In this document: positions 1 to 64,000 of the stretch, piece by piece
Layout: every line of letters begins with the position of its first letter
Numbering within the stretch: the stretch's first letter is position 1
Source: an uncultured Bacteroidota bacterium
GTDB taxonomy: Bacteria; Bacteroidota; Bacteroidia; Bacteroidales; P3
DNA: 64,000 nucleotides
Reading direction: 5' to 3'
NCBI GenBank assembly: GCA_902784465.1
Contig: CACZUZ010000003.1
Span: 29,448-93,447 of the forward strand
Program-made: the position numbers and the translations under genes
The notes under the pieces: generated by a model
What the model was told of the DNA's origin: nothing
Database searches by the model: none
Seen by the model: the letters and a program-made list of their open reading frames with translations, nothing else

Positions 1-305
1 GGCTTCTCGCGTATATACTGCGACTTCATGACCTCGTGGTTGCGGGAAAACTCGAAAACGTTGGTGTGCATCATGAAAAGCAGGAGGTCGCCGGCAAAAC
101 GGATCTCGAACTCGAAGTCGCCGCGGTCGGTAAACTCGAAACGCAAGTCCTTGCCCCTCTGGCGATTTTGTTCCTGTAACTCTGCAACAATGGCCTTGGC
201 AGTAGAACGGAAAAGCTCAAATGTCTGCTTTGTAGACTTATAAACATCCTGCTTCAACTCTCCCTTGGAGAATATGAGCTCGCTAAGCTGTTCTTTCAGT
301 TCCAT
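1..305 (-). CDS. Conserved hypothetical protein, N-terminal 101 residues (runs off left edge)
   Basis: The minus strand is open from an ATG at 305 to the window edge; no stop is reached. The visible part starts MELKEQLSELIFSKGELKQD, then has a helical, Glu/Lys-rich stretch (about residues 1-55) and a strand-rich part containing the charged run DRGDFEFEIRF. There is no signal peptide or membrane segment, so it is probably cytoplasmic. It follows cysS in the same direction with 28 nt between the cysS stop and this ATG, and those 28 nt are a short TCAATTY-type repeat. I do not recognise a function. Base composition matches the neighbouring housekeeping genes. Confidence 0.7.
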   Translation of the reverse strand, partial: MELKEQLSELIFSKGELKQDVYKSTKQTFELFRSTAKAIVAELQEQNRQRGKDLRFEFTDRGDFEFEIRFAGDLLLFMMHTNVFEFSRNHEVMKSQYIREK

Positions 306-333
306 TTTCAATTCTCAATTTTCAATTCTCAAT
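306..333. repeat. Short TCAATTY repeat between cysS stop and next start
   Basis: The 28 bases between the cysS stop codon (334-336) and the next minus-strand ATG (303-305) consist of alternating TCAATTCTC and AATTTTCAATTC words. This is a small member of the class of short-period degenerate repeats placed directly 5' of start codons in this window. Confidence 0.6.
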
Positions 334-1821
334 TTACTTGATTTCCCAGGTGGCGCCGTCTTTGCCGTCCTTTACGGCAATGCCGAGGGCGGAGAGATTG
401 TCGCGGATATGGTCGCTGGTAGCCCAGTCCTTGTTGGCCTTGGCTGTGGCACGCACATCGAGAATCATCTGCATGAGACCGTCGATAAGAGCCGTGTTGT
501 CGGCAGAGGCCTCATCGCGAAGACCCATAATGTCGCATACAAAAGTCTGGAAAAGCCACTGCAGTTCGTCGATGTCATCCTTCGTGAGCGTCTCCTTGTG
601 GTCGGCGACACTATTCACAACTCGCGAAGCATCAAACAGATGCGAGATAACGATAGGAGTATTCATGTCGTCGTTCATGGCATCATAGCATTTCTGGCGG
701 TACTCTTTCACATCCACCGAGCTGCTCTTGGAAGGCTGCAGCGACCGCAGCGTCTTCATGGCCTGCATCAGTCGCTGATAGCCCTTCTCCGAGGCGATGA
801 GGGCGTCGTTGCTGAAATCGACAGTGCTGCGATAATGAGCCTGAAGGATGAAGAAACGTATCGTCATGGGACTGTAGGCCTTGGCGAGCATCTCCTTGCC
901 ATCCTTGGGGTTGATGTGGCTGCCGTTGAAAAACTCGTCGAGGGTGATGAAATTACCCAGCGACTTGCCCATCTTCTGTCCCTCGATGGTAATCATGTTG
1001 TTGTGCATCCAGTATTTGCAAGGGCCATGACCCGACGATGCCACGCACTGCGCTATCTCGCTCTCATGATGGGGAAAGACGAGGTCCATCCCGCCACCAT
1101 GGATGTCGAAAGGCGAACCTAGGTATTTGGCTCCCATGGCCGTACATTCGGCATGCCAACCAGGGAAGCCGTCGCTCCAGGGCGAAGGCCAGCGCATAAT
1201 ATGCTCGGGCGAAGCTTTCTTCCAGAGGGCGAAGTCGCCAGGGAAGCGTTTCTCGTCCTGGCCGTCGAGCTCGCGCGTTGTGGCAAGCATCTCCTCGATG
1301 ACGCGGCCGCTGAGGCGACCATACTGCTTGGTGTCCTCCTGGTATTTGCGGACGTCGAAATAGACGCTGCCGTTGGAGACGTAGGCATAACCCTCATCGA
1401 TGATCTTCTGCACCAGCTCTATCTGCTCTATGATATGGCCGCTGGCATGAGGCTCGATGCTGGGACGCAGCACGTTGAGTCTATCCATGGCAGCATGGTA
1501 GCGGTTGGTGTAGTACTGCGCCACCTCCATAGGTTCGAGCTGCTCGAGGCGCGCTTTCTTGGCTATCTTGTCCTCTCCCTCGTCAGCGTCGTGCTCTAGG
1601 TGCCCGACATCGGTGATGTTGCGCACATAGCGCACCTTGTAGCCGAGGTGCTGGAGGTAGCGGAAAAGGATATCGAAGGTGATGGCCGGACGGGCATGAC
1701 CAAGATGGGCGTCGCCGTAAACGGTAGGTCCACAGACATACATGCCTACCCTACCCTCCGTGATGGGACGGAAGAGTTCTTTCTGGCGAGAAAGGGTATT
1801 GTATATGAGAAATTGTTGCAT
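334..1821 (-). CDS. cysS: Cysteinyl-tRNA synthetase
   Basis: Charges tRNA-Cys with cysteine in the cytoplasm (class I synthetase). At 495 residues it is of normal length. The class I signature HLGH is at residues 39-42, just after the zinc-ligand Cys30 in YVCGPTVYG. Further zinc-site residues are visible in HAECTAMG and HHESEIAQ, and the KMSKS loop is KMGKS at residues 283-287, with the common Ser-to-Gly change. The ATG at 1821 gives the canonical N-terminus. Its leader is unusual: the whole interval up to the stop codon of the upstream gene is a 37-unit 8-nt tandem repeat, so either the gene is read through from upstream or its promoter lies in the repeat. Confidence 0.97.
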
Positions 1822-1829
1822 TTTTTATG

Positions 1830-2125
1830 GATTTTCGGATGTTTGGATTTTTGGATGTTCGGATTTTCGGATTTTTGGATGTTCGGATTTTCGGATTTTC
1901 GGATTTTCGGAGGTTTGGAGGTTTGGAGGTTCGGGTTTTCGGTTTTTCGGAGGTTCGGGTTTTCGGAGGTTCGGATTGTCTGATTGTCTGATTATCTGAT
2001 TGTCTGATTGTCTGATTATCTGATTGTCTGATTGTCTGATTGTCTGATTGTCTGATTATCTGATTGTCTGATTGTCCGATTATCTGATTATCCGACCATC
2101 CGACTGTCCGATTCTCCGATTGTCA
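1830..2125. repeat. 37 x 8-nt degenerate tandem repeat in front of cysS
   Basis: On the plus strand the sequence is an unbroken run of 8-nt units with consensus GATTNTYK. Units 1-18 are mostly GATTTTCG, GATGTTCG, GATTTTTG and GAGGTTCG. Units 19-37 are mostly GATTGTCT, GATTATCT and GATTRTCC. I counted 37 units with no insertion or deletion, though many carry substitutions. The last unit (2118-2125) contains the stop codon of the upstream gene, and the first begins 8 bases before the cysS ATG. In the cysS mRNA this reads as an A/C-rich, G-poor leader of AATC words. Confidence 0.95.
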
Positions 2126-3367
2126 TTTCTTGATGTAGGAGAGGAAGTCGAGGTCGATAGACAGCGAGACGAAAGGCTTGACGAGCCACGATTTCACCAT
2201 GATGTCGTCGAGCGTGTAGCCCGACTGCAGACCGGTTAGCGTCATGCCGGCCTCAAAGCCGTCGCGAAGCACCTCGAACTCGCAAATATTCACTCCTATA
2301 GTGAGATAGAAGAAATCTACAAAGCGGAAACTGGGGCCTATATAGAAATTCTTAAAAAGGTTGGAACCGCCAAAACCCACATAGATGCCGAGGTCGTAGT
2401 TGAACTTCTGGTCGAACCGCCTTATCTCGGGCAGCAGCGAGGTGGAGGTTGTATCCTTTGTTTTTTTGCCTCCGTTGAAATAGTCGGTCATATCCCACAG
2501 CATCACCGATGCACCGGTGACAAAATCGAACTCTATATCGCCGGCATTGCGGTTAAGGATTATTTTGTCGTACTTGCCCTCTTCGTTGTTGCGCGGAGTG
2601 AGACGGATATCCCAGTCGGGCGTGCGGTAGAATCGCATGGCGATGCCCTGTATGGGACGCACCTTCTTCTTCTTGTTGAGCGTGATGGCGGCCTTCTCCT
2701 CGGCCTCTTTGGCCTTCAGCTGCAGGTATTTGTTCTCTTCATCCTTGCGGATATTCTCTATCTCGATGGCGGTGACCTTCTTCTGCAGTGAGTCTACCAG
2801 GTGGCGGTAATGCTCCTTCTCGATGAGGACATGCTCATAGTTCTCGCGCTGCGAACGCAGCGTCACCTCTTTGGCGTCGATGTCCTTCTGCAGGTAGTCT
2901 ATCTCGCGTGTCTTGGCTTCGATACTGGCCTCTTTAGCCTTGAGGTCGCCCTCCCACTTGGCACGGTCTATTGTCGAACTGGTCAACGCCTGTCGGTACA
3001 GCTCTTCCTTTTCTGCCACGAGCTTTTCCTTCTCCTGCATGGCGGAGACCTGCTCCGACATGAGCCTGTTCTTCTCCTGCAATTCTTTCTGATACAGGTC
3101 GTTGAGATAAACCAAAGAGTCTTTCAGCAGGATAAGCTCCCTCATGCGGCGGCGAAGAGAGGCTTGCGCCATGAACGCCGAGTCGAGCCTCTGGTTTAGG
3201 ATCTCAACTTGACCGCGGAGCATCACTATCGAGTCTCTATTGTCGGTGCTGTCGTCATAGCCACTCTCCGACATCGCCACTCGGCCGGAGTCGACCACCT
3301 GGCCACGCCCCACGGCGGTCACAGCGATGAGAAAAAGAAGCACGACAAGATGACGGATTCTACTCAT
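2123..3367 (-). CDS. Uncharacterised envelope protein: signal peptide, long coiled coil, beta-rich C-terminus
   Basis: The frame is open further upstream, but the ATG at 3367 gives a clean signal peptide (MSRIRHLVVLLFLIAVTAVG) and is chosen as start (414 residues). After the signal peptide, roughly residues 35-225 are heptad-like and rich in Glu, Lys and Gln (repeated EKEELYR, EAEEKAA types), which indicates a coiled coil. The last 180 residues are strand-rich with aromatic alternation (YDLGIYVGFGG, FYIGPSFRFVDFFY) and end in SYIKK; this resembles an outer-membrane or periplasmic beta domain. A TATTTTTG -7 box lies at 3454-3461 on the minus strand. Function unknown; a structural envelope role is only inferred. 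cysS lies downstream in the same direction. Confidence 0.75.
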   Translation of the reverse strand: MSRIRHLVVLLFLIAVTAVGRGQVVDSGRVAMSESGYDDSTDNRDSIVMLRGQVEILNQRLDSAFMAQASLRRRMRELILLKDSLVYLNDLYQKELQEKNRLMSEQVSAMQEKEKLVAEKEELYRQALTSSTIDRAKWEGDLKAKEASIEAKTREIDYLQKDIDAKEVTLRSQRENYEHVLIEKEHYRHLVDSLQKKVTAIEIENIRKDEENKYLQLKAKEAEEKAAITLNKKKKVRPIQGIAMRFYRTPDWDIRLTPRNNEEGKYDKIILNRNAGDIEFDFVTGASVMLWDMTDYFNGGKKTKDTTSTSLLPEIRRFDQKFNYDLGIYVGFGGSNLFKNFYIGPSFRFVDFFYLTIGVNICEFEVLRDGFEAGMTLTGLQSGYTLDDIMVKSWLVKPFVSLSIDLDFLSYIKK

Positions 3368-3453
3368 AAAGATACACAATAAAAGGCGATAAACTATCGC
3401 AATAAAATGATTTTCATATAATTCAAACACACCTTTCCCACAACAACGAGTTG

Positions 3454-3461
3454 CAAAAATA
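3454..3461 (-). promoter_or_regulatory. Bacteroidetes -7 box (TATTTTTG) for the coiled-coil envelope gene
   Basis: The minus strand reads TATTTTTG followed by C, matching TAnnTTTG. It lies 87 bases before the chosen ATG at 3367, which supports that start over the longer open frame. It is back to back with the plus-strand box at 3504-3511. Confidence 0.6.
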
Positions 3462-3503
3462 CAAAAATAATACAATAAAGAATAGGAAATGGCTTAAAAA
3501 ACG

Positions 3504-3511
3504 TAATTTTG
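3504..3511 (+). promoter_or_regulatory. Bacteroidetes -7 box (TAATTTTG) for the C25 protease operon
   Basis: TAATTTTGC lies 20 bases before the ATG at 3531. No clear -33 TTTG is seen. The match to TAnnTTTG and the position directly upstream of the gene are the evidence. Confidence 0.6.
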
Positions 3512-3530
3512 CAAAGTTTTTCTAACAGCC

Positions 3531-5846
3531 ATGAACCGCAGGAAACAGCACACAACCAACAGTTTATCGACCATTTTCAAGCAATGGTTCTCTTGCCTGT
3601 TTCTCTTGTCGTGCCTCACCCCTGCCCTACTGTGCCAGGAAGGACTTGCCGTCTCAAGCCATTCAGCAAGCCAAATCTCCTTCGACTACTGCCTTCAAAA
3701 CATTGTGGCTCAACCTCGCCAAGGCGCAATCCTGCTCTCCGCACCCGCCGCAGCCAACAGCATGAGTCGCGAGCTGGGCCTTCCCATGCTGCCCCAGCAC
3801 CGCCAACTGGTGGTCCTCAACGACAACAATCACAAAATCACTATCGAGCATCAGAAATGGGACACCCTGTCTCTCCCCTCTTCAGGCTGCCAACTGCCTG
3901 TGATGCACTATGCTGGCGCCAAAGCCAAGGATGTCAGGCTGCCCCTGGCAGGAAGGGACAGCCTCTACTATGCTGCCGACTCGATGATGGGTGCCCCCCT
4001 GGTCAGCATCAAGCCTCTCGGAAAAATGAGGGGTACCTCTGTCGCAGAACTCTCCATCGCCCCCGTGCGTTACAACCCCGCCCAAGGCACCATAGCCGTC
4101 TGCCGCAAACTGAGGGCCACGGTCACCGCCACATCAACTCCACACCTCACCGACCCGACCGGCAACCCCATGCTTAGGGCATTGCCCATCCTCACGCCCG
4201 ACAACTCGAAAACGTATGTCAACACCCTCATACAAGACACTCTTCCAACAGGTTACCTCATCGTCACAACGCCAAGATATAGCGAGGCGCTACGACCGCT
4301 GATTGCATGGAAACGCCAAGAGGGCTACATCGTCGATGTCATCTGTTTCGACAATGGGACATCCAACAAAACAGTGAAAGACAGCCTTCAAAGCCGCTAC
4401 GACAACCCCTCCGCCAATCACCCCGCCCCGCTCTTCATCCTGGTTGTCGGCGACATGGCCGACATACCGCTGTGGACTGGACTTCACAATATTGAAGGGC
4501 TCGACAATCACCGCACCGACTTCTACTATGCCGAATTCAGCGGCGACATGCTGCCCGATGCTTTTGTCGGGCGGCTGTCCATGCACGACACCAACGAGTT
4601 GCACAACATCGTCGCAAAAACGGTGGCCTACGAGAAAGGCCTGATGGCCGACACCACAGCCCTGCGGCGGAGCCTGATAGTGGCCGGCAAGGAAGAGACC
4701 TACCCCGCCCCAGTCGCCACCAACGGGCAGGTGAACTACATCAAGCAGCTCCTCATCTCCCACGACCCCGCTCACGACACCCTGTGCTACTACAACCCCT
4801 CGTCGGCCGACCGCCGCGACGAGATACTTGAAGACCTGCGCGAAGGGGTGGCTCTGATGAGCTATACCGCACACTGCAACACCAAGGGCTGGCGCGACCC
4901 CAGGCTCAACAATACAGACATCAACACCAGCGATATCGTCGACCACAGTCTCTTTGTCGCCATCAACAACTGCTGTCGCAGCAACGATGTCGCCGGTGAA
5001 TGCTTTGGCGAGATGCTGCTCCGCAAAGCCGTGGGCGGCGCGGTGGCCTCCATCGGAGCCACCAACGAGACCCTCTGGGAAGAGGACTACGTCTGGAGCA
5101 CAGGACCAGGCACCATGACCGAGAACCCCCAGCCCGCCAACAGCGGCAACGGTGCCTTCGACCGCCTGCTGCACCCTCATCTGCAACCCATCGAGGAGCA
5201 AGCCTGGACCATAGGACAGATGCTTCTGGCTGGCAATGGCGCCGTGGCGGCAAGCGGATCTCCGTTCGCCGACTTCTACTGGGAAATCTACCTGCTGCTG
5301 GGCGACCCGTCGCTGATGCCCCATATCGGCCCCTTGCACGAGATAGAGCTGACCTGCGACAGCGTTCAAATCGGCGACACCGCCATGTCGCTGCTGGGAA
5401 CCCCCTGGACACGTGTGGCCGCCACATGCGGCGATACGCTGATGGGACTCTGCACATTGGGAGCCGACGGCGAGGGACATATCCATTTCCGCCAAGCCGT
5501 GGCTAGCGACATCTGCATCACCGCCACACGCCAGTTCCACAAGGCCAAGCAAGTCACATTCCGGCTGGTCGACAGCATCCCCCCTCAAGGCTTGGAAACC
5601 CCGTCAGGCAGAAGCCTACAGATATACCCCAACCCGGCGAGGGACAGGCTGACTGTCTGCGGAATAGCATCTCCCGCTCAGCTAACCATTTTCGACAGCC
5701 GTGGACAAAAAAGACTGGAAAAAAACGTCACCGACCAGCAAACCATCGACCTCGGTCGACAACTCCCTTCCGGCATCTACACCCTGTCCATAACCCAACC
5801 CGACAATAGCAAAACCTACAAAAAGATAGTAATCAGAGGACTGTGA
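3531..5846 (+). CDS. Gingipain-like C25 cysteine protease with T9SS sorting domain
   Basis: A 771-residue secreted protein. It has an N-terminal hydrophobic segment (about residues 18-38), a propeptide-like region to about 215, a peptidase C25 domain (about 220-600) and a C-terminal T9SS type A sorting domain (IYPNPARDRL to the end, about 700-771). The catalytic His is probably His448 in SYTAHCNTKGW, and the nucleophile is Cys481 or Cys482 in INNCCRSND, at the positions of the gingipain His/Cys dyad. It would be exported by Sec, carried across the outer membrane by T9SS, and anchored or released there. The substrate cannot be read from the sequence. It overlaps the following gene by 4 nt (GTGA), so the two are probably translated together. 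It could also be a PorU-like sortase, but it is shorter than PorU and carries a sorting domain itself. Confidence 0.88.
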   Translation: MNRRKQHTTNSLSTIFKQWFSCLFLLSCLTPALLCQEGLAVSSHSASQISFDYCLQNIVAQPRQGAILLSAPAAANSMSRELGLPMLPQHRQLVVLNDNNHKITIEHQKWDTLSLPSSGCQLPVMHYAGAKAKDVRLPLAGRDSLYYAADSMMGAPLVSIKPLGKMRGTSVAELSIAPVRYNPAQGTIAVCRKLRATVTATSTPHLTDPTGNPMLRALPILTPDNSKTYVNTLIQDTLPTGYLIVTTPRYSEALRPLIAWKRQEGYIVDVICFDNGTSNKTVKDSLQSRYDNPSANHPAPLFILVVGDMADIPLWTGLHNIEGLDNHRTDFYYAEFSGDMLPDAFVGRLSMHDTNELHNIVAKTVAYEKGLMADTTALRRSLIVAGKEETYPAPVATNGQVNYIKQLLISHDPAHDTLCYYNPSSADRRDEILEDLREGVALMSYTAHCNTKGWRDPRLNNTDINTSDIVDHSLFVAINNCCRSNDVAGECFGEMLLRKAVGGAVASIGATNETLWEEDYVWSTGPGTMTENPQPANSGNGAFDRLLHPHLQPIEEQAWTIGQMLLAGNGAVAASGSPFADFYWEIYLLLGDPSLMPHIGPLHEIELTCDSVQIGDTAMSLLGTPWTRVAATCGDTLMGLCTLGADGEGHIHFRQAVASDICITATRQFHKAKQVTFRLVDSIPPQGLETPSGRSLQIYPNPARDRLTVCGIASPAQLTIFDSRGQKRLEKNVTDQQTIDLGRQLPSGIYTLSITQPDNSKTYKKIVIRGL

Positions 5847-6721
5847 ATCAAGATACAAACATAGTATACCATCCTGTTTACGACACAGTGATACCTCAAC
5901 TGTTGCTGCGTCCTGTCGACAGCACCACCCTGTCGACGCCCGACAGCAACGACTACCTGCTGCTCTGCAACGACTCCATATTCGCCCCCTACGCCGCCGA
6001 CAGCGTAACCCTCTTCCGCCCCAGCATGTTCGCCAACAGCCATACCAGCCACTTCGGCAACGAGCCTCAGTTGCGCGATGTCTCTCAAGGGTTCGATTGG
6101 ATGTTCTTTGTCATCATTGCCATGCTGGCTCTCGTGAGCATCAACCTCAACCGCCTAAGATTCAACCTTAAGGACATCTTCGCTTCGCTCTTCAACCAGC
6201 ACACCCAAGGCCGTGTGGAGCGCGAGAACAACGTCAAGACGAGCAGCCTTCTCAGCATGACATTCATCTATCTTGCCTCTGTCGCCGCTGTGGCGACGCG
6301 GTTTGCCACAAGCCAGCTCGACGTGATACTCACCATCCCCGAACCTCTCTTCTTCGCCATCCTCACAGGCATCCTTTTCCTGTACGTGATTCTCAGGGGT
6401 GGACTTATACGCCTGATAGGCAGCATCTTCAACGACAACTATCCCGTACAGGCCTACCTCACCAGCAACCACTTCTTCTTCTTTGTCGGTGCCCTCATAC
6501 TGCCTCCTCTACTGCTCTTCGTCTTCTTCGCCGAACCCATCGAGCAGACCGCTCTCGCAATAGCCACCGCAGTCATAGTCATCATACTGATAGTCAGGCT
6601 TGCCCGCGGCCTACAACTAATTTTAACAAATTCCAAAACCTCTAAATTATATTTATTTTACTATCTTTGCATTCTTGAAATCGTACCCATTTTGGTAATG
6701 GGGAAGATTTTAACATATTAG
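5843..6721 (+). CDS. DUF4271 integral membrane protein
   Basis: A 292-residue inner-membrane protein with about 100 soluble N-terminal residues and then five or six hydrophobic helices (for example MFFVIIAMLALVSI and FFFFVGALILPPLLLFVFF). The GTG start overlaps the stop of the protease gene (GTGA); no ATG is well placed. In Bacteroidetes DUF4271 commonly precedes the uroporphyrinogen-III synthase gene, as here. Function unknown. The hemD start is 33 nt downstream. Confidence 0.82.
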   Translation: MNQDTNIVYHPVYDTVIPQLLLRPVDSTTLSTPDSNDYLLLCNDSIFAPYAADSVTLFRPSMFANSHTSHFGNEPQLRDVSQGFDWMFFVIIAMLALVSINLNRLRFNLKDIFASLFNQHTQGRVERENNVKTSSLLSMTFIYLASVAAVATRFATSQLDVILTIPEPLFFAILTGILFLYVILRGGLIRLIGSIFNDNYPVQAYLTSNHFFFFVGALILPPLLLFVFFAEPIEQTALAIATAVIVIILIVRLARGLQLILTNSKTSKLYLFYYLCILEIVPILVMGKILTY

Positions 6722-6754
6722 ACCATAGACAATTGCACCATTTCTAGGAATCGC

Positions 6755-7723
6755 ATGAAACTGAAAAAAATCCTGATTTCGCAGCCCGAACCTGCCGATT
6801 TGGAAAAATCACCGTACAGGAAACTGGCAGTTGATTTCAAACTTGATCTCACATTCTACAAATTCTTCGAGGTCGTAGGTATTACGGCTACAGAATTTCG
6901 GAAAAGCAGAATTCATATCGCTGAATTTACCGCAGTTATCTTCAACAGCAAAAATTCCGTCGACCATTTCTTCCGCATGGCCAAAGACTTGAGGGAGAGC
7001 ATCCCCGAAAGCATGAAGTACTTCTGTTCAACCGAGGCCATTGCACTCTATCTCCAAAACTACATCCAGTATCGCAAACGCAAAATATTCTTTGGCAACC
7101 AATATTTTGCCGACCTCGTCGATGTGATGACCAAACACCGTGAAGAGAAATTCCTCTTCCCCTGCTCCGACGAGAAACAGACCGAATACACCAAGCTGCT
7201 CGACAAGGCTAAGTTCAAATACACCAAGGCCCCCATGTACCGCAGCGTGCCTCGCGACCTCAAACAGTTCAAGCTGGAAGACTTCGACATGATTGCACTC
7301 TTCTCTCCCATCGGAGTGCGCTCGCTGCTGATGAACTTCCCCGATGCCAAGGATTCTTCCATCCTGGTCGCCGCCTTCGGCTCCTCGACGCATGCCGCCC
7401 TGAACGCCGCAGGCATCAAGATCACCATCGCAGCCCCCACCAAGAACTCTCCCTCGATGGCAATGGCTATCGAAAACTACCTGCTCGGCAAGCAACAGGA
7501 GGCCGTACTTGTGGTCAAGCCTTCGGCCCTCAAAAGCTCCAAGTCGGTCCACACCACCTCCAAGACGCTGGGCACCAAGAAAACCAAGTCGGTCTTCGCC
7601 AGCAAGGCTAAATACAAGCAGCTGATGGAAGAAAAGAAAGCCAAAGCCGCCGAACGCCGCGCCGTACGCGCCGCCGAGAAAGCACGCAAAGAGGCCGAGG
7701 CCGCCACGAAAGACAAGGAGTGA
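6755..7723 (+). CDS. hemD: Uroporphyrinogen-III synthase family protein
   Basis: Catalyses ring closure and D-ring inversion of hydroxymethylbilane in tetrapyrrole synthesis. The first 250 residues show the loosely conserved HemD fold, including FTAVIFNSKNSVDHFF and MIALFSPIGVRSLL in the two domains. The remaining 72 residues are an extra Lys/Ala/Glu-rich helical tail (EKKAKAAERRAVRAAEKA region), probably basic and disordered or coiled. The DUF4271 neighbour and the following rnpA-yidD genes match the usual Bacteroidetes arrangement. The stop overlaps the next GTG start (GTGA). No other heme genes are in the window, so the assignment rests on family resemblance and context. Confidence 0.8.
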   Translation: MKLKKILISQPEPADLEKSPYRKLAVDFKLDLTFYKFFEVVGITATEFRKSRIHIAEFTAVIFNSKNSVDHFFRMAKDLRESIPESMKYFCSTEAIALYLQNYIQYRKRKIFFGNQYFADLVDVMTKHREEKFLFPCSDEKQTEYTKLLDKAKFKYTKAPMYRSVPRDLKQFKLEDFDMIALFSPIGVRSLLMNFPDAKDSSILVAAFGSSTHAALNAAGIKITIAAPTKNSPSMAMAIENYLLGKQQEAVLVVKPSALKSSKSVHTTSKTLGTKKTKSVFASKAKYKQLMEEKKAKAAERRAVRAAEKARKEAEAATKDKE

Positions 7724-8127
7724 ACAACAACCGAAATAAGCAATACGGCTTCGGCAAGAGCGAGAAGCTCTGCAGCAAAATGCTCATAGAGAAGCTCTAC
7801 AGCTCGCCCAAACGCGAGCTGTTTTTTCCATTGAGCATCCACTGGATGGAGGTCGATGCCGACGACACCACCCCTCGCGTGCAGGTTCTCGTCGTGGCCC
7901 CCAAACGCAAACTCCACCACGCCGTCGACCGCAACCGCACCAAACGGGTAATACGCGAATGCTACCGCCTGAACAAGCAACCTCTCGTCGACGCCCTCTC
8001 CCACAACAACAAGCACATCATCCTGTCGTTCAACTATATCCACACTCGCACACCCGACTTCCACAAGCTCTCCTCCACCATGGACAAAATAATCGCCCGT
8101 CTCGCTCTAGCTGTCTCATCGCTATGA
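7720..8127 (+). CDS. rnpA: Ribonuclease P protein component
   Basis: The protein subunit of RNase P, which helps the catalytic RNA remove 5' leaders from pre-tRNAs. At 135 residues it is of normal size. The RNR signature is [14 protein letters not shown] (about residues 73-86), preceded by the usual strand [15 protein letters not shown]. It starts at a GTG overlapping the hemD stop and ends overlapping the yidD ATG (ATGA), so the three genes form a tightly coupled operon. It is not next to rpmH here. Confidence 0.93.
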
Positions 8128-8348
8128 TCAAGAATGTCTTATCCAAGGCTCTGCTGCTGCTGATAAAATTCTACCAGCAATGCATATCGCCCTTCACTCC
8201 GGCGGCATGCCGCTACACCCCCACCTGCTCACAGTATGCCAAAGAGGCCATCTTGAAGTATGGCCCTTTCAAGGGAACATGGCTCGCCTTCAAGCGTATC
8301 TTGCGATGCAACCCCTTCGGCGGCCACGGCTACGACCCTGTCCCGTGA
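8124..8348 (+). CDS. yidD: Membrane protein insertion efficiency factor YidD
   Basis: A 74-residue YidD family protein thought to help YidC-dependent membrane insertion. The chosen ATG at 8124 overlaps the rnpA stop (ATGA). The N-terminus is an amphipathic or hydrophobic helix ([16 protein letters not shown]), followed by the conserved Cys pattern [15 protein letters not shown] and the C-terminal [18 protein letters not shown] longer open frame upstream overlaps rnpA and is not used. Confidence 0.95.
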
Positions 8349-8388
8349 TTAATAATCAGCCATTTGCAAAAAAAATATCGCCATATAC

Positions 8389-8417
8389 TTTGGAATAAAA
8401 AAAATATTGTACTTTTG
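8389..8417 (+). promoter_or_regulatory. Bacteroidetes promoter (-33 TTTG, -7 TACTTTTG)
   Basis: TTTG at 8389-8392 and TACTTTTG at 8410-8417 are separated by 17 bases, the normal -33/-7 arrangement. The lipoprotein ATG follows at 8444. Confidence 0.8.
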
Positions 8418-8443
8418 CACCACAAATCAAAACCTTAAAACAC

Positions 8444-8980
8444 ATGAAAAAATTAAAATTCTTAGCAGTTACGCTCCTGGCAGTCCTCTCTTTTGGTCTT
8501 ACCAGCTGCGACAAGGACAAAGATTTCGATTATGAGTCCATCACAGTCAAGGACGGCGACGTCATCATCTCGAAACATGATTTCGGCACCGGCGACACCG
8601 CTGGCTACAAACTGAACTGGAAACTCAGCATCAAAGGCGGCAACCTCGTCCTCGATTGCCTCGACAGCCAGCCTGAGTTCAACATGGGCGGACAGGCCTC
8701 CAACCTCAAAACCGGTGGCGGCATCAGCGACATCGGAGAGGTCAAAGGCATCAGCCTCATAGAGACCAAGCCGGCCGACGCCGCCTTCTCTTCCCTGACC
8801 GCCAAAGCCGAGAAAAAGCATGGCTATGTCGTCAAGGTCTACGGTGCCGACGAGACCTATCCCTCTGCCTATGAACAGAACCCCTCCATCCGTCCCCCTC
8901 AGGCTGTCTACCTCCGCCTCTGGATCAAGAAAGTAGATGACGGCTCTTACGAAATCCGCTACGAATATCCCTGGAAATAA
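8444..8980 (+). CDS. Uncharacterised lipoprotein
   Basis: 178 residues with a lipoprotein signal peptide (MKKLKFLAVTLLAVLSFGLTSCDKD): lipobox LTSC, mature Cys22, followed by charged residues. The mature part is a small soluble domain with strand-like alternation and ends in YEIRYEYPWK. No catalytic motif is recognised. It is monocistronic: its own promoter is upstream and a hairpin terminator follows 22 bases after the stop. Probably anchored in the envelope; function unknown. Confidence 0.8.
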   Translation: MKKLKFLAVTLLAVLSFGLTSCDKDKDFDYESITVKDGDVIISKHDFGTGDTAGYKLNWKLSIKGGNLVLDCLDSQPEFNMGGQASNLKTGGGISDIGEVKGISLIETKPADAAFSSLTAKAEKKHGYVVKVYGADETYPSAYEQNPSIRPPQAVYLRLWIKKVDDGSYEIRYEYPWK

Positions 8981-9002
8981 TCAGGCATTCTTGCAAAAAA
9001 AG

Positions 9003-9040
9003 GACAGGAGCTTGCAATGGCAGGCTCCTGTCTCTTTTAT
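9003..9040 (+). terminator. Rho-independent terminator
   Basis: GACAGGAGC (9003-9011) pairs with GCTCCTGTC (9024-9032), 12-nt loop, followed by TCTTTTAT. It ends the lipoprotein transcript and separates it from the convergent ribE gene. Confidence 0.85.
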
Positions 9041-9083
9041 ATCCTAAGGATTGCTCCGTCTGGCTAATACCGTCAGACCAAGC

Positions 9084-9695
9084 CTATTTCTGCGATGCCA
9101 TATACTGCTCAAGCAGACGCTGGACATACTTGCCGAAGACGTCGAACTCGATATTGACAACCGTGCCGGGCTTGAAGTTGTGGAAGTTCGTCACCTTGTA
9201 TGTGTAGGGGATGATGGCCACCGAGAACATCCCTGGCTCGGAGTCTACCACAGTGAGGCTCACACCATTAATGCTGATGCTGCCCTTGGGCACCGTGATG
9301 GAGGGGGCATTCTCTCTGTCGTACTCAAAGTAGAAGCGCCACGACCCGTTGTCGTCGACCACCTTGGTGCAGGTGGCTGTCTGGTCCACATGCCCTTGCA
9401 CAATGTGACCGTCAAAACGGCCGTCCATCCGCATCGAACGCTCCACATTGACCTCGGTACCAACCTGCCATGTGCCGAGGTTGGTCTTCAGCATGGTCTC
9501 GTCCATGGCGGTGACCACATACTGTTTCTTCGCCTTGTCTACCTTGACCACCGTGAGGCAGCATCCGTCGTGCGCCATGCTTTGGTCGATGGCAAGCTCG
9601 TCGCCAAAAGGCACCTCTAGCGTGAAATGGTAATTGGTGTTCTCTTTCTCTATCTTGACGACCTTTGCCGTCATTTCAATAATTCCTGTGAACAT
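9084..9695 (-). CDS. ribE: Riboflavin synthase, alpha chain
   Basis: Dismutates two molecules of 6,7-dimethyl-8-ribityllumazine to riboflavin. At 203 residues with the canonical start MFTGIIE it contains the two tandem lumazine-binding repeats (about residues 1-97 and 98-190), with SMAHDGCCLTV and GSISINGVSLTV at equivalent positions and the HIVQGHVDQ segment between them. It stands alone; no other rib genes are in the window. A short GATTGTTT repeat lies immediately upstream of the ATG. Confidence 0.96.
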   Translation of the reverse strand: MFTGIIEMTAKVVKIEKENTNYHFTLEVPFGDELAIDQSMAHDGCCLTVVKVDKAKKQYVVTAMDETMLKTNLGTWQVGTEVNVERSMRMDGRFDGHIVQGHVDQTATCTKVVDDNGSWRFYFEYDRENAPSITVPKGSISINGVSLTVVDSEPGMFSVAIIPYTYKVTNFHNFKPGTVVNIEFDVFGKYVQRLLEQYMASQK

Positions 9696-9733
9696 GATTA
9701 TGATTGTTTGATTGTTTGAATGCTTGAATTATA
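9696..9733. repeat. Short GATTGTTT-type repeat directly upstream of ribE start
   Basis: Starting at the base next to the ribE ATG, the plus strand reads GATTAT, GATTGTTT, GATTGTTT, GAATGCTT, GAATTATA. This is about five units of the same 8-nt period and GATT core as the arrays before cysS and pheS. Confidence 0.65.
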
Positions 9734-9797
9734 GAAACGATGATAACCCTATTTTATTGTAAATTCATATTTATTCGTGTTAAAACAATCTATGTTC

Positions 9798-9828
9798 TTG
9801 TGAATTTTGTTAATTTCGTGTAACTTTG
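9798..9828 (+). promoter_or_regulatory. Bacteroidetes promoter (TTG, 20 nt, TAACTTTG)
   Basis: TTG at 9798-9800 and TAACTTTG at 9821-9828 form a plausible -33/-7 pair, 69 bases before the lipoprotein ATG at 9898. Confidence 0.65.
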
Positions 9829-9897
9829 CCGAACAGAAATCAACATCAAAACCAAACATAACTATCAAAAAACCAAGCATTTTAAACATTAATTATC

Positions 9898-10986
9898 ATG
9901 AAAATCTTTAGACGAATTGCCATGATGGCATTTGTGACTGCCTCATTAGTACTCGCAGGATGCACCGAGAAAGACTGGGAAACCATCGACAATGCGATAT
10001 TGAATTCCCTCCCCGACAACCTTGTGGGAACCACATGGGTTTTTGACGGCACCGAGACCTACAACGGCGTGACGGCAAAAATCTATTCCACCATCCATTT
10101 CACAAGCGAAACAGAGGGCGAACTCTACCTCTCCTCCGTCTACGACGGCGACACCGTCGCCGGCAGCAACCGCATCACCTACACCTACAAGAAACCCGAC
10201 GGTGTCCTGACACTCTATATCGAAGGGGAAAGCGCCGGCACCATGGATTTCACCATAGGAGTGGGCACGCTGAACCTGAAAATCCGCAACGGCGAAGCCA
10301 TTCGCATCTACAAACTCGTGAATGAAAACCCCGAGCCCAGCAACGAACTAGTATGCAGCGAATGGGAACTCACAACGAACGAAGCCTCAGGTTTCTCCGA
10401 GAAGAGGGTCCTCTGCTTCCTTGACAACCAGAAAGCCATCATTGTCACCTTCTACACCTCACCTGAATCCTCGGAATCAGATTATGAGTATAATGAGTTC
10501 TCCTATACCGTCAACGGCAACCAGGGAAGGCTGACATTTACAAATGGAGACAACGAAACCTTCAACTTCTCAATCAACGGCAATTCGATAACCCTCTCCG
10601 ATAACTATGGGGTCACCTTAACCATGACCCGCAGAAACGCCACCTCTCCCCGGAACCTCGACGGCACATCATGGGGCAAAACCTTCAATGAAGAATACTA
10701 CTACGAGGAAAGGGAACAGTACTACCCATCACAAACAATTGTAACTTATCATTTCAACAGCAACGGCACAGGGATGGCAACCCAAGAGTTCGTGGTACCC
10801 ATACTCGATATGGACGAATCATACACACTTCAGTTCACCTACACCTACAACAGGCCTTACTGCAATATCACTGGTCAAATTGATAGCGAGACAATCAGTT
10901 TCGACGTCATTATGCTGAGCGACATGATGATCGGGTTCGACGATGAAGGCAACGTTGATGACATCCTCGACAGAATCTCAGAATAG
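9898..10986 (+). CDS. Lipoprotein with three lipocalin-like repeats
   Basis: 362 residues. The signal peptide ends in LVLAGC (lipobox, Cys21). The mature protein is three successive beta-rich segments, each opening with a Trp-containing phrase of the lipocalin-like type: GTTWVFDG (about residue 44), CSEWELTT (about 154) and GTSWGKTF (about 258). Each is followed by F/V-x-F strand patterns such as TIHFTSE and IVTYHFNSNGTG. Envelope-attached, probably a small-ligand or carbohydrate-binding module, but no ligand can be named. It has its own promoter and a strong terminator. Confidence 0.75.
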   Translation: MKIFRRIAMMAFVTASLVLAGCTEKDWETIDNAILNSLPDNLVGTTWVFDGTETYNGVTAKIYSTIHFTSETEGELYLSSVYDGDTVAGSNRITYTYKKPDGVLTLYIEGESAGTMDFTIGVGTLNLKIRNGEAIRIYKLVNENPEPSNELVCSEWELTTNEASGFSEKRVLCFLDNQKAIIVTFYTSPESSESDYEYNEFSYTVNGNQGRLTFTNGDNETFNFSINGNSITLSDNYGVTLTMTRRNATSPRNLDGTSWGKTFNEEYYYEEREQYYPSQTIVTYHFNSNGTGMATQEFVVPILDMDESYTLQFTYTYNRPYCNITGQIDSETISFDVIMLSDMMIGFDDEGNVDDILDRISE

Positions 10987-11013
10987 ACCTGCTCAACCAC
11001 AACCTTAAACGAC

Positions 11014-11048
11014 AGGAGCGGCAAGATTGATTGCCGCTCCTATTTTTT
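11014..11048 (+). terminator. Rho-independent terminator
   Basis: AGGAGCGGCAA (11014-11024) pairs perfectly with TTGCCGCTCCT (11031-11041) around a six-base loop, followed by ATTTTTT. It lies between the convergent lipoprotein and dipeptidyl-peptidase genes. Confidence 0.92.
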
Positions 11049-11063
11049 AGAGTATCCTCCGCC

Positions 11064-13055
11064 CTATTTCAGATAATCCTCGTAATATTGGAACATCTTA
11101 TAATATAGATGGTTGCGTTCACGACCACGGACATTGTGCTCGTGGTGGGGATAGACGAAGTAGTCGACCTGCTTGAGGTTGTTGATGCAACGCTCTATAA
11201 ACTCGAGGGAGTGCTGCCATACCACGGTGTTGTCTTCCGCGCCGTGGATGACCAGAAGATGTCCCTGGAGGTCTTTAGCCTTGTCGAGCAGGCTCACCCG
11301 TTCGTAACCCTCAGGGTTCTCCTGCGGAGTGTCCATATAACGCTCGCCATACATAATCTCGTACCATTTCCAGTCGATGACAGGACCGCCGGCACATCCC
11401 ACCTTGAAGACCTCGGGATGGGCCAACTTCATGGTGATGGTCATGAATCCGCCAAAGCTCCAGCCCTCAACACCTATGCGGGCCTTGTCGACATAGGGCA
11501 GCGACTGCAGGAAATTCACGCCCTCCATCTGGTCGGCCATCTCAATCTCGCCGAGATGACGGTGGGTGCAGCTCTCAAACTCGAAGCCACGGTTGTCGGT
11601 ACCACGGTTGTCGACGGTAAAGACCACATAGCCCTGCTGGGCAAGGAAGGTGAAATAGAGATTGCCGCCAGCCAGCCAGCTATCGGTGACAAGCTGCGAG
11701 TGGGGGCCACCATAGACATAGACAAGGGTGGGGTACTTCTTGCCGGGTTCCATATTCGGAGGGGTGATAAGACGGTAGTAGAGGTCGGTCTTGCCGTCAG
11801 CAGCCTTGATGGTTCCAAGCTTGATGCCAGGCATAGCATAGTCCTTCAAGGGGTTTTCGACCTTGTACAGATTAGAGACCTTATGGTTGGTAGGCTTGTT
11901 GATATTAGAGACATAGTTGGCCTCACCAGGATTGTCAACAGAATTGAAGACATCAACCATACAAGTGCCTGCTTCGTTTATGACTACTGTATGCGTACCT
12001 TCAACAGCATTGTAGTTGGTCAAACACTCCATGGTGCCCTTCTTGAGGTTCACCTTATAGGCATCGCGACCGGCGAGGTTGTTCTTGTTGGCATAGATAA
12101 AGATGTTCTCGCCCTTCTTGTCGAACTGGATAAAACCCTCTACTTCGTATTCGCCACTTGTAACCTGCTTGACGAGGCTTCCGTCGAGGTTGTAGAGATA
12201 GAGATGCTTGTAGCCGTCGCGCATCGAGAACCAGAGGAACTGGTCACCCTTGGGGGTAAATATCATAGGCTCACAAGGCTCAACATAGCGAGGGTTGGTC
12301 TCCTCGAAGAGTACCTTCATGAAGGCTCCCGTCACGGCATCGTACTGCTCAAGCCACATGTGGTTCTGCTCGCGGTTAACCTTGGCGATGAATACATATT
12401 TCTCGTCGGGGCTCCAGGCAATGTTGGTGAGGTACATCTCACGCTCGTGGACGGTGGTGTCACGAGCGGTGTTGAGGTAGACAAGTTTCTCGTTATGAGT
12501 ATCCCAAACCCCAACAGTAACCCAATGGCTCTGCATTCCAGCCATAGGGTACTTGATATTGCGTACCTCGGCCTCACGGGCTTTGGTGTTGACGAGGGGG
12601 TAGTCCACAACCATACTCTGATCCATGCGGTAGAACGCCAGACGACTCTGGTTGGGAGACCAGAAGAGACCGCCCTCGATGCCAAACTCGTTACGATGGA
12701 CGCTTTCGCCAAGAACGATGTTATAGCCATCACCGCGCTCCACCAGCTTGCCGTCGACATAGAGGCAACCCTCCTTTGTCTCGACGCGCTCGCTCGGCAC
12801 GTATTTGACAACTGCCAGATACGAGTCTTTCTCTGCGTCGGTCTGCAGACGCTCCTTTTTGCCATCAAAAACCATACAGACAGTGTCTTTCATATACATC
12901 AGTTTGTCGGTTCCGGGATCAAACATGAAACCTCGCATCGGACGCTGTGGATAGAGCTTGTAGTCCATCAGCTGGTCCCACTTCAGCATCTTGCGTTGAG
13001 CCATTGCCGTGCCTGCAAGAAGCAGCACTGCAAGAATCAATAATGTCTTTTTCAT
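11064..13055 (-). CDS. S9 family prolyl oligopeptidase (dipeptidyl-peptidase IV type)
   Basis: 663 residues with a cleavable signal peptide (MKKTLLILAVLLLAGTAMAQ). An N-terminal beta-propeller (about 25-430) with repeated IAWSPDEKYVF-like blades is followed by an alpha/beta-hydrolase domain. The triad is visible as Ser533 in GWSFGGF, Asp608 in GAEDNTV and His640 in HHEHNV. The family removes X-Pro or X-Ala di- or tripeptides from peptide N-termini; in Bacteroidales such enzymes are periplasmic and complete peptide utilisation, here plausibly downstream of the C25 protease. It is somewhat shorter than typical DPP-IV (about 730). It is followed by nothing in its own direction until ribE. Confidence 0.92.
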   Translation of the reverse strand: MKKTLLILAVLLLAGTAMAQRKMLKWDQLMDYKLYPQRPMRGFMFDPGTDKLMYMKDTVCMVFDGKKERLQTDAEKDSYLAVVKYVPSERVETKEGCLYVDGKLVERGDGYNIVLGESVHRNEFGIEGGLFWSPNQSRLAFYRMDQSMVVDYPLVNTKAREAEVRNIKYPMAGMQSHWVTVGVWDTHNEKLVYLNTARDTTVHEREMYLTNIAWSPDEKYVFIAKVNREQNHMWLEQYDAVTGAFMKVLFEETNPRYVEPCEPMIFTPKGDQFLWFSMRDGYKHLYLYNLDGSLVKQVTSGEYEVEGFIQFDKKGENIFIYANKNNLAGRDAYKVNLKKGTMECLTNYNAVEGTHTVVINEAGTCMVDVFNSVDNPGEANYVSNINKPTNHKVSNLYKVENPLKDYAMPGIKLGTIKAADGKTDLYYRLITPPNMEPGKKYPTLVYVYGGPHSQLVTDSWLAGGNLYFTFLAQQGYVVFTVDNRGTDNRGFEFESCTHRHLGEIEMADQMEGVNFLQSLPYVDKARIGVEGWSFGGFMTITMKLAHPEVFKVGCAGGPVIDWKWYEIMYGERYMDTPQENPEGYERVSLLDKAKDLQGHLLVIHGAEDNTVVWQHSLEFIERCINNLKQVDYFVYPHHEHNVRGRERNHLYYKMFQYYEDYLK

Positions 13056-13088
13056 ATTGTCTCTTTTTATTTTTTTACTGATTATTAA

Positions 13089-13814
13089 TCAATACTTTCG
13101 CCAGCAGCGGAAACGAAGGTTGAAGACTCCGAAGAAAGCCTCTTTGAAGATCTTCATGCTCATCTTGCTGGTGCCGAGGACGCGGTCGGTGAAGATGATG
13201 GGCACTTCATAGACCTTGAAGCCCAGGCGGGTGGCGGTGTACTTCATCTCTATCTGGAAGGCATAGCCGACAAACTTGACCTTGTCGAACTTCATCTTCT
13301 CCAGCACACGGCGGCTCCAGCAGACAAAACCTGCCGTGGCGTCGCACACCTTCATGCCAGTGACAAGACGCACATACTTCGAGGCATAGTAGCTCATCAT
13401 CAGTCGCCCCATGGGCCAGTTGACAACGCTTATCTTGCCATCGACATAGCGGCTGCCGACAACGACGTCGCCCTTGCCTGACGAGCAGGCATCGTAGAGG
13501 CGGATAAGGTCGTCGGGATTGTGCGAGAAGTCGGCATCCATCTCTATCATGTAGTCGTAGCCGTGCTCGTTGCCCCAGCGCATACCGTCGAGATAGGCGG
13601 TGCCCAAGCCAAGCTTGCCCTTGCGTTCCTTGATAAAGAGCCGGTCGGGGAACTCCTGCATCAGCCTCTTGACGATGTCGGCAGTGCCGTCGGGAGAGTT
13701 GTCCTCGACAATAAGCATGTGGAACTCCTTCTCGAGCGAGAAAACTTTGCGGATAATCTTTTCTATATTCTCTTTTTCGTTGTATGTCGGTGTAATAACA
13801 AGCGTGTCTGTCAT
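13089..13814 (-). CDS. Polyprenol-phosphate mannosyltransferase-like GT2 (Dpm1 family)
   Basis: 241 residues, soluble GT-A glycosyltransferase. The start LVITPTYNEKENIE, the donor-site VEDNSPDGT, GLGTAYLDGM and the metal-binding MDADFSHNP are the Dpm1/PpmS signatures. The C-terminal region has VGYAFQIEMKY and FTDRVLGTSKM. It lacks C-terminal transmembrane helices, as in the short Dpm1 class. It probably transfers mannose or a related sugar from a nucleotide donor to a polyprenyl phosphate at the inner membrane. Its own TATTTTTG -7 box lies at 13841-13848, so it is separable from the signal-peptidase/VanZ operon upstream. Confidence 0.88.
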   Translation of the reverse strand: MTDTLVITPTYNEKENIEKIIRKVFSLEKEFHMLIVEDNSPDGTADIVKRLMQEFPDRLFIKERKGKLGLGTAYLDGMRWGNEHGYDYMIEMDADFSHNPDDLIRLYDACSSGKGDVVVGSRYVDGKISVVNWPMGRLMMSYYASKYVRLVTGMKVCDATAGFVCWSRRVLEKMKFDKVKFVGYAFQIEMKYTATRLGFKVYEVPIIFTDRVLGTSKMSMKIFKEAFFGVFNLRFRCWRKY

Positions 13815-13840
13815 AAGTGAAAAAACTGTTAAAGAATTTG

Positions 13841-13870
13841 CAAAAATACTAAAAATAATCCAATCGCAAG
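13841..13870 (-). promoter_or_regulatory. Bacteroidetes promoter for the Dpm1-like gene
   Basis: On the minus strand TATTTTTG (13848-13841) is preceded by a TTG near 13870. The -33 part overlaps the upstream arm of the terminator hairpin at 13863-13891, so termination of one transcript and initiation of the next share sequence. Confidence 0.6.
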
Positions 13871-13891
13871 CAACTAACAGCTGCTTGCGAT
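13863..13891 (-). terminator. Inverted repeat, terminator of the PqqD/HprK/S26-VanZ operon
   Basis: ATCGCAAGCA (13863-13872) and TGCTTGCGAT (13882-13891) are perfect inverted copies with a nine-base loop. On the minus strand the stem is followed by TGGATTATTTTTAG, a moderate U-tract. It lies 25 bases after the stop of the S26-VanZ gene. Confidence 0.65.
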
Positions 13892-13915
13892 GGCAATGTA
13901 TTGATTGAACGAGGA

Positions 13916-14719
13916 TTATTTTTTCAACAGGCGAATAATAACCCAGCCCAAAGTGACGCCCAAAAAGTTTGCTATGAGGTCATTGATGTCGAAACCCCGA
14001 TAGGGCAGCAGATATTGCACCGACTCGGTGACGACACTCACGGCAACACCCATCAGCCACACTGCCGCATTGGGATTACGCCCTCGGCGGCTCAAAAAAC
14101 GGAAATCCATCAAGAAAAAGGCACTTGGCAGGTAAACCGAGGCATGGAGTAGGTGGTCGAGACGGATACCAAAAACAAAATTGTTGAGGGGCAGACCGGT
14201 GAAGCCCATCGGCGCCCACATCAAGATGAGAAGGAATGCGAAATAGAGCCAGCGCATCCATCTGCGATTGCGGCGTGAGAGAAGAATGCGGACAGCGTTG
14301 ATGAGCGAACGCCTCTTCACCACCCACCGTGAGCGGCGGCGCCACGACACCGAGTCGCAATCGTCCTGGCTGCCATCGCCATGCTCCACGACCTTCAGGC
14401 GGGCCAACACATCATTGCGTCCCACACGCTCCTTGCGCATACAGTTGTCGCCGCGGAAGACCATCACGTCACCTTCGATGCCCATCAGGCGATGGACAAC
14501 GCATTGACCTTCGAATAGAAAAAGATAGATGTCGCCAACCCGCATTTCGTCGCGCAAAGGCTCTAGCTGTATGATGTCGGAGCGTCCATCGATGAGCGGA
14601 AGCATGCTGCTACCGCCGAAGGATATGCGCACCGTCAGTCCCTGACTTAACCGGTCACGCATCTCTTCGACAACAAAACTCTCAGCATTGTTGGGAATGA
14701 TTATTCGATGACTATCCAT
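13916..14719 (-). CDS. Signal-peptidase-like (S24/S26) domain fused to VanZ-like membrane domain
   Basis: 267 residues in two parts. Residues about 1-115 resemble S24/S26 signal peptidases: SMLP with candidate nucleophile Ser38 in FGGSSMLPLI, and VVHRL with His76, the Ser/His arrangement of SipW/ER-type enzymes, followed by VFRGDN. Unlike ordinary signal peptidases it has no N-terminal membrane anchor. Residues about 150-267 are VanZ-like, with several membrane helices and the family residues DHLLHA, TESVQ (Glu232, Gln235), PYRGFDINDLIAN. The gene is last in an operon after a PqqD-type gene and an HPr-kinase-like gene and overlaps the latter by 8 nt. A role in proteolytic processing at the membrane of a PqqD-dependent product is inferred. 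I know of no characterised protein with this fusion. Confidence 0.78.
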   Translation of the reverse strand: MDSHRIIIPNNAESFVVEEMRDRLSQGLTVRISFGGSSMLPLIDGRSDIIQLEPLRDEMRVGDIYLFLFEGQCVVHRLMGIEGDVMVFRGDNCMRKERVGRNDVLARLKVVEHGDGSQDDCDSVSWRRRSRWVVKRRSLINAVRILLSRRNRRWMRWLYFAFLLILMWAPMGFTGLPLNNFVFGIRLDHLLHASVYLPSAFFLMDFRFLSRRGRNPNAAVWLMGVAVSVVTESVQYLLPYRGFDINDLIANFLGVTLGWVIIRLLKK

Positions 14720-15632
14720 TGGCGAGGAAGATTGTGTTGCAGCTCAGCCTTGCCGCATCGGCATCGGGAAGGCACTCAAGGTGATAGACCGGCACTGACG
14801 AGATGATGCCCGAGAGTATTTCCATCAGATAGTCTGTGTAGTAATCGTCCTGTGCCAGGGCCGGCGGCAACGAAGGGTGAATGGCCGCAAAAGCACGTGT
14901 AGTGGATAGGCGGTGGATGGCATTGTAGGGTGCTTGCGACAACCTCACAATGGCAGCCACAGGAAAGGAACGTGGCACAAAACAGGGCGTCTTGCCGCTC
15001 CACGGCGAGCCGTATGCCACCAGAAGGTCTTGTTCGCCATTGGCGTGAACGCCATCTCTATTCTTCGGCTTGAAAAGCCTTATCATCGGGCTGTCGTCGT
15101 TCAGCAGACGGGCATCATCGATATGGTTTAACCATAGGCGTGTGTGGGTACTCTTGCCTGTACCTGACTCGCCGAGGAAGAGCACAGCCTTGCCCTGGTG
15201 GACAATGGTTGACGAATGGACAAAAGTGAGCCTCGAAGGGGTGGCAAGCAATCCAACTGCAAACCACATCGCAAAACGCAGGGCGTTGCGGTCGGGGATT
15301 AAAGTGGACTCGACAACAGAACTGCCGCGACGGTAGCTCATAATAGCCAGTGGGGAACCCTCACCATCGGGAAGCATGGTGAAACTGTAGAGGTCGCCGT
15401 CGACATGAAAGAGACAACGACTATTAATCTCCTGGAAAACGAAACTGTTGAGCAACGTAGCCTGTTCCGACGGCAGGCTGACATCGCACCCGAAACGGAC
15501 TACCCATTGGGGTGCAGCATCGGTTGCAAAACGTGTATAGGCTTCATTGTTGGTAAAGAAAGCAACCTCGTCGCCCTCGACACCAACAACGTGCCCACCT
15601 AATGACATACAAAACGACTGCTGTGAATTCAT
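14712..15632 (-). CDS. HPr kinase-like P-loop kinase (PqqD-associated)
   Basis: An ATG at 15632 gives 306 residues; a TTG at 15644 overlapping the pqqD-like stop would add four. The C-terminal half carries the HprK/PEPCK-like kinase signature: HSSTIVHQGKAVLFLGESGT with Walker A GESGTGKST (residues 154-162) and LLNDDSP (Asp179-Asp180, metal-binding). The N-terminal half (about 1-115) is a poorly conserved domain. It is not the classical HprK that phosphorylates HPr, because there are no pts genes here and the N-terminal domain differs. Related kinases next to PqqD-like proteins occur in peptide-modification clusters; in paeninodin-type lasso-peptide clusters such a kinase phosphorylates the precursor. 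Its substrate here is unknown. Confidence 0.8.
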   Translation of the reverse strand: MNSQQSFCMSLGGHVVGVEGDEVAFFTNNEAYTRFATDAAPQWVVRFGCDVSLPSEQATLLNSFVFQEINSRCLFHVDGDLYSFTMLPDGEGSPLAIMSYRRGSSVVESTLIPDRNALRFAMWFAVGLLATPSRLTFVHSSTIVHQGKAVLFLGESGTGKSTHTRLWLNHIDDARLLNDDSPMIRLFKPKNRDGVHANGEQDLLVAYGSPWSGKTPCFVPRSFPVAAIVRLSQAPYNAIHRLSTTRAFAAIHPSLPPALAQDDYYTDYLMEILSGIISSVPVYHLECLPDADAARLSCNTIFLANG

Positions 15633-15640
15633 CGGACAGT

Positions 15641-15910
15641 TCAACCTTCGATAATGTTATGCTGTTTGAGGGTGTCAACCCATTTCTGGGCATCAGCAGT
15701 GGCCGTGGCCTCGTCGACATCGAAACGGTCGAGGAGCAGCCGGCTCACGTCAGCCAGTTCGAAATCACGTCCCAACAACTCGTTCCACAGATAGAGAGAT
15801 GTAGGATTGAGGGAAATAACGGTGGTCATATCACCGGGATTACGACCTTGGAGCAGTACGATATCCTCGTCGGCAACATGGCGTACTTTGAATTTGGAAA
15901 GAATTTTCAT
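15641..15910 (-). CDS. PqqD-family peptide-binding protein
   Basis: 89 residues, the size of a stand-alone PqqD/RRE protein. It shows the family pattern: an N-terminal strand pair (FKVRHVADEDIVLLQG), TVISLNPTSLYLWNELLG, then helices with VSRLLLDRFDVDEATATADA and a C-terminal LKQHNIIEG. In RiPP pathways such proteins bind the leader of a precursor peptide and present it to modifying enzymes. It is first in the operon, 9 nt before the kinase ATG. No radical SAM or cyclase gene follows. A candidate promoter is at 16064-16071, leaving a leader of about 145 nt. Confidence 0.82.
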   Translation of the reverse strand: MKILSKFKVRHVADEDIVLLQGRNPGDMTTVISLNPTSLYLWNELLGRDFELADVSRLLLDRFDVDEATATADAQKWVDTLKQHNIIEG

Positions 15911-15964
15911 TTCGTTATGGAATTAAACAACAATAACAAAGAAGAACTGGAACGCTGCAACACT

Positions 15965-16033
15965 TCAAATAGTGTCACAACAAAATATGCACTGCAAGCA
16001 CCAGAAAAACAAGAGACTGTATAGCAATGCCAT
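15965..16033 (-). CDS. Possible 22-residue hydrophobic Cys-rich leader ORF
   Basis: In the leader of the PqqD-family gene the minus strand encodes a free-standing ATG ORF of 22 residues beginning MALLYSLLFFWCLQ, with four Cys in its second half and ending at TGA 54 nt before the PqqD start. It would be a membrane-spanning or aggregating peptide. It could be a regulatory leader peptide, an atypical precursor peptide or chance. There is no codon-level proof, so the call is weak. Confidence 0.25.
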   Translation of the reverse strand: MALLYSLLFFWCLQCIFCCDTI

Positions 16034-16063
16034 ACAACAACTATTTCCACTACTCACAGAGTA

Positions 16064-16071
16064 CAAAAATA
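16064..16071 (-). promoter_or_regulatory. Candidate -7 box (TATTTTTG) of the PqqD/HprK/S26-VanZ operon
   Basis: The minus strand reads TATTTTTG, matching TAnnTTTG, with a C-poor, T-rich spacer upstream. It is back to back with the purM -7 box 30 bases away. Confidence 0.5.
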
Positions 16072-16101
16072 CATTTTTTTCTACAATTAGCAAAAAAATA
16101 G

Positions 16102-16109
16102 TATTTTTG
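16102..16109 (+). promoter_or_regulatory. -7 box (TATTTTTG) of purM
   Basis: TATTTTTGC lies 45 bases before the purM ATG at 16155. It supports the shorter purM start, because the longer open frame would begin upstream of the promoter. Confidence 0.65.
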
Positions 16110-16154
16110 CATTCCAATTTCCACTCCCAAAAAACCAAAAACTGCAAAACCAAT

Positions 16155-17324
16155 ATGCCACTCAAATATAACCTACGCGGAGTTTCTGCCGCAAAAGAAG
16201 ATGTCCACAACGCCATAAAAAACATCGACAAAGGCCTGTTTCCTAAAGCCTTCTGCAAGATAATCCCCGACATTCTTGGTGGCGACGACAAGTACTGCAA
16301 CATCATGCACGCCGACGGGGCCGGCACAAAGTCTTCGTTGGCTTACCTCTACTGGAAAGAGACTGGCGACCTGAGCGTATGGAAAGGCATTGCCATCGAT
16401 GCTGTGGTGATGAACCTCGACGACCTGCTCTGCGTAGGCGCCGTCGACAACATCTTGCTCAGCAGCACCATAGGACGCAACAAGAAACTCATACCCGGCG
16501 AGGTTATCAGTGCCGTGATTAACGGCACCGAAGAGTTCCTCCAGCAGATGCGCGACCTTGGCATCGGCATCACCCTGACGGGTGGCGAGACCGCCGATGT
16601 CGGCGACCTGGTACGCACCATCATCGTCGACAGCACAGTGACCGCCCGTATGCGACGCTCCGATGTGGTGGACAACGCCAACATCAAGCCTGGCAACGTC
16701 ATAGTAGGTCTGGCCTCGTTTGGTAAAGCCAGCTATGAGACAGAATACAATGGAGGCATGGGCAGCAACGGCCTCACCTCGGCACGTCACGATGTCTTCT
16801 CAAAATATTACGCCGAGACATTCCCCGAGAGTTACGACCACAACCTGCCAAACGAAGTGGTCTACTGCGGACACAAGCGACTTACCGACACAACGGAGGT
16901 TGAAGGGGTGGATGCCGGCAAGATGGTCCTCTCCCCCACTCGCACCTATGCGCCCGTGATTCGCCGCGTGCTTGACGAATACCGCCCAAAAATCGACGGC
17001 ATGATTCACTGCAGCGGCGGCGCCCAAACCAAGGTTCTGCACTTCATCGACAAGCTTCATGTGGTGAAAGACAACCTCTTCCCCGTTCCTCCCCTCTTCC
17101 GCCTCATTCAAGAGCAAAGCGGTACCGAATGGAGAGAGATGTACACCGTCTTCAATATGGGTCACCGCATGGAAATATATACCGATGAGGCTACCGCCAA
17201 AGGCATTATCGACATTGCACGCAGTTTCAACATCGATGGACGCATTATCGGCCGCTGTGAGGAATACGACAAGGCCCAGGTCACCGTCAGCAGCGAACAC
17301 GGTCAGTTTGTATACAACAACTAA
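16155..17324 (+). CDS. purM: Phosphoribosylformylglycinamidine cyclo-ligase (AIR synthetase)
   Basis: Converts FGAM plus ATP to aminoimidazole ribotide in purine synthesis. The ATG at 16155 gives 389 residues beginning MPLKYNLRGVSAAKEDVHNA, the family N-terminus; an upstream extension of 61 codons is rejected because it precedes the promoter. Motifs include HADGAGTKSSLAY, VMNLDDLLCVGA, TGGETADVGDLVRT and the C-terminal FNMGHRMEIY. At 389 residues it is longer than the E. coli enzyme (about 345), as is usual for Bacteroidetes. Monocistronic, with a strong terminator. Confidence 0.94.
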   Translation: MPLKYNLRGVSAAKEDVHNAIKNIDKGLFPKAFCKIIPDILGGDDKYCNIMHADGAGTKSSLAYLYWKETGDLSVWKGIAIDAVVMNLDDLLCVGAVDNILLSSTIGRNKKLIPGEVISAVINGTEEFLQQMRDLGIGITLTGGETADVGDLVRTIIVDSTVTARMRRSDVVDNANIKPGNVIVGLASFGKASYETEYNGGMGSNGLTSARHDVFSKYYAETFPESYDHNLPNEVVYCGHKRLTDTTEVEGVDAGKMVLSPTRTYAPVIRRVLDEYRPKIDGMIHCSGGAQTKVLHFIDKLHVVKDNLFPVPPLFRLIQEQSGTEWREMYTVFNMGHRMEIYTDEATAKGIIDIARSFNIDGRIIGRCEEYDKAQVTVSSEHGQFVYNN

Positions 17325-17356
17325 ACCTCTACAAACAAAACCTGTACATTCATGAA

Positions 17357-17400
17357 AAGAGCGGTGCAAAGCATTTGGCCTTGCACCGCTCTTCTGTTTT
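17357..17400 (+). terminator. Rho-independent terminator of purM
   Basis: AAGAGCGGTGCAA (17357-17369) pairs perfectly with TTGCACCGCTCTT (17381-17393), followed by CTGTTTT. It lies between convergent purM and the HIT gene. Confidence 0.92.
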
Positions 17401-17418
17401 ATCTTGACAGAGTTACCG

Positions 17419-17811
17419 CTACTCGATAGCGGCAGCAATCTCGGCAGCAAGAGCTTTCATCTCTTCCGGCTCCATCTTGATATGATGACCGAAATTGAGG
17501 TCGCCTGGTTTGTTCAAAGGCATAAGATGAATGTGGGTATGCGGCACATCAATGCCTACAACAGCCACGCCCACCTTGATGCAGGGGCAAACCTTCTTGA
17601 GTCCTATGGCTACACGGCGCGAGAAGCGGTGGAGATTGACAAAAAGTTCATCGTCAAGGTCAAAAATATAGTCCACCTCTTTCTTGGGTATGCAGAGGAC
17701 ATGACCCTTGACAACAGGATTGACATCGAGAAAGGCGAGAAAATCGTCGGTCTCGGCAACCTTATAGCAGGGTATCTCACCTGCCACAATGCGTGAAAAT
17801 ATACTGGGCAT
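17419..17811 (-). CDS. HIT-family nucleotide hydrolase/transferase
   Basis: 130 residues with the start MPSIFSRIVAGEIPCYKV typical of HinT-like proteins and the histidine triad HTHIHLMP near residue 91-98. These proteins hydrolyse nucleoside phosphoramidates and related nucleotides in the cytoplasm. It follows greA in the same direction with 61 nt between, a common Bacteroidetes pairing. The physiological substrate is not evident. Confidence 0.93.
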   Translation of the reverse strand: MPSIFSRIVAGEIPCYKVAETDDFLAFLDVNPVVKGHVLCIPKKEVDYIFDLDDELFVNLHRFSRRVAIGLKKVCPCIKVGVAVVGIDVPHTHIHLMPLNKPGDLNFGHHIKMEPEEMKALAAEIAAAIE

Positions 17812-17872
17812 TTGAAATGATTGATAGTTGATAAATAACTGTCGATTGTAGAATAATTAAGACGTCGACGAG

Positions 17873-18346
17873 CTATCGCTCGACGGAGAGGATCTCAAAA
17901 TTCATGGTGCCAGCAGGAACCACGACATCGACCTTGTCGCCAGCCTTCTTGCCCAGAAAAGCCTGTGCAAAGGGCGACGAGACAGAGATAAGTCCCTGCT
18001 TAAGGTTGGCTTCGCTCTCGGGAACGATGGTGTAGACCTGCTTCATGTTGTTCTTCGTGTTTTTGATGGTAATCTTGGAGAGTAGAAGAATCTTGGAAGT
18101 GTCAATCTTTGACTCGTCGAGAAGACGGGCGTTGGCTATTAATTCCTGGAGTTTGGAGATACGTGCCTCCAGATGACCTTGAGCCTCTTTGGCAGCATCG
18201 TATTCAGCGTTCTCGGAGAGGTCACCCTTGTCGCGAGCCTCGGCAATGGCAGCGGCTGCGGCAGGACGGTCGAAAGCAATAAGATGATGTAACTCATCAC
18301 GAAGCTTCTGAAGTCCCTCCTCGCTATAGTATTTTATTTCAGACAT
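17873..18346 (-). CDS. greA: Transcription elongation factor GreA
   Basis: 157 residues. An N-terminal coiled-coil domain carries the acidic tip (EARDKGDLSENAEYDAAKEA), and the C-terminal domain contains SPFAQAFLGKKAGDKVDV. GreA enters the RNA polymerase secondary channel and stimulates cleavage of backtracked RNA. A hairpin at 18399-18441 separates it from the PorV-like gene upstream. Confidence 0.96.
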   Translation of the reverse strand: MSEIKYYSEEGLQKLRDELHHLIAFDRPAAAAAIAEARDKGDLSENAEYDAAKEAQGHLEARISKLQELIANARLLDESKIDTSKILLLSKITIKNTKNNMKQVYTIVPESEANLKQGLISVSSPFAQAFLGKKAGDKVDVVVPAGTMNFEILSVER

Positions 18347-18398
18347 GTTTATTTTTACAGTTTTTTATTTAAATTAGTGTTCAGTTAATAAAAGACGT

Positions 18399-18441
18399 AA
18401 AAAGTAGGAAAGGTCCTGGATTAAGACCTTTCCATACTTTT
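18399..18441. terminator. Hairpin terminator after the PorV-like gene
   Basis: GGAAAGGTC (18407-18415) pairs with GACCTTTCC (18425-18433), extended by AAAAGTA/TACTTTT with one bulge. The minus strand continues into a T-rich tract. It marks the 3' end of the TonB-receptor/T9SS-cargo/PorV-like operon and isolates greA. Confidence 0.75.
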
Positions 18442-18459
18442 AATATGTCTCAATTCTGT

Positions 18460-19527
18460 TTAGAACTTGAAGGTGGCTCCGAAAGCGTGAGTGCCTTTGA
18501 GGACGGCTGCACTGCGGTACGAGTAGTCGAGTGAGATGCTGCGACTGCCATCATCCTTGAGAGGAATAATGAACGAGGCACCGGCAGAGAGACCTGTGTT
18601 GGCTGTTACGCGATTGTCATCGTCGAAGATGTCAGTCTGGTAGACATAGGCAGCACGGGCCTGGAAACGGTCGAGCATCGAGTACTCAAAGCCAAGACCA
18701 AAGTTGTCGCGCGAGAAAGCATTGGAGGTGAAGTTTGCAGCGAGAGTGAGGCGCTGATTCCATTTCTCGAAAAGGAAATCGTAGGAAGCTCCAATATTGA
18801 GAAGGGTGGGAAGCTCCATCTCAGAAGCACGAAACTCAACAGTCATCGAATTGCCGGCATTGTTGTTAGTTGTGAAGGCCATACCTGTACCACCAAAACT
18901 CAAGGAGGGTCCGATATTCTTGAGCGAGATACCGAACTTGAGCTCATCGTTCTCTCCAGTCTGATACTGGATACCAGCATCGAGGGCTACGCCAGTGGCA
19001 CTGACGTTGTCGGTTGACTCGGTGATAACCTTGAGTACTGCTCCACCATGAATAGAGTTGGTGAACGAATAGGAGTAAGCCACATTAAGGTTCATCAATG
19101 TGGGTGACATTGTACCGTTGCTACCAGGCTCTGGACTCTCGACAGTGGTGACGTAGATGTCGCCGAAGCCCATTGTCATAACATAGGCTCCTAAAACACC
19201 TGCTTCACCAAGGCGAAGAGCAAGACCAAAAGTATTGAGGGATGCACCGCTATTCAGACCGGAACGGCCACCGTTGAGAACGGCATGTGAGTAGGTGAAC
19301 TCCATATTCTCGACAAAGGAGAGACCGGCAATGTTGCTGAAGAATGCATCGATGCCACGTGCACAGGAGGTGTTGATGCCACCCCAGCTGGAACTGCGTG
19401 CCCAGGGATTGATGAGAAGCTCAGTAGCACCTGCCGTTCCTCGACGATTGTCGTTGCCTGCAAACAGTGGGGCCGACATCGCTACAGTGAGGACCATTAC
19501 AGCCAGTATACTTAATATTCTTTTCAT
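18460..19527 (-). CDS. PorV/PorQ family outer-membrane beta-barrel protein
   Basis: 355 residues with a signal peptide (MKRILSILAVMVLTVAMSAPLFA). It has the family opening RRGTAGATELLINPWARSSSWGG and then amphipathic strands throughout, ending with the aromatic FGATFKF typical of barrels inserted by BAM. PorV is the outer-membrane shuttle that receives T9SS cargo; PorQ and related members also act in T9SS. It lies 30 nt downstream of the 1607-residue T9SS cargo gene and is last in the operon, so it is probably a dedicated partner of that protein (inference). It is not clearly the general PorV of the cell. Confidence 0.8.
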   Translation of the reverse strand: MKRILSILAVMVLTVAMSAPLFAGNDNRRGTAGATELLINPWARSSSWGGINTSCARGIDAFFSNIAGLSFVENMEFTYSHAVLNGGRSGLNSGASLNTFGLALRLGEAGVLGAYVMTMGFGDIYVTTVESPEPGSNGTMSPTLMNLNVAYSYSFTNSIHGGAVLKVITESTDNVSATGVALDAGIQYQTGENDELKFGISLKNIGPSLSFGGTGMAFTTNNNAGNSMTVEFRASEMELPTLLNIGASYDFLFEKWNQRLTLAANFTSNAFSRDNFGLGFEYSMLDRFQARAAYVYQTDIFDDDNRVTANTGLSAGASFIIPLKDDGSRSISLDYSYRSAAVLKGTHAFGATFKF

Positions 19528-19557
19528 TTCTGTCTAAGTTTAAAAGTTAATGAATAA

Positions 19558-22500
19558 TTAGAACTGGAAGCCGCTCATATCGACAGGACGCATAGTGCCG
19601 AACCATTTGACAACACGCTCACCTATGCCAGGAGTGCTGAAATGTATCAGATACATACCACCAGCGATAGGAATACCATTGTGGTTGTGAAGATCCCAAT
19701 CCTGGGTGGTCATGTCTGAACGTGTGTTGCGGATTGTTCTGACAAGGGTACCATCGACAGTGTAGATATTGATGGTGGTATTGCCAGGCACATTGATGAA
19801 GCGGACTTTCGTCTCGAGCTGACTTTGAGTCTCGTAGGCGGAATAACTGTAATAGGGGTTAGGTACCACATTGATGGCATCCATGATAGAATCTTTGTAG
19901 CTCTGACGTGCATTGTCGCCGTTTGCCTGGTTGGTAAGGGTGACAATGTCAGGAGTCAGTCGGAACTGATACATAGGATTGTTGTCATTGATATCGTCAG
20001 CACCGGCATTCTTGCGAGTTGTCTGGTTGTCGCTCAGGTAGCGGCCATAAGGTGTGTTGACATCAATGTCGATGGTGACATCGCAAGGAATATTGACAGG
20101 ATTGTCGATGGATTCAGTGACAAGTGGCATGGAGACCCAAGCAACTGTTGAATAGAGGAATGCAGCCGAGTCGCGGATAGGAACAACAGCGGTAGCACCG
20201 TCGGCACGGAGCAGACCATTATTGAACTCATCCCAGTAACGGTTGTATTCGTTGGTACCCTGCTTGTAGGGGTTCTCGAAGAAGTGATCCAAAGATCTCA
20301 GCATCTTCTCTGCCCAACGGCCGGCGTCGTAGGAAGGCGACGAATAGTGGGAAGTGATAAAGTCTGAAGAGGTGCTGATGGCGTGGTAGCGCGGGAAGTC
20401 CTGAGAGATGGCATTCATGACGTAGATGTAGTGACGTCCGCCGATAACATAGTTGGAGGTTCCAATCATGGAAGTCGAAACAGGGTTCCACATCATGTCA
20501 CGACCATTGAACTGGACGTAACGCGAATCCTCACCGTACATGATATTCAGACGCTCACCAGTGGTGAGGTTGATAGCATAGCCAGGGAACCAGCCCATAC
20601 CGTATTCAGCTATATAGTTGGCATCGTTGGGATTGTTGGATGCACCGGTTGCATCACTGGTGTTACCATACTTGTCGATGGATTTGTGTTTACGAAGCTG
20701 GAAGCGGTGAGCATTGCCTTCAGACTGAGTGTAGTCATCACACATCTCGATAACCGGACAACGGGTCCACTTGCTCTGGTCTGAAGTGAGAACGATGCGG
20801 ACACTGGGAAGTTTCGAGAAGTCGTTGAACATAAGCGACTTGTTGTTGGTGTGGACAATAGTCTGACGAAGGTTAGCAATATAGCTCTTACGAGTCAGCG
20901 AAGTAGCATAAACCGAGTCGAGGGTTGCCTGGTTGGCAAGATAGTAACGGAACGAGAAACCAGGATGATACTCGCGAGTGGAAACAAGACCGTAGGGTGC
21001 CCAGAGACCACCAACGACTTTCTCAAACACCTGATACTTGTCGACAGCATAGAGGCTTGGAGGACGGTTGGCCTGGTTGGAAGTAACCTCTTTGTAGTAG
21101 TCCTCATCGAGGTATTCCTCGTATTCATTAATATCACTGGTAGAACCATTGAAGTCGGAACGATTGTGCTCTGCATACTGTGAACCGCTGCGGATCCAGT
21201 TAGAGAGGAAGGTATTGTCGTTATCGGGTATACCTGAGAGCCACTGATGATTATTGTCGGCGAAAGTCATGCTCGAAGAGAGGAGGACACCGTCATAGAT
21301 GATACCACCGTTGACATCTTTACCATTGACAATAAGTTCGGAAGCAATGGACTTGGGATTGGAGATAGCAATTGCAATACCGAGGTCGAGGAAAATCTGC
21401 TCATTGTATCGTCCGATGACAAAGTCGGCTGTATCGGCAATAACATCGTCAAAGAGAGGCTTGCCGTCAGCGCGGGTGAGAATCCAACGGTCATCGCTGG
21501 TAGCACCAGTGAAGCGGATATTAAATGTACCTTCCTTAATATTGAGCGGGTCGATGATACGGACATTAAGAGGACCATAGTTCTGCTCATACTCTGGCTC
21601 AGTGATGATGCAGGGATTGCTCATGCTATGGAAATAAGTACCCATGTCGTTGATATTGTCCTTGAACAGACCAGGTTCTTTAGCCTCTTGGCCTTTCTCG
21701 CCCATGAGGGAAGCAATGGATGAGGAGGTGAGACGCAGGACGTTACCGCCATTGCCATAACCATCAAGACGTTTGATGTTAGGGCTCATGCCAAAGGTGG
21801 CCTGGACAACGGTACCGCCATTCTCCGATGAAGGATTATGAGGAATACCTACAACAGGAGTGATGGTTCCACCCCACTCGTTCTTACGACCGGCAAGATA
21901 GGGTTCCTTCTGGCCATCGAGTTTGGCGGGGTCGTTCTGAGAATACTCTTTGAAACGGTTGTGAGCGTAAGCAATGCAGATGAAATAGTACTCCTTGTTG
22001 TTTACAAGAGAGGTGTTAGTACCATTAGCGAAAAGGTCGGTGGTCACGCGGAAAACATGCTGGATACCCTTGTTGGCACCATCAACCATAATCTTTGCGG
22101 TGAGGAGACCTGTTGCCGAGTTGGGAGTGTAGTTGACAAGACGTCCGATAGGAGTGGTCGGGTTGTCGTTGAGAGTGGAGTCAAGCTTATGAGTGGATGA
22201 GTTGGAATCAACAATATACTGATCATAATAGTTCTCGATATCGCACTGGAAAGCAAGACGAGCCTTGGTCTCATCTCCAATGTCAGCGACAGAGGCGTTG
22301 GCATCGACGAGCTGATAGATCTGATAACCCTCGAATTTGTAGCGACGAGCCTCATCGGGGTAAGACTTGAGGATAGAAGCATCCTCTTCGTCATAACGCT
22401 CGCAGTAGTTGTTGGAAGCCTCGTTCTCGTAGGTGAGGTAGAGGAAAAGCTCGTTGTTCATCTCCTGAACGGTCATTGTAGGAGCCTCGGGGCCATCAAG

Positions 22501-24381
22501 AACCTTAAAGCAGTTCTCGAAAAGTGACTGGCAAACGTCATCAATCTGACGGAGAAGCTCAACCGAGCTCCAGCGGTTGCCAGAGGGAGCCTGTGCAAAA
22601 GGAATACCTACAGTAATGTAGTTGACAGCACCAGGTTTCAGGACGAAAGGACCAGCGGACTGCATGAAACGACGGTCTCCAGGACTTACGTTGTCGCCAG
22701 AGGTAACCTCGGTCCAGTCATCGGGATGATACTGCTGATCGGGAACAACACCATTGGTACCCCAGTGGAGCGGGTCGCTGTCGCCAGGGAACATGAAGTC
22801 GCAAGGAATATCGGAAGCACCAGAAGTGGAAGTGATGGCGTTGCCACCAAACTTCATGTGTGCACCGTTCTTCCAGAAACCCTGAAGGTAGTTGTAGTAG
22901 TCGGTTGCCTTCTCGGGCTCACCGTTGATATTGTTTGAGCTGTTCTCGTAGTAGACGAAACGACGCATACCAAAACGCTCATCGTCAACGATGCCGTTAC
23001 CGAAGTTCACACCGTTGATGGCGCAGTTACCGATAGAGTCGTTCTGCTTGAAATACCAAGCATTGGCAGGAGTGTAATAGAGGTCGGCATCGTCGGTGAG
23101 ACGGATGGTGTCATAGCCACGAGCCTCATCAATCCAATATTTAGCAAGCTGGGCAGGATAGTAAAGACGCATCTTGGCGATATCAATCTTGGCATTATCC
23201 ATACCATCGGGATCCATGTAGGGACCCTGGAAGAAGTCGATACCTACTGCGGGAGGAATGCCGCTGTAAGAACCTGTTCCAGGACCATCGATATCCTTAC
23301 CATTGTAGCAGTAGCCAAGACCACGCTTGACGTCGCAACCAATGAAGTCGTCATAGCCATAACCAAGGTCTGGGTCGACCCACTGGCTGAAATAGGTGTT
23401 ACGGAGTTCGTAGGTGGAACGGTTGATAATCTCGTAGGTGTAGAAGCTCATGTTATTGATCTCGTCGTTGGTCGAGAAGGCGAAAGCCTGTGCGCGGATT
23501 TCGAGACCAATGGGCTGACCGTGGGACTCGGTATGGGCATTACCCATATCGTTGAAGACCCACCAAATAGTCTGGTCGCCCTTGAGGACCTGGTCGGAAA
23601 GAAGACCGGTACCTTTCTTGACGATGCCAAGGCTATCCTCCATGGTGGGGAAAGGAGTGTAGCGTTCACCGGGTTTGAGGGCGGCTTTCAGGGTACGAGG
23701 ACAAAGCTTGTTGTCGAAATCGTAGTAGGGATAGTCGCCAGCACGCCAGTCGTACTCACCATTACCATCGGCATCGAAGAAAGGAGCGAGGTAATGTGAC
23801 TGATTGGCAAAATTACCGTGGGCAGGCCACTCTTTAATAACCTGGGCAATGGCAGCCTCGTCGAAGTTGGCCTTCTGGACGGGAGGCTCCTGGGTGTAGT
23901 CGAACATAGCCATGAAGTTCTGTACATCAGCCTGGGTAATCTTGTAGTGACGGTCATAGTAGTTGCAGACCTCGACGGTGACGTCGGCGGAACCGTCTAC
24001 GGTAAGGGGACCGGGCCAGAAGTCGTCACCATTCTGACCGAAACGAAGAGCGGCAAGACGAAGCTGGTCGTTAACGTCGGTACCACCAATCCAAAGGGCG
24101 GCGCAATAAAGTGGAGTCGAAGTACCGTCTTTGGGGATATGGTACTGGGAGATACTGCCATCATACCACATGTTACCGTAACCGTTGATGAGGGCCCGGA
24201 CATTGTTGATGTTCAGCTCAGCAGTACTCTGTGCTCTTTTGCACGCAGCGGCCTTGGACTGTACAGAAGACTTCGTCGGGGAATTCTTCTTGCATACAGT
24301 ACACTCGCGCGCCATGGCTGTCCCCATCGCGGATGAGAACAGCAAAGCCATAAAGACTGTTTTTACAAATATATTTTTCAT
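19558..24381 (-). CDS. Giant secreted protein with T9SS-type C-terminal domain (TonB receptor/PorV-like operon)
   Basis: 1607 residues. The signal peptide (MKNIFVKTVFMALLFSSAMG) is followed at once by a Cys motif (CTVCKK, then another Cys about 20 residues on) and a segment NVRALINGYGNMWYD. The large middle is aromatic- and Asp-rich without a domain I can name; acidic DADGNGEYDW and DPDLGYGYDD stretches may bind calcium. The last 90 residues (VPNPYYSYSAYE onward, with INIYTVDGTLVRTI and GGMYLIHFSTPG) resemble a T9SS sorting domain, though the end MSGFQF is not the usual Lys/Arg tail. It is placed 28 nt after a TonB receptor gene and 30 nt before a PorV-like gene. Probably displayed on the cell surface; no enzyme activity is suggested. 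Confidence 0.78.
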   Translation of the reverse strand: MKNIFVKTVFMALLFSSAMGTAMARECTVCKKNSPTKSSVQSKAAACKRAQSTAELNINNVRALINGYGNMWYDGSISQYHIPKDGTSTPLYCAALWIGGTDVNDQLRLAALRFGQNGDDFWPGPLTVDGSADVTVEVCNYYDRHYKITQADVQNFMAMFDYTQEPPVQKANFDEAAIAQVIKEWPAHGNFANQSHYLAPFFDADGNGEYDWRAGDYPYYDFDNKLCPRTLKAALKPGERYTPFPTMEDSLGIVKKGTGLLSDQVLKGDQTIWWVFNDMGNAHTESHGQPIGLEIRAQAFAFSTNDEINNMSFYTYEIINRSTYELRNTYFSQWVDPDLGYGYDDFIGCDVKRGLGYCYNGKDIDGPGTGSYSGIPPAVGIDFFQGPYMDPDGMDNAKIDIAKMRLYYPAQLAKYWIDEARGYDTIRLTDDADLYYTPANAWYFKQNDSIGNCAINGVNFGNGIVDDERFGMRRFVYYENSSNNINGEPEKATDYYNYLQGFWKNGAHMKFGGNAITSTSGASDIPCDFMFPGDSDPLHWGTNGVVPDQQYHPDDWTEVTSGDNVSPGDRRFMQSAGPFVLKPGAVNYITVGIPFAQAPSGNRWSSVELLRQIDDVCQSLFENCFKVLDGPEAPTMTVQEMNNELFLYLTYENEASNNYCERYDEEDASILKSYPDEARRYKFEGYQIYQLVDANASVADIGDETKARLAFQCDIENYYDQYIVDSNSSTHKLDSTLNDNPTTPIGRLVNYTPNSATGLLTAKIMVDGANKGIQHVFRVTTDLFANGTNTSLVNNKEYYFICIAYAHNRFKEYSQNDPAKLDGQKEPYLAGRKNEWGGTITPVVGIPHNPSSENGGTVVQATFGMSPNIKRLDGYGNGGNVLRLTSSSIASLMGEKGQEAKEPGLFKDNINDMGTYFHSMSNPCIITEPEYEQNYGPLNVRIIDPLNIKEGTFNIRFTGATSDDRWILTRADGKPLFDDVIADTADFVIGRYNEQIFLDLGIAIAISNPKSIASELIVNGKDVNGGIIYDGVLLSSSMTFADNNHQWLSGIPDNDNTFLSNWIRSGSQYAEHNRSDFNGSTSDINEYEEYLDEDYYKEVTSNQANRPPSLYAVDKYQVFEKVVGGLWAPYGLVSTREYHPGFSFRYYLANQATLDSVYATSLTRKSYIANLRQTIVHTNNKSLMFNDFSKLPSVRIVLTSDQSKWTRCPVIEMCDDYTQSEGNAHRFQLRKHKSIDKYGNTSDATGASNNPNDANYIAEYGMGWFPGYAINLTTGERLNIMYGEDSRYVQFNGRDMMWNPVSTSMIGTSNYVIGGRHYIYVMNAISQDFPRYHAISTSSDFITSHYSSPSYDAGRWAEKMLRSLDHFFENPYKQGTNEYNRYWDEFNNGLLRADGATAVVPIRDSAAFLYSTVAWVSMPLVTESIDNPVNIPCDVTIDIDVNTPYGRYLSDNQTTRKNAGADDINDNNPMYQFRLTPDIVTLTNQANGDNARQSYKDSIMDAINVVPNPYYSYSAYETQSQLETKVRFINVPGNTTINIYTVDGTLVRTIRNTRSDMTTQDWDLHNHNGIPIAGGMYLIHFSTPGIGERVVKWFGTMRPVDMSGFQF

Positions 24382-24409
24382 TTCAATATGATTTTTCGCG
24401 GTTAACAGA

Positions 24410-27400
24410 TTAGAAACTGTAGGAGAGCGTCAGACGGATAGATCTTGGGCTGGACCAGTTCCAATTGCCGTTGGCGAGCATGATGGTGTACATGTCGCGG
24501 AACGACTGCGGATCGAGATACTGGTTGATAAGAGCCTGGGTCTCGGGGTCGGTGAGGTAACCATTGTCGGAGGGGTTGCCGGTGACGGAGAAGACTCCAG
24601 TGACGTTGCGGATGTCAAACAGGTTGTTGACAGTAACAGCTGCGTTAAGCATGGTCTGACGTGTACGTTTGCCAGTCTTAACCTCGATGGGCCATGTCTT
24701 GTCGACAACAACATTGAAGTAGAATCCCCAGGGGAGACGTGCACCACGGTAGCTACCCACGATGGTCTGCTGGGTGTTGCTGAACTGGCGTGTGTAAGGA
24801 CGACCAGACTGGGCAACGGCGAGGAAGTTGATACCTACGTTTTGGAATGGGTAGACATCTTTCTTGCGGGGGTTGCCATCTTTGTCCTTGACAGTGCGCG
24901 AATAATGCCAACCCTCTTCTTTACCGAGACGGTAGTCGACGTTGGCCTTGAACTCATGACGGCGGTCATCACCAATGGGGTTAAGCATCTTGAGGGTTGT
25001 GTAACCTTCCTTGATGAGCTCGGTCATAGTAGTGTTTGACAAGCCAGTACCCTCGGCATACTGAAGAGTGTAGTTGGCGTTGATACGGACATTCTTGCTC
25101 TGACGCATATCGAACGACAGAGAGAAACCCTTGATAGTCTTGAAGTCGATATTACCGTAGGAATAGTAGCCATCCTTCGGGTCAGCACCTTCGTACTGGA
25201 CAACCTGGATAAGGTCGCGAGTCTCCTTGTAGTAAGCTGAGATACTGAGAGCAGCGGTCTTGTCCTTGTTAAGAGCCTGCTGGAAACCAAGTTCGTAGTT
25301 GGTGATCTTCTCAGGCTTCAAGTCAGGATTGCTGATAGTACCGGTAACACGGTTCATATAGAGATAGCTCAGATAATCGGCCTGCCATCCCGAGGAGGGA
25401 CGACGAGCAATAATGTCGTAGTTGGCCTTGAACTGAGACATGTCGTTGACAGGGAATGAGAAAGCGATACGAGGCATCACAACAATCTGAGGATCATAGT
25501 CCTTGAAAGACTTATCAGAGATGTTGTTGCCAGAGCCATTACCCTTGGTGGCAATCTCCTGACCACCACCGCTGCCTTTGGTACGGAAAGGTGTGGGGTG
25601 ACCGGATTCACCCTTAATCTCGCTAGCAGCAGAAACCTGTACGCCATATTTGTCGTACCAGATGCTTCCATTACGATAACCCTTGATGGTGGGGCTGTCG
25701 GAACCGGCATCGTCGACATAGACTACCCAGTCGTCCTGTACACCACCGGGGAAAACTTCACCTTCAAGACCAGTGGAGAAAGCGGGGTGTCCGCTCTGAC
25801 GGAGGTCACCAACGGTGTAAGACTCATAAAGCAGATAGGGGTCTTTAAGGACCATCTGGTTACCGTCGAAGTAGTCAACACGGACACCGACGTTGAAGAT
25901 GAGGTCTTGGAAGAAGAACTTATCCTGGATGTAGCCAGCAGCGTAGATGGGTGAGAAGGCAGGGAGATACTGATAGTTCTCATGACCTTTGCTCTTGGGA
26001 TCAAAGAAATCCTCAAGGCTCCAGGTACTGCTTCTGTACTTCTCGCCAGTATGGTCATAACCATAGTAGCTCACATACTGGTTACCACTGTTGAACAGCT
26101 CCTTGGCAGAGAACATGTCGATGCTGTAGAAACTCGGATCATAACGGTCGATGTCGAGCCAGTCGGTACCATTAACATCAAGACCGAGGGCATTACGCAT
26201 GGACTCGGAGAAATGTGTCTGCTCACCGCTGATAAGGCGCTCGTAGGTGACATAGAGGTTAGAACCGTCAAAATTCTCGATAGGCTTGTTGTAGTTCAGC
26301 TGCGAGATATGTGCATTGGCGTTGTTACGCATGAGGGTCCAGAGTGAGTAGGCCGACAGACCATAGTAAGCAGAGGTATACTGGTCATACTGGAAACCAA
26401 TCTCAAGGTCGTGACCCTTGACGGTGGCAGCGGCCTTGGCCTGAACATAGTAATAGTTATTCTCCTGTTTTGCATAGCTGGAACTCTGAACACCAACATT
26501 GCTGAAAAGACCATAAACCGAAGGTAAAGTGGTACCGTTGACAAGACCATTGAACTGAAGTATTCCGTCAAATGTGCTCAGCATGGGAGCAAGGGCAGGA
26601 GTATTGAAAAGCTGTGAGGTGTAGTTGGAGAGGATGGGGTTGAACTCCGAGGGACGGAAATTCTCAACATTCTCAATCCAGCCGTTCTGCACGTACGCAG
26701 GCATCTCAGTGCCACGATAGTTGTAATTGCTTACGAACTCGTAGGAAGGAGACTGCGATCTGTCGAATGTGGCGATGTGACCATATTGGAAAAGATTGTC
26801 ACCAAACTTCTCATTATAAGATTTGGAGGTCTCTCTGTTGTACATGGCAGTAATGTTGTACATCACCTTCGAGACAGCAGGCTCAGACTTTGCATCAGGG
26901 TTGGAGGCATCCTTCACAGGCTCGGGATCCTTGAAACGCTGGGTGAAGTCGGCAGTGAGGACCAAGTTGTTATACCTCTGGACTCCGTTAGCAGCATTGT
27001 GCAAGTTAAGGGGGAAGTAGCTCAAGCTTGCGCTGGGAGCATACGAATAGTCGAACTCGCCAGTGAGGACGAGAGAGGTAAGCTCTGTGAAACGGAAGTC
27101 GAGAGCACCCTGCAGGGCGATGGAGTATCTGCCAAAGTCGCCAATGTCCTCTTTAGAACGTTTTGACGAATAATAGTTGCGGCTGTTGGGACGCGCAATC
27201 TCAACGAAATCGCTGTTGCGGAGATACTCGGCAGTGTAGTTGACAGTACCAGTCACGGGGTCGAAGTCGATAGGCTTAGCCTCAATCTCCATGACCTTGT
27301 CGTCGTTAACAACCTGGTAACGACCGTCTCTCGGGCGATAGTATGCAAACTTGCTGTAAGAACCAGTACCGGTGAAGCGGAAACCGATGAGGGTACGCTT

Positions 27401-28201
27401 ACCTGTGGGGTTACCCTGCTCGTCCTTGATGGATGTCATGGCAACGGGACCGGTAAGGTAAACAACGAGGGAGTTGGAGAGTCGATAGTCAAGATAGGTC
27501 TCATACTTCAAAAGGCCCTGGAATTTTGTCGAAGGCGGTTTGAGTGTGATAATCTGGGTACCACCGATAGCTTCACCAATGGAAGCAGGTGTACCACCGA
27601 GGACGACCTGGATTTCGGCAATAGCCTCTTTAGGCACATTGACACCAGTACGGGTGCGGACGCCACCCACCTGGGTGACCATACCATCCTCACCACGAGC
27701 GGAGCCTGTTCCTCCATCGCTGTAACCGACACCGGCAACTGCAGCGACGATACCGTCGACCGAGTTGGCAGGCATCTTTCCGATGTCATCGGCAGAGAGA
27801 CGAGTACCGGATTCCGGCGCTCCAATGTCGATGACTGGGACTTTCTGAGCCTTGACAACGACTTCTTTCATCTGGATACCACCAGACTTCTCAAGCTTCT
27901 CGTTGTAGACTGTAAAGCCCGAAGCCTTAACATTGATTTCAGTTTTGACGGTAGTGTAGCCCATATACGAAACCTCGATTTCGTACTTGCCGACCTGAAG
28001 GCCCTTGATGGTGTAGTTACCTTCCCAGTCGGTACGGCCACCGCCCATGATTTGGCCATCCTGCTTCGCGACAACGTTGGCACCAATGAGGCCTTCACCG
28101 GTTTTGGCATCGGTGATCTGACCTTTCATGGTACCCTGTGCGAAGACCGCCATTTGAGCAATCAATAGCAGCCCAATTGTTAATAGTACCTTTTTGAACA
28201 T
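24410..28201 (-). CDS. TonB-dependent outer-membrane receptor with carboxypeptidase-regulatory-like domain
   Basis: 1263 residues: signal peptide (MFKKVLLTIGLLLIAQMAVFAQ), a CarboxypepD_reg-like domain (GQITDAKTGEGLIGANVV, about 23-105), a plug domain (about 125-235) and a 22-strand-type barrel ending in LTLSYSF. It would import a ligand using TonB energy. No SusD gene is adjacent; instead a T9SS cargo and a PorV-like barrel follow, so this is not a SusCD pair. The ligand cannot be told from the sequence. Spacing of 28 nt to the next gene indicates one transcript. Confidence 0.92.
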   Translation of the reverse strand: MFKKVLLTIGLLLIAQMAVFAQGTMKGQITDAKTGEGLIGANVVAKQDGQIMGGGRTDWEGNYTIKGLQVGKYEIEVSYMGYTTVKTEINVKASGFTVYNEKLEKSGGIQMKEVVVKAQKVPVIDIGAPESGTRLSADDIGKMPANSVDGIVAAVAGVGYSDGGTGSARGEDGMVTQVGGVRTRTGVNVPKEAIAEIQVVLGGTPASIGEAIGGTQIITLKPPSTKFQGLLKYETYLDYRLSNSLVVYLTGPVAMTSIKDEQGNPTGKRTLIGFRFTGTGSYSKFAYYRPRDGRYQVVNDDKVMEIEAKPIDFDPVTGTVNYTAEYLRNSDFVEIARPNSRNYYSSKRSKEDIGDFGRYSIALQGALDFRFTELTSLVLTGEFDYSYAPSASLSYFPLNLHNAANGVQRYNNLVLTADFTQRFKDPEPVKDASNPDAKSEPAVSKVMYNITAMYNRETSKSYNEKFGDNLFQYGHIATFDRSQSPSYEFVSNYNYRGTEMPAYVQNGWIENVENFRPSEFNPILSNYTSQLFNTPALAPMLSTFDGILQFNGLVNGTTLPSVYGLFSNVGVQSSSYAKQENNYYYVQAKAAATVKGHDLEIGFQYDQYTSAYYGLSAYSLWTLMRNNANAHISQLNYNKPIENFDGSNLYVTYERLISGEQTHFSESMRNALGLDVNGTDWLDIDRYDPSFYSIDMFSAKELFNSGNQYVSYYGYDHTGEKYRSSTWSLEDFFDPKSKGHENYQYLPAFSPIYAAGYIQDKFFFQDLIFNVGVRVDYFDGNQMVLKDPYLLYESYTVGDLRQSGHPAFSTGLEGEVFPGGVQDDWVVYVDDAGSDSPTIKGYRNGSIWYDKYGVQVSAASEIKGESGHPTPFRTKGSGGGQEIATKGNGSGNNISDKSFKDYDPQIVVMPRIAFSFPVNDMSQFKANYDIIARRPSSGWQADYLSYLYMNRVTGTISNPDLKPEKITNYELGFQQALNKDKTAALSISAYYKETRDLIQVVQYEGADPKDGYYSYGNIDFKTIKGFSLSFDMRQSKNVRINANYTLQYAEGTGLSNTTMTELIKEGYTTLKMLNPIGDDRRHEFKANVDYRLGKEEGWHYSRTVKDKDGNPRKKDVYPFQNVGINFLAVAQSGRPYTRQFSNTQQTIVGSYRGARLPWGFYFNVVVDKTWPIEVKTGKRTRQTMLNAAVTVNNLFDIRNVTGVFSVTGNPSDNGYLTDPETQALINQYLDPQSFRDMYTIMLANGNWNWSSPRSIRLTLSYSF

Positions 28202-28261
28202 ACTAAGTTGTTTTTGATTAATTATTTAATTTATTTGTTTCAGTAGAATATCGGCGAAGTA

Positions 28262-28672
28262 CTATGCACTGACACGCTGCATTATGGATTGGTATATCAC
28301 CGCTTTGCGCAGGTCAAAGTCTTCGTCAAGAACAGCAACAGGCATGGTATCAATCTCATCGAATTTAAACGACACCCCGTTTCCCTCTGGAGAGACTTTT
28401 TCTTCGACAATGTCCTTTGACTCGACAGCATCGACGGTCTCATAGCTGAAAACAGGCTGACCCAAATCGTCAGAGACGGCACTCTCCTTATCATCGTCGA
28501 AGAGAGACTCGTCATCATCTCCCATGAAATGAGGCTCCTCCTCCTCGACGGGGAAGTCATCCTCTGGCATGGGCGCCACAGGCGCAGCCTTCTTCCCGGC
28601 TTTGCTTTTGCCGGAAAGAAGACTGGGCAACAGGAAAAGTGCTGCGGCGATGATTAATGACCAAATGTTCAT
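28262..28672 (-). CDS. Small acidic single-pass membrane protein
   Basis: 136 residues. An N-terminal hydrophobic helix (MNIWSLIIAAALFLLPSLLS) and a short basic stretch (GKSKAGKKA) are followed by a long acidic, probably disordered region (DDFPVEEEEPHF and DDDESLFDDD) and a conserved-looking C-terminus DFDLRKAVIYQSIMQ. A similar C-terminal phrase recurs in small Bacteroidetes proteins of unknown function. It lies 28 nt after secDF and before the TonB receptor gene, so it may be transcribed with secDF. Confidence 0.75.
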   Translation of the reverse strand: MNIWSLIIAAALFLLPSLLSGKSKAGKKAAPVAPMPEDDFPVEEEEPHFMGDDDESLFDDDKESAVSDDLGQPVFSYETVDAVESKDIVEEKVSPEGNGVSFKFDEIDTMPVAVLDEDFDLRKAVIYQSIMQRVSA

Positions 28673-28700
28673 TTGCCTATATATATAGTAGAATCATTAA

Positions 28701-31700
28701 TTATTTATTTCCCTTCTGGGCAAGAAGTCTCTTCTCCTCGCGCTTCTTGCTGACCTCGTAGACGATGTTGCAAGCAAGGCACACCGACGAGAACATACCA
28801 CAGATGACACCAATCAAGAGGGCGAAGATGAAACCACGGATTACCTCACCACCGAAGATGAACATCATAAGCAGGGTGAAGAATGTGGTACCCGAAGTGT
28901 TGATGGTACGTGCCAAAGTGGCATTGATGGCATCGTTCATGTGCTCGACGAGGGTACGCTTGGGATAGAGGTTGCGGTTCTCACGCACACGGTCGAAGAT
29001 AACCACGGTGGCGTTGATTGAGTAACCGATAATCGTCAGCACGGCAGCGATGAACGACTGGTCGACATCAAGGCTGAACGGCAACAATCCGCGAAGCAGA
29101 GCGAAAAGACCAATGATAAGGATGGTATCGTGAGCCAAGGCGGCGACACTACCGACACCGAAACGCCAGCTCTTGAAGCGGATACCGATGTAGGCGAAGA
29201 TGACAAGCAGACCGCCGAGGACAGCGAGAATGGAGGAACGTTTCATGTCAGTTGCCATGGTAGCCTCGACCTGCTCGGACTGAATGATACCGTATGGATA
29301 AACATCTGCATCTGAGAACTGACGCATGGTAATCTCTTTGCCATCATCGGACTTGCCGAAGAACTGCTTGGTACCGGCATAGAGTTTTTCATTGATGACC
29401 ATCTCGTCGGTGATGGTATCCTTTGCAGTGAGGTTGTGTGCAGCACGGTAAGCATCGTAGTAGTCCTCAGCCACAATGTTGGTGGTAATCTTCACCTGGT
29501 TGCTAGGACCAAACGACTTGACCTCGGGAGCCTCATCAAACTCATTGGAGAGACTTGAACGGACATCAACGACATTGACATCCTGGTCGAAACGGACCAC
29601 ATAGGTGCGACCACCAGTGAAGTCAATACCCATGCCGAGTCCACGGCCAAAGATACCGATGAAGCAAATCACAATAGCGCAGATACCGATGATGTAGAAC
29701 ACCTTGCGCTTGCCAAGGAAGTCGATATGGACATTGCGCATGAAGTTCTCTGTGAAGCTGAACGAGAAGTTGAGGTTCTTCTTGTGGTTCAGCATCCAGT
29801 CGATGACAAGACGTGTGATAAAGATACTGGTGAACAGAGAGGTGACGATACCGATACAGAGCGTAACAGCGAAACCCTGGATAGTACCGGAACCGAACAT
29901 GATAAGCACGAGACCAAGGAGGAATGTGGTGACCTGACCGTCGATGATGGCCGACATTGCATTCTTGAAACCTTCCTCGACAGCGTTGGGTACACTCTTG
30001 CCCGCGCGTAATTCTTCTTTTATACGTTCATATATAATAACGTTGCCGTCGACTGCCATTGCCATTGTCAACACAATACCGGCAATACCCGGCAGGGTGA
30101 GGACAGCACCTATCGAGGCGAGGACACCCATCAGCAGGAAGACGTTGGTGACGAGGGCCACAACCGAAACCCAACCGGCACGGTTGTAGAACACCACCAT
30201 ATAGATAAGAACGATGACGAAGGCAAGGATGAAGGAGATGAGACCCTTCTGGATTGACTCCTGACCAAGGGAAGGTCCTACCACAGCCTCCTGGACGATG
30301 CGGGCAGGTGCGGGAAGCTTACCTGACTTCAAGACATTGGCAAGGTCCTTTGCCTCATCAAGTGTGAAGCTACCAGTAATGGATGAACGGCCGCCGGCAA
30401 TCTCACCGTTGACACGGGGAGCAGAATAGACCTGGTCGTCGAGGACGATGGCGACACACTTGCCGATATTGTCGTGAGTGATGTTCTTCCAAGAGTGGGC
30501 ACCCTCAGAGTTCATCGTCATCGAGATCTCGTTACCGTCGGTATTGCTGAAGTCCTGACGGGCATCGGTGATGACACTACCGTCCAACTTGGCCTTGGGG
30601 AGATTGGTGTTGCGGTCGAAGTCCTCAATCTTGATGGCATAGAGCTCATAGACATTGGAGTTCTCTTCGATGGGCTTAACCGACCAGAGATATTTGACTT
30701 CGCGTGCGTTTACTTTACCGGCGCGGACACCCTCGGCAATCATGCGGTTGACGGTGGCGGTATCGGCCTCGGTGGCACGGAAGACCACAGGAGGATATAC
30801 ATTATAACCACCCCACTGGGCGAATAGGGACATCAGAGGATGCTCTTTCTTATACTCTTCGCTCTGGGCATCCAGTGCGGTCTCGTCGATAGCGGGTTCA
30901 ATAATCTCTTCGGTGGTGGTGTCGGCTACAGTCTCTTCAACTGCAACAGTGTCGTTCTCAACCTCGGCCTGGTCGACAGAAGTGTTGGCGCGAGATGCGA
31001 GATACTCATCGGTGGCAGTAAGGTAACCAACGACGCGGTTGTAGTCGGCAGCAAGACGGCTGTCTGTCATGTCACCAGAATAGGTGGCCCAGAACTCGAG
31101 CTGAGCGGTACCCTTCAAAAGTTTGCGGACACGCTGAGGATCCTTTACACCAGGAAGCTCGACAAGGATACGCTCGGAAGCCTGCAGACGCTGGATGGTG
31201 GGCTGGGCAACACCAAACTTGTCGATACGCTTGCGGAGAATCTCATAAGTTCTATCGTATGCACTCGAGGTTTCCTCTTTCAGTTTCGAAAGGATGGTGG
31301 CGTTATCGTCATTAAGGGTTGTACCAGTAAGCTGGCTGCTGAAATAACCTGCAAGACGAACATCGGGCTTGATGGAAATGATGGCATCATAGAAAAGGCT
31401 GACGAAATCCTCGTTGACGGATTTCTTCTGCTGCTCGAGAGCCATGTCGATAGCCTTGTTGAAAGTTTCATCATTCGTGTAGTTGGCGAGAGCCCTGACA
31501 ACGTCGACGGTCGAAACCTCAAGCATAACGTTCATACCACCCTTGAGGTCAAGACCAAGGTTAATCTCGCGAGCCTGGCACTTCTTGTAGGTAAAGCCAA
31601 TCCAGATCTTCTCATTTGCCATGGAATCAAGAAAGTAGGTCTCCTTGGCATTACGGAGAGAATCGGTGACAATGGAGGTGATGTTCTTAAGTTCGGCGGC

Positions 31701-31895
31701 ACTCATATCGCTGATGCCGTGTTTCTTAACGCAGGCCGTAATATCTTTCTGGCCCTGCTCACTCTCAACATAATTTGCAGCAATAGCCTTAGCCTTGTTT
31801 TCTATCTTCTTCGTCGCAAAGGAAAAAGACAATTGAAACAAACAAACAAGCAAAAAGGCAACCGCTAAAAATCTGATAAGTCCTTTATTCTGCAT
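28701..31895 (-). CDS. secDF: Protein translocase subunit SecDF (fused)
   Basis: 1064 residues. The SecD part (about 1-715) has an N-terminal membrane helix, EINLGLDLKGGMNVMLEVST and a large periplasmic domain, then six helices. The SecF part (about 719-1064) begins MRNVHIDFLGKRKVFYIIG and has GMGIDFTGGRTYVVRF. It uses the proton gradient to pull preproteins through SecYEG. The SecD periplasmic region contains a Glu/Thr-rich insert (about residues 315-345) not found in short SecD proteins. Two TATTTTTG -7 boxes precede it. Confidence 0.96.
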   Translation of the reverse strand: MQNKGLIRFLAVAFLLVCLFQLSFSFATKKIENKAKAIAANYVESEQGQKDITACVKKHGISDMSAAELKNITSIVTDSLRNAKETYFLDSMANEKIWIGFTYKKCQAREINLGLDLKGGMNVMLEVSTVDVVRALANYTNDETFNKAIDMALEQQKKSVNEDFVSLFYDAIISIKPDVRLAGYFSSQLTGTTLNDDNATILSKLKEETSSAYDRTYEILRKRIDKFGVAQPTIQRLQASERILVELPGVKDPQRVRKLLKGTAQLEFWATYSGDMTDSRLAADYNRVVGYLTATDEYLASRANTSVDQAEVENDTVAVEETVADTTTEEIIEPAIDETALDAQSEEYKKEHPLMSLFAQWGGYNVYPPVVFRATEADTATVNRMIAEGVRAGKVNAREVKYLWSVKPIEENSNVYELYAIKIEDFDRNTNLPKAKLDGSVITDARQDFSNTDGNEISMTMNSEGAHSWKNITHDNIGKCVAIVLDDQVYSAPRVNGEIAGGRSSITGSFTLDEAKDLANVLKSGKLPAPARIVQEAVVGPSLGQESIQKGLISFILAFVIVLIYMVVFYNRAGWVSVVALVTNVFLLMGVLASIGAVLTLPGIAGIVLTMAMAVDGNVIIYERIKEELRAGKSVPNAVEEGFKNAMSAIIDGQVTTFLLGLVLIMFGSGTIQGFAVTLCIGIVTSLFTSIFITRLVIDWMLNHKKNLNFSFSFTENFMRNVHIDFLGKRKVFYIIGICAIVICFIGIFGRGLGMGIDFTGGRTYVVRFDQDVNVVDVRSSLSNEFDEAPEVKSFGPSNQVKITTNIVAEDYYDAYRAAHNLTAKDTITDEMVINEKLYAGTKQFFGKSDDGKEITMRQFSDADVYPYGIIQSEQVEATMATDMKRSSILAVLGGLLVIFAYIGIRFKSWRFGVGSVAALAHDTILIIGLFALLRGLLPFSLDVDQSFIAAVLTIIGYSINATVVIFDRVRENRNLYPKRTLVEHMNDAINATLARTINTSGTTFFTLLMMFIFGGEVIRGFIFALLIGVICGMFSSVCLACNIVYEVSKKREEKRLLAQKGNK

Positions 31896-31942
31896 GTGTT
31901 ACGTGTTAAAGTTTATTTTTGTTAGTATACTTTTTGAACATG

Positions 31943-31960
31943 CAAAAATAAGCAAAAATA
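31943..31960 (-). promoter_or_regulatory. Two tandem -7 boxes (TATTTTTG) upstream of secDF
   Basis: The minus strand reads TATTTTTG at 31950-31943 and again at 31960-31953, ten bases apart. Either or both could initiate the secDF transcript, whose ATG is at 31895. Confidence 0.55.
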
Positions 31961-32061
31961 TTGACATGGCAACATATTTCAGAAAAAAATCAACAATTAC
32001 TATATGGAATACAAACAATATATTAAAAATCAGTACTTGTAGCGATGTTAAAAAAAAGTTG

Positions 32062-32069
32062 TATCTTTG
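32062..32069 (+). promoter_or_regulatory. -7 box (TATCTTTG) of radC
   Basis: TATCTTTGC lies 15 bases before the radC ATG at 32085, with a TTG about 22 bases further upstream. Confidence 0.65.
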
Positions 32070-32084
32070 CAAAAAAAATAAAAC

Positions 32085-32858
32085 ATGGGAAACACAATAG
32101 TCGACGAGAACGAAGAGTCAGGACTGGGGATGACACCCGAAAACGACAAAAAGAAAAATTTGACCGTAAAAGATTGGTCATCAGAAGACCAGCCCCGTGA
32201 AAAGCTGATTGCCAAAGGAAAGAAGGAACTCAGCACCGCTGAGCTGATTGCCATACTGATTGGTAGCGGTTCTGTCGGGCAAAGTTCTGTGGAGCTTGCA
32301 AAAGAGATACTTAAAGCTCACAACGACGACCTCTCTCTGCTCTCTAAGCAGGGAGTGTCGGAACTAACCAAAGCCTACAAGGGCATCGGCGAAGCTAAGG
32401 CTGTCACAATAATAGCAGCTTTGGAGCTTGGTTACAGAATGTTAACCGAGCAAAACAGCAAAAAAGAATACTTCAGCAACGACAGCAACGAGGCCTTCAA
32501 ATACATCGGACCGTCCCTGATAGACCTTCCTCACGAAGAATTTTGGGCCATCTACCTGAATACCAAAAATAAAATCCTCTTCAAGAAGAGGATTTCTATC
32601 GGAGGTATCAACGAGACTGCCGTGGACATAAGACGCATATTTTCAACTGCTTTAGAGTGGAATGCCGTCAGCATTATAGTGGCTCACAATCACCCTACGG
32701 GATTCCTCACTCCCAGCACCAAAGACCTGCAACTGACAAACTCTATTGCAGAAGCAGGTAAGATTCTTAGAATCAAGCTGAGAGACCACATAATCGTTGG
32801 CATCAACCAAGATAACAGACCCGACTACTACAGTTTCTTCGACAATGGGAAACTGTAA
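32085..32858 (+). CDS. radC: RadC family JAMM-domain protein
   Basis: 257 residues: an N-terminal helix-hairpin-helix region (KGKKELSTAELIAILIGSGS, KGIGEAKAVTIIAALELG) and a C-terminal MPN/JAB domain. The metal-binding motif VAHNHPTGFLTPSTKD starts with His201. The family has a zinc-hydrolase fold; its in vivo role is still unclear, and the original DNA-repair assignment is doubtful. The first 45 residues are a charged extension (DENEESGLGMTPENDKKK). Single gene with its own promoter and terminator. Confidence 0.93.
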   Translation: MGNTIVDENEESGLGMTPENDKKKNLTVKDWSSEDQPREKLIAKGKKELSTAELIAILIGSGSVGQSSVELAKEILKAHNDDLSLLSKQGVSELTKAYKGIGEAKAVTIIAALELGYRMLTEQNSKKEYFSNDSNEAFKYIGPSLIDLPHEEFWAIYLNTKNKILFKKRISIGGINETAVDIRRIFSTALEWNAVSIIVAHNHPTGFLTPSTKDLQLTNSIAEAGKILRIKLRDHIIVGINQDNRPDYYSFFDNGKL

Positions 32859-32892
32859 AGTCAAAAACCATGGAATCAAATATCTATCAAAA

Positions 32893-32923
32893 AAAAATCC
32901 CGTGTTTCATACACGGGATTTTT
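32893..32923. terminator. Bidirectional terminator between radC and folB
   Basis: AAAAATCCCGTGT (32893-32905) pairs perfectly with ACACGGGATTTTT (32911-32923), loop TTCAT, with A- and T-tracts on the two sides. It overlaps the stop codon region of folB (ends 32907), so it can serve both converging genes. Confidence 0.92.
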
Positions 32924-33266
32924 CTATTGTCAGGCTCACGCCCCTCATCTTTCCTCCCAATGGAGGATTTAGCTTGGTCACCTTGACACGCACATTCTGA
33001 ATTGGCGTGAAATTCTCCAGCACGGCGACGGCAATACGTTCGGCCACATGCTCCAACAAGTGGGACGGAATTTCCATCTGACGCTTCACCAGCTGGTAAA
33101 TATCCAGGTAACTGACAGTATCATCTATGTTATCAGTCTTTTGAGCAAGAGATGTGTCCAATTCGGCACGCAAATCGACTGTAAAATGGGTACCAATAGC
33201 AGCCTCCTCGGCAAAACAGCCGTGGAAAGCGTAAAACTCCATGTTCTCTATATCTATAAATGACAT
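32907..33266 (-). CDS. folB: Dihydroneopterin aldolase
   Basis: 119 residues. Cleaves 7,8-dihydroneopterin to 6-hydroxymethyl-dihydropterin and glycolaldehyde in folate synthesis. The family start FIDIENMEFYAFHGCFAEE, a mid-protein TVSYLDIYQLV, LLEHVAERIA with the pterin-binding Glu, and the C-terminal VKVTKLNPPLGGKM are all present. It lies 31 nt after pheS in the same direction. Confidence 0.95.
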   Translation of the reverse strand: MSFIDIENMEFYAFHGCFAEEAAIGTHFTVDLRAELDTSLAQKTDNIDDTVSYLDIYQLVKRQMEIPSHLLEHVAERIAVAVLENFTPIQNVRVKVTKLNPPLGGKMRGVSLTIEKSRV

Positions 33267-33297
33267 GGTATGAAGCAGATATTCAAAAAAAACGAGA

Positions 33298-34338
33298 TTA
33301 GACTATGGCTTCAAACTGACGGAGAAAACGGAGGTCGTTCTCGAAATAGAGGCGAAGGTCGCGTATCTGGTATTTCAGCATTGCCATACGTTCCACGCCC
33401 ATACCGAGGGCAAAACCGCTATATTCATTGGGGTCGATATTGCAGGAGGCCAGGACATTGGGGTCTACCATGCCACAACCCAGAATCTCAAGCCAACCGG
33501 TACCCTTGCAAATATTGCAACCCTTGCCTCCGCAGATGTTGCAGGAGATGTCCATTTCGGCTGATGGCTCGGTGAAGGGGAAATAGGAGGGTCTGAGGCG
33601 TATCTGCGTATTCTCACCGAACATCTCTTTGGCAAAATAGAGCAGCGTCTGCTTCAAATCAGCGAAAGAGACCTTTTTGTCCACATAGAGGGCCTCGACC
33701 TGATGGAAGATGCAGTGGGCACGGGCAGAGATTGCCTCATTGCGGAACACGCGACCCGGAGCGATGATACGGATAGGAGGCTTGTTGTTCTCCATCACGC
33801 GAACCTGTACCGAGGAGGTGTGTGTACGCAACGCCACATCGTCTATACCTTCGCCCTTCTCAACAAAGAAGGTGTCCTGCATGTCGCGGGCAGGATGGTC
33901 ATGCGGAAAGTTAAGTGCTGTGAAAAGATGCCAGTCATCCTCTATCTCTACCGACTCGGCAACAGTAAAACCAATACGGGAGAAAATGTCAATAATCTCG
34001 TTCATGACTACCGAAAGCACATGACGGCTACCGATAGACGAGTAGTCTGTAGGCATCGTAAGATCCATGGAACTAGACTGTTGTTCGCTATTTTCAACAG
34101 TCTGCTTAAATTCTTCAATCTTAGCCTGCGCCGCATTTTTCAGACGGTTAAGTGCTTGACCTACTTCTTTTTTCTGGTCGTTGGGAACGGATTTGAATTT
34201 GTCGAAGAGGTCACTAATGACACCTTTCTTGCCTAAATATTTGATTCTAAATTGTTCTACCTGCTGTGCGCGATCATTCGACTTCTCTATGGAAGCGAGT
34301 TGTATATCACGGATAAAATCTTCTATCTCTTTTAGCAT
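33298..34338 (-). CDS. pheS: Phenylalanyl-tRNA synthetase alpha subunit
   Basis: 346 residues. An N-terminal coiled coil (about 1-90) that contacts tRNA is followed by the class II catalytic core. Motif 2 is FRNEAISARAHCIFHQVE and motif 3 includes GFALGMGVERMAML. It forms the alpha2beta2 enzyme with PheT, which is not in this window. The internal NICGGKGCNICKGTGW has four Cys in two CxxC pairs. The leader between the PPIase gene and the pheS ATG is filled by a 25-unit tandem repeat. Confidence 0.97.
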   Translation of the reverse strand: MLKEIEDFIRDIQLASIEKSNDRAQQVEQFRIKYLGKKGVISDLFDKFKSVPNDQKKEVGQALNRLKNAAQAKIEEFKQTVENSEQQSSSMDLTMPTDYSSIGSRHVLSVVMNEIIDIFSRIGFTVAESVEIEDDWHLFTALNFPHDHPARDMQDTFFVEKGEGIDDVALRTHTSSVQVRVMENNKPPIRIIAPGRVFRNEAISARAHCIFHQVEALYVDKKVSFADLKQTLLYFAKEMFGENTQIRLRPSYFPFTEPSAEMDISCNICGGKGCNICKGTGWLEILGCGMVDPNVLASCNIDPNEYSGFALGMGVERMAMLKYQIRDLRLYFENDLRFLRQFEAIV

Positions 34339-34346
34339 TGTATTAT

Positions 34347-34548
34347 GATTTTCGGAGTATTCGGATTGTCGGATATTTGGATTTTTGGATTTTCGGATTT
34401 TCGGATTTTTGGATTGTCGGATTGTTGGATTTTCGGATATTTGGATTTTCGGATTGTCGGATTGTCGGATTTTTGGATGTTCGGATTATTGGATGTTCGG
34501 ATTTTTGGATGTTCGGATTGTCGGATTTATGGATTTTAGGAGTATTCG
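34347..34548. repeat. 25-unit 8-nt degenerate tandem repeat in front of pheS
   Basis: On the plus strand, 23 eight-nt units of the GATTKTYG family (GATTTTCG, GATTGTCG, GATTTTTG, GATGTTCG, GATATTTG) are bounded near each end by a nine-nt unit GAGTATTCG. The outermost 17 bases at the two ends (34347-34363 and 34532-34548) are direct repeats differing at one base. The array begins 8 bases before the pheS ATG. It is the same family and orientation relative to the gene as the cysS array. Confidence 0.95.
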
Positions 34549-34597
34549 TCGTTCTAGGCTGTTACGTAATGGAAAAAAACGTCGACTATTTTTTTGG

Positions 34598-35284
34598 TTA
34601 GTCTATTACAGAAATCTTCATAGTGACATCCTCGATAGGACGGTCTCCACGGCCGCAACGGACTGCGGCAATCTTGTCAATCACATCCAGACCCTCTACC
34701 ACCTGACCAAAGACCGTATAGTCATAGTCCAAATGAGGTGTGCCACCTACTGTGGTGTATGTCTCGATTTGCTGTTTGTCGAACTGACGCCCCATCTGCA
34801 TACCCATACGCTGAAGGTCTTCGGCTTTCCAAACATTGCCTTGGACAAGATAGAACTGGCAAGAAGAAGAGGCCTTAGTAGGGTTGACCTGGTCGCCCTG
34901 ACGTGCTGCAGCCAGGGCTCCTTTCTTATGGATGAGCCCCTGCACAAATTCGGCGGGCACAGTGTAGCCAAGAGTGCCGTTGCCAAGCATGGTCCCAGGG
35001 GCTGCACCACGTGAGTTGGGGTCACCACCCTGAATCATAAAATTATTGATGACACGGTGGAAAAGAAGTCCATCATAAAAGCCCTCTTTTACCAACTTTA
35101 AGAAATTATCACGGTGTTTTGGAGTCTCATTATAGAGCTCTACAGTCATATTTCCGAGGCTCGTTTCAATGAGTACACGATATTTTTTTTCGGGCATATT
35201 AGATTGTGTTTTAGAATTTTGAGCTGTACAGGAGACTAGTGTTGCAAAAAAAAGCAAGAGAAAAGTGAATTTTTTTGTTTTCAT
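34598..35284 (-). CDS. Cyclophilin-type peptidyl-prolyl isomerase lipoprotein
   Basis: 228 residues from the ATG at 35284, chosen because it gives the lipoprotein signal MKTKKFTFLLLFFATLVSC with Cys19; an upstream in-frame ATG is ignored. The mature part is a cyclophilin domain with GLLFHRVINNFMIQGGDP and SRGAAPG, followed by GALAAARQGD and SSSCQFYLV. A 40-residue insert (about 150-190, MGMQMGRQFDKQQIETYT) distinguishes it from minimal cyclophilins. It accelerates cis-trans proline isomerisation during folding in the periplasm. A -7 box lies at 35313-35320. Confidence 0.92.
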   Translation of the reverse strand: MKTKKFTFLLLFFATLVSCTAQNSKTQSNMPEKKYRVLIETSLGNMTVELYNETPKHRDNFLKLVKEGFYDGLLFHRVINNFMIQGGDPNSRGAAPGTMLGNGTLGYTVPAEFVQGLIHKKGALAAARQGDQVNPTKASSSCQFYLVQGNVWKAEDLQRMGMQMGRQFDKQQIETYTTVGGTPHLDYDYTVFGQVVEGLDVIDKIAAVRCGRGDRPIEDVTMKISVID

Positions 35285-35299
35285 ACCATTTAAAATTAT

Positions 35300-35320
35300 T
35301 AATTTTGCATTGCAAAAGTA
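35300..35320. promoter_or_regulatory. Overlapping divergent -7 boxes around a TTTTGCAtTGCAAAA palindrome
   Basis: The plus strand has TAATTTTG at 35300-35307, leading to the lipoprotein at 35360. The minus strand has TACTTTTG at 35320-35313, leading to the PPIase at 35284. The two boxes face each other across a palindrome, so the expected polymerase footprints overlap and the two promoters should compete. Confidence 0.6.
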
Positions 35321-35359
35321 GTTAAAAATTTCATAACAGAACATAAATAAACGATTTTT

Positions 35360-35767
35360 ATGAAGAAAAAAATTTTAGCACTCACATGCCTCATTTTAAT
35401 GGGCGGATTATCAATTTGTTTTTTCAACAGCTGCGATAAGGACACGACCTGCAGAGTGAAGATTTCTGTCCTAGATGAAGAGACAAGAGCTCCAATGGCA
35501 GGCGTTTTTGTTAAATTTTTGGACATCGACACCAGTTTTGGCGTCGCTGAGGGACTCACCTCTGCCGCAGGCATATTCGAGACCGAATTCAAGGCTCCCG
35601 CCATACTCAATGTCCAAGCGACTTACGAAACTGGCTACGACTCAATTATCACACCCGATCGCTACTATTGCCACCGCGACGGCAGCAATACCGTTCGTCT
35701 GAAAGAGGGCGAACTGGTAGAGGCCACCATCATTCTTGACAAGGAAATCAAACAGGATCTCAGATAA
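35360..35767 (+). CDS. Small lipoprotein with carboxypeptidase-regulatory-like fold
   Basis: 135 residues. Signal peptide with lipobox FNSC (Cys25) followed by DKDTTC. The mature domain reads like a transthyretin/CarboxypepD_reg-type beta sandwich: VKISVLDEETRAPMAGVFVKF, then AAGIFETEF and VRLKEGELVEATIILDKEI. Probably attached to the envelope; no enzymatic residue is visible. The DUF4301 gene follows after 23 nt, so the two are probably cotranscribed. Confidence 0.75.
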   Translation: MKKKILALTCLILMGGLSICFFNSCDKDTTCRVKISVLDEETRAPMAGVFVKFLDIDTSFGVAEGLTSAAGIFETEFKAPAILNVQATYETGYDSIITPDRYYCHRDGSNTVRLKEGELVEATIILDKEIKQDLR

Positions 35768-35790
35768 GCGGCAAAAACATAGCGGCAAAA

Positions 35791-37329
35791 ATGAAGAACA
35801 CATTCAGCAAAAAAGACCTGCAACAAATTGCAAGCATGAATCTTACAGAAGAAATTGTCGAGAAACAAATCGACAATTTCCGTAAAGGATTCCCCAAAAC
35901 AAAACTTATCGATGCCGCCACAGTGGAGAATGGAGGCATTATACGACTGAGCGACAAAGAGATAAGCCACTACACCGACATCTACAAAAAAATGTCCAAA
36001 GGCCGTAAGATTATGAAGTTCGTCCCCGCTTCGGGAGCCGCAACACGCATGTTCAAAGACCTTTACTCGTTTACGTCGACCTATTTTGGAGTGGCCCACA
36101 ACTTCGAAAAGGAATTCCCCACAGTGAAAGAGTTCCTGCAGCACATCCGGAGCTTCGCATTCTTCGAGGAACTGAAGGAATGTATGGAGAAATCGCACCT
36201 CGACTTCGGCGACTATATGGACCGTGGCGACTTCACTACGGTGATAAACTACTTGCTCAAAGAACAATACATGGGTTATGGTTCATTGCCGAAAGCCCTT
36301 CTCAAGTTCCATCGCTATGGCGACACCCCTCGAACTCCACTCGAGGAACATATCGTTGAGGGTGCCGCATACGCCCGAAACAGCGACGACACTGTGGACA
36401 TCCACTTCACCGTTTCGCCCGAACACCGCCCCCTATTCCGCAAAAAAGTGGCAGAGGTGAAAGAATTATACGAAACGAAATTCGGCATAAAGCTAAACAT
36501 AACATTCTCGGAACAAAAGCATTACACCGACACCATCGCCGTCGACGAATACAATGTGCCTGTACGCGACGATGAGGGCAAGCTGACATTCCGTCCAGGC
36601 GGTCACGGCGCACTTATCGAAAACCTCCACGAGTGCAAAGCCGATGTCATCTACATAAAGAATATCGACAACGTCGTACCTGACTGGATGAAACATACCA
36701 CCATTGTCTACAAACAGGCATTGGCAGGCATGATGCTCGATTTGCAGTCAAAGATGTTTGAATACATCGAGAAGCTCAAGAAAAACCCGTCGGAAAAGGA
36801 GCTGGATGAGATAGAAGGATTCATCAACAACACGCTGCATTTCGCTGTCAAGCACCACAACGGCATTCAGGCAAGGAAGGAGGCACTACGCAAGGCCCTG
36901 TACCGTCCCATCCGCATCTGCGGCATGGTCAAGAACCAGGGAGAGCCCGGCGGAGGCCCATTCTTCGCCAAAAGCACCGAAAGGGAGAGGAGCCTTCAGA
37001 TTGTCGAGACAGCCCAGATCAACCGCAAGGAGGAGTCGCAGGAGAACATACTGAACTCTGCCACCCACTTCAACCCCGTCGACCTGGTATGCGGCACCAA
37101 GGACTATCGTGGCAACCGCTACGACCTGAAACGTTACATCGATCCAGCAACCGGTTTTATCAGCAAAAAAACCAAGGGTGCATTGACCGTCAAATCGCAG
37201 GAGTTGCCTGGCCTGTGGAACGGTGCGATGTCAGAATGGGTTACCCTTTTCGTAGAGGTGCCACTGGCCACCTTCAACCCCGTGAAGACCGTCAATGACC
37301 TTCTGCGCAAAGAACACCTCGAAGGGTAA
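35791..37329 (+). CDS. DUF4301 family protein
   Basis: 512 residues, a Bacteroidetes-specific cytoplasmic family with no signal peptide. It contains KFVPASGAATRMFKDLYSF (about residues 75-93), a nucleotidyltransferase-like phrase, then GYGSLPKALLKFH, FTFSEQKHYTDTIAVD-like segments and RPGGHGALIENL, and near the C-terminus NQGEPGGGPFFAK and LWNGAMSEW. The pattern of PASGAATRM, PKALLKFH and GGHGALIENL suggests a sugar-nucleotidyltransferase-like fold, but the reaction is not known. Confidence 0.83.
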   Translation: MKNTFSKKDLQQIASMNLTEEIVEKQIDNFRKGFPKTKLIDAATVENGGIIRLSDKEISHYTDIYKKMSKGRKIMKFVPASGAATRMFKDLYSFTSTYFGVAHNFEKEFPTVKEFLQHIRSFAFFEELKECMEKSHLDFGDYMDRGDFTTVINYLLKEQYMGYGSLPKALLKFHRYGDTPRTPLEEHIVEGAAYARNSDDTVDIHFTVSPEHRPLFRKKVAEVKELYETKFGIKLNITFSEQKHYTDTIAVDEYNVPVRDDEGKLTFRPGGHGALIENLHECKADVIYIKNIDNVVPDWMKHTTIVYKQALAGMMLDLQSKMFEYIEKLKKNPSEKELDEIEGFINNTLHFAVKHHNGIQARKEALRKALYRPIRICGMVKNQGEPGGGPFFAKSTERERSLQIVETAQINRKEESQENILNSATHFNPVDLVCGTKDYRGNRYDLKRYIDPATGFISKKTKGALTVKSQELPGLWNGAMSEWVTLFVEVPLATFNPVKTVNDLLRKEHLEG

Positions 37330-37429
37330 AAACGATGGTATTAACCGCCTTATTGCTCCGTTCAACACTACCGCACTTACGTCCATAACCAAGACATTGC
37401 AACATTTATTCCAAAAAAAACAAAAAATA

Positions 37430-37461
37430 TTTGTCAGATTGATTTTTTTGATATAATTTTG
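37430..37461 (+). promoter_or_regulatory. Strong Bacteroidetes promoter (TTTG, TATAATTTTG)
   Basis: TTTG at 37430-37433 and TATAATTTTG at 37452-37461 give a near-ideal -33/-7 pair. About 78 bases of A-rich leader follow before the 44-residue gene. Confidence 0.8.
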
Positions 37462-37539
37462 CAAAACGTTTTCAACAAGCAATACACTTGTATAAACTTA
37501 AAAAACAAGAAATTACAAAACAAATTAACATACTGAATC

Positions 37540-37674
37540 ATGGGTATCAACGCTAACAAAAAGGTAAAAAGAAGAAAAGTGAGAGTTCAGGGTAACAAGA
37601 ACTCCACTAACAACTGGGGTCTGAATGCTGCTGGCTGGAACGCAGTCCACAAAGCCATCATCAACGCCGAATAA
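37540..37674 (+). CDS. 44-residue basic small protein, function unknown
   Basis: A short ORF starting MGINANKKVKRRKVRVQG, continuing through an Asn/Trp-rich middle (NKNSTNNWGLNAAGWN) and ending AVHKAIINAE. The first 20 residues are strongly basic and the rest could form a short helix. It has a near-consensus promoter, an A-rich leader and a perfect terminator 21 nt after the stop, so it is a complete monocistronic gene. No signal peptide. The size and charge suggest an RNA- or ribosome-associated protein, but it matches no ribosomal protein I know. Function not assigned. Confidence 0.75.
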   Translation: MGINANKKVKRRKVRVQGNKNSTNNWGLNAAGWNAVHKAIINAE

Positions 37675-37694
37675 ATTAGCCTCCTGTTGGAATA

Positions 37695-37728
37695 AAAAAC
37701 GCCAAAGATTAATCTTTGGCGTTTTTTT
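37695..37728. terminator. Perfect terminator hairpin after the 44-residue gene
   Basis: AAAAAACGCCAAAGAT (37695-37710) pairs with ATCTTTGGCGTTTTTT (37713-37728), loop TA, followed by more T. The A-tract on the other side would allow it to work for the opposite strand too. Confidence 0.93.
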
Positions 37729-37848
37729 TATCCTGTACATTCCATATTACTTCATTATAAACTGCTTACCATTAATAAGATATTCCCTTCTTAAATATTT
37801 CAAAGTCAGTTTTTGCGCTGGCAGCATACTTTCCACGAAAACGGGCTG

Positions 37849-38367
37849 TCAGTCCACAGTGGTAGGTATGGGCTTCCCGTTGAGTTTTGCGGCGACAAGA
37901 TTGTCACCCTTATAGACTAGTTTGAGAGAGAAAAAGGGCTGCTTCGGGTCCATAATCAGACGCAGGAAGATACGGTCGCCAGGCCAAAGGGTAAGGTCGA
38001 AAAGACGTTCTTTATCAATCCATTCCAACACACCCTCATCGCAGTCGGGCAAAAACATCGAAGAATTGTCCTCTGTCGACAGATAGTTGCCTGAGAACCA
38101 TCGGTCGGCTGTAAAAAGGTGCATGTATTCGCATGGCCAGATGTCGGAAATGAAAGTGACAATGCCGCGATAACGCCACGAAGTTACGGCGAGTCCCGTC
38201 TCCTCCTTGACTTCGCGCAACATGCACTCGTCGGGGCTTTCGTCGGCTTCGCACTTCCCCCCCACCCCAATCCATTTGTCATGGCTGGCGTCGTTCTCTT
38301 TCTTCACACGATGGAGCATCAGATACTTTCCATCGCACTCCAAATAGCACAATGTCGTTTGCTTCAT
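37849..38367 (-). CDS. NUDIX hydrolase (MutT-like)
   Basis: 172 residues. The Nudix box is complete: Gly37, Glu43 and REVKEETGL at residues 51-59 (Gx5Ex7REUxEExGU). Hydrolyses nucleoside diphosphate derivatives, possibly oxidised dNTPs; the substrate is not determined by the box. The N-terminus QTTLCYLECDGKYLMLHR and WIGVGGKCEADE are like 8-oxo-dGTP hydrolases of Gram-positives and Bacteroidetes. The gene sits between a terminator (38533-38564) and its ATG, with only the 9-nt repeat array between them. Confidence 0.92.
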   Translation of the reverse strand: MKQTTLCYLECDGKYLMLHRVKKENDASHDKWIGVGGKCEADESPDECMLREVKEETGLAVTSWRYRGIVTFISDIWPCEYMHLFTADRWFSGNYLSTEDNSSMFLPDCDEGVLEWIDKERLFDLTLWPGDRIFLRLIMDPKQPFFSLKLVYKGDNLVAAKLNGKPIPTTVD

Positions 38368-38384
38368 GGATTTTTCTGGTTTTT

Positions 38385-38528
38385 TCTAGATTGTCTAGAT
38401 TATCTAGACTGTCTAGATTATCTAGACTGTCTAGATTATCTAGATTTTCTAGACTGTCTAGTCTGTCTAGATTATCTAGATTTTCTAGACTTTCTAGATT
38501 GTCTAGATATTCTAGACTGTCTAGTCGA
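38385..38528. repeat. 16 x 9-nt TCTAGAYTN tandem repeat in front of the NUDIX gene
   Basis: Sixteen consecutive 9-nt units (TCTAGATTA, TCTAGACTG, TCTAGATTT, TCTAGATTG, TCTAGTCTG and similar) without an indel. The six-base core TCTAGA is palindromic and almost invariant; the last three bases vary. It starts 18 bases upstream of the NUDIX ATG and stops 5 bases before the stem of the oxidoreductase-operon terminator. Because the core is self-complementary, units can pair with one another in RNA. Confidence 0.95.
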
Positions 38529-38532
38529 TTAA

Positions 38533-38564
38533 AAAAGGCTGCACACACAAGCGTGCAGCCTTTT
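38533..38564 (-). terminator. Terminator of the 2-oxoacid:ferredoxin oxidoreductase operon
   Basis: AAAAGGCTGCAC (38533-38544) pairs with GTGCAGCCTTTT (38553-38564), loop of eight. On the minus strand it is followed by TTTTTTAATC. It lies 21 bases after the gamma-subunit stop. Confidence 0.9.
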
Positions 38565-38585
38565 GTTATTCAGGTGTATATCGTC

Positions 38586-39137
38586 TTAGAGGGTAAAGAC
38601 AGGCTCGATGAGAGTCTTGCCGAGCTCGATAGCCTCCTCATTCTGAGGAATAAGGTTGTGGTGACGAGCGGGGAGAGACTTCTCCAGACCCTTGTGGATG
38701 AACTCACCGCCGACGATGGGTTTCAGCTTGAGGAAACCACCGAGGACAATCATGTTGAACACCTTGGCGATACCCTTCTCGGTAGCCTTCTCGGTAGCGG
38801 GAATCTTGTAGATGTTGATGTCACGACGGGTAGGCTCGTGAGTGATGCCATTGGGGTCGTAGATCAGCAATCCACCAGGCTTCACGCTCTTCTCGAACTT
38901 GTCGAGAGACTGCTGGTTGAGAACGATAGCAGTGTCGAATTTGCTGATGATGGGCGAGGAGATGCGCTCGTCGCTGACAATGACAGTGACGTTGGCGGTA
39001 CCACCGCGCTGCTCGGGGCCGTAGGAAGGCATCCAGAGCACTTCTTTATCTTCCATAACGCCTGAGTAGGCAAGGATTTTACCCATGGAGAGGACACCCT
39101 GACCACCAAAACCGGCGATAATTATTTCTTCAGTCAT
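38586..39137 (-). CDS. 2-oxoacid:ferredoxin oxidoreductase, gamma subunit
   Basis: 183 residues. The N-terminus EIIIAGFGGQGVLSMGKIL is the family signature of the gamma subunit (Rossmann-like). It completes a four-gene operon, ferredoxin-alpha-beta-gamma, that oxidises a 2-oxoacid with CoA and ferredoxin to acyl-CoA and CO2. Whether the substrate is 2-oxoglutarate (Kor) or a branched-chain 2-oxoacid (Vor) cannot be decided from sequence alone. A 20-nt gap separates it from the beta gene. Confidence 0.92.
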   Translation of the reverse strand: MTEEIIIAGFGGQGVLSMGKILAYSGVMEDKEVLWMPSYGPEQRGGTANVTVIVSDERISSPIISKFDTAIVLNQQSLDKFEKSVKPGGLLIYDPNGITHEPTRRDINIYKIPATEKATEKGIAKVFNMIVLGGFLKLKPIVGGEFIHKGLEKSLPARHHNLIPQNEEAIELGKTLIEPVFTL

Positions 39138-39157
39138 TTTCTTAGAGGTTTAATGGG

Positions 39158-39937
39158 TTATTTTTTAACTAATTCGCCGTCGACCTTGATGTCGCCGAGA
39201 GGATATTGCGGGAACATGTTTTCTTCCATCCACTTGTTGGCCTGGACGGGGGTCATCTTCCAACCGGAGTTGCAGCTGGAGACGATCTCGACAAAGCTTA
39301 CGCCCTTCTCGAGTTTCTGGTTCTCGAAAGCTTTCTTGAGGGCAGCCTTAGCCTTGCGCACATTGGCGGGGGTGTGGACGCTCTGGCGGGTCACATAGTA
39401 GGTGCCGGGGAGCTGGGCAAGGAGCTCGGTGACCTGGAAAGGCCAGCCGTTGAGCTTCTGGTCGCGACCATAAGGAGTGGTGGCGGTCTTCATGCCGAGC
39501 AATGTGGTGGGAGCCATCTGACCACCGGTCATACCGTAGATACCGTTGTTGACAAACACCATGGTGATGTTCTCGCCACGGTTGCAGGCGTGGATGGTCT
39601 CAGCGGTACCGATAGCTGCAAGGTCGCCATCACCTTGATAGGTGAAGACATAGCAGTCGGGGTTGAGGCGCTTGATGGCGGTGGCGACGGCAGGAGCGCG
39701 GCCGTGAGCGGCCTCCTGGAAGTCGACGTCAAAATAGTTGTAAGCCATAACGGAGCATCCGACGGGGGAGACACCGATGGTCTTGTCTTGGATGCCGAGT
39801 TCCTCGATAACCTCGGCGATGATGCGGTGAGCCGTACCGTGGCCGCAGCCCGGGCAGTAGTGCATGACGGCATCAGTCAGAACTTTCGATTTCTGGTAAA
39901 CCAAGTTCTCAGGTTTTACTATATCTAAATTTGCCAT
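39158..39937 (-). CDS. 2-oxoacid:ferredoxin oxidoreductase, beta (TPP-binding) subunit
   Basis: 259 residues. Contains HYCPGCGHGTAHRIIAEV at the N-terminus and the thiamine-diphosphate/magnesium motif GDGDLAAIGTAE followed by VFVNNGIYGMTGGQMAPT. It binds thiamine diphosphate in the alpha/beta/gamma complex. It is preceded by an interval of short inverted repeat words (39955-40028). Confidence 0.93.
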   Translation of the reverse strand: MANLDIVKPENLVYQKSKVLTDAVMHYCPGCGHGTAHRIIAEVIEELGIQDKTIGVSPVGCSVMAYNYFDVDFQEAAHGRAPAVATAIKRLNPDCYVFTYQGDGDLAAIGTAETIHACNRGENITMVFVNNGIYGMTGGQMAPTTLLGMKTATTPYGRDQKLNGWPFQVTELLAQLPGTYYVTRQSVHTPANVRKAKAALKKAFENQKLEKGVSFVEIVSSCNSGWKMTPVQANKWMEENMFPQYPLGDIKVDGELVKK

Positions 39938-39954
39938 TGTTAATCTTCTTTTGC

Positions 39955-40028
39955 GTGTGAATTGTGAATTGTGAATTGTGAATTGTCAAATGTAATGTCC
40001 ATTCACCATTCACCTTTCACCCATCACC
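39955..40028. repeat. GTGAATT x4 and ATTCACC x4 between alpha and beta subunit genes
   Basis: Four 7-nt GTGAATT units (from 39955) are followed after a short AT-rich gap by four ATTCACC-like units (to 40028: ATTCACC, ATTCACC, TTTCACC, CATCACC). The two sets are reverse complements in their six-base core, so the interval can fold as a hairpin. It fills most of the space between the two cistrons. Confidence 0.85.
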
Positions 40029-40032
40029 AATT

Positions 40033-41115
40033 TTACTTAACGATTTTATTTTCCAATGCCTCGAGCACCTCTTCGGGAGTGGGGATGATGCCTCCGAAAC
40101 GGCCATAGTGCTCGATAGGAATCTTGCACTCGGCGGCGAGCTTGACATCCTCAATCATCTGGCCGGCACTCATCTCGACGCAGAGCATACCTTTCACGCG
40201 GCTTGCCAGCTCGGCAACCTGCTTGGTGGGGAAAGGATAGAGGGTGATAGGACGGAGCAGACCGACCTTCAGACCCTTCTCGCGGGCGAGCTGCATGGAC
40301 TTCATGCAGATACGGGCAGAGGTACCGTATGCAACAAAGATATAGTCGGCATCCTCGCAACCCAGCATCTCAAAGCGGACATCCTCTTCCTTCATCTTGG
40401 CATACTTCTTCTGGAGTTTCTCGTTGAAGACCTCCTGGCGCGCGGAGTCGAGCTCGAGGGAAGTGATGATGTTGTGAGGACGGTTGGCGGGTTTGCCCCA
40501 GGTGCCCCAAGGAGCCTTGGCGCGACGCTCTTCCTCAGTCCAGCGGGGGACATAGTCGCGGGTGTAGCATTTCTCCATGCACTGGCCGATGGCGCCGTCG
40601 GTGAGGATGAGGACAGGGTTACGATACTTGAAGGCGATATCCCAAGCGTCGAAAACGAAGTCGTACATCTCCTGGACCGAAGAGGGAGCCATGACGTAGA
40701 GCTGATAGTCGCCGTGGCCACCACCCTTGGTGCTCTGGAAGTAGTCGCTCTGGGCAGGCTGGATGGTACCAAGACCGGGGCCGCCACGCATAGCGTTCAT
40801 TACAACACAGGGGATTTCTGCACCGGCGAGGTAGGTAAGACCTTCAGCCATGAGCGAGATTCCGGGAGAAGAGGAGGAAGTGGCAACCTTCTTGCCAGTG
40901 GCAGCGCCACCGTAGACCATATTGATCGAAGCCAACTCTGACTCTGCCTGCAGAACAACCATACCGGTGGTTTCCCAAGGTTTTTCGGCCATAAGAGTTT
41001 CCATAACTTCCGACTGCGGGGTAATAGGATAGCCGAAATAGCCATCCGTACCGCTGGCAATCATAGCGCGGGCAATAGCTTCGTTGCCCTTCATTAATTT
41101 CAGTTCTTTTGCCAT
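40033..41115 (-). CDS. 2-oxoacid:ferredoxin oxidoreductase, alpha subunit
   Basis: 360 residues, the VorB/KorA-type alpha subunit. Contains GNEAIARAMIASGTDGYFGYPITPQSEV near the N-terminus, SSSPGISLMAEGLTYLAGAEIP and a C-terminal Rossmann-like half (VAYGTSARICMKSM). It works with the beta, gamma and ferredoxin subunits encoded in the same operon. The ferredoxin gene lies 21 nt upstream. Confidence 0.93.
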   Translation of the reverse strand: MAKELKLMKGNEAIARAMIASGTDGYFGYPITPQSEVMETLMAEKPWETTGMVVLQAESELASINMVYGGAATGKKVATSSSSPGISLMAEGLTYLAGAEIPCVVMNAMRGGPGLGTIQPAQSDYFQSTKGGGHGDYQLYVMAPSSVQEMYDFVFDAWDIAFKYRNPVLILTDGAIGQCMEKCYTRDYVPRWTEEERRAKAPWGTWGKPANRPHNIITSLELDSARQEVFNEKLQKKYAKMKEEDVRFEMLGCEDADYIFVAYGTSARICMKSMQLAREKGLKVGLLRPITLYPFPTKQVAELASRVKGMLCVEMSAGQMIEDVKLAAECKIPIEHYGRFGGIIPTPEEVLEALENKIVK

Positions 41116-41136
41116 TTTATAATACTTTTTACTTGT

Positions 41137-41355
41137 TTAACATTTAACTTTGTAGACGGAGATGACGCCGTCCGGGCAAACGATTGCACATGAGGCGCAG
41201 CCGATGCAGTTGTCGTTGACGGTATGGGTGAAGTTATAACCCTTACCATTTACATTTTTCGATAGTTCGATACAATGCATGGGACAGGCTTCGAGGCATA
41301 CGCCGCAGCCTTTGCAACGCTCGATATCGATTACGATTTGTCCTTTAAATGCCAT
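41137..41355 (-). CDS. 2-oxoacid oxidoreductase delta subunit, 2x[4Fe-4S] ferredoxin
   Basis: 72 residues with two Cys motifs: CKGCGVCLEACP and CIGCASCAIVCP, each giving a [4Fe-4S] cluster, and the C-terminal VKC. It transfers electrons from the oxidoreductase to an external ferredoxin. It is first in the operon and is preceded by a good -7 box (41413-41420). Confidence 0.95.
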   Translation of the reverse strand: MAFKGQIVIDIERCKGCGVCLEACPMHCIELSKNVNGKGYNFTHTVNDNCIGCASCAIVCPDGVISVYKVKC

Positions 41356-41412
41356 AATATTAGTTTTATAAGATTAATATATACTATAAAGATTTCCTTA
41401 TAAATCGGTTTG

Positions 41413-41420
41413 CAAAGATA
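41413..41420 (-). promoter_or_regulatory. -7 box (TATCTTTG) of the oxidoreductase operon
   Basis: TATCTTTGC on the minus strand, 58 bases upstream of the ferredoxin ATG. The 41356-41647 interval contains this promoter, the plus-strand promoter at 41597 and otherwise only AT-rich sequence in which I see no gene. Confidence 0.7.
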
Positions 41421-41596
41421 CATATTAATTTTGATATAGCCGACGTTTTAACAAAATTTCGTGAAAATAATTTCAAAACAACATGGAAACAGCAGCCAGA
41501 CACACTAACCCAAAGGCAAAGCACAAGACGAAAACATAAAAAATCAAAAAAAGCAAATAAAATACTGCGAAGAGGAACTAATAATAAAAAAAATTG

Positions 41597-41604
41597 TAAT
41601 TTTG
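41597..41604 (+). promoter_or_regulatory. -7 box (TAATTTTG) of the DUF1573 gene
   Basis: TAATTTTGC at 41597-41604, 43 bases upstream of the ATG at 41648 and preceded by an A/T-rich tract. Confidence 0.65.
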
Positions 41605-41647
41605 CACATTCAAAAAAAGTCAGAAACTTAAAAAAAAACTTTTTATC

Positions 41648-42061
41648 ATGAAGAAATTCTTTTTGTTAAGTATGTTTGTCAGCATGGCTCTGACAGTCCT
41701 CAATGCACAGGAAGTAAAAACCACCGTGGATAATACCGATGGCCCAAAGATTGCTTTTGCCCAGCAGGAACACGACTATGGCACCATCCAAAAAGGCGGC
41801 GACGGCAACTGCGAGTTCACATTCACCAACAACGGCAACGAGCCCCTGATTCTCAGCAATGTCAAAGCCAGCTGCGGATGCACAGTGCCCACATGGACCA
41901 AAGAACCTGTGATGCCCGGCAAAAACGGCACCATCAAGGTACGCTACAACACAAACAATGTCGGTGGTATCAACAAGACCATCACTGTGACCAGCAACGC
42001 CGTGGACAACCCACGAATAGTGTTGAAAATCAAAGGTCAAGTAGTTAATTCAAATAATTAA
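41648..42061 (+). CDS. DUF1573 domain secreted protein
   Basis: 137 residues with a signal peptide (MKKFFLLSMFVSMALTVLNAQ) and a single Ig-like DUF1573 domain: HDYGTIQKGGDGNCEFTFTN, SNVKASCGCTVPTWTKEPV, and GTIKVRYNTNNVGGINKTITV. The ASCGCT pair of Cys is the family signature. Probably periplasmic; the function of the family is not established. It is followed by a terminator and stands alone. Confidence 0.9.
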   Translation: MKKFFLLSMFVSMALTVLNAQEVKTTVDNTDGPKIAFAQQEHDYGTIQKGGDGNCEFTFTNNGNEPLILSNVKASCGCTVPTWTKEPVMPGKNGTIKVRYNTNNVGGINKTITVTSNAVDNPRIVLKIKGQVVNSNN

Positions 42062-42066
42062 ATAAC

Positions 42067-42107
42067 AAAGCGTTAGGCTCCATTCTGTAGCCTGACGCTT
42101 TTTTTAC
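42067..42107 (+). terminator. Rho-independent terminator of the DUF1573 gene
   Basis: AAAGCGTTAGGCT (42067-42079) pairs with AGCCTGACGCTTT (42089-42101) with one G-T pair, followed by T5. Confidence 0.9.
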
Positions 42108-42128
42108 CTTTAAAAACCCCAGCGTTAT

Positions 42129-43346
42129 ATGCCACAGATTTCACATAAAGGCCTTGAGCTGCCCCAGTCGGCAATCCGCAAACTTGTACCCTTCGCCGAC
42201 GCAGCCAAAGAGCGTGGAATTCACGTCTACCATCTCAACATCGGACAGCCAGATATCGAGACCCCCAAGGGTGCCCTGAAGGCTCTGTCCGAGACAGCCC
42301 TCGAACTGCCACAGTGGAAAGGTGTTCTGGAGTACAGCCACTCAGCCGGTATCCCCAGCTATCGCCGTGCCCTTTGCAACTACTACCATCGTCATGGCAT
42401 CGACGTGACTCCCAACCAGATAATTGTCACCACTGGCGGTAGCGAGGCTCTCCAGATGGCCTTCACCGTCTGCCTGAACCCTGGCGACGAGATCATCATC
42501 CCCGAGCCTTACTACACCAACTACAACACTTTTGCCAAACTCTGCGACGCCAAGATTGTCACCATCCCCAGCGACATCAAGACCGGCTTTGCACTGCCCC
42601 CCATCGAGGAATTCGAGAAGGTTATCACCCCACGCACCAAGGCCATCATGATATGCAACCCCAACAACCCCACGGGTTACCTCTACACCCACGAGGAACT
42701 CCTCAAGGTTGCCGGCCTGGTGAAGAAATATGACCTCTATCTCTTCGCCGACGAGGTGTACCGCGAATTCTGCTACGACGGACATAAGCATTTCAGCGTC
42801 ATGCAGCTTGAAGGCCTCGAGCGCAACACCATCCTTTTCGACTCCGTCTCAAAGCGTTACAGCGCATGCGGCGCACGTGTGGGCTGCCTGGTGACACGCA
42901 ACAGTGAAGTCTATGCCATCGCTATGCGCCTGGCCCAGGCTCGCCTCTCCCCACCGTCGTTCGGCCAAATTTTCGGCGAAGCCGCTGTCGATACTCCACA
43001 AGAATATTTCGACGCCGTTCAGGCCGAATATGTTGCACGCCGCAACGTCATCGTCGAGGGCGTCAACAAGATTCCAGGCTGCTTCTGCCCAATGCCTAAA
43101 GGCGCTTTCTACACCGTCATCGACCTTCCCATCGACGACAGCGACAAGTTCTGCCAGTGGCTGCTTACTGACTTCTCCTACGAGGGTGCCACCGTCATGC
43201 TGGCCCCCGCCACAGGCTTCTATGTGGATCCCGAGCAGGGTCGCCATCAGGCTCGCATCACCTACTGCATCTGCATCGAAGACCTCCGGAAAGCCATGAA
43301 GTGCCTCGAAGAGGCTCTGAAAGTCTATCCTGGAAGAACAAGATAA
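42129..43346 (+). CDS. Class I/II PLP-dependent aminotransferase (aspartate aminotransferase type)
   Basis: 405 residues. PLP-binding Lys242 lies in FDSVSKRYSACGARVGCL. MICNPNNPTGYLYT and the Asp in LFADEVYREF are the other cofactor contacts, and the C-terminal Arg in HQARITYCI binds the substrate carboxylate. It transfers amino groups between amino acids and 2-oxoacids. The ATG at 42129 is 21 bases after the previous terminator. The exact amino-donor preference cannot be read from the sequence. A strong terminator follows. Confidence 0.92.
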   Translation: MPQISHKGLELPQSAIRKLVPFADAAKERGIHVYHLNIGQPDIETPKGALKALSETALELPQWKGVLEYSHSAGIPSYRRALCNYYHRHGIDVTPNQIIVTTGGSEALQMAFTVCLNPGDEIIIPEPYYTNYNTFAKLCDAKIVTIPSDIKTGFALPPIEEFEKVITPRTKAIMICNPNNPTGYLYTHEELLKVAGLVKKYDLYLFADEVYREFCYDGHKHFSVMQLEGLERNTILFDSVSKRYSACGARVGCLVTRNSEVYAIAMRLAQARLSPPSFGQIFGEAAVDTPQEYFDAVQAEYVARRNVIVEGVNKIPGCFCPMPKGAFYTVIDLPIDDSDKFCQWLLTDFSYEGATVMLAPATGFYVDPEQGRHQARITYCICIEDLRKAMKCLEEALKVYPGRTR

Positions 43347-43366
43347 CACACACATTAACAACAAAC

Positions 43367-43400
43367 AAAAGGACAACCACAGTCTGCGGTTGTCCTTTTT
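43367..43400 (+). terminator. Rho-independent terminator of the aminotransferase gene
   Basis: AAAAGGACAACC (43367-43378) pairs perfectly with GGTTGTCCTTTT (43388-43399). Confidence 0.92.
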
Positions 43401-43421
43401 GGCATTAATTAACAGTTCACA

Positions 43422-43895
43422 ATGACACGCGAAGAGAAACGCCTGCGGGTAATTCAAGCCCTTATTGCTCACCAGCAACACATTGCCAATGTGGCAAAAC
43501 AGGAAATGGACTCTGCCCAGCAGCAGAGCAACGACTATGGCGCCAACGTCGACCGCTACGACAGCTACCGCACCAAGATGATGAGAGCACGGGACATGTA
43601 CGCCAAACAGTTGTCGGCTGCCAACGCCAGTCTGCGATTCCTCAACGAAACCATCGCCATGAAACCCTTCGACAAGGCGGAGCATGGATCCATCGTGGTC
43701 ACCGACAAACAGCGTTTCTTCATGAGCATCGGTGCCGGCAAGTTCGTGGTGAACGACAACGAGTCTCCCACCGGCATGCAATACTATTTCGCCATCAGCG
43801 CCCAGACGCCCATCTACCTGGCAATGAGAGGCAAGAGCATTGGCGACAGCTTCATTATGAATGGAATAACCCAAACAATCAAAGAGATCTTCTAA
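43422..43895 (+). CDS. GreA/GreB C-terminal-like small protein
   Basis: 157 residues: an N-terminal helical part (about 1-75, QHQQHIANVAKQEM-like) and a C-terminal beta domain resembling the GreA/B FKBP-like fold (GSIVVTDKQRFFMSIGAGKF, then ISAQTPIYLAMRGKSIGDSF). It lacks the usual acidic loop tip of GreA, so it may bind RNA polymerase without cleavage stimulation (inference). It is separated by one base from the sialidase-like gene and probably shares its transcript. Such proteins are often annotated as hypothetical in Bacteroidetes. Confidence 0.65.
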   Translation: MTREEKRLRVIQALIAHQQHIANVAKQEMDSAQQQSNDYGANVDRYDSYRTKMMRARDMYAKQLSAANASLRFLNETIAMKPFDKAEHGSIVVTDKQRFFMSIGAGKFVVNDNESPTGMQYYFAISAQTPIYLAMRGKSIGDSFIMNGITQTIKEIF

Positions 43896-43896
43896 A

Positions 43897-45081
43897 ATGA
43901 AAAGAACACTATCCCTGGTTCTCTGCATCCTGCTCCTAAGCTCCAGCTGTAAAAAAAACGAGAGCAAACCCCTAGCCGAAACGCCTTCCGCTGCCGACAA
44001 CCCCGCTTTCGTCGACACGGCGACATTCTTCGAAGTAAGGCTCTATGCCCCAGGCGACTATGGCAGCAGCAACTGGCGTATACCGGCATTGCTTTGCCTT
44101 GAGGATGGCAGCCTGCTCTCGGTTTGCGACAAGCGCAAATACAACGAGAGCGACCTGCCGGAGGACATCGACCTCGTGGCGAGCCGCAGCATCGACGGCG
44201 GCCGCACTTGGAGCGAGCCGGTGACCCTTGCTCAAGGGACAGGGCGCAAACATGGATATGGCGATGCAGCACTGGTGCAGTGTGAGAATGGCGACATCAT
44301 CTGTGCCTTTGCCGGTGGTAATGGCTACTTTGCATCCAGCGAAGTCGACCCTATACGCACATACGTATGCCGCAGCACTGACGGCGGCAGAACATGGGGT
44401 GAGCCTTTGGAGGTCACCTCCCAGCTGTGGGGCAGCCAGGCCACCAACAGCGTCTGCAAGAACTACCGAGGATGCTTCTTTTCATCAGGCAACGGCCTGC
44501 GGCTGCGTCGAGGCAACCATGCCGGGCGTGTCATGTTTGCAGTGCCCATGCTTCGTAATGGCGAGAATGTGTCCGACAACTTTGTCGTCTACAGCGACGA
44601 CAACGGACACACCTGGAACGTCTCTTTCCGTGCCTACAAAGGTGGCGACGAAGCCAAACTCATGGAACTCACCGACGGCCGTCTGCTACTAAGCACACGC
44701 CAAAATGGCGCACGCGGATACAACATCTCGACCGACGGCGGCGAGAGGTGGGGGCAGCAGGGACGATGGAACGAGATGACCACCAACGCCTGCAATGGCG
44801 ACATGCTGCGAGTGATGGCCATCGACCAAGGTGACAGCATAGACCTGCTGCTGCACAGCCTGCCAAACTCCATGCAACGCGAGAACGTGAGCCTCTTCGC
44901 AAGCCGCGACGAAGGTGCTAGTTGGCAACACGTAAAGACCCTCTTCGAGGGCCCTTCGGTATACTCCTCGCTCACCCTGATGCCCAACCGCTGCGTCGGC
45001 GTCCTCCTCGAAAAGAACCCCGACGGAGCCTGCGAGATATGGTTTCAGCAGTGGCCGGTAAGGGAACTGCTGCCAGAATGA
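43897..45081 (+). CDS. Sialidase-like (BNR/Asp-box) lipoprotein
   Basis: 394 residues. Signal peptide with lipobox SSSC (Cys18). Six-blade propeller with Asp-boxes SIDGGRTW, STDGGRTW, SDDNGHTW, STDGGERW and SRDEGASW and the Arg-containing YGSSNWRIPALL (FRIP-like motif) at the N-terminus. GH33 exo-sialidases remove terminal sialic acid from glycans. The FRIP Arg, an Asp (DLVASR region) and a YG-type Tyr are plausible catalytic residues but were not aligned. No other sialic-acid genes are nearby. Envelope-anchored. Confidence 0.85.
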   Translation: MKRTLSLVLCILLLSSSCKKNESKPLAETPSAADNPAFVDTATFFEVRLYAPGDYGSSNWRIPALLCLEDGSLLSVCDKRKYNESDLPEDIDLVASRSIDGGRTWSEPVTLAQGTGRKHGYGDAALVQCENGDIICAFAGGNGYFASSEVDPIRTYVCRSTDGGRTWGEPLEVTSQLWGSQATNSVCKNYRGCFFSSGNGLRLRRGNHAGRVMFAVPMLRNGENVSDNFVVYSDDNGHTWNVSFRAYKGGDEAKLMELTDGRLLLSTRQNGARGYNISTDGGERWGQQGRWNEMTTNACNGDMLRVMAIDQGDSIDLLLHSLPNSMQRENVSLFASRDEGASWQHVKTLFEGPSVYSSLTLMPNRCVGVLLEKNPDGACEIWFQQWPVRELLPE

Positions 45082-45130
45082 ATCAAAAAAATCACTACTT
45101 TTAGGGATTTCACAGTCGACCGGAAACTAG

Positions 45131-45138
45131 TAACTTTG
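45131..45138 (+). promoter_or_regulatory. -7 box (TAACTTTG) of feoB
   Basis: TAACTTTGC lies 26 bases upstream of the feoB ATG at 45165. No clear Fur-box is seen around it. Confidence 0.65.
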
Positions 45139-45164
45139 CAAACGATTTGAAATAGTCATTTGCC

Positions 45165-47600
45165 ATGCTACTCTCTGAATTACAAACCGGTAAGAAGGGT
45201 GTTGTGGTGCGTGTTGCCGGTCACGGAGCTTTCCGCAAGCGCATCATCGAGATGGGTTTCATCAAAGATGTCACCGTCGAAGCCATCCTCAACGCCCCAC
45301 TCAAAGACCCTATCAAATACCGGATACTGAACTTCGAAGTCTCGCTACGCCGCAGCGACGCCATGAAAGTTGAGATTGTCAGCGAGGAAGAGGCCGAACG
45401 CGAGATTGTCAATCACGACGACTTCAAGCCTCTCGAAGACCCCAACTGCGATGCAATGCATCATATCGCCGAGGAACGCAAAAAGACCATCAATGTCGCC
45501 CTCGTCGGCAATCCAAACTGCGGCAAGACAAGCATTTTCAACATCGCCGCCCACGCCCATGAACGTGTTGGCAACTATAGCGGTGTGACTGTCGACGAGA
45601 AGGTGGGCACATTCACTCATGGCGGCTACACCTTCAACCTCATCGACCTGCCTGGCACATACTCTCTCAGCGCCTACTCGCCCGAGGAGCTATACGTCCG
45701 CAAACACATCATCGAGAAAAACCCCGACATCATCCTCAACGTGGTGGACGGCAGCAACCTGGAACGCAACCTCTACCTCACCACCCAGCTCATCGACATG
45801 GACATCACTATGGTGATGGCCCTCAACATGTACGACGAACTCCAGCGTAGCGGCGACCAACTCGACATCGAGCAGCTCTCCACCCTGCTGGGCATGCCCA
45901 TAATACCCACCACAGGACGCAGCGGTGACGGCATCGACCGACTCTTCGACAAAATCATCGAGGTGTTCGAAGGCCGCGACAATAAGACACGCCACATCCA
46001 CGTAAACCACGGAAAAGAGCTTGAACAATGCATCAAAAAACTCCGCACAGAGCTGTATGAACATGGCTTCAGCGACAGCCTTTCAACCCGTTTCCTCAGC
46101 ATCAAACTGCTGGAAAACGACCATCAACTAGAGCAATACACCAGCGAACGCGACCCCGATGGCAGCGTGCTGAAGATGCGCGACGAGATTGCTTCGCAGT
46201 TCAAGAGAAACAGCGGCCGTCGCCTGGTGGACAAGGACATCAGCAAAGGTCATCAAGTCTCTGTAGATGATGAACAACAGGACATTGAGAGTGCCATCAC
46301 CGATGCAAAATATGCATTTGTACGCGGAGCCTTGGCGGAATGCTACCACAAAAACGAGAAAAGCACACTGCATGCCCACACCGACAAAATTGATGCCATC
46401 GTGACCCACCGGTGGCTCGGCTACCCCGTGTTTCTCATCTTCATGTTCATCACCTTCTATTGCACCTTTGCCCTTGGTGCATACCCTATGGATTGGCTCG
46501 AGACTCTCTTCGCCTGGATGGGCGACATTGTGGGCGACGCAATGAGCGACGGTCCACTGAAAAGCCTAATATGCGACGGCATCATCGCCGGTGTCGGCTC
46601 TGTTCTTGTTTTTCTGCCTAATATACTGATTCTATATCTCTTTATATCATTCATGGAGGATAGCGGCTATATGGCACGCGCGGCATTCATCATGGACAAG
46701 CTGATGCACCGCATGGGGCTCCACGGCAAGAGCTTCATACCTATGATTATGGGATTCGGCTGCAATGTGCCAGCCGTCATGGCCACACGCACCATCGAGG
46801 ACCGCAAGAGCCGATTGCTTACGATGCTGGTGATACCCATGATGAGCTGCTCGGCACGCATCCCTGTCTACGTCATCCTTGTCTCCGCCTTCTTCAGCCA
46901 TTATGCCGCGCTCGTCCTCACGGGGCTCTACCTGTTAGGCATGGTCATGGCTGTACTCATGGCCAAGCTGTTCAGCCGCTTCGTGGTGAAAGGCGACAGC
47001 CTTCCTTTCGTCATGGAGCTCCCCCCCTACCGCATGCCTACAGCCAAAGCCGTGCTACGCCACACCTGGGAGAAAGGCAAGGAATACCTCAAGAAGATGG
47101 GTACCATCATTCTGGCCGCCAGCATCATCGTATGGGCACTGAGCTACTTTCCAACCAACGAGGATCGCCGCGTCCAGGCAGAAAACTCCTATATGGCAAA
47201 AATCGGCAAGACCATCGAACCCGCCATGCGTCCCTGCGGTTTCGACTGGCGACAGAGCGTGTCGCTTCTGTCCGGCGTAGGTGCCAAGGAGGTTGTGGCA
47301 AGCACTATGGCCGTGGTCTCCTCCACCAGCAGCGACGAGGCGGAGCTGCTGGAGGAGGACTTCGAGAGCGAGGAGGGCGAGAGCCGCATCAGCGAACTGA
47401 TACGCAATAACATGGCTCCTCTCTCCGCAGCCTCTATGCTGCTCTTCATCCTGCTCTATATGCCCTGCATCAGCACCATCATCGCTATCAAGAATGAAAG
47501 CGGCCGCTGGCGTTGGGCGTTCTTCACTATGGCATACACCATCGGCCTGGCATGGATAGCATCCACACTCCTGTTCCAAATAGGGTCACTACTGCTATGA
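45165..47600 (+). CDS. feoB: FeoAB fusion ferrous-iron transporter
   Basis: 811 residues. An N-terminal FeoA-like SH3 domain (about 1-75, LSELQTGKKGVVVRVAGHGA), a GTPase domain with G1 GNPNCGKTS at 115-123 and DLPGTYSL as G3, a helical spacer and then 9-10 membrane helices with the Gate motifs (GYMARAAFIMDK, GFGCNVPAVMATRT). It imports Fe(II) across the inner membrane, powered or gated by GTP. FeoA is fused to FeoB, which is common in Bacteroidetes. The stop overlaps the next small gene (ATGA). Confidence 0.96.
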   Translation: MLLSELQTGKKGVVVRVAGHGAFRKRIIEMGFIKDVTVEAILNAPLKDPIKYRILNFEVSLRRSDAMKVEIVSEEEAEREIVNHDDFKPLEDPNCDAMHHIAEERKKTINVALVGNPNCGKTSIFNIAAHAHERVGNYSGVTVDEKVGTFTHGGYTFNLIDLPGTYSLSAYSPEELYVRKHIIEKNPDIILNVVDGSNLERNLYLTTQLIDMDITMVMALNMYDELQRSGDQLDIEQLSTLLGMPIIPTTGRSGDGIDRLFDKIIEVFEGRDNKTRHIHVNHGKELEQCIKKLRTELYEHGFSDSLSTRFLSIKLLENDHQLEQYTSERDPDGSVLKMRDEIASQFKRNSGRRLVDKDISKGHQVSVDDEQQDIESAITDAKYAFVRGALAECYHKNEKSTLHAHTDKIDAIVTHRWLGYPVFLIFMFITFYCTFALGAYPMDWLETLFAWMGDIVGDAMSDGPLKSLICDGIIAGVGSVLVFLPNILILYLFISFMEDSGYMARAAFIMDKLMHRMGLHGKSFIPMIMGFGCNVPAVMATRTIEDRKSRLLTMLVIPMMSCSARIPVYVILVSAFFSHYAALVLTGLYLLGMVMAVLMAKLFSRFVVKGDSLPFVMELPPYRMPTAKAVLRHTWEKGKEYLKKMGTIILAASIIVWALSYFPTNEDRRVQAENSYMAKIGKTIEPAMRPCGFDWRQSVSLLSGVGAKEVVASTMAVVSSTSSDEAELLEEDFESEEGESRISELIRNNMAPLSAASMLLFILLYMPCISTIIAIKNESGRWRWAFFTMAYTIGLAWIASTLLFQIGSLLL

Positions 47601-47752
47601 TTCAAACACTCTTCGTGATAATAATCCTTCTCGTCACCCTCTTTTTCGTCGTTCGATGGATTGTGCGACTAATAAAGGGTGATAAAGGCGGTTGCGGATG
47701 TGGCTGCAATTGCAAATGCAATAACTGTCCTCATAAACGCAACGACATATAA
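47597..47752 (+). CDS. Small Cys-rich membrane protein coupled to feoB
   Basis: 51 residues starting at an ATG overlapping the feoB stop. One membrane helix (LFVIIILLVTLFFVVRWIV) is followed by a short Lys-rich loop and the cluster GCGCGCNCKCNNCPHK, with six Cys and a His. Such FeoB-associated Cys-rich proteins may bind the incoming metal at the cytoplasmic side; that is inference. It is followed by a terminator. Confidence 0.85.
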   Translation: MIQTLFVIIILLVTLFFVVRWIVRLIKGDKGGCGCGCNCKCNNCPHKRNDI

Positions 47753-47757
47753 CATTC

Positions 47758-47797
47758 AAAAGGCACCATCGATTATTTCGAAAGTGCCTTTATTCTT
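47758..47797 (+). terminator. Terminator of the feo operon
   Basis: AAAAGGCAC (47758-47766) pairs with GTGCCTTT (47784-47791) with a large loop, followed by ATTCTTT. Moderate match. Confidence 0.7.
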
Positions 47798-47826
47798 TAG
47801 CCACAGACGATTAAATGGGGAAGCTA

Positions 47827-48726
47827 TTAAATCTCAGCGATTTCTTTTGGTGTCAGACCTGTTATTTTCTCAATCAATTCATGGGTCATACCCTCACTTT
47901 TCATCTTCCTGGCAATATCCATCTGCGCAGATTGTCTTCCCTGCACGATTCCCTGTTCCATTCCTTGTCGTAGGCCTTTCTCCATACCTTTCTCCATACC
48001 TTCCTCCACCCCGTCCAGTCTTGACTTCTCAAGAGTTGCGAGGTTATCGAGATATATCTTGCGGCTTTCGTCATACTGCATCCTCTCTATTTTGCTGAGG
48101 GCTGCAGTCTCGCATATCTGCGACAGCTTTTGGAACACAGCATGCTGTGCCGCCCATGGCAAACGCTCGAGGACTGTCATGTGTTTGAGTATATATATCC
48201 ATCGGTCGAAGGTGGTTTCGCACTCGTCGACATCCTTCCGGAATTCTGGCAGCTGGAGGTATGTCATGCGAATCTTGTCACTAAAAACCTCATGCGTGGC
48301 GGTGTCCATCAACGCCACGTCGGTGCGGAAGCGCCTGTCAAAGTTCGAGCTGTGGAAGTTCATGAAAAAGATACCGTAGACAGCATCAATCTCATAAAGT
48401 CTCCCCTCGTCGCCACGCTTGCTCTGCTCGACAATAGCCTTGGAGAGATAAAGTAGGGCTCTTTCCTTGAAATGCAGCTGGTCCTTGTTCTGCATCTCGA
48501 CAATGATATTCTCGCCCGTCGAGGTACGACAATAGACATCGTAGATAAGGCCGCGGTCGCGTGCGTTTTCGGGCAGTTGCTCCTTGTCGAGGAATGTCAC
48601 ATCCTCAATGTGGCGTTCCCCCTCCATAAGGCTGTTGAGAAAATCGACAAGCAAATCCTTCGACACCTCCTGCCCGAAAATACGCTTGAAACCCACGTCT
48701 GTAAAGGGATTTATAAATTTCGACAT
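47827..48726 (-). CDS. Rpn/PD-(D/E)XK nuclease-family protein
   Basis: 299 residues from the ATG at 48726 (start MSKFINPFTDVGFKRIFG, the family N-terminus). An upstream in-frame ATG at 48804 lies before the promoter and is rejected. LIYDVYCRTSTGENIIVEMQ is the PD-(D/E)XK core: Asp, then ExQ. The C-terminal tail is a Gly/Met-rich repeat (GMEKGMEKGLRQGMEQG). These proteins are recombination-promoting nucleases or transposase-like and often spread as accessory genes. A -7 box TACCTTTG lies near 48758. Confidence 0.88.
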   Translation of the reverse strand: MSKFINPFTDVGFKRIFGQEVSKDLLVDFLNSLMEGERHIEDVTFLDKEQLPENARDRGLIYDVYCRTSTGENIIVEMQNKDQLHFKERALLYLSKAIVEQSKRGDEGRLYEIDAVYGIFFMNFHSSNFDRRFRTDVALMDTATHEVFSDKIRMTYLQLPEFRKDVDECETTFDRWIYILKHMTVLERLPWAAQHAVFQKLSQICETAALSKIERMQYDESRKIYLDNLATLEKSRLDGVEEGMEKGMEKGLRQGMEQGIVQGRQSAQMDIARKMKSEGMTHELIEKITGLTPKEIAEI

Positions 48727-49063
48727 GACACTATTTCCTTTTGTTTTCAAATTGCAAAGGTACACAAAAATTTCTGAAACACAGACAGACTCACGAAAAA
48801 ACAATTACTGCAACGCAAATCACCCTTAATCACCCCCAATGATAATTCATGGTTAATTCATGACAATTCGTGTTTCTCCAAAGTCACAAAAGAAGCAATT
48901 GAAAAAGATATTTTCGTTTATTATTCAGAACAGCTCAACTATTCGGAATATTTTTTGTATTTTTGCAAATCGATTTTCTTGTGCTTATTAGCATTCTATT
49001 CATTTATAACCAATCATTTAAATACTCACCTCTAACAACCTGAAAGGTCACCAGTCTCTTGCC
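48727..49063. other. Intergenic region between Rpn gene and MNT gene
   Basis: Divergent spacer of 337 bp. It holds the Rpn promoter (TACCTTTG on the minus strand), degenerate AATTCATG/AATTCGTG words (48841-48875) and the plus-strand -7 box TATTTTTG (48958-48965) of the MNT-HEPN-asnS operon. No gene seen. Confidence 0.7.
48958..48965 (+). promoter_or_regulatory. -7 box (TATTTTTG) of the MNT-HEPN-asnS operon
   Basis: TATTTTTGC, about 100 bases upstream of the MNT ATG at 49064. No second box is seen before asnS, so asnS appears to depend on this one. Confidence 0.6.
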
Positions 49064-49378
49064 ATGACAAAGGATGATATTAAAAAAAAATTGTCTGACA
49101 CAGCCGCCAAGGTATTACCCACTGACGGTGAAGCGTGGCTCTATGGTTCACAAGCCAGAGGCTCGGCCAACAGAGACTCCGATTGGGACATTCTAGTACT
49201 GCTTGAAAAAGAGAGTCTTGACCATACGGATTTTAACAACTATGCCTTCCCATTTATTGAAACAGGATGGGACGTTAATGCAATGGTAAGTCCAATCCTA
49301 CTGACAAAAAAGGAATGGGAAGCCAGCAGTTTCACCCCTTTTTATAAAAATGTAATAAACGACCGCATCGCATTATGA
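49064..49378 (+). CDS. MNT-type nucleotidyltransferase (antitoxin-like)
   Basis: 104 residues. The minimal nucleotidyltransferase signature is LYGSQARGSANRDSDWD: GS at 28-29, metal-binding Asp40 and Asp42. In HEPN/MNT toxin-antitoxin pairs this enzyme AMPylates the HEPN toxin and neutralises it. It overlaps the HEPN gene by 4 nt (ATGA). It precedes asnS in an apparent operon, an unusual context. Confidence 0.88.
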   Translation: MTKDDIKKKLSDTAAKVLPTDGEAWLYGSQARGSANRDSDWDILVLLEKESLDHTDFNNYAFPFIETGWDVNAMVSPILLTKKEWEASSFTPFYKNVINDRIAL

Positions 49379-49791
49379 GTTTGTCCGAAGAAGAAAGATA
49401 CGCACTTGTTTGTTATCGTATTGAAAAGGCGAGAACCACACTCGAACAAGTGAAAAACATCGTGTCAACGGGATACTGGGACATGATTGCCAACAGATTG
49501 TATTACGCCGCGTACTATGCCGTATCTGCTTTGCTTCTTCAAAGTGGGTATTCCGTTCAAACCCATCATGGAATAATCCAGATGCTAGGGCTTCACTTTA
49601 TCAAAACCGGCATAATTGACAAAGAGTTTGGCTCACTCTATGGGCAGCTGTTCTCTCTTCGCCAAACCGGCGATTATGGCGACACCTTTGGACTTACAGA
49701 AAGACAAGTATTACCACTACTGCCACAAACTGAAAAATTTATTAAGGATATAGCTTCACTTATCGAAAAAACAAACAACACACAACAATAA
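49375..49791 (+). CDS. HEPN-domain protein (toxin-like)
   Basis: 138 residues. All-helical HEPN fold with [19 protein letters not shown] and RQTGDY (Arg96-Tyr101). HEPN proteins paired with MNT enzymes can act as RNases on tRNA. The strict Rx4-6H motif is not evident, so RNase activity is uncertain. The stop TAA overlaps the asnS ATG (TAATG), giving strict coupling. Confidence 0.85.
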
Positions 49792-51194
49792 TGAAACGCT
49801 ACGAAATCAAATATTTGCTGAAAGAAGATGTGAGTACCCTGATAGGTACCACGATATGTGTAAAAGGCTGGGTCCGCACCAAACGCGGCAACAAGAATGT
49901 CGCCTTCCTGGCAGTAAACGACGGCTCTATTATCCATAACATCCAGGTCGTTGCCGACCCAGCCAAGTTCGAAGAGGAACTTAAACGCATCACAACCGGC
50001 GCCTGCATAGGCGTAGAGGGCAAGCTCGTAGAGAGCCAAGGAAGCGGCCAAGCCGTTGAAGTCCAAGCCGAAAACATTATCGTTTACGGTGAGGCTGACC
50101 CAAACACCTATCCACTTCAGAAAAAAGGTCACTCGATGGAGTTCCTGCGTGAGATTGGACACCTACGCCTGCGTACCAACACTTTCGGAGCTGTGATGCG
50201 CCTTCGCCACAATATGGCAATGGCCATCCACACCTTCTTCCACGAACGTGGCTTCTTCTATTTCCACACTCCCCTTATCACCGCCAGCGACTGCGAGGGT
50301 GCCGGCGAGATGTTCCACGTAAGCACTCTCGACCCCGAGAATCCTCCCCGCAAAGAGGATGGCAGCATCGACTGGGAACAGGACTTCTTCGGCAAGTTCA
50401 CAGCCCTCACCGTCAGCGGACAGCTGGAAGGCGAGTTGGGTGCCACCTCTCTAGGCAAAATCTACACCTTCGGCCCCACATTCCGCGCCGAGAACAGCAA
50501 CACTCCGCGCCACCTCGCCGAATTCTGGATGATCGAGCCCGAAATGGCCTTCTACCAGCTCGACGAACTCACCGCTCTCGAGGAAGAGTTCATCAAATAC
50601 TGCGTCCGCTGGGCTCTCGACCACTGCATGGACGACCTTGAGTTCCTCAACAAGATGATTGACAATGGACTCATCGAGCGTCTCCGTAGCGTCATCGACA
50701 CCGACTTCGTGCGCCTGCCCTACACCGAGGGCATCAAGATATTGGAAGAGGCCGTAGCCAAAGGCCACAAGTTCGAGTTCCCCGTCAGCTGGGGTGTCGA
50801 CCTGGCCTCAGAGCATGAACGCTACCTCGTCGAACAGCACTTCAAGAAGCCTGTCATCATGATTGACTACCCCAAGGAAATCAAGGCTTTCTACATGAAG
50901 CAGAACGAAGACGGCAAGACCGTGCAGGGCACCGACGTACTCTTCCCGCAGATTGGCGAAATCATCGGTGGCTCTGTCCGCGAAGAGAACTACGACAAGC
51001 TGATGAACCGCATTAACGAGCTCAACATCCCGATGAAGGACATGTGGTGGTATCTCGACACACGCCGCTACGGAAGCTGCCCACACGCCGGCTTCGGCCT
51101 CGGATTCGAACGCCTCATGCTCTTCGTCACCGGCATGGCCAACATCCGCGACGTCATCCCCTTCCCCCGCACCCCGAAGACAGCAGAATTCTAG
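49791..51194 (+). CDS. asnS: Asparaginyl-tRNA synthetase
   Basis: 467 residues. An N-terminal OB-fold tRNA-binding domain (about 1-125, [21 protein letters not shown]) and a class II core with motif 2 [20 protein letters not shown] and the C-terminal [13 protein letters not shown] motif 3. It attaches asparagine to tRNA-Asn. It starts inside the HEPN stop codon and has no promoter of its own that I can see. A perfect terminator follows. Confidence 0.96.
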
Positions 51195-51223
51195 AATCTG
51201 CGTACTCCATAGTGCAAAAAATC

Positions 51224-51263
51224 AACAAAACTGCACACTCAAATGCGCAGTTTTGTTTTTTTT
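51224..51263 (+). terminator. Terminator of asnS
   Basis: ACAAAACTGC (51225-51234) pairs with GCAGTTTTGT (51247-51256), followed by seven T. Confidence 0.92.
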
Positions 51264-51320
51264 ATGATTATCCGTATAATGCCCAATTTTGTTTTGACGA
51301 GGTCGCTATGATAACTTTTT

Positions 51321-51394
51321 TCTACGGAGGAAAGGAGGAAAGGAGGGGTGCGCCTTCGGCGCACAAGAACTCCCCTACTCCTCAACTCCGTAGA
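51321..51394. other. Nested long hairpin with GGAGG repeats and a GC-rich tip
   Basis: Outer arms TCTACGGAG/CTCCGTAGA (51321-51329 and 51386-51394) enclose three GGAGG-type purine blocks on the left and CTCCCCTACTCCT on the right. The tip is GTGCGC-CTTCG-GCGCAC (51348-51364). The whole fold is about 74 nt. It lies in the 363-bp gap between asnS and the next lipoprotein and codes for no ORF. Could be a structured RNA, a small mobile element or a regulatory hairpin. Confidence 0.7.
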
Positions 51395-51557
51395 TCAAAG
51401 AAACGCCTAATCAATATGTTTTTTTTAACGCGAAAACTATGCGAAATATCGAAAATCATGCGAAAACCTTTTTTGGGGGAGGGATGCGGATAATCGAGCT
51501 TATGTGGTCAAAGATGACATCAAACATGCTGCAAATAGAACAGCAGGAAAAAGGGGA

Positions 51558-51983
51558 TTACGGCTCTGTTGTACCGACTGTAGTATTACCCGTAATCTTT
51601 ATAATTGTATTACTCCCCTTATCCAAATAGAATACCTGTTGTACCCATCGTGTAGCTGATTGACCTGTACTTGGAACAGATGCCACCCATGCAATCTTAA
51701 CCTTCTCCGTACGCTCATTGGCCGAATAAGTTCTTTTCATACTTGACGATGTCAAATTGAAACGATTCACCTCTAATTTCTCATTAGATGCACTATACTC
51801 GAATATTACAAATTCTAGTGCCATTCCAGATGGAACATCAACACCCGACACTTCAATAGTATATGTCGTAGTTTGTTGGCTTGAGGAATTACCATCCAAT
51901 TGCGTTGTGTTGTCTTTTTCGCATCCTGCTAATAGAATTGCTGCCGATGCAAACATTAACATCAAAAATTTGTGTGTTTTCAT
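51558..51983 (-). CDS. Uncharacterised lipoprotein
   Basis: 141 residues, lipobox LLAGC (Cys20) then EKDNTTQ. The mature domain is about 100 residues of beta-strand type, TYTIEVSGVDVPSGMALEFV and KIAWVASVPSTG, with many Ser/Thr. No known domain. Monocistronic; a promoter with TAnnTTTG was not found upstream. Confidence 0.7.
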   Translation of the reverse strand: MKTHKFLMLMFASAAILLAGCEKDNTTQLDGNSSSQQTTTYTIEVSGVDVPSGMALEFVIFEYSASNEKLEVNRFNLTSSSMKRTYSANERTEKVKIAWVASVPSTGQSATRWVQQVFYLDKGSNTIIKITGNTTVGTTEP

Positions 51984-52050
51984 TGTGTGGTGATTTTATA
52001 AGGTTTTGTGCATTATTGCCATCAAATAAAAAGGTACAAGCCTTTCCATC

Positions 52051-52170
52051 TGCCTTACTGGTTCACCACAAACCACCTACAATCATGGACACTTGTACCT
52101 ATATAAGCACAAAAGTCCCAATATTGTAGGTGATACTCGAATTTCTTCAAGGTGGTGATTTGTAAGGCAA
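52051..52170. repeat. 120-bp imperfect palindrome
   Basis: The ends TGCCTTAC (52051-) and GTAAGGCA (-52169) are inverted copies, followed inward by CACCAC/GTGGTG with mismatches. Inside is a perfect 10-bp inverted repeat CACCTACAAT (52074-52083) and ATTGTAGGTG (52123-52132). GGTACAAG (52033-52040) and CTTGTACC (52092-52099) form another inverted pair. Sits in the 391-bp gap between the lipoprotein and the BRO gene. Confidence 0.7.
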
Positions 52171-52182
52171 TTGAGTTCTTCT

Positions 52183-52215
52183 ACCGCCATTGCCATTTCT
52201 CTCAGCAATGACGGT
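52183..52215. repeat. Imperfect inverted repeat upstream of the BRO gene
   Basis: ACCGCCATTGC (52183-52193) and GCAATGACGGT (52205-52215) match at 10 of 11 positions. It lies about 60 bases before the -7 box and could be an operator. Confidence 0.5.
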
Positions 52216-52274
52216 GCAAAACACATTTTTTTTCAAACTAGCAGAATATTTTTCATCAAACCGTCTTTTTGTCG

Positions 52275-52282
52275 TATCTTTG
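52275..52282 (+). promoter_or_regulatory. -7 box (TATCTTTG) of the BRO-N gene
   Basis: TATCTTTGC, 92 bases before the ATG at 52375. Confidence 0.65.
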
Positions 52283-52374
52283 CAGCATTAATAGAGTATA
52301 TGCTCCAAAAGCCAAACCCCAACAAATCAAAAAATTATAAATTATCATATAGAAATTTGGAAAAGTAGCACATT

Positions 52375-53220
52375 ATGACCAAGACACAAGCCCTGCAACT
52401 CTTTGAAGAGAAGAAAGTACGCACCATCTGGGATGACGAAGAAGAGAAATGGTATTTCTCTATAGTCGACGCAGTAGCTGTTTTGACTGAAAGCACTGAT
52501 TTCTTAACCGCAAGAAAATATTGGAACAAGCTGAAACAGCGTCTAAAAGAAGAAGGCAATGAAACGGTGACAAATTGTCACCAGTTCAAAATGCAAGCAC
52601 TAGACGGCAAGATGCGCCTCACCGATGTGGCTGATACCGAGCAACTTTTCCGACTCATCCAGTCAATCCCTTCTCCTAAGGCAGAGCCTTTCAAGCAATG
52701 GATGGCGCAGGTGGCAGCAGACCGTCTTGATCAGATACAGGATCCCGAATTGAGTATCGAACAGGCTTTAGCCGACTACAAGAGGTTGGGGTACTCCGAC
52801 AATTGGATTAACCAGCGGCTTAAATCGATAGAGATACGCAAGGACCTTACAGATGAGTGGAAACGTCACGGATTGAAGGAAGGGGTACAATTCGCAACTC
52901 TTACGGACATCATCTACTCTACCTGGTCGGGGATGACAGCCAAGGAATACAAACAGTTCAAGGGCTTGAAAAAGGAGAACCTCCGCGACAATATGACCAA
53001 CCGCGAGTTAGTGCTTAATATGCTTGCAGAACTTTCCACTAAGGACATCTCCGAGGCCCAAAACCCAGAGACATTCGTGGAACACGCCGATGTTGCTCGA
53101 CAAGGCGGTGAAATTGCCCGCAATGCCCGTGCAGAGCTGGAAGCCAAAACCGGAAAACCTGTTGTCACATCTCTTAACGCCAAAGATGTACTTCAGATAG
53201 AGAATAAGAAGAAAAACTAG
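52375..53220 (+). CDS. BRO-N domain protein, DinD-like
   Basis: 281 residues. BRO N-terminal domain (about 12-125, VRTIWDDEEEKWYFSIVDAVAVL and AVLTESTDFLTARKYWNKLK), a middle helical part and a C-terminal region similar to DNA-damage-inducible DinD (NRELVLNMLAELSTKDIS and AELEAKTGKPVVTSLNAKD). BRO-N occurs in phage antirepressors and bacterial DinD. Its role here is unknown. Accessory in character, with an inverted repeat upstream and two hairpins after the stop. Confidence 0.85.
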   Translation: MTKTQALQLFEEKKVRTIWDDEEEKWYFSIVDAVAVLTESTDFLTARKYWNKLKQRLKEEGNETVTNCHQFKMQALDGKMRLTDVADTEQLFRLIQSIPSPKAEPFKQWMAQVAADRLDQIQDPELSIEQALADYKRLGYSDNWINQRLKSIEIRKDLTDEWKRHGLKEGVQFATLTDIIYSTWSGMTAKEYKQFKGLKKENLRDNMTNRELVLNMLAELSTKDISEAQNPETFVEHADVARQGGEIARNARAELEAKTGKPVVTSLNAKDVLQIENKKKN

Positions 53221-53262
53221 TTTTTTCTTCTTCAATACACTTTTAGCAGCTTTCATAACAAC

Positions 53263-53328
53263 TTAACCCCACACCGCGATCCTTCGTCGCTTAGTGTGGG
53301 GTTAAAAAGATAGCGTGCTTTAAGCACG
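53263..53328. terminator. Two consecutive hairpins between converging genes
   Basis: TTAACCCCACAC (53263-53274)/GTGTGGGGTTAA (53294-53305) then CGTGCTT (53314-53320)/AAGCACG (53322-53328), followed by a run of A on the plus strand (T-run on the minus strand). They end the BRO transcript and the manC fragment transcript. Confidence 0.8.
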
Positions 53329-53346
53329 ACATAAAAAAAAGATCTC

Positions 53347-54063
53347 TTACTGCTTCTTCTTGCTTTTGAGTAGCTCGATGTCGGAGCTGAACTTTAATAG
53401 CTGTTCTTGCTGCTCGCGACGGCAGATGAGGAGTGTGCTGGGACCACCAGCTACAATATAATCATCGAGACCCTGAACTACTGCGTATTTCTCCGGATTG
53501 AGATGGATGATGCAGTTGTGGGTGTCGTAGGTGACAACGTTTCCGGATGCTATGGCGTTGCCGTCGGAGTCCTTGGGTTTGGCCATATAGAGCGAATCCC
53601 ATGTCTCCACATCAGACCATCCAAACTCTGTCTCAAGGACATACACATTGTCGGCCTTCTCGATGATGCCATAGTCGACCGAGATGGTCTGCGCCTGTGT
53701 GTACACCTCTTTTAGCTTCTTTGCAGGCGTGTCGAGACCAAGATCAAAGAAAGACTCGGCAATCTGCGGCAGATGTTTGCGGAAAGCCTCCATAAGTACC
53801 GGCAGCCGCCACACAAAGATTCCCGTATTCCACAGGAACTCGCCAGAGGATATGAACTGGCACGCCATGTCGAAAGGAGGCTTTTCGACAAAAGTTATCG
53901 CCTTGTGGATTTTTGAGTCTATGCTGGAGATATTTGCCTCGCGAAGCTGTATGTAGCCATATTTGACGTTAGGGTTTACCGGCCTTGCACCAAGGGTGAG
54001 TATCCAATCATGCTGGTCAGCCATGCGTATTGCATCCGACATATTGCGCTCAAATTCAGCACC
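53347..54063 (-). pseudogene. manC: 5'-truncated mannose-1-phosphate guanylyltransferase (copy 1)
   Basis: Residues homologous to the C-terminal two-thirds of ManC: DWILTLGARPVNPNVKYGYI, ITFVEKPPFDMACQF, GEFLWNTGIFVWRL, VDYGIIEKADNVYVL, GWSDVETWDSLY. The N-terminal nucleotide-binding part (about 125 residues with GxGxRLWP) is missing. Reading upstream, the frame continues GAEFERNMSDA to 54063 and then meets a TAG. The codons are still those of a protein under selection. About 17 of 209 residues differ from the second copy at 63 kb. The remnant cannot be active as ManC. Confidence 0.85.
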
Positions 54064-54128
54064 CTAAACACTTATTGACACATATAAAGCATTGTTGGAC
54101 ATAATAGACTTCGGGAGGACGCGGGCAT

Positions 54129-54407
54129 TTACTTCTCGTAATATCCTTTCTTGCTATACTGCGACCATCTGAGATACATCTCCTGATAGTGTTCCTTTAT
54201 GAATTCGGAAATTCTTGCGATTTCACGTTCATTGAGAATCCCACGGTTTTGAAGCACAGTGTCGCCATTGCTCTTCACGAAGAACTTAGCAGAGCTACCT
54301 TCTGTCAGTTTGCTGTCGCTTGCATGTACATGCATACACTCAACAACACAAAAGGATATGAAATACAGATAGTACCCTGCCACCTTGAAATCGAAATATT
54401 TCGGCAT
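54129..54407 (-). CDS. DUF4160 protein
   Basis: 92 residues, MPKYFDFKVAGYYLYFISFC then HVHAS and a C-terminal ILNEREIARISEFIKEHYQE ... RWSQYSKKG, matching the DUF4160 pattern (start, His-x-His, helix, Trp). DUF4160 genes commonly pair with DUF2442-type genes in putative toxin-antitoxin loci. It is last in a three-gene operon; the start is 3 bases after the stop of the 73-residue gene. Confidence 0.75.
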   Translation of the reverse strand: MPKYFDFKVAGYYLYFISFCVVECMHVHASDSKLTEGSSAKFFVKSNGDTVLQNRGILNEREIARISEFIKEHYQEMYLRWSQYSKKGYYEK

Positions 54408-54410
54408 TGC

Positions 54411-54632
54411 TTAATCCTCCATATATTTCATATTCTGATGTAGATAGCGAATCGCTATGGAGAGTTCAATGTCATCCATTGTTGTCTCCAGTACCTCGCC
54501 ATCCAAACTGAATACAACAGCCTTATCAGGACGGTTCAGGTTGAGTACATGAATCCGGTCGTTCTTCCGGGTGAATGCATACCCGTTTATTATCATATCT
54601 GCTTTGTCAGCAACAGTCTTGATATCAGGCAT
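54411..54632 (-). CDS. Hypothetical 73-residue protein of the DUF4160 operon
   Basis: Starts MPDIKTVADKADMIINGYAF; the middle is strand-rich (RIHVLNLNRPDKAVVFSLDG) and the C-terminus helical (IELSIAIRYLHQNMKYMED). No family recognised. It overlaps the preceding gene by 8 nt and lies 3 nt before the DUF4160 gene, so it is probably part of one functional unit with them, perhaps as antitoxin (inference). Confidence 0.65.
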   Translation of the reverse strand: MPDIKTVADKADMIINGYAFTRKNDRIHVLNLNRPDKAVVFSLDGEVLETTMDDIELSIAIRYLHQNMKYMED

Positions 54633-54927
54633 GAGCTACACAAACTTTTTTTATGGGTTTAAGAAAAGTGTTGGAATCAATATAAAGACCTTCAAGTATG
54701 GGCTTGAGGTCAATGTAATCCTCCTCAGGCTCGGTATTGTGACTGTATTTGGCCAGAACAATCAAATAACCATTGTCCCACTTCACCACATCAACATATC
54801 TCTCCAAACTATATGGAGCCTTGAATCGTATATTGTACCCGCCAAAACAAAAAGTGGAAAAACCCTCAGCGCAACTGAGTATGGCTTCCTGACTTGACGA
54901 GGTGTTTGTATTGTTCTGGCTGTCCAT
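54625..54927 (-). CDS. Hypothetical 100-residue protein, possibly DUF2442-like
   Basis: A Ser/Thr-rich N-terminus (SQNNTNTSSSQ) is followed by a strand-rich domain: FGGYNIRFKAPYSLERYVDV, KWDNGYLIVLAKYS, EDYIDLKPILEGLYIDSNTF. The WxxGYLxV and YIDLxPIL phrases resemble DUF2442, but the match is tentative. First gene of the operon with the 73-residue and DUF4160 genes; no clear TAnnTTTG box upstream. Confidence 0.6.
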   Translation of the reverse strand: MDSQNNTNTSSSQEAILSCAEGFSTFCFGGYNIRFKAPYSLERYVDVVKWDNGYLIVLAKYSHNTEPEEDYIDLKPILEGLYIDSNTFLKPIKKVCVAHA

Positions 54928-55336
54928 TTTTTATCAATTTTAGGCTTCTATAATACAACTTTGTATTTGTCACATTTTATTTAAGTTAAGACGAAGTCAA
55001 AAACTTGAAGAATGCTGCAAATTTACACAATTTTTTTATTACCAATACACATTTTTTCATTGCCTGTTAAAATATATTGAAAATAAACATATTAAATTTA
55101 TTGGTTAAATGTGTGAAAGTGTATTTCTTTACTTCTGAAAAACATGAATTGTCGTGAATGGCTATTAATCATGAAACACGAAGAGTTAATCGTATTTATG
55201 GTTTTTGAAATAATATGTATATTTGCAAATTGAAAAGCAGAGTACAAATTACCCCCCCCTGCACAAAATACTGATAAACAACCAACTATAGTCTACTATT
55301 ACATAACTATTATTTATCAGCATTATCAACAAAACA
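54928..55336. other. AT-rich divergent intergenic region
   Basis: 409 bp with no ORF. It contains degenerate AATTGTCGTGAAT/ATGAAACACGA words (55142-55182) and a -7-like box TATATTTG (55218-55225) before the giant T9SS gene. Confidence 0.6.
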
Positions 55337-58300
55337 ATGAAGAAGACTCATTTATTTATTTTTCTCGCGGTGCTTTTGGCATCATTGGTAACAAAAGCAC
55401 AAAATAGTTGCGAAATCACAGAGCTGCCCTATTTCAACGATTTTGAGAATGAGCCTCACTATCAATCCGGTAGTACCTCTCAGTCCGAAGCTTTCCCTCT
55501 ATGCTGGGTCCGCATCAATGACGGTACGAGCAATCAATATTATCCCTTCATCAGCAATGAGAGCGACAATGTTATCAATGGCAGCAAGAGTATGCTCTTC
55601 TATCATTCCAACTACGACAACCGCCCCCGAAATGAATACGCCGTACTGCCACCTGTCGACACGAGTCTATATATTTCCATAGCCGACCTCCACCTCTCGT
55701 TCTACGCCAAATCCTCAACCTACACTGCTCCGTTCCCTATGTTTATCGTAGGTGTGATGGATCTATACAGCGACACATCCACTTTTGTTCCAGTCGACAC
55801 CGTATACTTAAACAACACAGCCACACTCTATTCGGTCAGCTTCGCCAATTATACCGGCACGGGAAAATATATCGCCATCCGCTGTCCTCGAGTGCCATCG
55901 ACCTTTAGTGCGATGCTCGACGATGTGTATTTGACCAACCAATGGTGCGAGCCACCTGCCAACCTGAGGGCGACAGCCGCACACAACGCGGTGACCCTGA
56001 ACTGGGAAAGCAACGGCGGTGGCAGCTTCACCGTCGTACTAAACAACAATACCGTCACAGGGGTCACCAACACCTTCTATACCTTCACAGGTCTTACTGA
56101 CAGCACCGTGTACGAATATGCTGTAGCCACCGAATGTGAAGGAACCATAAGCCCCTGGCTGAGAGGCAGCATACAGACAGAATGCCGACCTCTTACCTAC
56201 GGAAACTTGCCATACATCGAGGACTTTGAGGCATACAGTTATGGCTACCATATATGGGATATCAGCCCCTGCTGGCACAAAGGCGACTCGTGGCCGGGAA
56301 GCAACCACCCATCTCCAACAAATTGCGTAGTCAACAACGACACGGTGGGACTGAGTATGGGTTCCTCGAGCACATACTACAGATGGGCTTCTTTGCAGCG
56401 GGTTGACGACTTGGTGGATGTCTCAGAGCTGGAGCTCGACTTCCTTATCATTCGCAGCACCCAGACAAACTATATAAGCCGTCTCGTCGTGGGTGTCGTC
56501 TCAGACATTGAGGCTTTTGAACAATCCGATTTACAGACATTCGAACCCGTCGACACCATCGATGTCAGCAACGAGGCAATCAACTCCATACATCCCGTCG
56601 CCTTGAGGTTTGAAAACTATACAGGCAGCGGCAGATACATCACCCTCCTCGCCCCACAGCTTCCCGACAGCATCCCTGCCTTAATCCACAACGGCTTCGT
56701 AATCGACAATGTCACGCTGAAGGTGGCCAACCCATGTCAAACACCGCAGCATGTCAGGGTAACCCAGATAACGCACAACACCGTGTCTGCCGACTGGGTT
56801 GACATGGCCGGCGCCGACAGCAGCCTCGTCCTTATCGGCACTCCAGGGGCTGACATCAGCACCTTCACTCCACATTATACGTACGGCAACAGCATCATCG
56901 TTGACAGCCTGAATCCCGACACCGACTACGAGCTGGTGGTGGAAGCCGACTGCGGCGACGGCTTGAGCGACGCTTCCTATCCTGTTCGGTTCCATACACT
57001 CTGCGCTCCCATAGACATACTGCCTCTGACAGAAGGCTTTGAAGGCGTAAATGGATTCGACGGTACTTACTCGAGGGTCAACAATCTTCCTCCCTGCTGG
57101 CAGTACTACAACCCAGGCTACCCCTCATACACCAGCGGCTGCCCTATTGTGTACACCGATAATCCGTACACCGTGTATGCCGATCAGTCGTATGTACACA
57201 GCGGTGCAAACTCTATGTTATTCGGCGGCATGAACCAATACGCCATCATGCCGCTTGTCGACGAATTCATGTATCAGCTAAACGGTCTGCAAGTGTCGTT
57301 CTGGACAAAGAGCCTCCGCGTCAACAACTCACCACGCGTGGCGTACGTCACCGTAGGCGTGATGAGCGACCCCAGAGACACCAGCACCTTTGTGCCGATA
57401 AGGAACGTCACTGTCTCCGGGTCTATGCTCTTTGAGCGATTCACGATAGGATTTGCCAATTACGACGGCCCTCACGGCCATGTGGCGTTCAAGTCTGAGT
57501 CGTCCAATATGTTCGTTATCGACGACATCATCCTCGAGGAGATACCTGACGGCTGCCCACCAATCGATGAGATACACGCGGAAGCCACAGCATCGGCAGC
57601 ATTGCTGACATGGGACTACAACAGCGAGTTCGGTCTTCCGACGGGCTTCGAGGTCCGTTACCGCAATGTCGAGGACTCTGCCCTCACCACCATTACAACC
57701 ACCGCCCATGACTTATTGTTGACAGGACTCGCCGCCGACAGCAGCTATTGGGTATCTGTCTCAGCGAATTGCGATGGCTCCTATGGTGAAGCCGACACTA
57801 TCATTTTCAGCACCCAAAGTCTTCCTTGCATCAGCTGGGATACCACCGCTCGGGTGGTCGACACCCTCGTGTTAGGCAACCCCGGAACGGCGACCAGCAC
57901 CATGTTCCCTGTCCACGCTGGCGCTCCCTTTTCTATAGTCCAACACCTCTTTTTGAGAGATGAAATACCTGTTTCAGGTCCGACGACGATGACTGGCATC
58001 GGATTCGACTACGCCTCCGATCAGCTTTACCAAATCGGCAACTGCGAAATCTATCTATCTCACAGTGCAAGTGACTCTTTATCGAACGCTGGCAACCCTA
58101 ACCTTATCCCCTTAGGGCAGTTGGTCTTCTCTGGTACACTTGTTTTTGCCACCGAAGGTTGGAACTACATCCCTTTCAATCAAGGGACTTTCGACTACGA
58201 CGGCACCAGCAACCTGAGTGTAGTAATTACCAAAAACAGCGGTGTGGCTATCCCTACGCCCCGTCCATTCCGCCAACAAACAATGACGGAAAACATTATG

Positions 58301-61300
58301 ACACGCTGGGCTGGCCGGCCCAATCGCAATGTGTCATACGGTTGGGGCATCGCAGATCTCGACAAGCGCAGCAACACACGCCTCATCACCGGCGGCCAAG
58401 ATATATTTTGCACAGGCAGAGCCACCTGCATTCCTCCCGTCACACTTGTAGACACAAGCATCACGGGCATCGTCAGGCTTATGTGGATTCCCGGCTATCA
58501 TGAGGAGTCGTGGAATGTCGACTATCGCCTCGTCAATCCCGCCGATACAGGCGAGTGGGTCAATGCCGCCACCGAAACCACCGCCACCGAACATTTCTTC
58601 TCTATTGCCGAACTGGAACCGGGGTCTATCTATGAGTACCGTGTGACGGCCAACTGCACCGACACACTTGTATCATCGTCGGTCACCATCACCACCCCTT
58701 GCATTCCACTCACCATACCCTTCCATTACGGTTTTGAGGGTCTGCCCGTCGGTGGCGGCTCAGTGCCTGCCGACATACATTGCTGGCACCATCTAAACGA
58801 TGTCTCCTTCCAACACGCCCACCCCGTCATCTCCTCCGGCGCCCACACAGGTAACAGGGGACTGGGCTTCGGTGTTTCTGCAAGCACCTATTTCTGCAAT
58901 TACCAGGCCATCGTCCTTCCTCCGGTAGATACCAATATGGACGCCATCAACGCATTGTATCTCAACTTCTGGGCGAGGTCTTCTACCCGCAATGACGACC
59001 CAATACTCCTTGTGGGTGTGATGACCAATCCTGACGACATCAACACCTTCCAGACGGTCGACTCCGTCTTCATCGACCCCGCCATTCGCGTATGGGATAG
59101 GTATGAGGTCTCATTTGAGAACTACAACGGCAACGGACAGTATATCGCCATCCGTGCCAACCGTCCCTCGTTGGCCGATTGGACTGCCACCATCGACGAT
59201 ATCACGATTGGCTACGAGCCGATGTGCCGTCGTGTTGACAATATCCGGTTCCGCGACGTCACCACCGACAGCGCCACCGTCTACTGGACAAGAGGCAGCA
59301 ACGAGACGGCGTGGGAACTCACGATAGGTGACAGCATCTACTATATCACCGACACCGCCTTTAATATCCACGGACTTGAAGCCGACTCGGTGTATACTGT
59401 CAGCATCCGTGCCATCTGCGGCGATGGCGACACCAGTAGCTATTGGTCATCGTCGTTCCATACCCCCTGCTACCTCCTCAGCAATCTTCCTCTTGTCAAC
59501 GACTTCGAGAATACGCCTCACTACGAGCGTTCCTCCACCTCTTATGTCGAGGCCTTCCCCAACTGCTGGAGGCGAGTCAACAACCTTCCCTCCAACAATA
59601 GTTACAACGGTCGCCCATACATTAAAAATACTGGCACTAGCGGCATTCACGGCAACAACAGTATGTATTGGGAGTTGTCCACCGAATACAAATACTTATA
59701 CGTTGTGCTGCCTCCGGTAGACAAGAGCGTTTACAATACCCGTGACCTATACTTGATGTTCTACGCCAGGACATTGAACAACAGCACAACAAATGGGTCA
59801 TTTGTCATCGGCGTGATGGACCACGACGGCGATACCGCAAATTTCGTACCGGTCGACACAATCACTCCTGCACGCGAAGTTACGCTCTATACGGTCAGCT
59901 TAGCTAACTATAGCGGCACGGGCAACTATATCGTAATCCACGGTTTTGTACCGAGCTATGGTCGCGAGCTGCTAATCGACGATGTTGTCCTCACCGACCA
60001 GATTTGCAACCCCGTCTCTCATCTGAGAGCCTCCAGCACCGACACCTCGGTGACGCTTGTGTGGAGTCCCGAGGACAATGTTGCTTTCACGGCCGTCCTC
60101 GGCAACGATACCGTCCACGGCATCACCGACACTTTCTACACCTTCCATTCCCTTGCCAACACCACCCTCTACAACTATGCCGTCGCTGCCGATTGTGAAA
60201 GTCTCAATAGCGTCTTCCTGACGGGAAGCATACAGACGGAGTGTCCGCCGTTGACTATGGACGACATTCCCTACAGAGAGAACTTTGAGAGCTACGAGTA
60301 TGGATACCAGGAAAATATCAGCCCCTGCTGGAGAAGAGGCTCTGTGCCTTCCTTCTTCTCGAGCAGGCCGCACGCCACACACATGTATATCGGCGACGAC
60401 ACCGTAGGATTCGTTATGGGCGCCACCCCTCACTACTACCGCTGGGCAGCCTTGCCGCGCCTGGATAATACGATAGACATCACAAGCCTGGAGGTGAACT
60501 TCCTTATCCAGCGTCCCGGCGCCAGTGTTACACCGCTTCCAAGCACCCTCTTGATAGTAGGTGTCGCTGAAGATGTCACCTGGTTCTCGGGCGACCTGCC
60601 AGCGGCAAGCATGGAACCCGCCACCCCATCGCTCTCCTACACCTATTCCGGCTTTGTGCCTGTCGACACCATCGACCTCAATGACGAGCCTTTCTCTTCG
60701 CTCCATTCCGTCACGGTAAGCTTCGCGGACTATACGGGCAGCGGCCGCTACATTGTATTCTATGCTCCTTCACCGGAAAGCGAAACTATGGCCAACAACA
60801 GTTTCGCCATTGACAATGTCGAACTGAGGTTGGCGGCTCCTTGCCCAACACCACATAATATCAGAGTGACAGGCACCACGTCCGATAGAGTGTTTGTCAG
60901 ATGGAGTGGCGACATTGGTGCCAACCAATGGCTAGTGTATATAGGTGCACCGGGTTTCGACATCGGCAGCGTCACACCATATATTGCTACCGATACTGTT
61001 GCCCAATTCGGCGGACTCGCCCCAAACACCGATTACGAGATGGTCATCGTCGCCAGCTGTGGCGGCAGCGAGGGCTATCCGTCCTATCCCGTACAATTCC
61101 ACACCCAATGCGCCCCGATTGAGAGCTTACCCTTTGTCGAGGACTTCGAAAGTGTCGCTGGCCTCCCTTCCTATACCACCTATTCGAGCACGAATACCCT
61201 GCCCATCTGCTGGCTGCGGCACAACACCAGCGTAGGTGGCGAATATAGTGGTGCTCCCCTTGTCCACAACGACCCAACCTACGCCCACAGCGGACACAAC

Positions 61301-63217
61301 GCCATGAGATTCCACACTGCTAACTATCCCATTATGTGTTCCGACCAGTATGCCATAATGCCCCTCACCGACTCCGTCCTCTATCCGGCAAGGGGTTTGC
61401 AGGTCTCCTTCTGGCTACGCACTGCCCTTTTTTACTATAACTCATTCATCGTGGTAGGTGTGATGAGCGACCCCACCGACACCAATTCCTTCGTTGCCAT
61501 GGATACCGTCCGTATCGAATCTCTAGGCAGCTATTCGCACCATACGGTGAGGATGGCCGGCTACCGCGGCCCCCACGGACACATAGCCTTCAAAGCACCT
61601 TACCAGTCTCCGGTGAACCGGCCTTATATCGACGACATCGTCCTCGAGGAGATGCCTTGCGCTCCTGCCGAAGGGCTACATGTCGTCAACACAGGCACCG
61701 ATAGCCTCACCATCGCCTGGAGCGACACAAGCCGTGCAGACATCTTCTGGCTTGTGGAATACGACACCGCCGACTTCCTTCCGGGAAGCGGCGTTGCAAC
61801 CCCCACCCTTGTAACCGACACCTTCTTCACCTTGACGGGCCTCGATTCTGGCTCACTATACCATATTTACATCTATCCCGACTGTTTCGACTCTGTTGTT
61901 GCTGACAACATTGTCGCCACCACATTGTTGGCGACACCCGTAACAGTACCTTACCGTGACACTTTCGACAGCGACGACGACAGTCGATGGGTTCTCATCA
62001 ACGGCACAGAGCACAACCGATGGATGATTGGCAACGCTACAGGCCACACGGGAGCTTCGCTCTACATCACCGACGATGGCAGCAACAACCACTATGGCGG
62101 CTCTTCGTCCACTGTCTTCGCCTCACGGACATTCAACCTCGACACTGCCGGCGAATATGCCTTCAGCTACGACTGGAAATGCAATGGCGAAAGTGCCAAT
62201 GATTACCTCCGCGCCACCCTTGTCCCAGCACAGACCATCATCATCCCTGGCCAACAGCCAACCGTCAGCCCGCAACAGGCTATTCCCCTCGACGGAGGCA
62301 TCAACCTCTGCCAGCATACCCTATGGCAAAGCACCTCGGGAACATTCACCATAGACACTCCAGGCGTTTACATCTGGCTGTTCCAATGGCACAACGACAG
62401 TGACATCTACAATCAGACACCTGCTGCCGTCGACAATGTCAACCTGAAGCTTAACAGCTGTCCACTGCCACAAAATGTCGAGGGCGTTGTTTCGGCAGAC
62501 AGCCTCCTCCTCTCATGGACTCCTGTCGGGGACGAAAGTTCTTGGAAAGTTCAACTGTCGACAGTAAACAGTTTATTATCAACTGCAATAGTTACCTCAC
62601 CAAACCACACCTTCTACTCTCTTCCGTTGAGCAGCAGCTATATTGTCAGCATCCGCACCATCTGTGGTGACGGTGACACATCCCTGACCTATACTGCCAC
62701 ATTCCTCAACAACAGGCACCTGGTCACCGTAACTGCCAACGACCCCGCTTTCGGTCATGTGACTGGTGGAGGGACCTACTACTATGGCGACGTTGCCACA
62801 CTCGCAGCCACACCCAACGATGGCTATGACTTCATCGAATGGAGTGACGGCAACAACATCAACCCAAGGAGTCTCACTGTGACCCGCGACACAAACCTCG
62901 TCGCACACTTCCAACTGATAGAGGACACCGTCGTTGTCGGCATCGACGACCCACAACTCATATCTTCCAAGTCGCATCTGAGGATTTATCCCAATCCTGC
63001 CTCTGGAGCCATAACCATCTCTGTTGCAGGCATCAAAGGCAATGTCTGCATTCAGATACTCGACTTGAGGGGAGGCGAAGTGACGAAGGAAACCATAGAT
63101 TGTCCTGCCGACTGCGAAAAGTCTATCGACATCAAGGGACTCTCGGCGGGAGCCTACATCGTGCGTGTCACCTCCGAAAGCATCAACCCGATGATAAGGA
63201 AGCTTATCGTCAAATGA
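55337..63217 (+). CDS. 2626-residue adhesin-like T9SS protein with eight choice-of-anchor-J and nine Fn3-like modules
   Basis: Signal peptide MKKTHLFIFLAVLLASLVTKAQ. Then alternating beta modules: choice-of-anchor-J / cleaved-adhesin types starting near residues 30, 288, 558, 1125, 1382, 1643, 1928 and 2201 (each with a P-x-x-x-x-FE phrase and a Cys-Trp), and Fn3-like modules near 204, 466, 738, 1031, 1297, 1557, 1835, 2108 and 2373. A distinct beta domain lies at about 828-1030, an InlB-B-like repeat at about 2464-2530 (GGGTYYYGDVATLAATPNDG), and a T9SS sorting domain at about 2543-2626 (IYPNPASGAITI). Modules at 30-738 and 1382-2108 are related copies with a period of about 1355 residues. 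Probably a cell-surface adhesin or glycan-binding protein; no catalytic domain. It lies between two manC fragments in direct orientation. Confidence 0.88.
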   Translation: MKKTHLFIFLAVLLASLVTKAQNSCEITELPYFNDFENEPHYQSGSTSQSEAFPLCWVRINDGTSNQYYPFISNESDNVINGSKSMLFYHSNYDNRPRNEYAVLPPVDTSLYISIADLHLSFYAKSSTYTAPFPMFIVGVMDLYSDTSTFVPVDTVYLNNTATLYSVSFANYTGTGKYIAIRCPRVPSTFSAMLDDVYLTNQWCEPPANLRATAAHNAVTLNWESNGGGSFTVVLNNNTVTGVTNTFYTFTGLTDSTVYEYAVATECEGTISPWLRGSIQTECRPLTYGNLPYIEDFEAYSYGYHIWDISPCWHKGDSWPGSNHPSPTNCVVNNDTVGLSMGSSSTYYRWASLQRVDDLVDVSELELDFLIIRSTQTNYISRLVVGVVSDIEAFEQSDLQTFEPVDTIDVSNEAINSIHPVALRFENYTGSGRYITLLAPQLPDSIPALIHNGFVIDNVTLKVANPCQTPQHVRVTQITHNTVSADWVDMAGADSSLVLIGTPGADISTFTPHYTYGNSIIVDSLNPDTDYELVVEADCGDGLSDASYPVRFHTLCAPIDILPLTEGFEGVNGFDGTYSRVNNLPPCWQYYNPGYPSYTSGCPIVYTDNPYTVYADQSYVHSGANSMLFGGMNQYAIMPLVDEFMYQLNGLQVSFWTKSLRVNNSPRVAYVTVGVMSDPRDTSTFVPIRNVTVSGSMLFERFTIGFANYDGPHGHVAFKSESSNMFVIDDIILEEIPDGCPPIDEIHAEATASAALLTWDYNSEFGLPTGFEVRYRNVEDSALTTITTTAHDLLLTGLAADSSYWVSVSANCDGSYGEADTIIFSTQSLPCISWDTTARVVDTLVLGNPGTATSTMFPVHAGAPFSIVQHLFLRDEIPVSGPTTMTGIGFDYASDQLYQIGNCEIYLSHSASDSLSNAGNPNLIPLGQLVFSGTLVFATEGWNYIPFNQGTFDYDGTSNLSVVITKNSGVAIPTPRPFRQQTMTENIMTRWAGRPNRNVSYGWGIADLDKRSNTRLITGGQDIFCTGRATCIPPVTLVDTSITGIVRLMWIPGYHEESWNVDYRLVNPADTGEWVNAATETTATEHFFSIAELEPGSIYEYRVTANCTDTLVSSSVTITTPCIPLTIPFHYGFEGLPVGGGSVPADIHCWHHLNDVSFQHAHPVISSGAHTGNRGLGFGVSASTYFCNYQAIVLPPVDTNMDAINALYLNFWARSSTRNDDPILLVGVMTNPDDINTFQTVDSVFIDPAIRVWDRYEVSFENYNGNGQYIAIRANRPSLADWTATIDDITIGYEPMCRRVDNIRFRDVTTDSATVYWTRGSNETAWELTIGDSIYYITDTAFNIHGLEADSVYTVSIRAICGDGDTSSYWSSSFHTPCYLLSNLPLVNDFENTPHYERSSTSYVEAFPNCWRRVNNLPSNNSYNGRPYIKNTGTSGIHGNNSMYWELSTEYKYLYVVLPPVDKSVYNTRDLYLMFYARTLNNSTTNGSFVIGVMDHDGDTANFVPVDTITPAREVTLYTVSLANYSGTGNYIVIHGFVPSYGRELLIDDVVLTDQICNPVSHLRASSTDTSVTLVWSPEDNVAFTAVLGNDTVHGITDTFYTFHSLANTTLYNYAVAADCESLNSVFLTGSIQTECPPLTMDDIPYRENFESYEYGYQENISPCWRRGSVPSFFSSRPHATHMYIGDDTVGFVMGATPHYYRWAALPRLDNTIDITSLEVNFLIQRPGASVTPLPSTLLIVGVAEDVTWFSGDLPAASMEPATPSLSYTYSGFVPVDTIDLNDEPFSSLHSVTVSFADYTGSGRYIVFYAPSPESETMANNSFAIDNVELRLAAPCPTPHNIRVTGTTSDRVFVRWSGDIGANQWLVYIGAPGFDIGSVTPYIATDTVAQFGGLAPNTDYEMVIVASCGGSEGYPSYPVQFHTQCAPIESLPFVEDFESVAGLPSYTTYSSTNTLPICWLRHNTSVGGEYSGAPLVHNDPTYAHSGHNAMRFHTANYPIMCSDQYAIMPLTDSVLYPARGLQVSFWLRTALFYYNSFIVVGVMSDPTDTNSFVAMDTVRIESLGSYSHHTVRMAGYRGPHGHIAFKAPYQSPVNRPYIDDIVLEEMPCAPAEGLHVVNTGTDSLTIAWSDTSRADIFWLVEYDTADFLPGSGVATPTLVTDTFFTLTGLDSGSLYHIYIYPDCFDSVVADNIVATTLLATPVTVPYRDTFDSDDDSRWVLINGTEHNRWMIGNATGHTGASLYITDDGSNNHYGGSSSTVFASRTFNLDTAGEYAFSYDWKCNGESANDYLRATLVPAQTIIIPGQQPTVSPQQAIPLDGGINLCQHTLWQSTSGTFTIDTPGVYIWLFQWHNDSDIYNQTPAAVDNVNLKLNSCPLPQNVEGVVSADSLLLSWTPVGDESSWKVQLSTVNSLLSTAIVTSPNHTFYSLPLSSSYIVSIRTICGDGDTSLTYTATFLNNRHLVTVTANDPAFGHVTGGGTYYYGDVATLAATPNDGYDFIEWSDGNNINPRSLTVTRDTNLVAHFQLIEDTVVVGIDDPQLISSKSHLRIYPNPASGAITISVAGIKGNVCIQILDLRGGEVTKETIDCPADCEKSIDIKGLSAGAYIVRVTSESINPMIRKLIVK

Positions 63218-63268
63218 GGCATGCCGAAGGAGCGAGATATAGCTGCACCCGATATGTTCTAGCAAATC

Positions 63269-64000
63269 TTATTGCTTCTTCTGGCTTTTGAGGAGCTCGA
63301 TATCGGAGTTGAACTTTATCAGCTGGTCTTGCTGCTCACGGCGGCAGATGAGGAGTGTGCTGGGGCCACCGGCCACAATATAGTCATCAAGACCCTGTAT
63401 GACAGCATATTTCTCCGAGTTGAGATGGATAATGCAGTTGTGTGTGTCGTATGTGACCACATTGCCAGAGGCCACAGCATTGCCGTTCTCGTCCTTGGGT
63501 TTGGCCATATAAAGCGAATCCCACGTCTCGACATCCGACCAGCCAAACTCTGTATCAAGGACATAGACATTGTCAGCCTTCTCGATGATACCATAGTCGA
63601 CAGAGATGGTCTGGGCCTGCGTGTAGACCTCTTTCAGTTTCTTTGCAGGTGTGTCTAAACCAAGCTCGAAGAAAGACTCTGCAATCTGCGGCAGATGCTT
63701 GCGATATGACTCCATCAGTACCGGCAGGCGCCATACAAAGATTCCGGTGTTCCACAGGAACTCGCCAGAGGCGATGAACTGGCACGCCATATCGAAAGGC
63801 GGTTTCTCAACAAAGGTTATAGCCTTGTGGATCTTGGAATCGATACCAGAAATATTGGCGTCGCGAAGCTGGATGTAGCCGTACTTGACGTTAGGGTTCA
63901 CCGGCCTTGCACCGAGGGTGAGTATCCAGTCGCAGCCCTCATCGACGGCTTTCTGGCAGAGTGCGTTCAGGGCGTAGGCAATGCCTCTGTTCTCATCGCC
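63269..64000 (-). CDS. GT2 fragment fused in frame to the C-terminal part of ManC (copy 2, runs off right edge)
   Basis: The minus-strand frame is open from the stop at 63269 to the window edge. Residues from 64000 read GDENRGIAYALNALCQ, then DEGCDWILTL: this is the conserved block of rhamnosyl-type GT2 glycosyltransferases, normally followed by DQDS. Instead the frame passes at 63914-63931 into the ManC phrase GARPVNPNVKYGYIQLR and continues with the ManC C-terminal domain to KSQKKQ. The join falls in an 18-nt stretch that is nearly shared by the two families. The result lacks both the ManC nucleotide-binding N-terminus and the GT2 DxD part, so activity is doubtful. An assembly chimera is possible. 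Confidence 0.75.
   Translation of the reverse strand, partial: GDENRGIAYALNALCQKAVDEGCDWILTLGARPVNPNVKYGYIQLRDANISGIDSKIHKAITFVEKPPFDMACQFIASGEFLWNTGIFVWRLPVLMESYRKHLPQIAESFFELGLDTPAKKLKEVYTQAQTISVDYGIIEKADNVYVLDTEFGWSDVETWDSLYMAKPKDENGNAVASGNVVTYDTHNCIIHLNSEKYAVIQGLDDYIVAGGPSTLLICRREQQDQLIKFNSDIELLKSQKKQ

Follow-up and report, generated by a model that had tools for sequence, protein, structure and literature searches.

The closest described relatives of the locus examined here are the gene clusters for phosphorylated lasso peptides. In the bsf system, a Ser in the lasso precursor BsfA is phosphorylated by the HPrK-like kinase BsfK with help from a B1 protein, and Ala substitutions in the YxxPxL motif left phosphorylation unstopped (PMC10368454). 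Paeninodin- and pseudomycoidin-type clusters are described as carrying B1, K, N, and D-type genes (PMC8498205; PMC7533575). HPrK-like proteins also occur in other settings, including the SynChlorMet cassette, in which ScmC and ScmD (NCBIfam matches) are HPrK-like and PqqD-like, and the HprK-related kinases A and B (TIGR04352, TIGR04355). The SynChlorMet cassette contains radical SAM enzymes, and the HprK-related kinases A and B belong to an EPS/exosortase context.

The window, meaning the whole 64,000-nucleotide stretch that was analyzed, comes from an uncultured Bacteroidales bacterium and carries on its minus strand the genes for PqqD, a kinase, and a peptidase-VanZ fusion, in that order. 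Like the phosphorylated lasso clusters (bsf, paeninodin, and pseudomycoidin), this trio has a stand-alone PqqD-type B1 protein and an HPrK-like kinase. Its candidate substrates have a YxxPxL-type leader and a Ser at Tyr+19 as in BsfA, and genes for an ABC exporter and for a nucleotidyltransferase accompany the trio in many relatives. Unlike those clusters, the trio includes an S24/S26 peptidase, and its candidate precursors are several to many per genome, scattered, and variable in their cores. The trio also differs from the SynChlorMet cassette, as it has no radical SAM enzyme and scores only 18.6 bits against the ScmC model (cut-off 125) and 16.2 bits against the ScmD model (cut-off 100).

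One reading of these likenesses is a conventional pathway to phosphorylated lasso peptides, with the genes for the cyclase and the B2 protease placed elsewhere in the genome, since B1, K, N, and D-type genes are those of paeninodin- and pseudomycoidin-type clusters (PMC8498205; PMC7533575). We hold this to be extremely improbable. Among 59 genomes of the genus, neither the lasso B2 protease model (PF13471) nor the lasso cyclase model (NF033535) was matched above its cut-off, although one weak, broken PF13471 match was seen, and in the genome of the window neither model gave a match at E ≤ 0.001. Sub-threshold cyclase matches were obtained in G028, G048, and G050, and likewise in nine of 14 control genomes. 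A sequence-only reading of this DNA had proposed a pathway that lacks a cyclase.

Our main reading, to which we assign a probability of about 0.66, is a cyclase-less, lasso-related system in which the trio binds, phosphorylates, and trims scattered precursors whose products work with lipoproteins. In the proposed mechanism, the products of this single operon would together mature a family of small peptides with leaders, the genes for which are dispersed in the genome. PqqD would grip each precursor through its YxxPx[LVI] leader, the HPrK-like kinase would phosphorylate a near-invariant Ser 19 residues past the leader Tyr, and the S24/S26-type peptidase (residues Ser38, His76, and Asp91), which its VanZ domain would keep at the inner membrane face, would cut off the leader near the EKGFxxS motif, presumably in this order. 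The mature peptide might then act with the fimbrillin-like lipoprotein often encoded beside its precursor. If true, this would provide a substrate and a pathway for an orphan trio present in most of the sampled genomes of the genus, as well as a role for these very small proteins. Two modules of lasso biosynthesis, "phosphorylate" and "trim," would then be separable from the lasso fold, and a peptide-modifying machine would be tied to surface lipoprotein families, with a bearing on surface diversification in Bacteroidales. Furthermore, the proposal yields a precise testable site, the Ser at Tyr+19.

The three-gene arrangement is conserved

The first gene of the trio encodes a stand-alone PqqD-family RRE of 89 amino acids (15641..15910, minus strand; PF05402, E 3.7e-13), a predicted leader-peptide binder. 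It is followed by the gene for a P-loop kinase of predicted HPrK/PEPCK fold, 310 amino acids long from a TTG start (14712..15644, minus strand; AlphaFold2 and Foldseek), and by that for a 267-amino-acid fusion of an S24/S26-fold peptidase with a VanZ-like membrane domain (13916..14719, minus strand; profile and fold matches). The ORFs overlap by 4 nt (PqqD/kinase) and 8 nt (kinase/peptidase-VanZ); an alternative kinase start, an ATG at 15608, gives 298 amino acids and no overlap with PqqD. Thus, the three coupled genes proposed in the sequence-only reading are present at the positions given there.

After identical kinase sequences had been removed, 92 distinct window-type kinase loci remained, and in 82 of these both PqqD and the peptidase lie within 5 kb of the kinase. 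The arrangement is therefore not due to chance, and the notion that homologues of the three genes never co-occur is excluded. Two parts of the trio are joined in a kinase-S26 gene fusion at one locus (L087), and S26-ABC fusions are found at three others (L099, L236, and L239). The window-type kinase is present in 52 of 59 genomes of the genus. The trio is also kept together in several different chromosomal contexts, which argues against HPr-like carbon regulation, a reading in which HPr or some other cellular protein is the kinase substrate and the neighboring genes are incidental. The HprK/PEPCK fold of the kinase favors that explanation, for which we see very little chance.

An ABC exporter within 6 kb was found at none of 57 VanZ-fused loci versus 18 of the 35 other window-type loci, and the same counts (0/57 versus 18/35) were obtained for a PF14907-type nucleotidyltransferase, the class of 35 "unfused" loci including some with no detected peptidase or cut by a contig end. 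The earlier claim that the system has no ABC exporter thus holds for the VanZ-fused loci and fails for about half of the others.

Other elements around the trio are less regular. A GT2 glycosyltransferase of 241 amino acids (13089..13814, minus strand; PF00535, E 7.5e-26) is encoded downstream, and such a gene lies 3′ of the trio in 25 of 68 tabulated loci, the window counted. It is a neighbor whose membership in the cluster is uncertain. An ORF of ~179 amino acids upstream of PqqD (cluster c21, eight loci) was considered as a fourth gene and rejected; it is not present in the window because the 244-nt gap there is too short, and the single member scanned had no Pfam match. Rfam at the gathering threshold gave no match within the window.

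Predicted functions of the three proteins

The PqqD protein passes the PF05402 cut-off (50 bits versus 23.4) and falls under that of the NCBIfam lasso B1 models (21.8 bits versus 70). A PDB search with its profile (A7) places the lasso B1 proteins TfuB1 and TbiB1 as the nearest solved structures, with TfuB1 as the first match at E 2.8e-7 and PQQ-type PqqD at E 0.27.

The kinase retains an intact Walker A motif, GESGTGKST (15147..15173, minus strand), just as had been claimed from the sequence, followed by LLNDDSP at residues 168-174 of the 298-amino-acid form. Its AlphaFold2 model (pLDDT 94, pTM 0.91) matched PEPCK (E 6.7e-8) and HPr kinase/phosphatase (HprK/P; E 8.5e-5) in Foldseek, with low query TM-scores of 0.23-0.47 among the matches listed. 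These results support a predicted HprK/PEPCK fold with an intact Walker A and Asp pair.

An alternative is that the trio does mature YxxP peptides while the kinase-fold protein serves as a regulator dependent on ATP or is a transferase of another kind, such that the product is not a phosphopeptide. The protein scores far under the cut-offs of all HPrK-type curated models listed, with 12 bits against TIGR00679 (cut-off 240), 11.4 against PF07475 (33.3), 18.6 against TIGR04249 (125), and 14.3 against TIGR04352 (200); it is likewise far under the cut-off of TIGR04355. Foldseek moreover places PEPCK above HprK/P, and a conserved GSPWSGKTPC-like stretch is peculiar to the subfamily. Against this, SGTGKST and LLNDD are invariant across 21 aligned kinases, and we judge the non-kinase explanation unlikely.

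In the fusion protein, Ser38 (GGSSMLP; 14606..14608, minus strand), the predicted nucleophile, His76 (VVHR; 14492..14494, minus strand), the predicted general base, and Asp91 (RGDN; 14447..14449, minus strand) are present in every one of the 26 homologues aligned; the first two had been singled out beforehand. As a single sequence the protein reaches only E 0.009 against PF00717 (Peptidase_S24; 16.1 bits, under the cut-off of 23.3). The first domain of its predicted structure (pLDDT 87) matches LexA C-domains and signal-peptidase relatives, with E-values of 8e-4 for LexA, 5e-3 for SipA, and 0.02 for SpsB. These matches support assigning the modeled N-terminal domain to the S24/S26 fold. LexA-type S24 peptidases and the signal peptidases that it resembles, which we take to be of the S26B type, have the same fold and Ser...His...Asp order; the trio peptidase differs from both in having no N-terminal anchor and a C-terminal VanZ domain. 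The latter spans approximately residues 155-267 (13919..14257, minus strand), as judged from PF04892 (residues 204-265, E 6.3e-12, 46.6 bits versus a cut-off of 30.1), hydropathy, and charge. An Arg/Lys-rich stretch, with 13 K+R and one D+E in residues 121-158, precedes the first membrane segment and for this reason suggests that the catalytic domain is on the cytoplasmic side.

A precursor family that co-occurs with the kinase

The candidate substrates are proteins of ~40-90 amino acids in which the lasso-type leader motif YxxPx[LVI] is followed by E[KR]G[FY] and Tyr+19 is almost always Ser. Seven are present in the genome of the window, and all seven matches to profile A2 lie on other contigs. 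A search for short ORFs, which the sequence-only reading had recommended, gave no accepted precursor within the window, yet it did reveal precursors inside the cluster in some relatives. One loose-pattern match in the window (54631-54897), with YIVP and EYGF at its extreme C-terminus, was rejected because three extra residues lie between the motifs and no space is left for a core. A leader-only profile at E ≤ 0.01 found peptides in 50 of 59 genomes of the genus, with at most 14 per genome.

A profile that stops at Tyr+16 gave 30 loci, all of which have Ser at Tyr+19 whereas positions +17, +18, +20, and +21 vary; the peptides used to train the leader-only profile had been chosen with a Ser-containing pattern. 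In an independent sample from the order (n = 20), this position is Ser in 16, Thr in two, Asn in one, and Gly in one. The Ser phosphorylated in BsfA is also at Tyr+19 (PMC10368454). The persistence of phosphorylation after Ala substitutions in the YxxPxL motif of that system counts against our main reading. Seven distant-type in-cluster precursors have Ser (four) or Thr (three) at Tyr+20. Both the shared offset and these in-cluster residues weigh against the non-kinase explanation.

A same-strand YxxP ORF occurs within 1 kb before the kinase in six of 15 distant-type loci versus a background of 20/1936 (P = 1e-8), with a filter (Ser/Thr at Tyr+19/+20) chosen after examples had been seen and with loci that have less than 700 nt ahead of the kinase dropped. 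In another genome (G077, locus L085) a precursor ends 38 nt ahead of the kinase, and its Ser is at Tyr+18, so it fails the filter. Only one of 88 window-type loci (L058) has such an ORF, which is probably a chance occurrence.

Among 392 Bacteroidales genomes, where kinase-positive means a window-type kinase of at least 125 bits and the peptide profiles were seeded from sequences at kinase-bearing loci, a peptide at E ≤ 0.05 is found in 11 of 31 kinase-positive genomes versus six of 361 others (Fisher 1e-9). At E ≤ 1e-3 the counts are 7/31 versus 2/361 (3e-7), and with three profile-feeding genomes removed they are 9/29 versus 5/360 (3e-8). Against the link, no peptide was found at E ≤ 0.05 in 20 of the 31 kinase-positive genomes, and five of 17 genome matches have no recognizable peptide at the matched place (G264, G074, G295, G090, and G435). 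Within the genus, peptides are present in 48 of 52 kinase-positive versus two of seven kinase-negative genomes (5e-4, uncorrected for phylogeny), and the losses may be a single event. The leader-only profile found no peptide in kinase-positive G003, G016, G026, and G029. G034, scored as kinase-negative, has a different, radical-SAM-like cluster, and counting it as positive gives 49/53 versus 1/6. G006 (72% complete) has nine peptide matches without kinase or PqqD.

Lipoprotein neighbors and a nucleotidyltransferase

Fimbrillin-like lipoprotein genes adjoin peptide genes in 23 of 29 test loci. The background is eight of 528 windows, from six loci (L061, L062, L221, L224, L243, and L244) that all hold a peptide, two of which (L243 and L244) had been retrieved on account of their peptide. 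The "fimbrillin-like" label is weak: Mfa_like_1 matched one of 12 aligned members (E 0.003), NCBIfam gave one Mfa1-type match (E 0.07), and a profile search of the PDB matched only two yeast Utp5 sequences.

This adjacency could also mean that the peptides are small partners of the lipoproteins rather than precursors, and that the trio co-occurs with them within a common surface program and acts on another substrate. Several observations fit such an arrangement. Window-type loci rarely have a precursor beside the kinase, and five trio-negative genomes of the genus have neither peptide matches nor, among the matches listed, a lipoprotein N-domain. Also, G208 (99% complete) has no kinase match and no PqqD, yet it has a clear peptide adjoining a lipoprotein-like ORF, which matches the profile of the 29-locus test and not profile A6. 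The leader, however, has YxxPx[LVI], a motif attributed to B1 recognition, and in relatives the PqqD-kinase-peptidase cluster itself contains YxxP peptides; we consider the partner-protein explanation improbable. A fuller form of the preferred precursor reading, a cyclase-free ribosomal peptide class in Bacteroidales in which PqqD would read the lasso-type leaders and guide the kinase to the near-invariant Ser and the peptidase to the leader, one machine would serve up to ~14 scattered precursors per genome, and each product would be the phosphopeptide partner of a fimbrillin-like lipoprotein encoded next to it, is offered tentatively, with chances slightly short of even. The bind-phosphorylate-cleave scheme of the sequence-only reading is favored by trio conservation, the PqqD-TfuB1 match, and the co-occurrence of a precursor family with the kinase. 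As a pathway it was incomplete, as it missed the precursors elsewhere in the genome, the exporter and nucleotidyltransferase of many relatives, and the lipoprotein link.

The nucleotidyltransferase NTP_transf_5 (PF14907) is not claimed as a distant fourth component. It is found in 46 of 59 genomes of the genus, with two copies in that of the window, and is absent from G013, G014, G038, G041, and G050 and also from eight kinase-positive genomes. None of the nucleotidyltransferases labeled in 18 fetched regions (17 around PF14907 matches and one for G034) is beside the trio. In three of the regions (L304, L306, and L307), a peptide-like ORF occurs at a distance of a few kb.

Gene organization and cluster forms

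The three genes on the minus strand of the window are predicted to act on small YxxP peptides, a prediction with four lines of support that are partly independent of one another: conservation, co-occurrence, relatives that encode a peptide inside the cluster, and the register of a motif. The positions and order of the three coupled ORFs proposed in the sequence-only reading (13916-15910) were confirmed. PqqD (15641-15910) passes its Pfam cut-off, the kinase (14712-15644) as a single sequence falls below the cut-offs of its own models, and in the peptidase-VanZ fusion (13916-14719) the VanZ part passes and the peptidase part, as a single sequence, does not. Neighboring ORFs overlap by 4 and 8 nt, provided that the kinase begins at TTG. 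Modeled with AlphaFold2, the kinase (pLDDT 94, pTM 0.91) matches structures of PEPCK (E-value 6.7e-8) and HPr kinase/phosphatase (8.5e-5), with low query TM-scores. The model of the fusion (pLDDT 87, pTM 0.73) resembles LexA C-domains (8e-4); its resemblance to signal peptidases is weaker. Eight peptidase positions are fixed in 26 aligned homologues (Gly36, Ser38, Met39, Pro41, His76, Arg77, Gly90, and Asp91), including the Ser38 and His76 previously singled out, and the order of the Ser, His, and Asp residues is presumably that of Ser/His S26B peptidases. Because residues 121-158, ahead of the first hydrophobic segment, hold 13 Lys/Arg versus one Asp/Glu, the positive-inside rule suggests that the catalytic domain is on the cytoplasmic side.

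The genome carrying the window, a 2.53-Mb draft in 88 contigs, has one kinase copy. The kinase is present in 60 of the 99 genomes searched and in 52 of 59 within the genus; PqqD is absent from 5 of these 59 and is single-copy in most. Homologues do co-occur, a point on which the sequence-only reading had proposed a neighborhood check: among 92 distinct loci with a window-type kinase (a homologue scoring 100 bits or more; the count leaves out the window), PqqD and the peptidase are each encoded within 5 kb in 85, and 82 have the two together. The chromosomal surroundings vary, with purM-like, acetate kinase, rlmN, and HAD genes. Downstream of the trio, at 11064-13814, come genes for a GT2 glycosyltransferase and a DPP IV-type peptidase, an arrangement seen in 25 of the 68 loci tabulated.

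VanZ-fused peptidases account for 57 of the 92 loci; the remaining 35 were counted separately. Within 6 kb, neither the type of ABC exporter nor the type of nucleotidyltransferase searched for occurs in any of the 57, versus 18 of the 35 for each (Fisher 8e-10 for the exporter). Thus, the earlier claim that an exporter is lacking holds for VanZ-fused loci and fails for about half of the remainder, and the form seen in the window resembles a pared-down variant of a bigger cluster, anchored to the membrane. Fusions among relatives include one kinase-S26 and several S26-ABC proteins. A different cluster (L298 6803-13153, genome G034) encodes PqqD, a 50-aa Tyr-rich ORF, two HPrK-like kinases, an ABC exporter, a nucleotidyltransferase-like protein, and, by eye, a radical-SAM-like protein.

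Candidate precursors and their co-occurrence with the kinase

A search for small ORFs, as proposed earlier, gave a 62-aa ORF that separates PqqD from the kinase in locus L097. Three further loci, L041, L061, and L062, encode a YxAP...EKGFAGS peptide. The profile built from these three peptides (A1) gives matches at E<=0.1 in 50 of the 99 genomes, the highest copy number in one genome being 14. Seven peptides are encoded in the genome carrying the window (contigs C5, C12, C16 with two, C22, C27, and C43), of which six carry canonical YxxP and one a shifted YxP.

A refined profile from 30 peptides (A2) was run on 392 Bacteroidales genomes, and 17 match at E<=0.05. The window-type kinase (at least 125 bits) occurs in 31 genomes, 11 of them also A2-positive. 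Six A2-positive genomes do not have it (G074, G090, G096, G208, G295, and G435); G096 and G435 carry a more remote, distant-type kinase, and G295 a very weak kinase match. Five of the 17 matches (G264, G074, G295, G090, and G435) are probably due to chance, because no recognizable peptide is present at the matched place. A2 matches occur in 7 of 31 kinase-positive versus 2 of 361 other genomes at E<=1e-3, and 9 of 29 versus 5 of 360 at E<=0.05 once three profile-feeding genomes are removed. Four genomes listed from other genera of the family have neither a kinase nor a peptide match. G208 (99% complete) is an exception to this co-occurrence: a YISPEV...EKGFAQS peptide near position 7700 of L244 adjoins a lipoprotein-like ORF, with no kinase or PqqD match.

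Some relatives encode a peptide inside the cluster, as in L085 (G077), where the peptide gene directly precedes genes for the kinase, S26, PqqD, a nucleotidyltransferase-like protein, and ABC proteins. A linkage filter set after such examples were known (same-strand peptide, YxxPx[LIVMA], Ser/Thr at Tyr+19 or +20, no more than 1 kb before the kinase) selects 6 of 15 distant-type loci versus 20 of 1936 strand-specific background windows. L238, with a TTG start codon, is a seventh. The residue at Tyr+20 is Ser or Thr in each of the seven (L097, L235, L237, L238, L241, L242, and L245). Such linkage is rare in window-type loci, and the sole one selected (1 of 88) probably reflects chance.

Serine register and relation to lasso peptides

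Profile A5, which covers the leader alone and stops at Tyr+16, matches in 50 of 59 genus genomes at E<=0.01. Tyr+19 is Ser in all 30 loci returned (two peptides identical), with training peptides picked using a Ser-containing pattern, and positions +17, +18, +20, and +21 vary. With a Ser-free pattern, 20 of 30 A2 loci from the Bacteroidales set align, with Ser in 16, Thr in two (one of these from the genus), Asn in one, and Gly in one; the residue is therefore near-invariant rather than absolute.

In PMC10368454, Tyr -17, Pro -14, and Leu -12 of the lasso precursor BsfA are described as needed for B1 recognition, and the kinase BsfK phosphorylates BsfA Ser3 in a reaction boosted by B1. In the translated bsfA gene, Ser3 falls at Tyr+19. 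Phosphorylation of the Tyr+19 Ser by the trio kinase is a sharp prediction. Because Ala substitutions in the leader motif reportedly failed to block phosphorylation (PMC10368454), the motif may be taken as a sign of binding mode, not proof of need. Searched against solved structures, the trio PqqD profile finds lasso B1 first (TfuB1 2.8e-7, TbiB1 0.008), followed by lasso PqqD (0.03) and PQQ PqqD (0.27). Even so, that the trio belongs to an ordinary lasso-peptide pathway is highly improbable: unlike in the standard system, not one of the 59 genomes of the genus has an above-cut-off match to the models for the leader protease (PF13471) or the cyclase (NF033535), and neither model gives a match at E<=0.001 in the genome carrying the window.

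No description of the trio or its peptides was found in searches of the open-access literature, and an earlier account is possible in subscription journals and most preprints, which fell outside the search. Passages of PMC10352776, PMC7533575, PMC10368454, PMC8498205, and PMC12710340 hold no such account, and a word search of PMC7470986 gave zero matches. PMC12710340 names the lasso motif as YxxP; "kinase", "Bacteroid", "S24", and "signal peptidase" are absent from its main text.

Lipoprotein-like neighbors

Proteins encoded beside the precursors show a lipobox-like Cys by eye in 14 of 17 selected cases; their family label, fimbrillin-like, is weak. A profile trained on 11 such neighbors from the window's genome, G354, G402, and G066 matches an ORF within 1.5 kb of the peptide at 23 of 29 loci of other genomes versus 8 of 528 background windows, and the six loci behind these eight matches also contain peptides. 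Among the matches listed, those in five trio-negative genus genomes span only the C-terminal part of a separate lipoprotein profile, A6, and in seven trio-positive genomes the N-domain is matched as well. In L260 (3093-8923, G021), three near-identical 53-aa precursor genes alternate with genes for lipoprotein-like proteins of ~500 aa in a tandem array, and the locus carries a fourth, divergent precursor. Our hypothesis is that the mature products work with surface lipoproteins; that the peptides are themselves partner proteins of the lipoproteins, rather than precursors, seems unlikely. In L254 (1337-6201, G077), a gene for a cysteine peptidase of the C10 type that bears a Por secretion tail is immediately followed by a 48-aa precursor-like gene. 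Elsewhere in the window, intergenic low-complexity ORFs (1827-1991, 34338-34601, and 38279-38548) contain FGxSDFxIFG- or LDYLDxLD-like repeat units.
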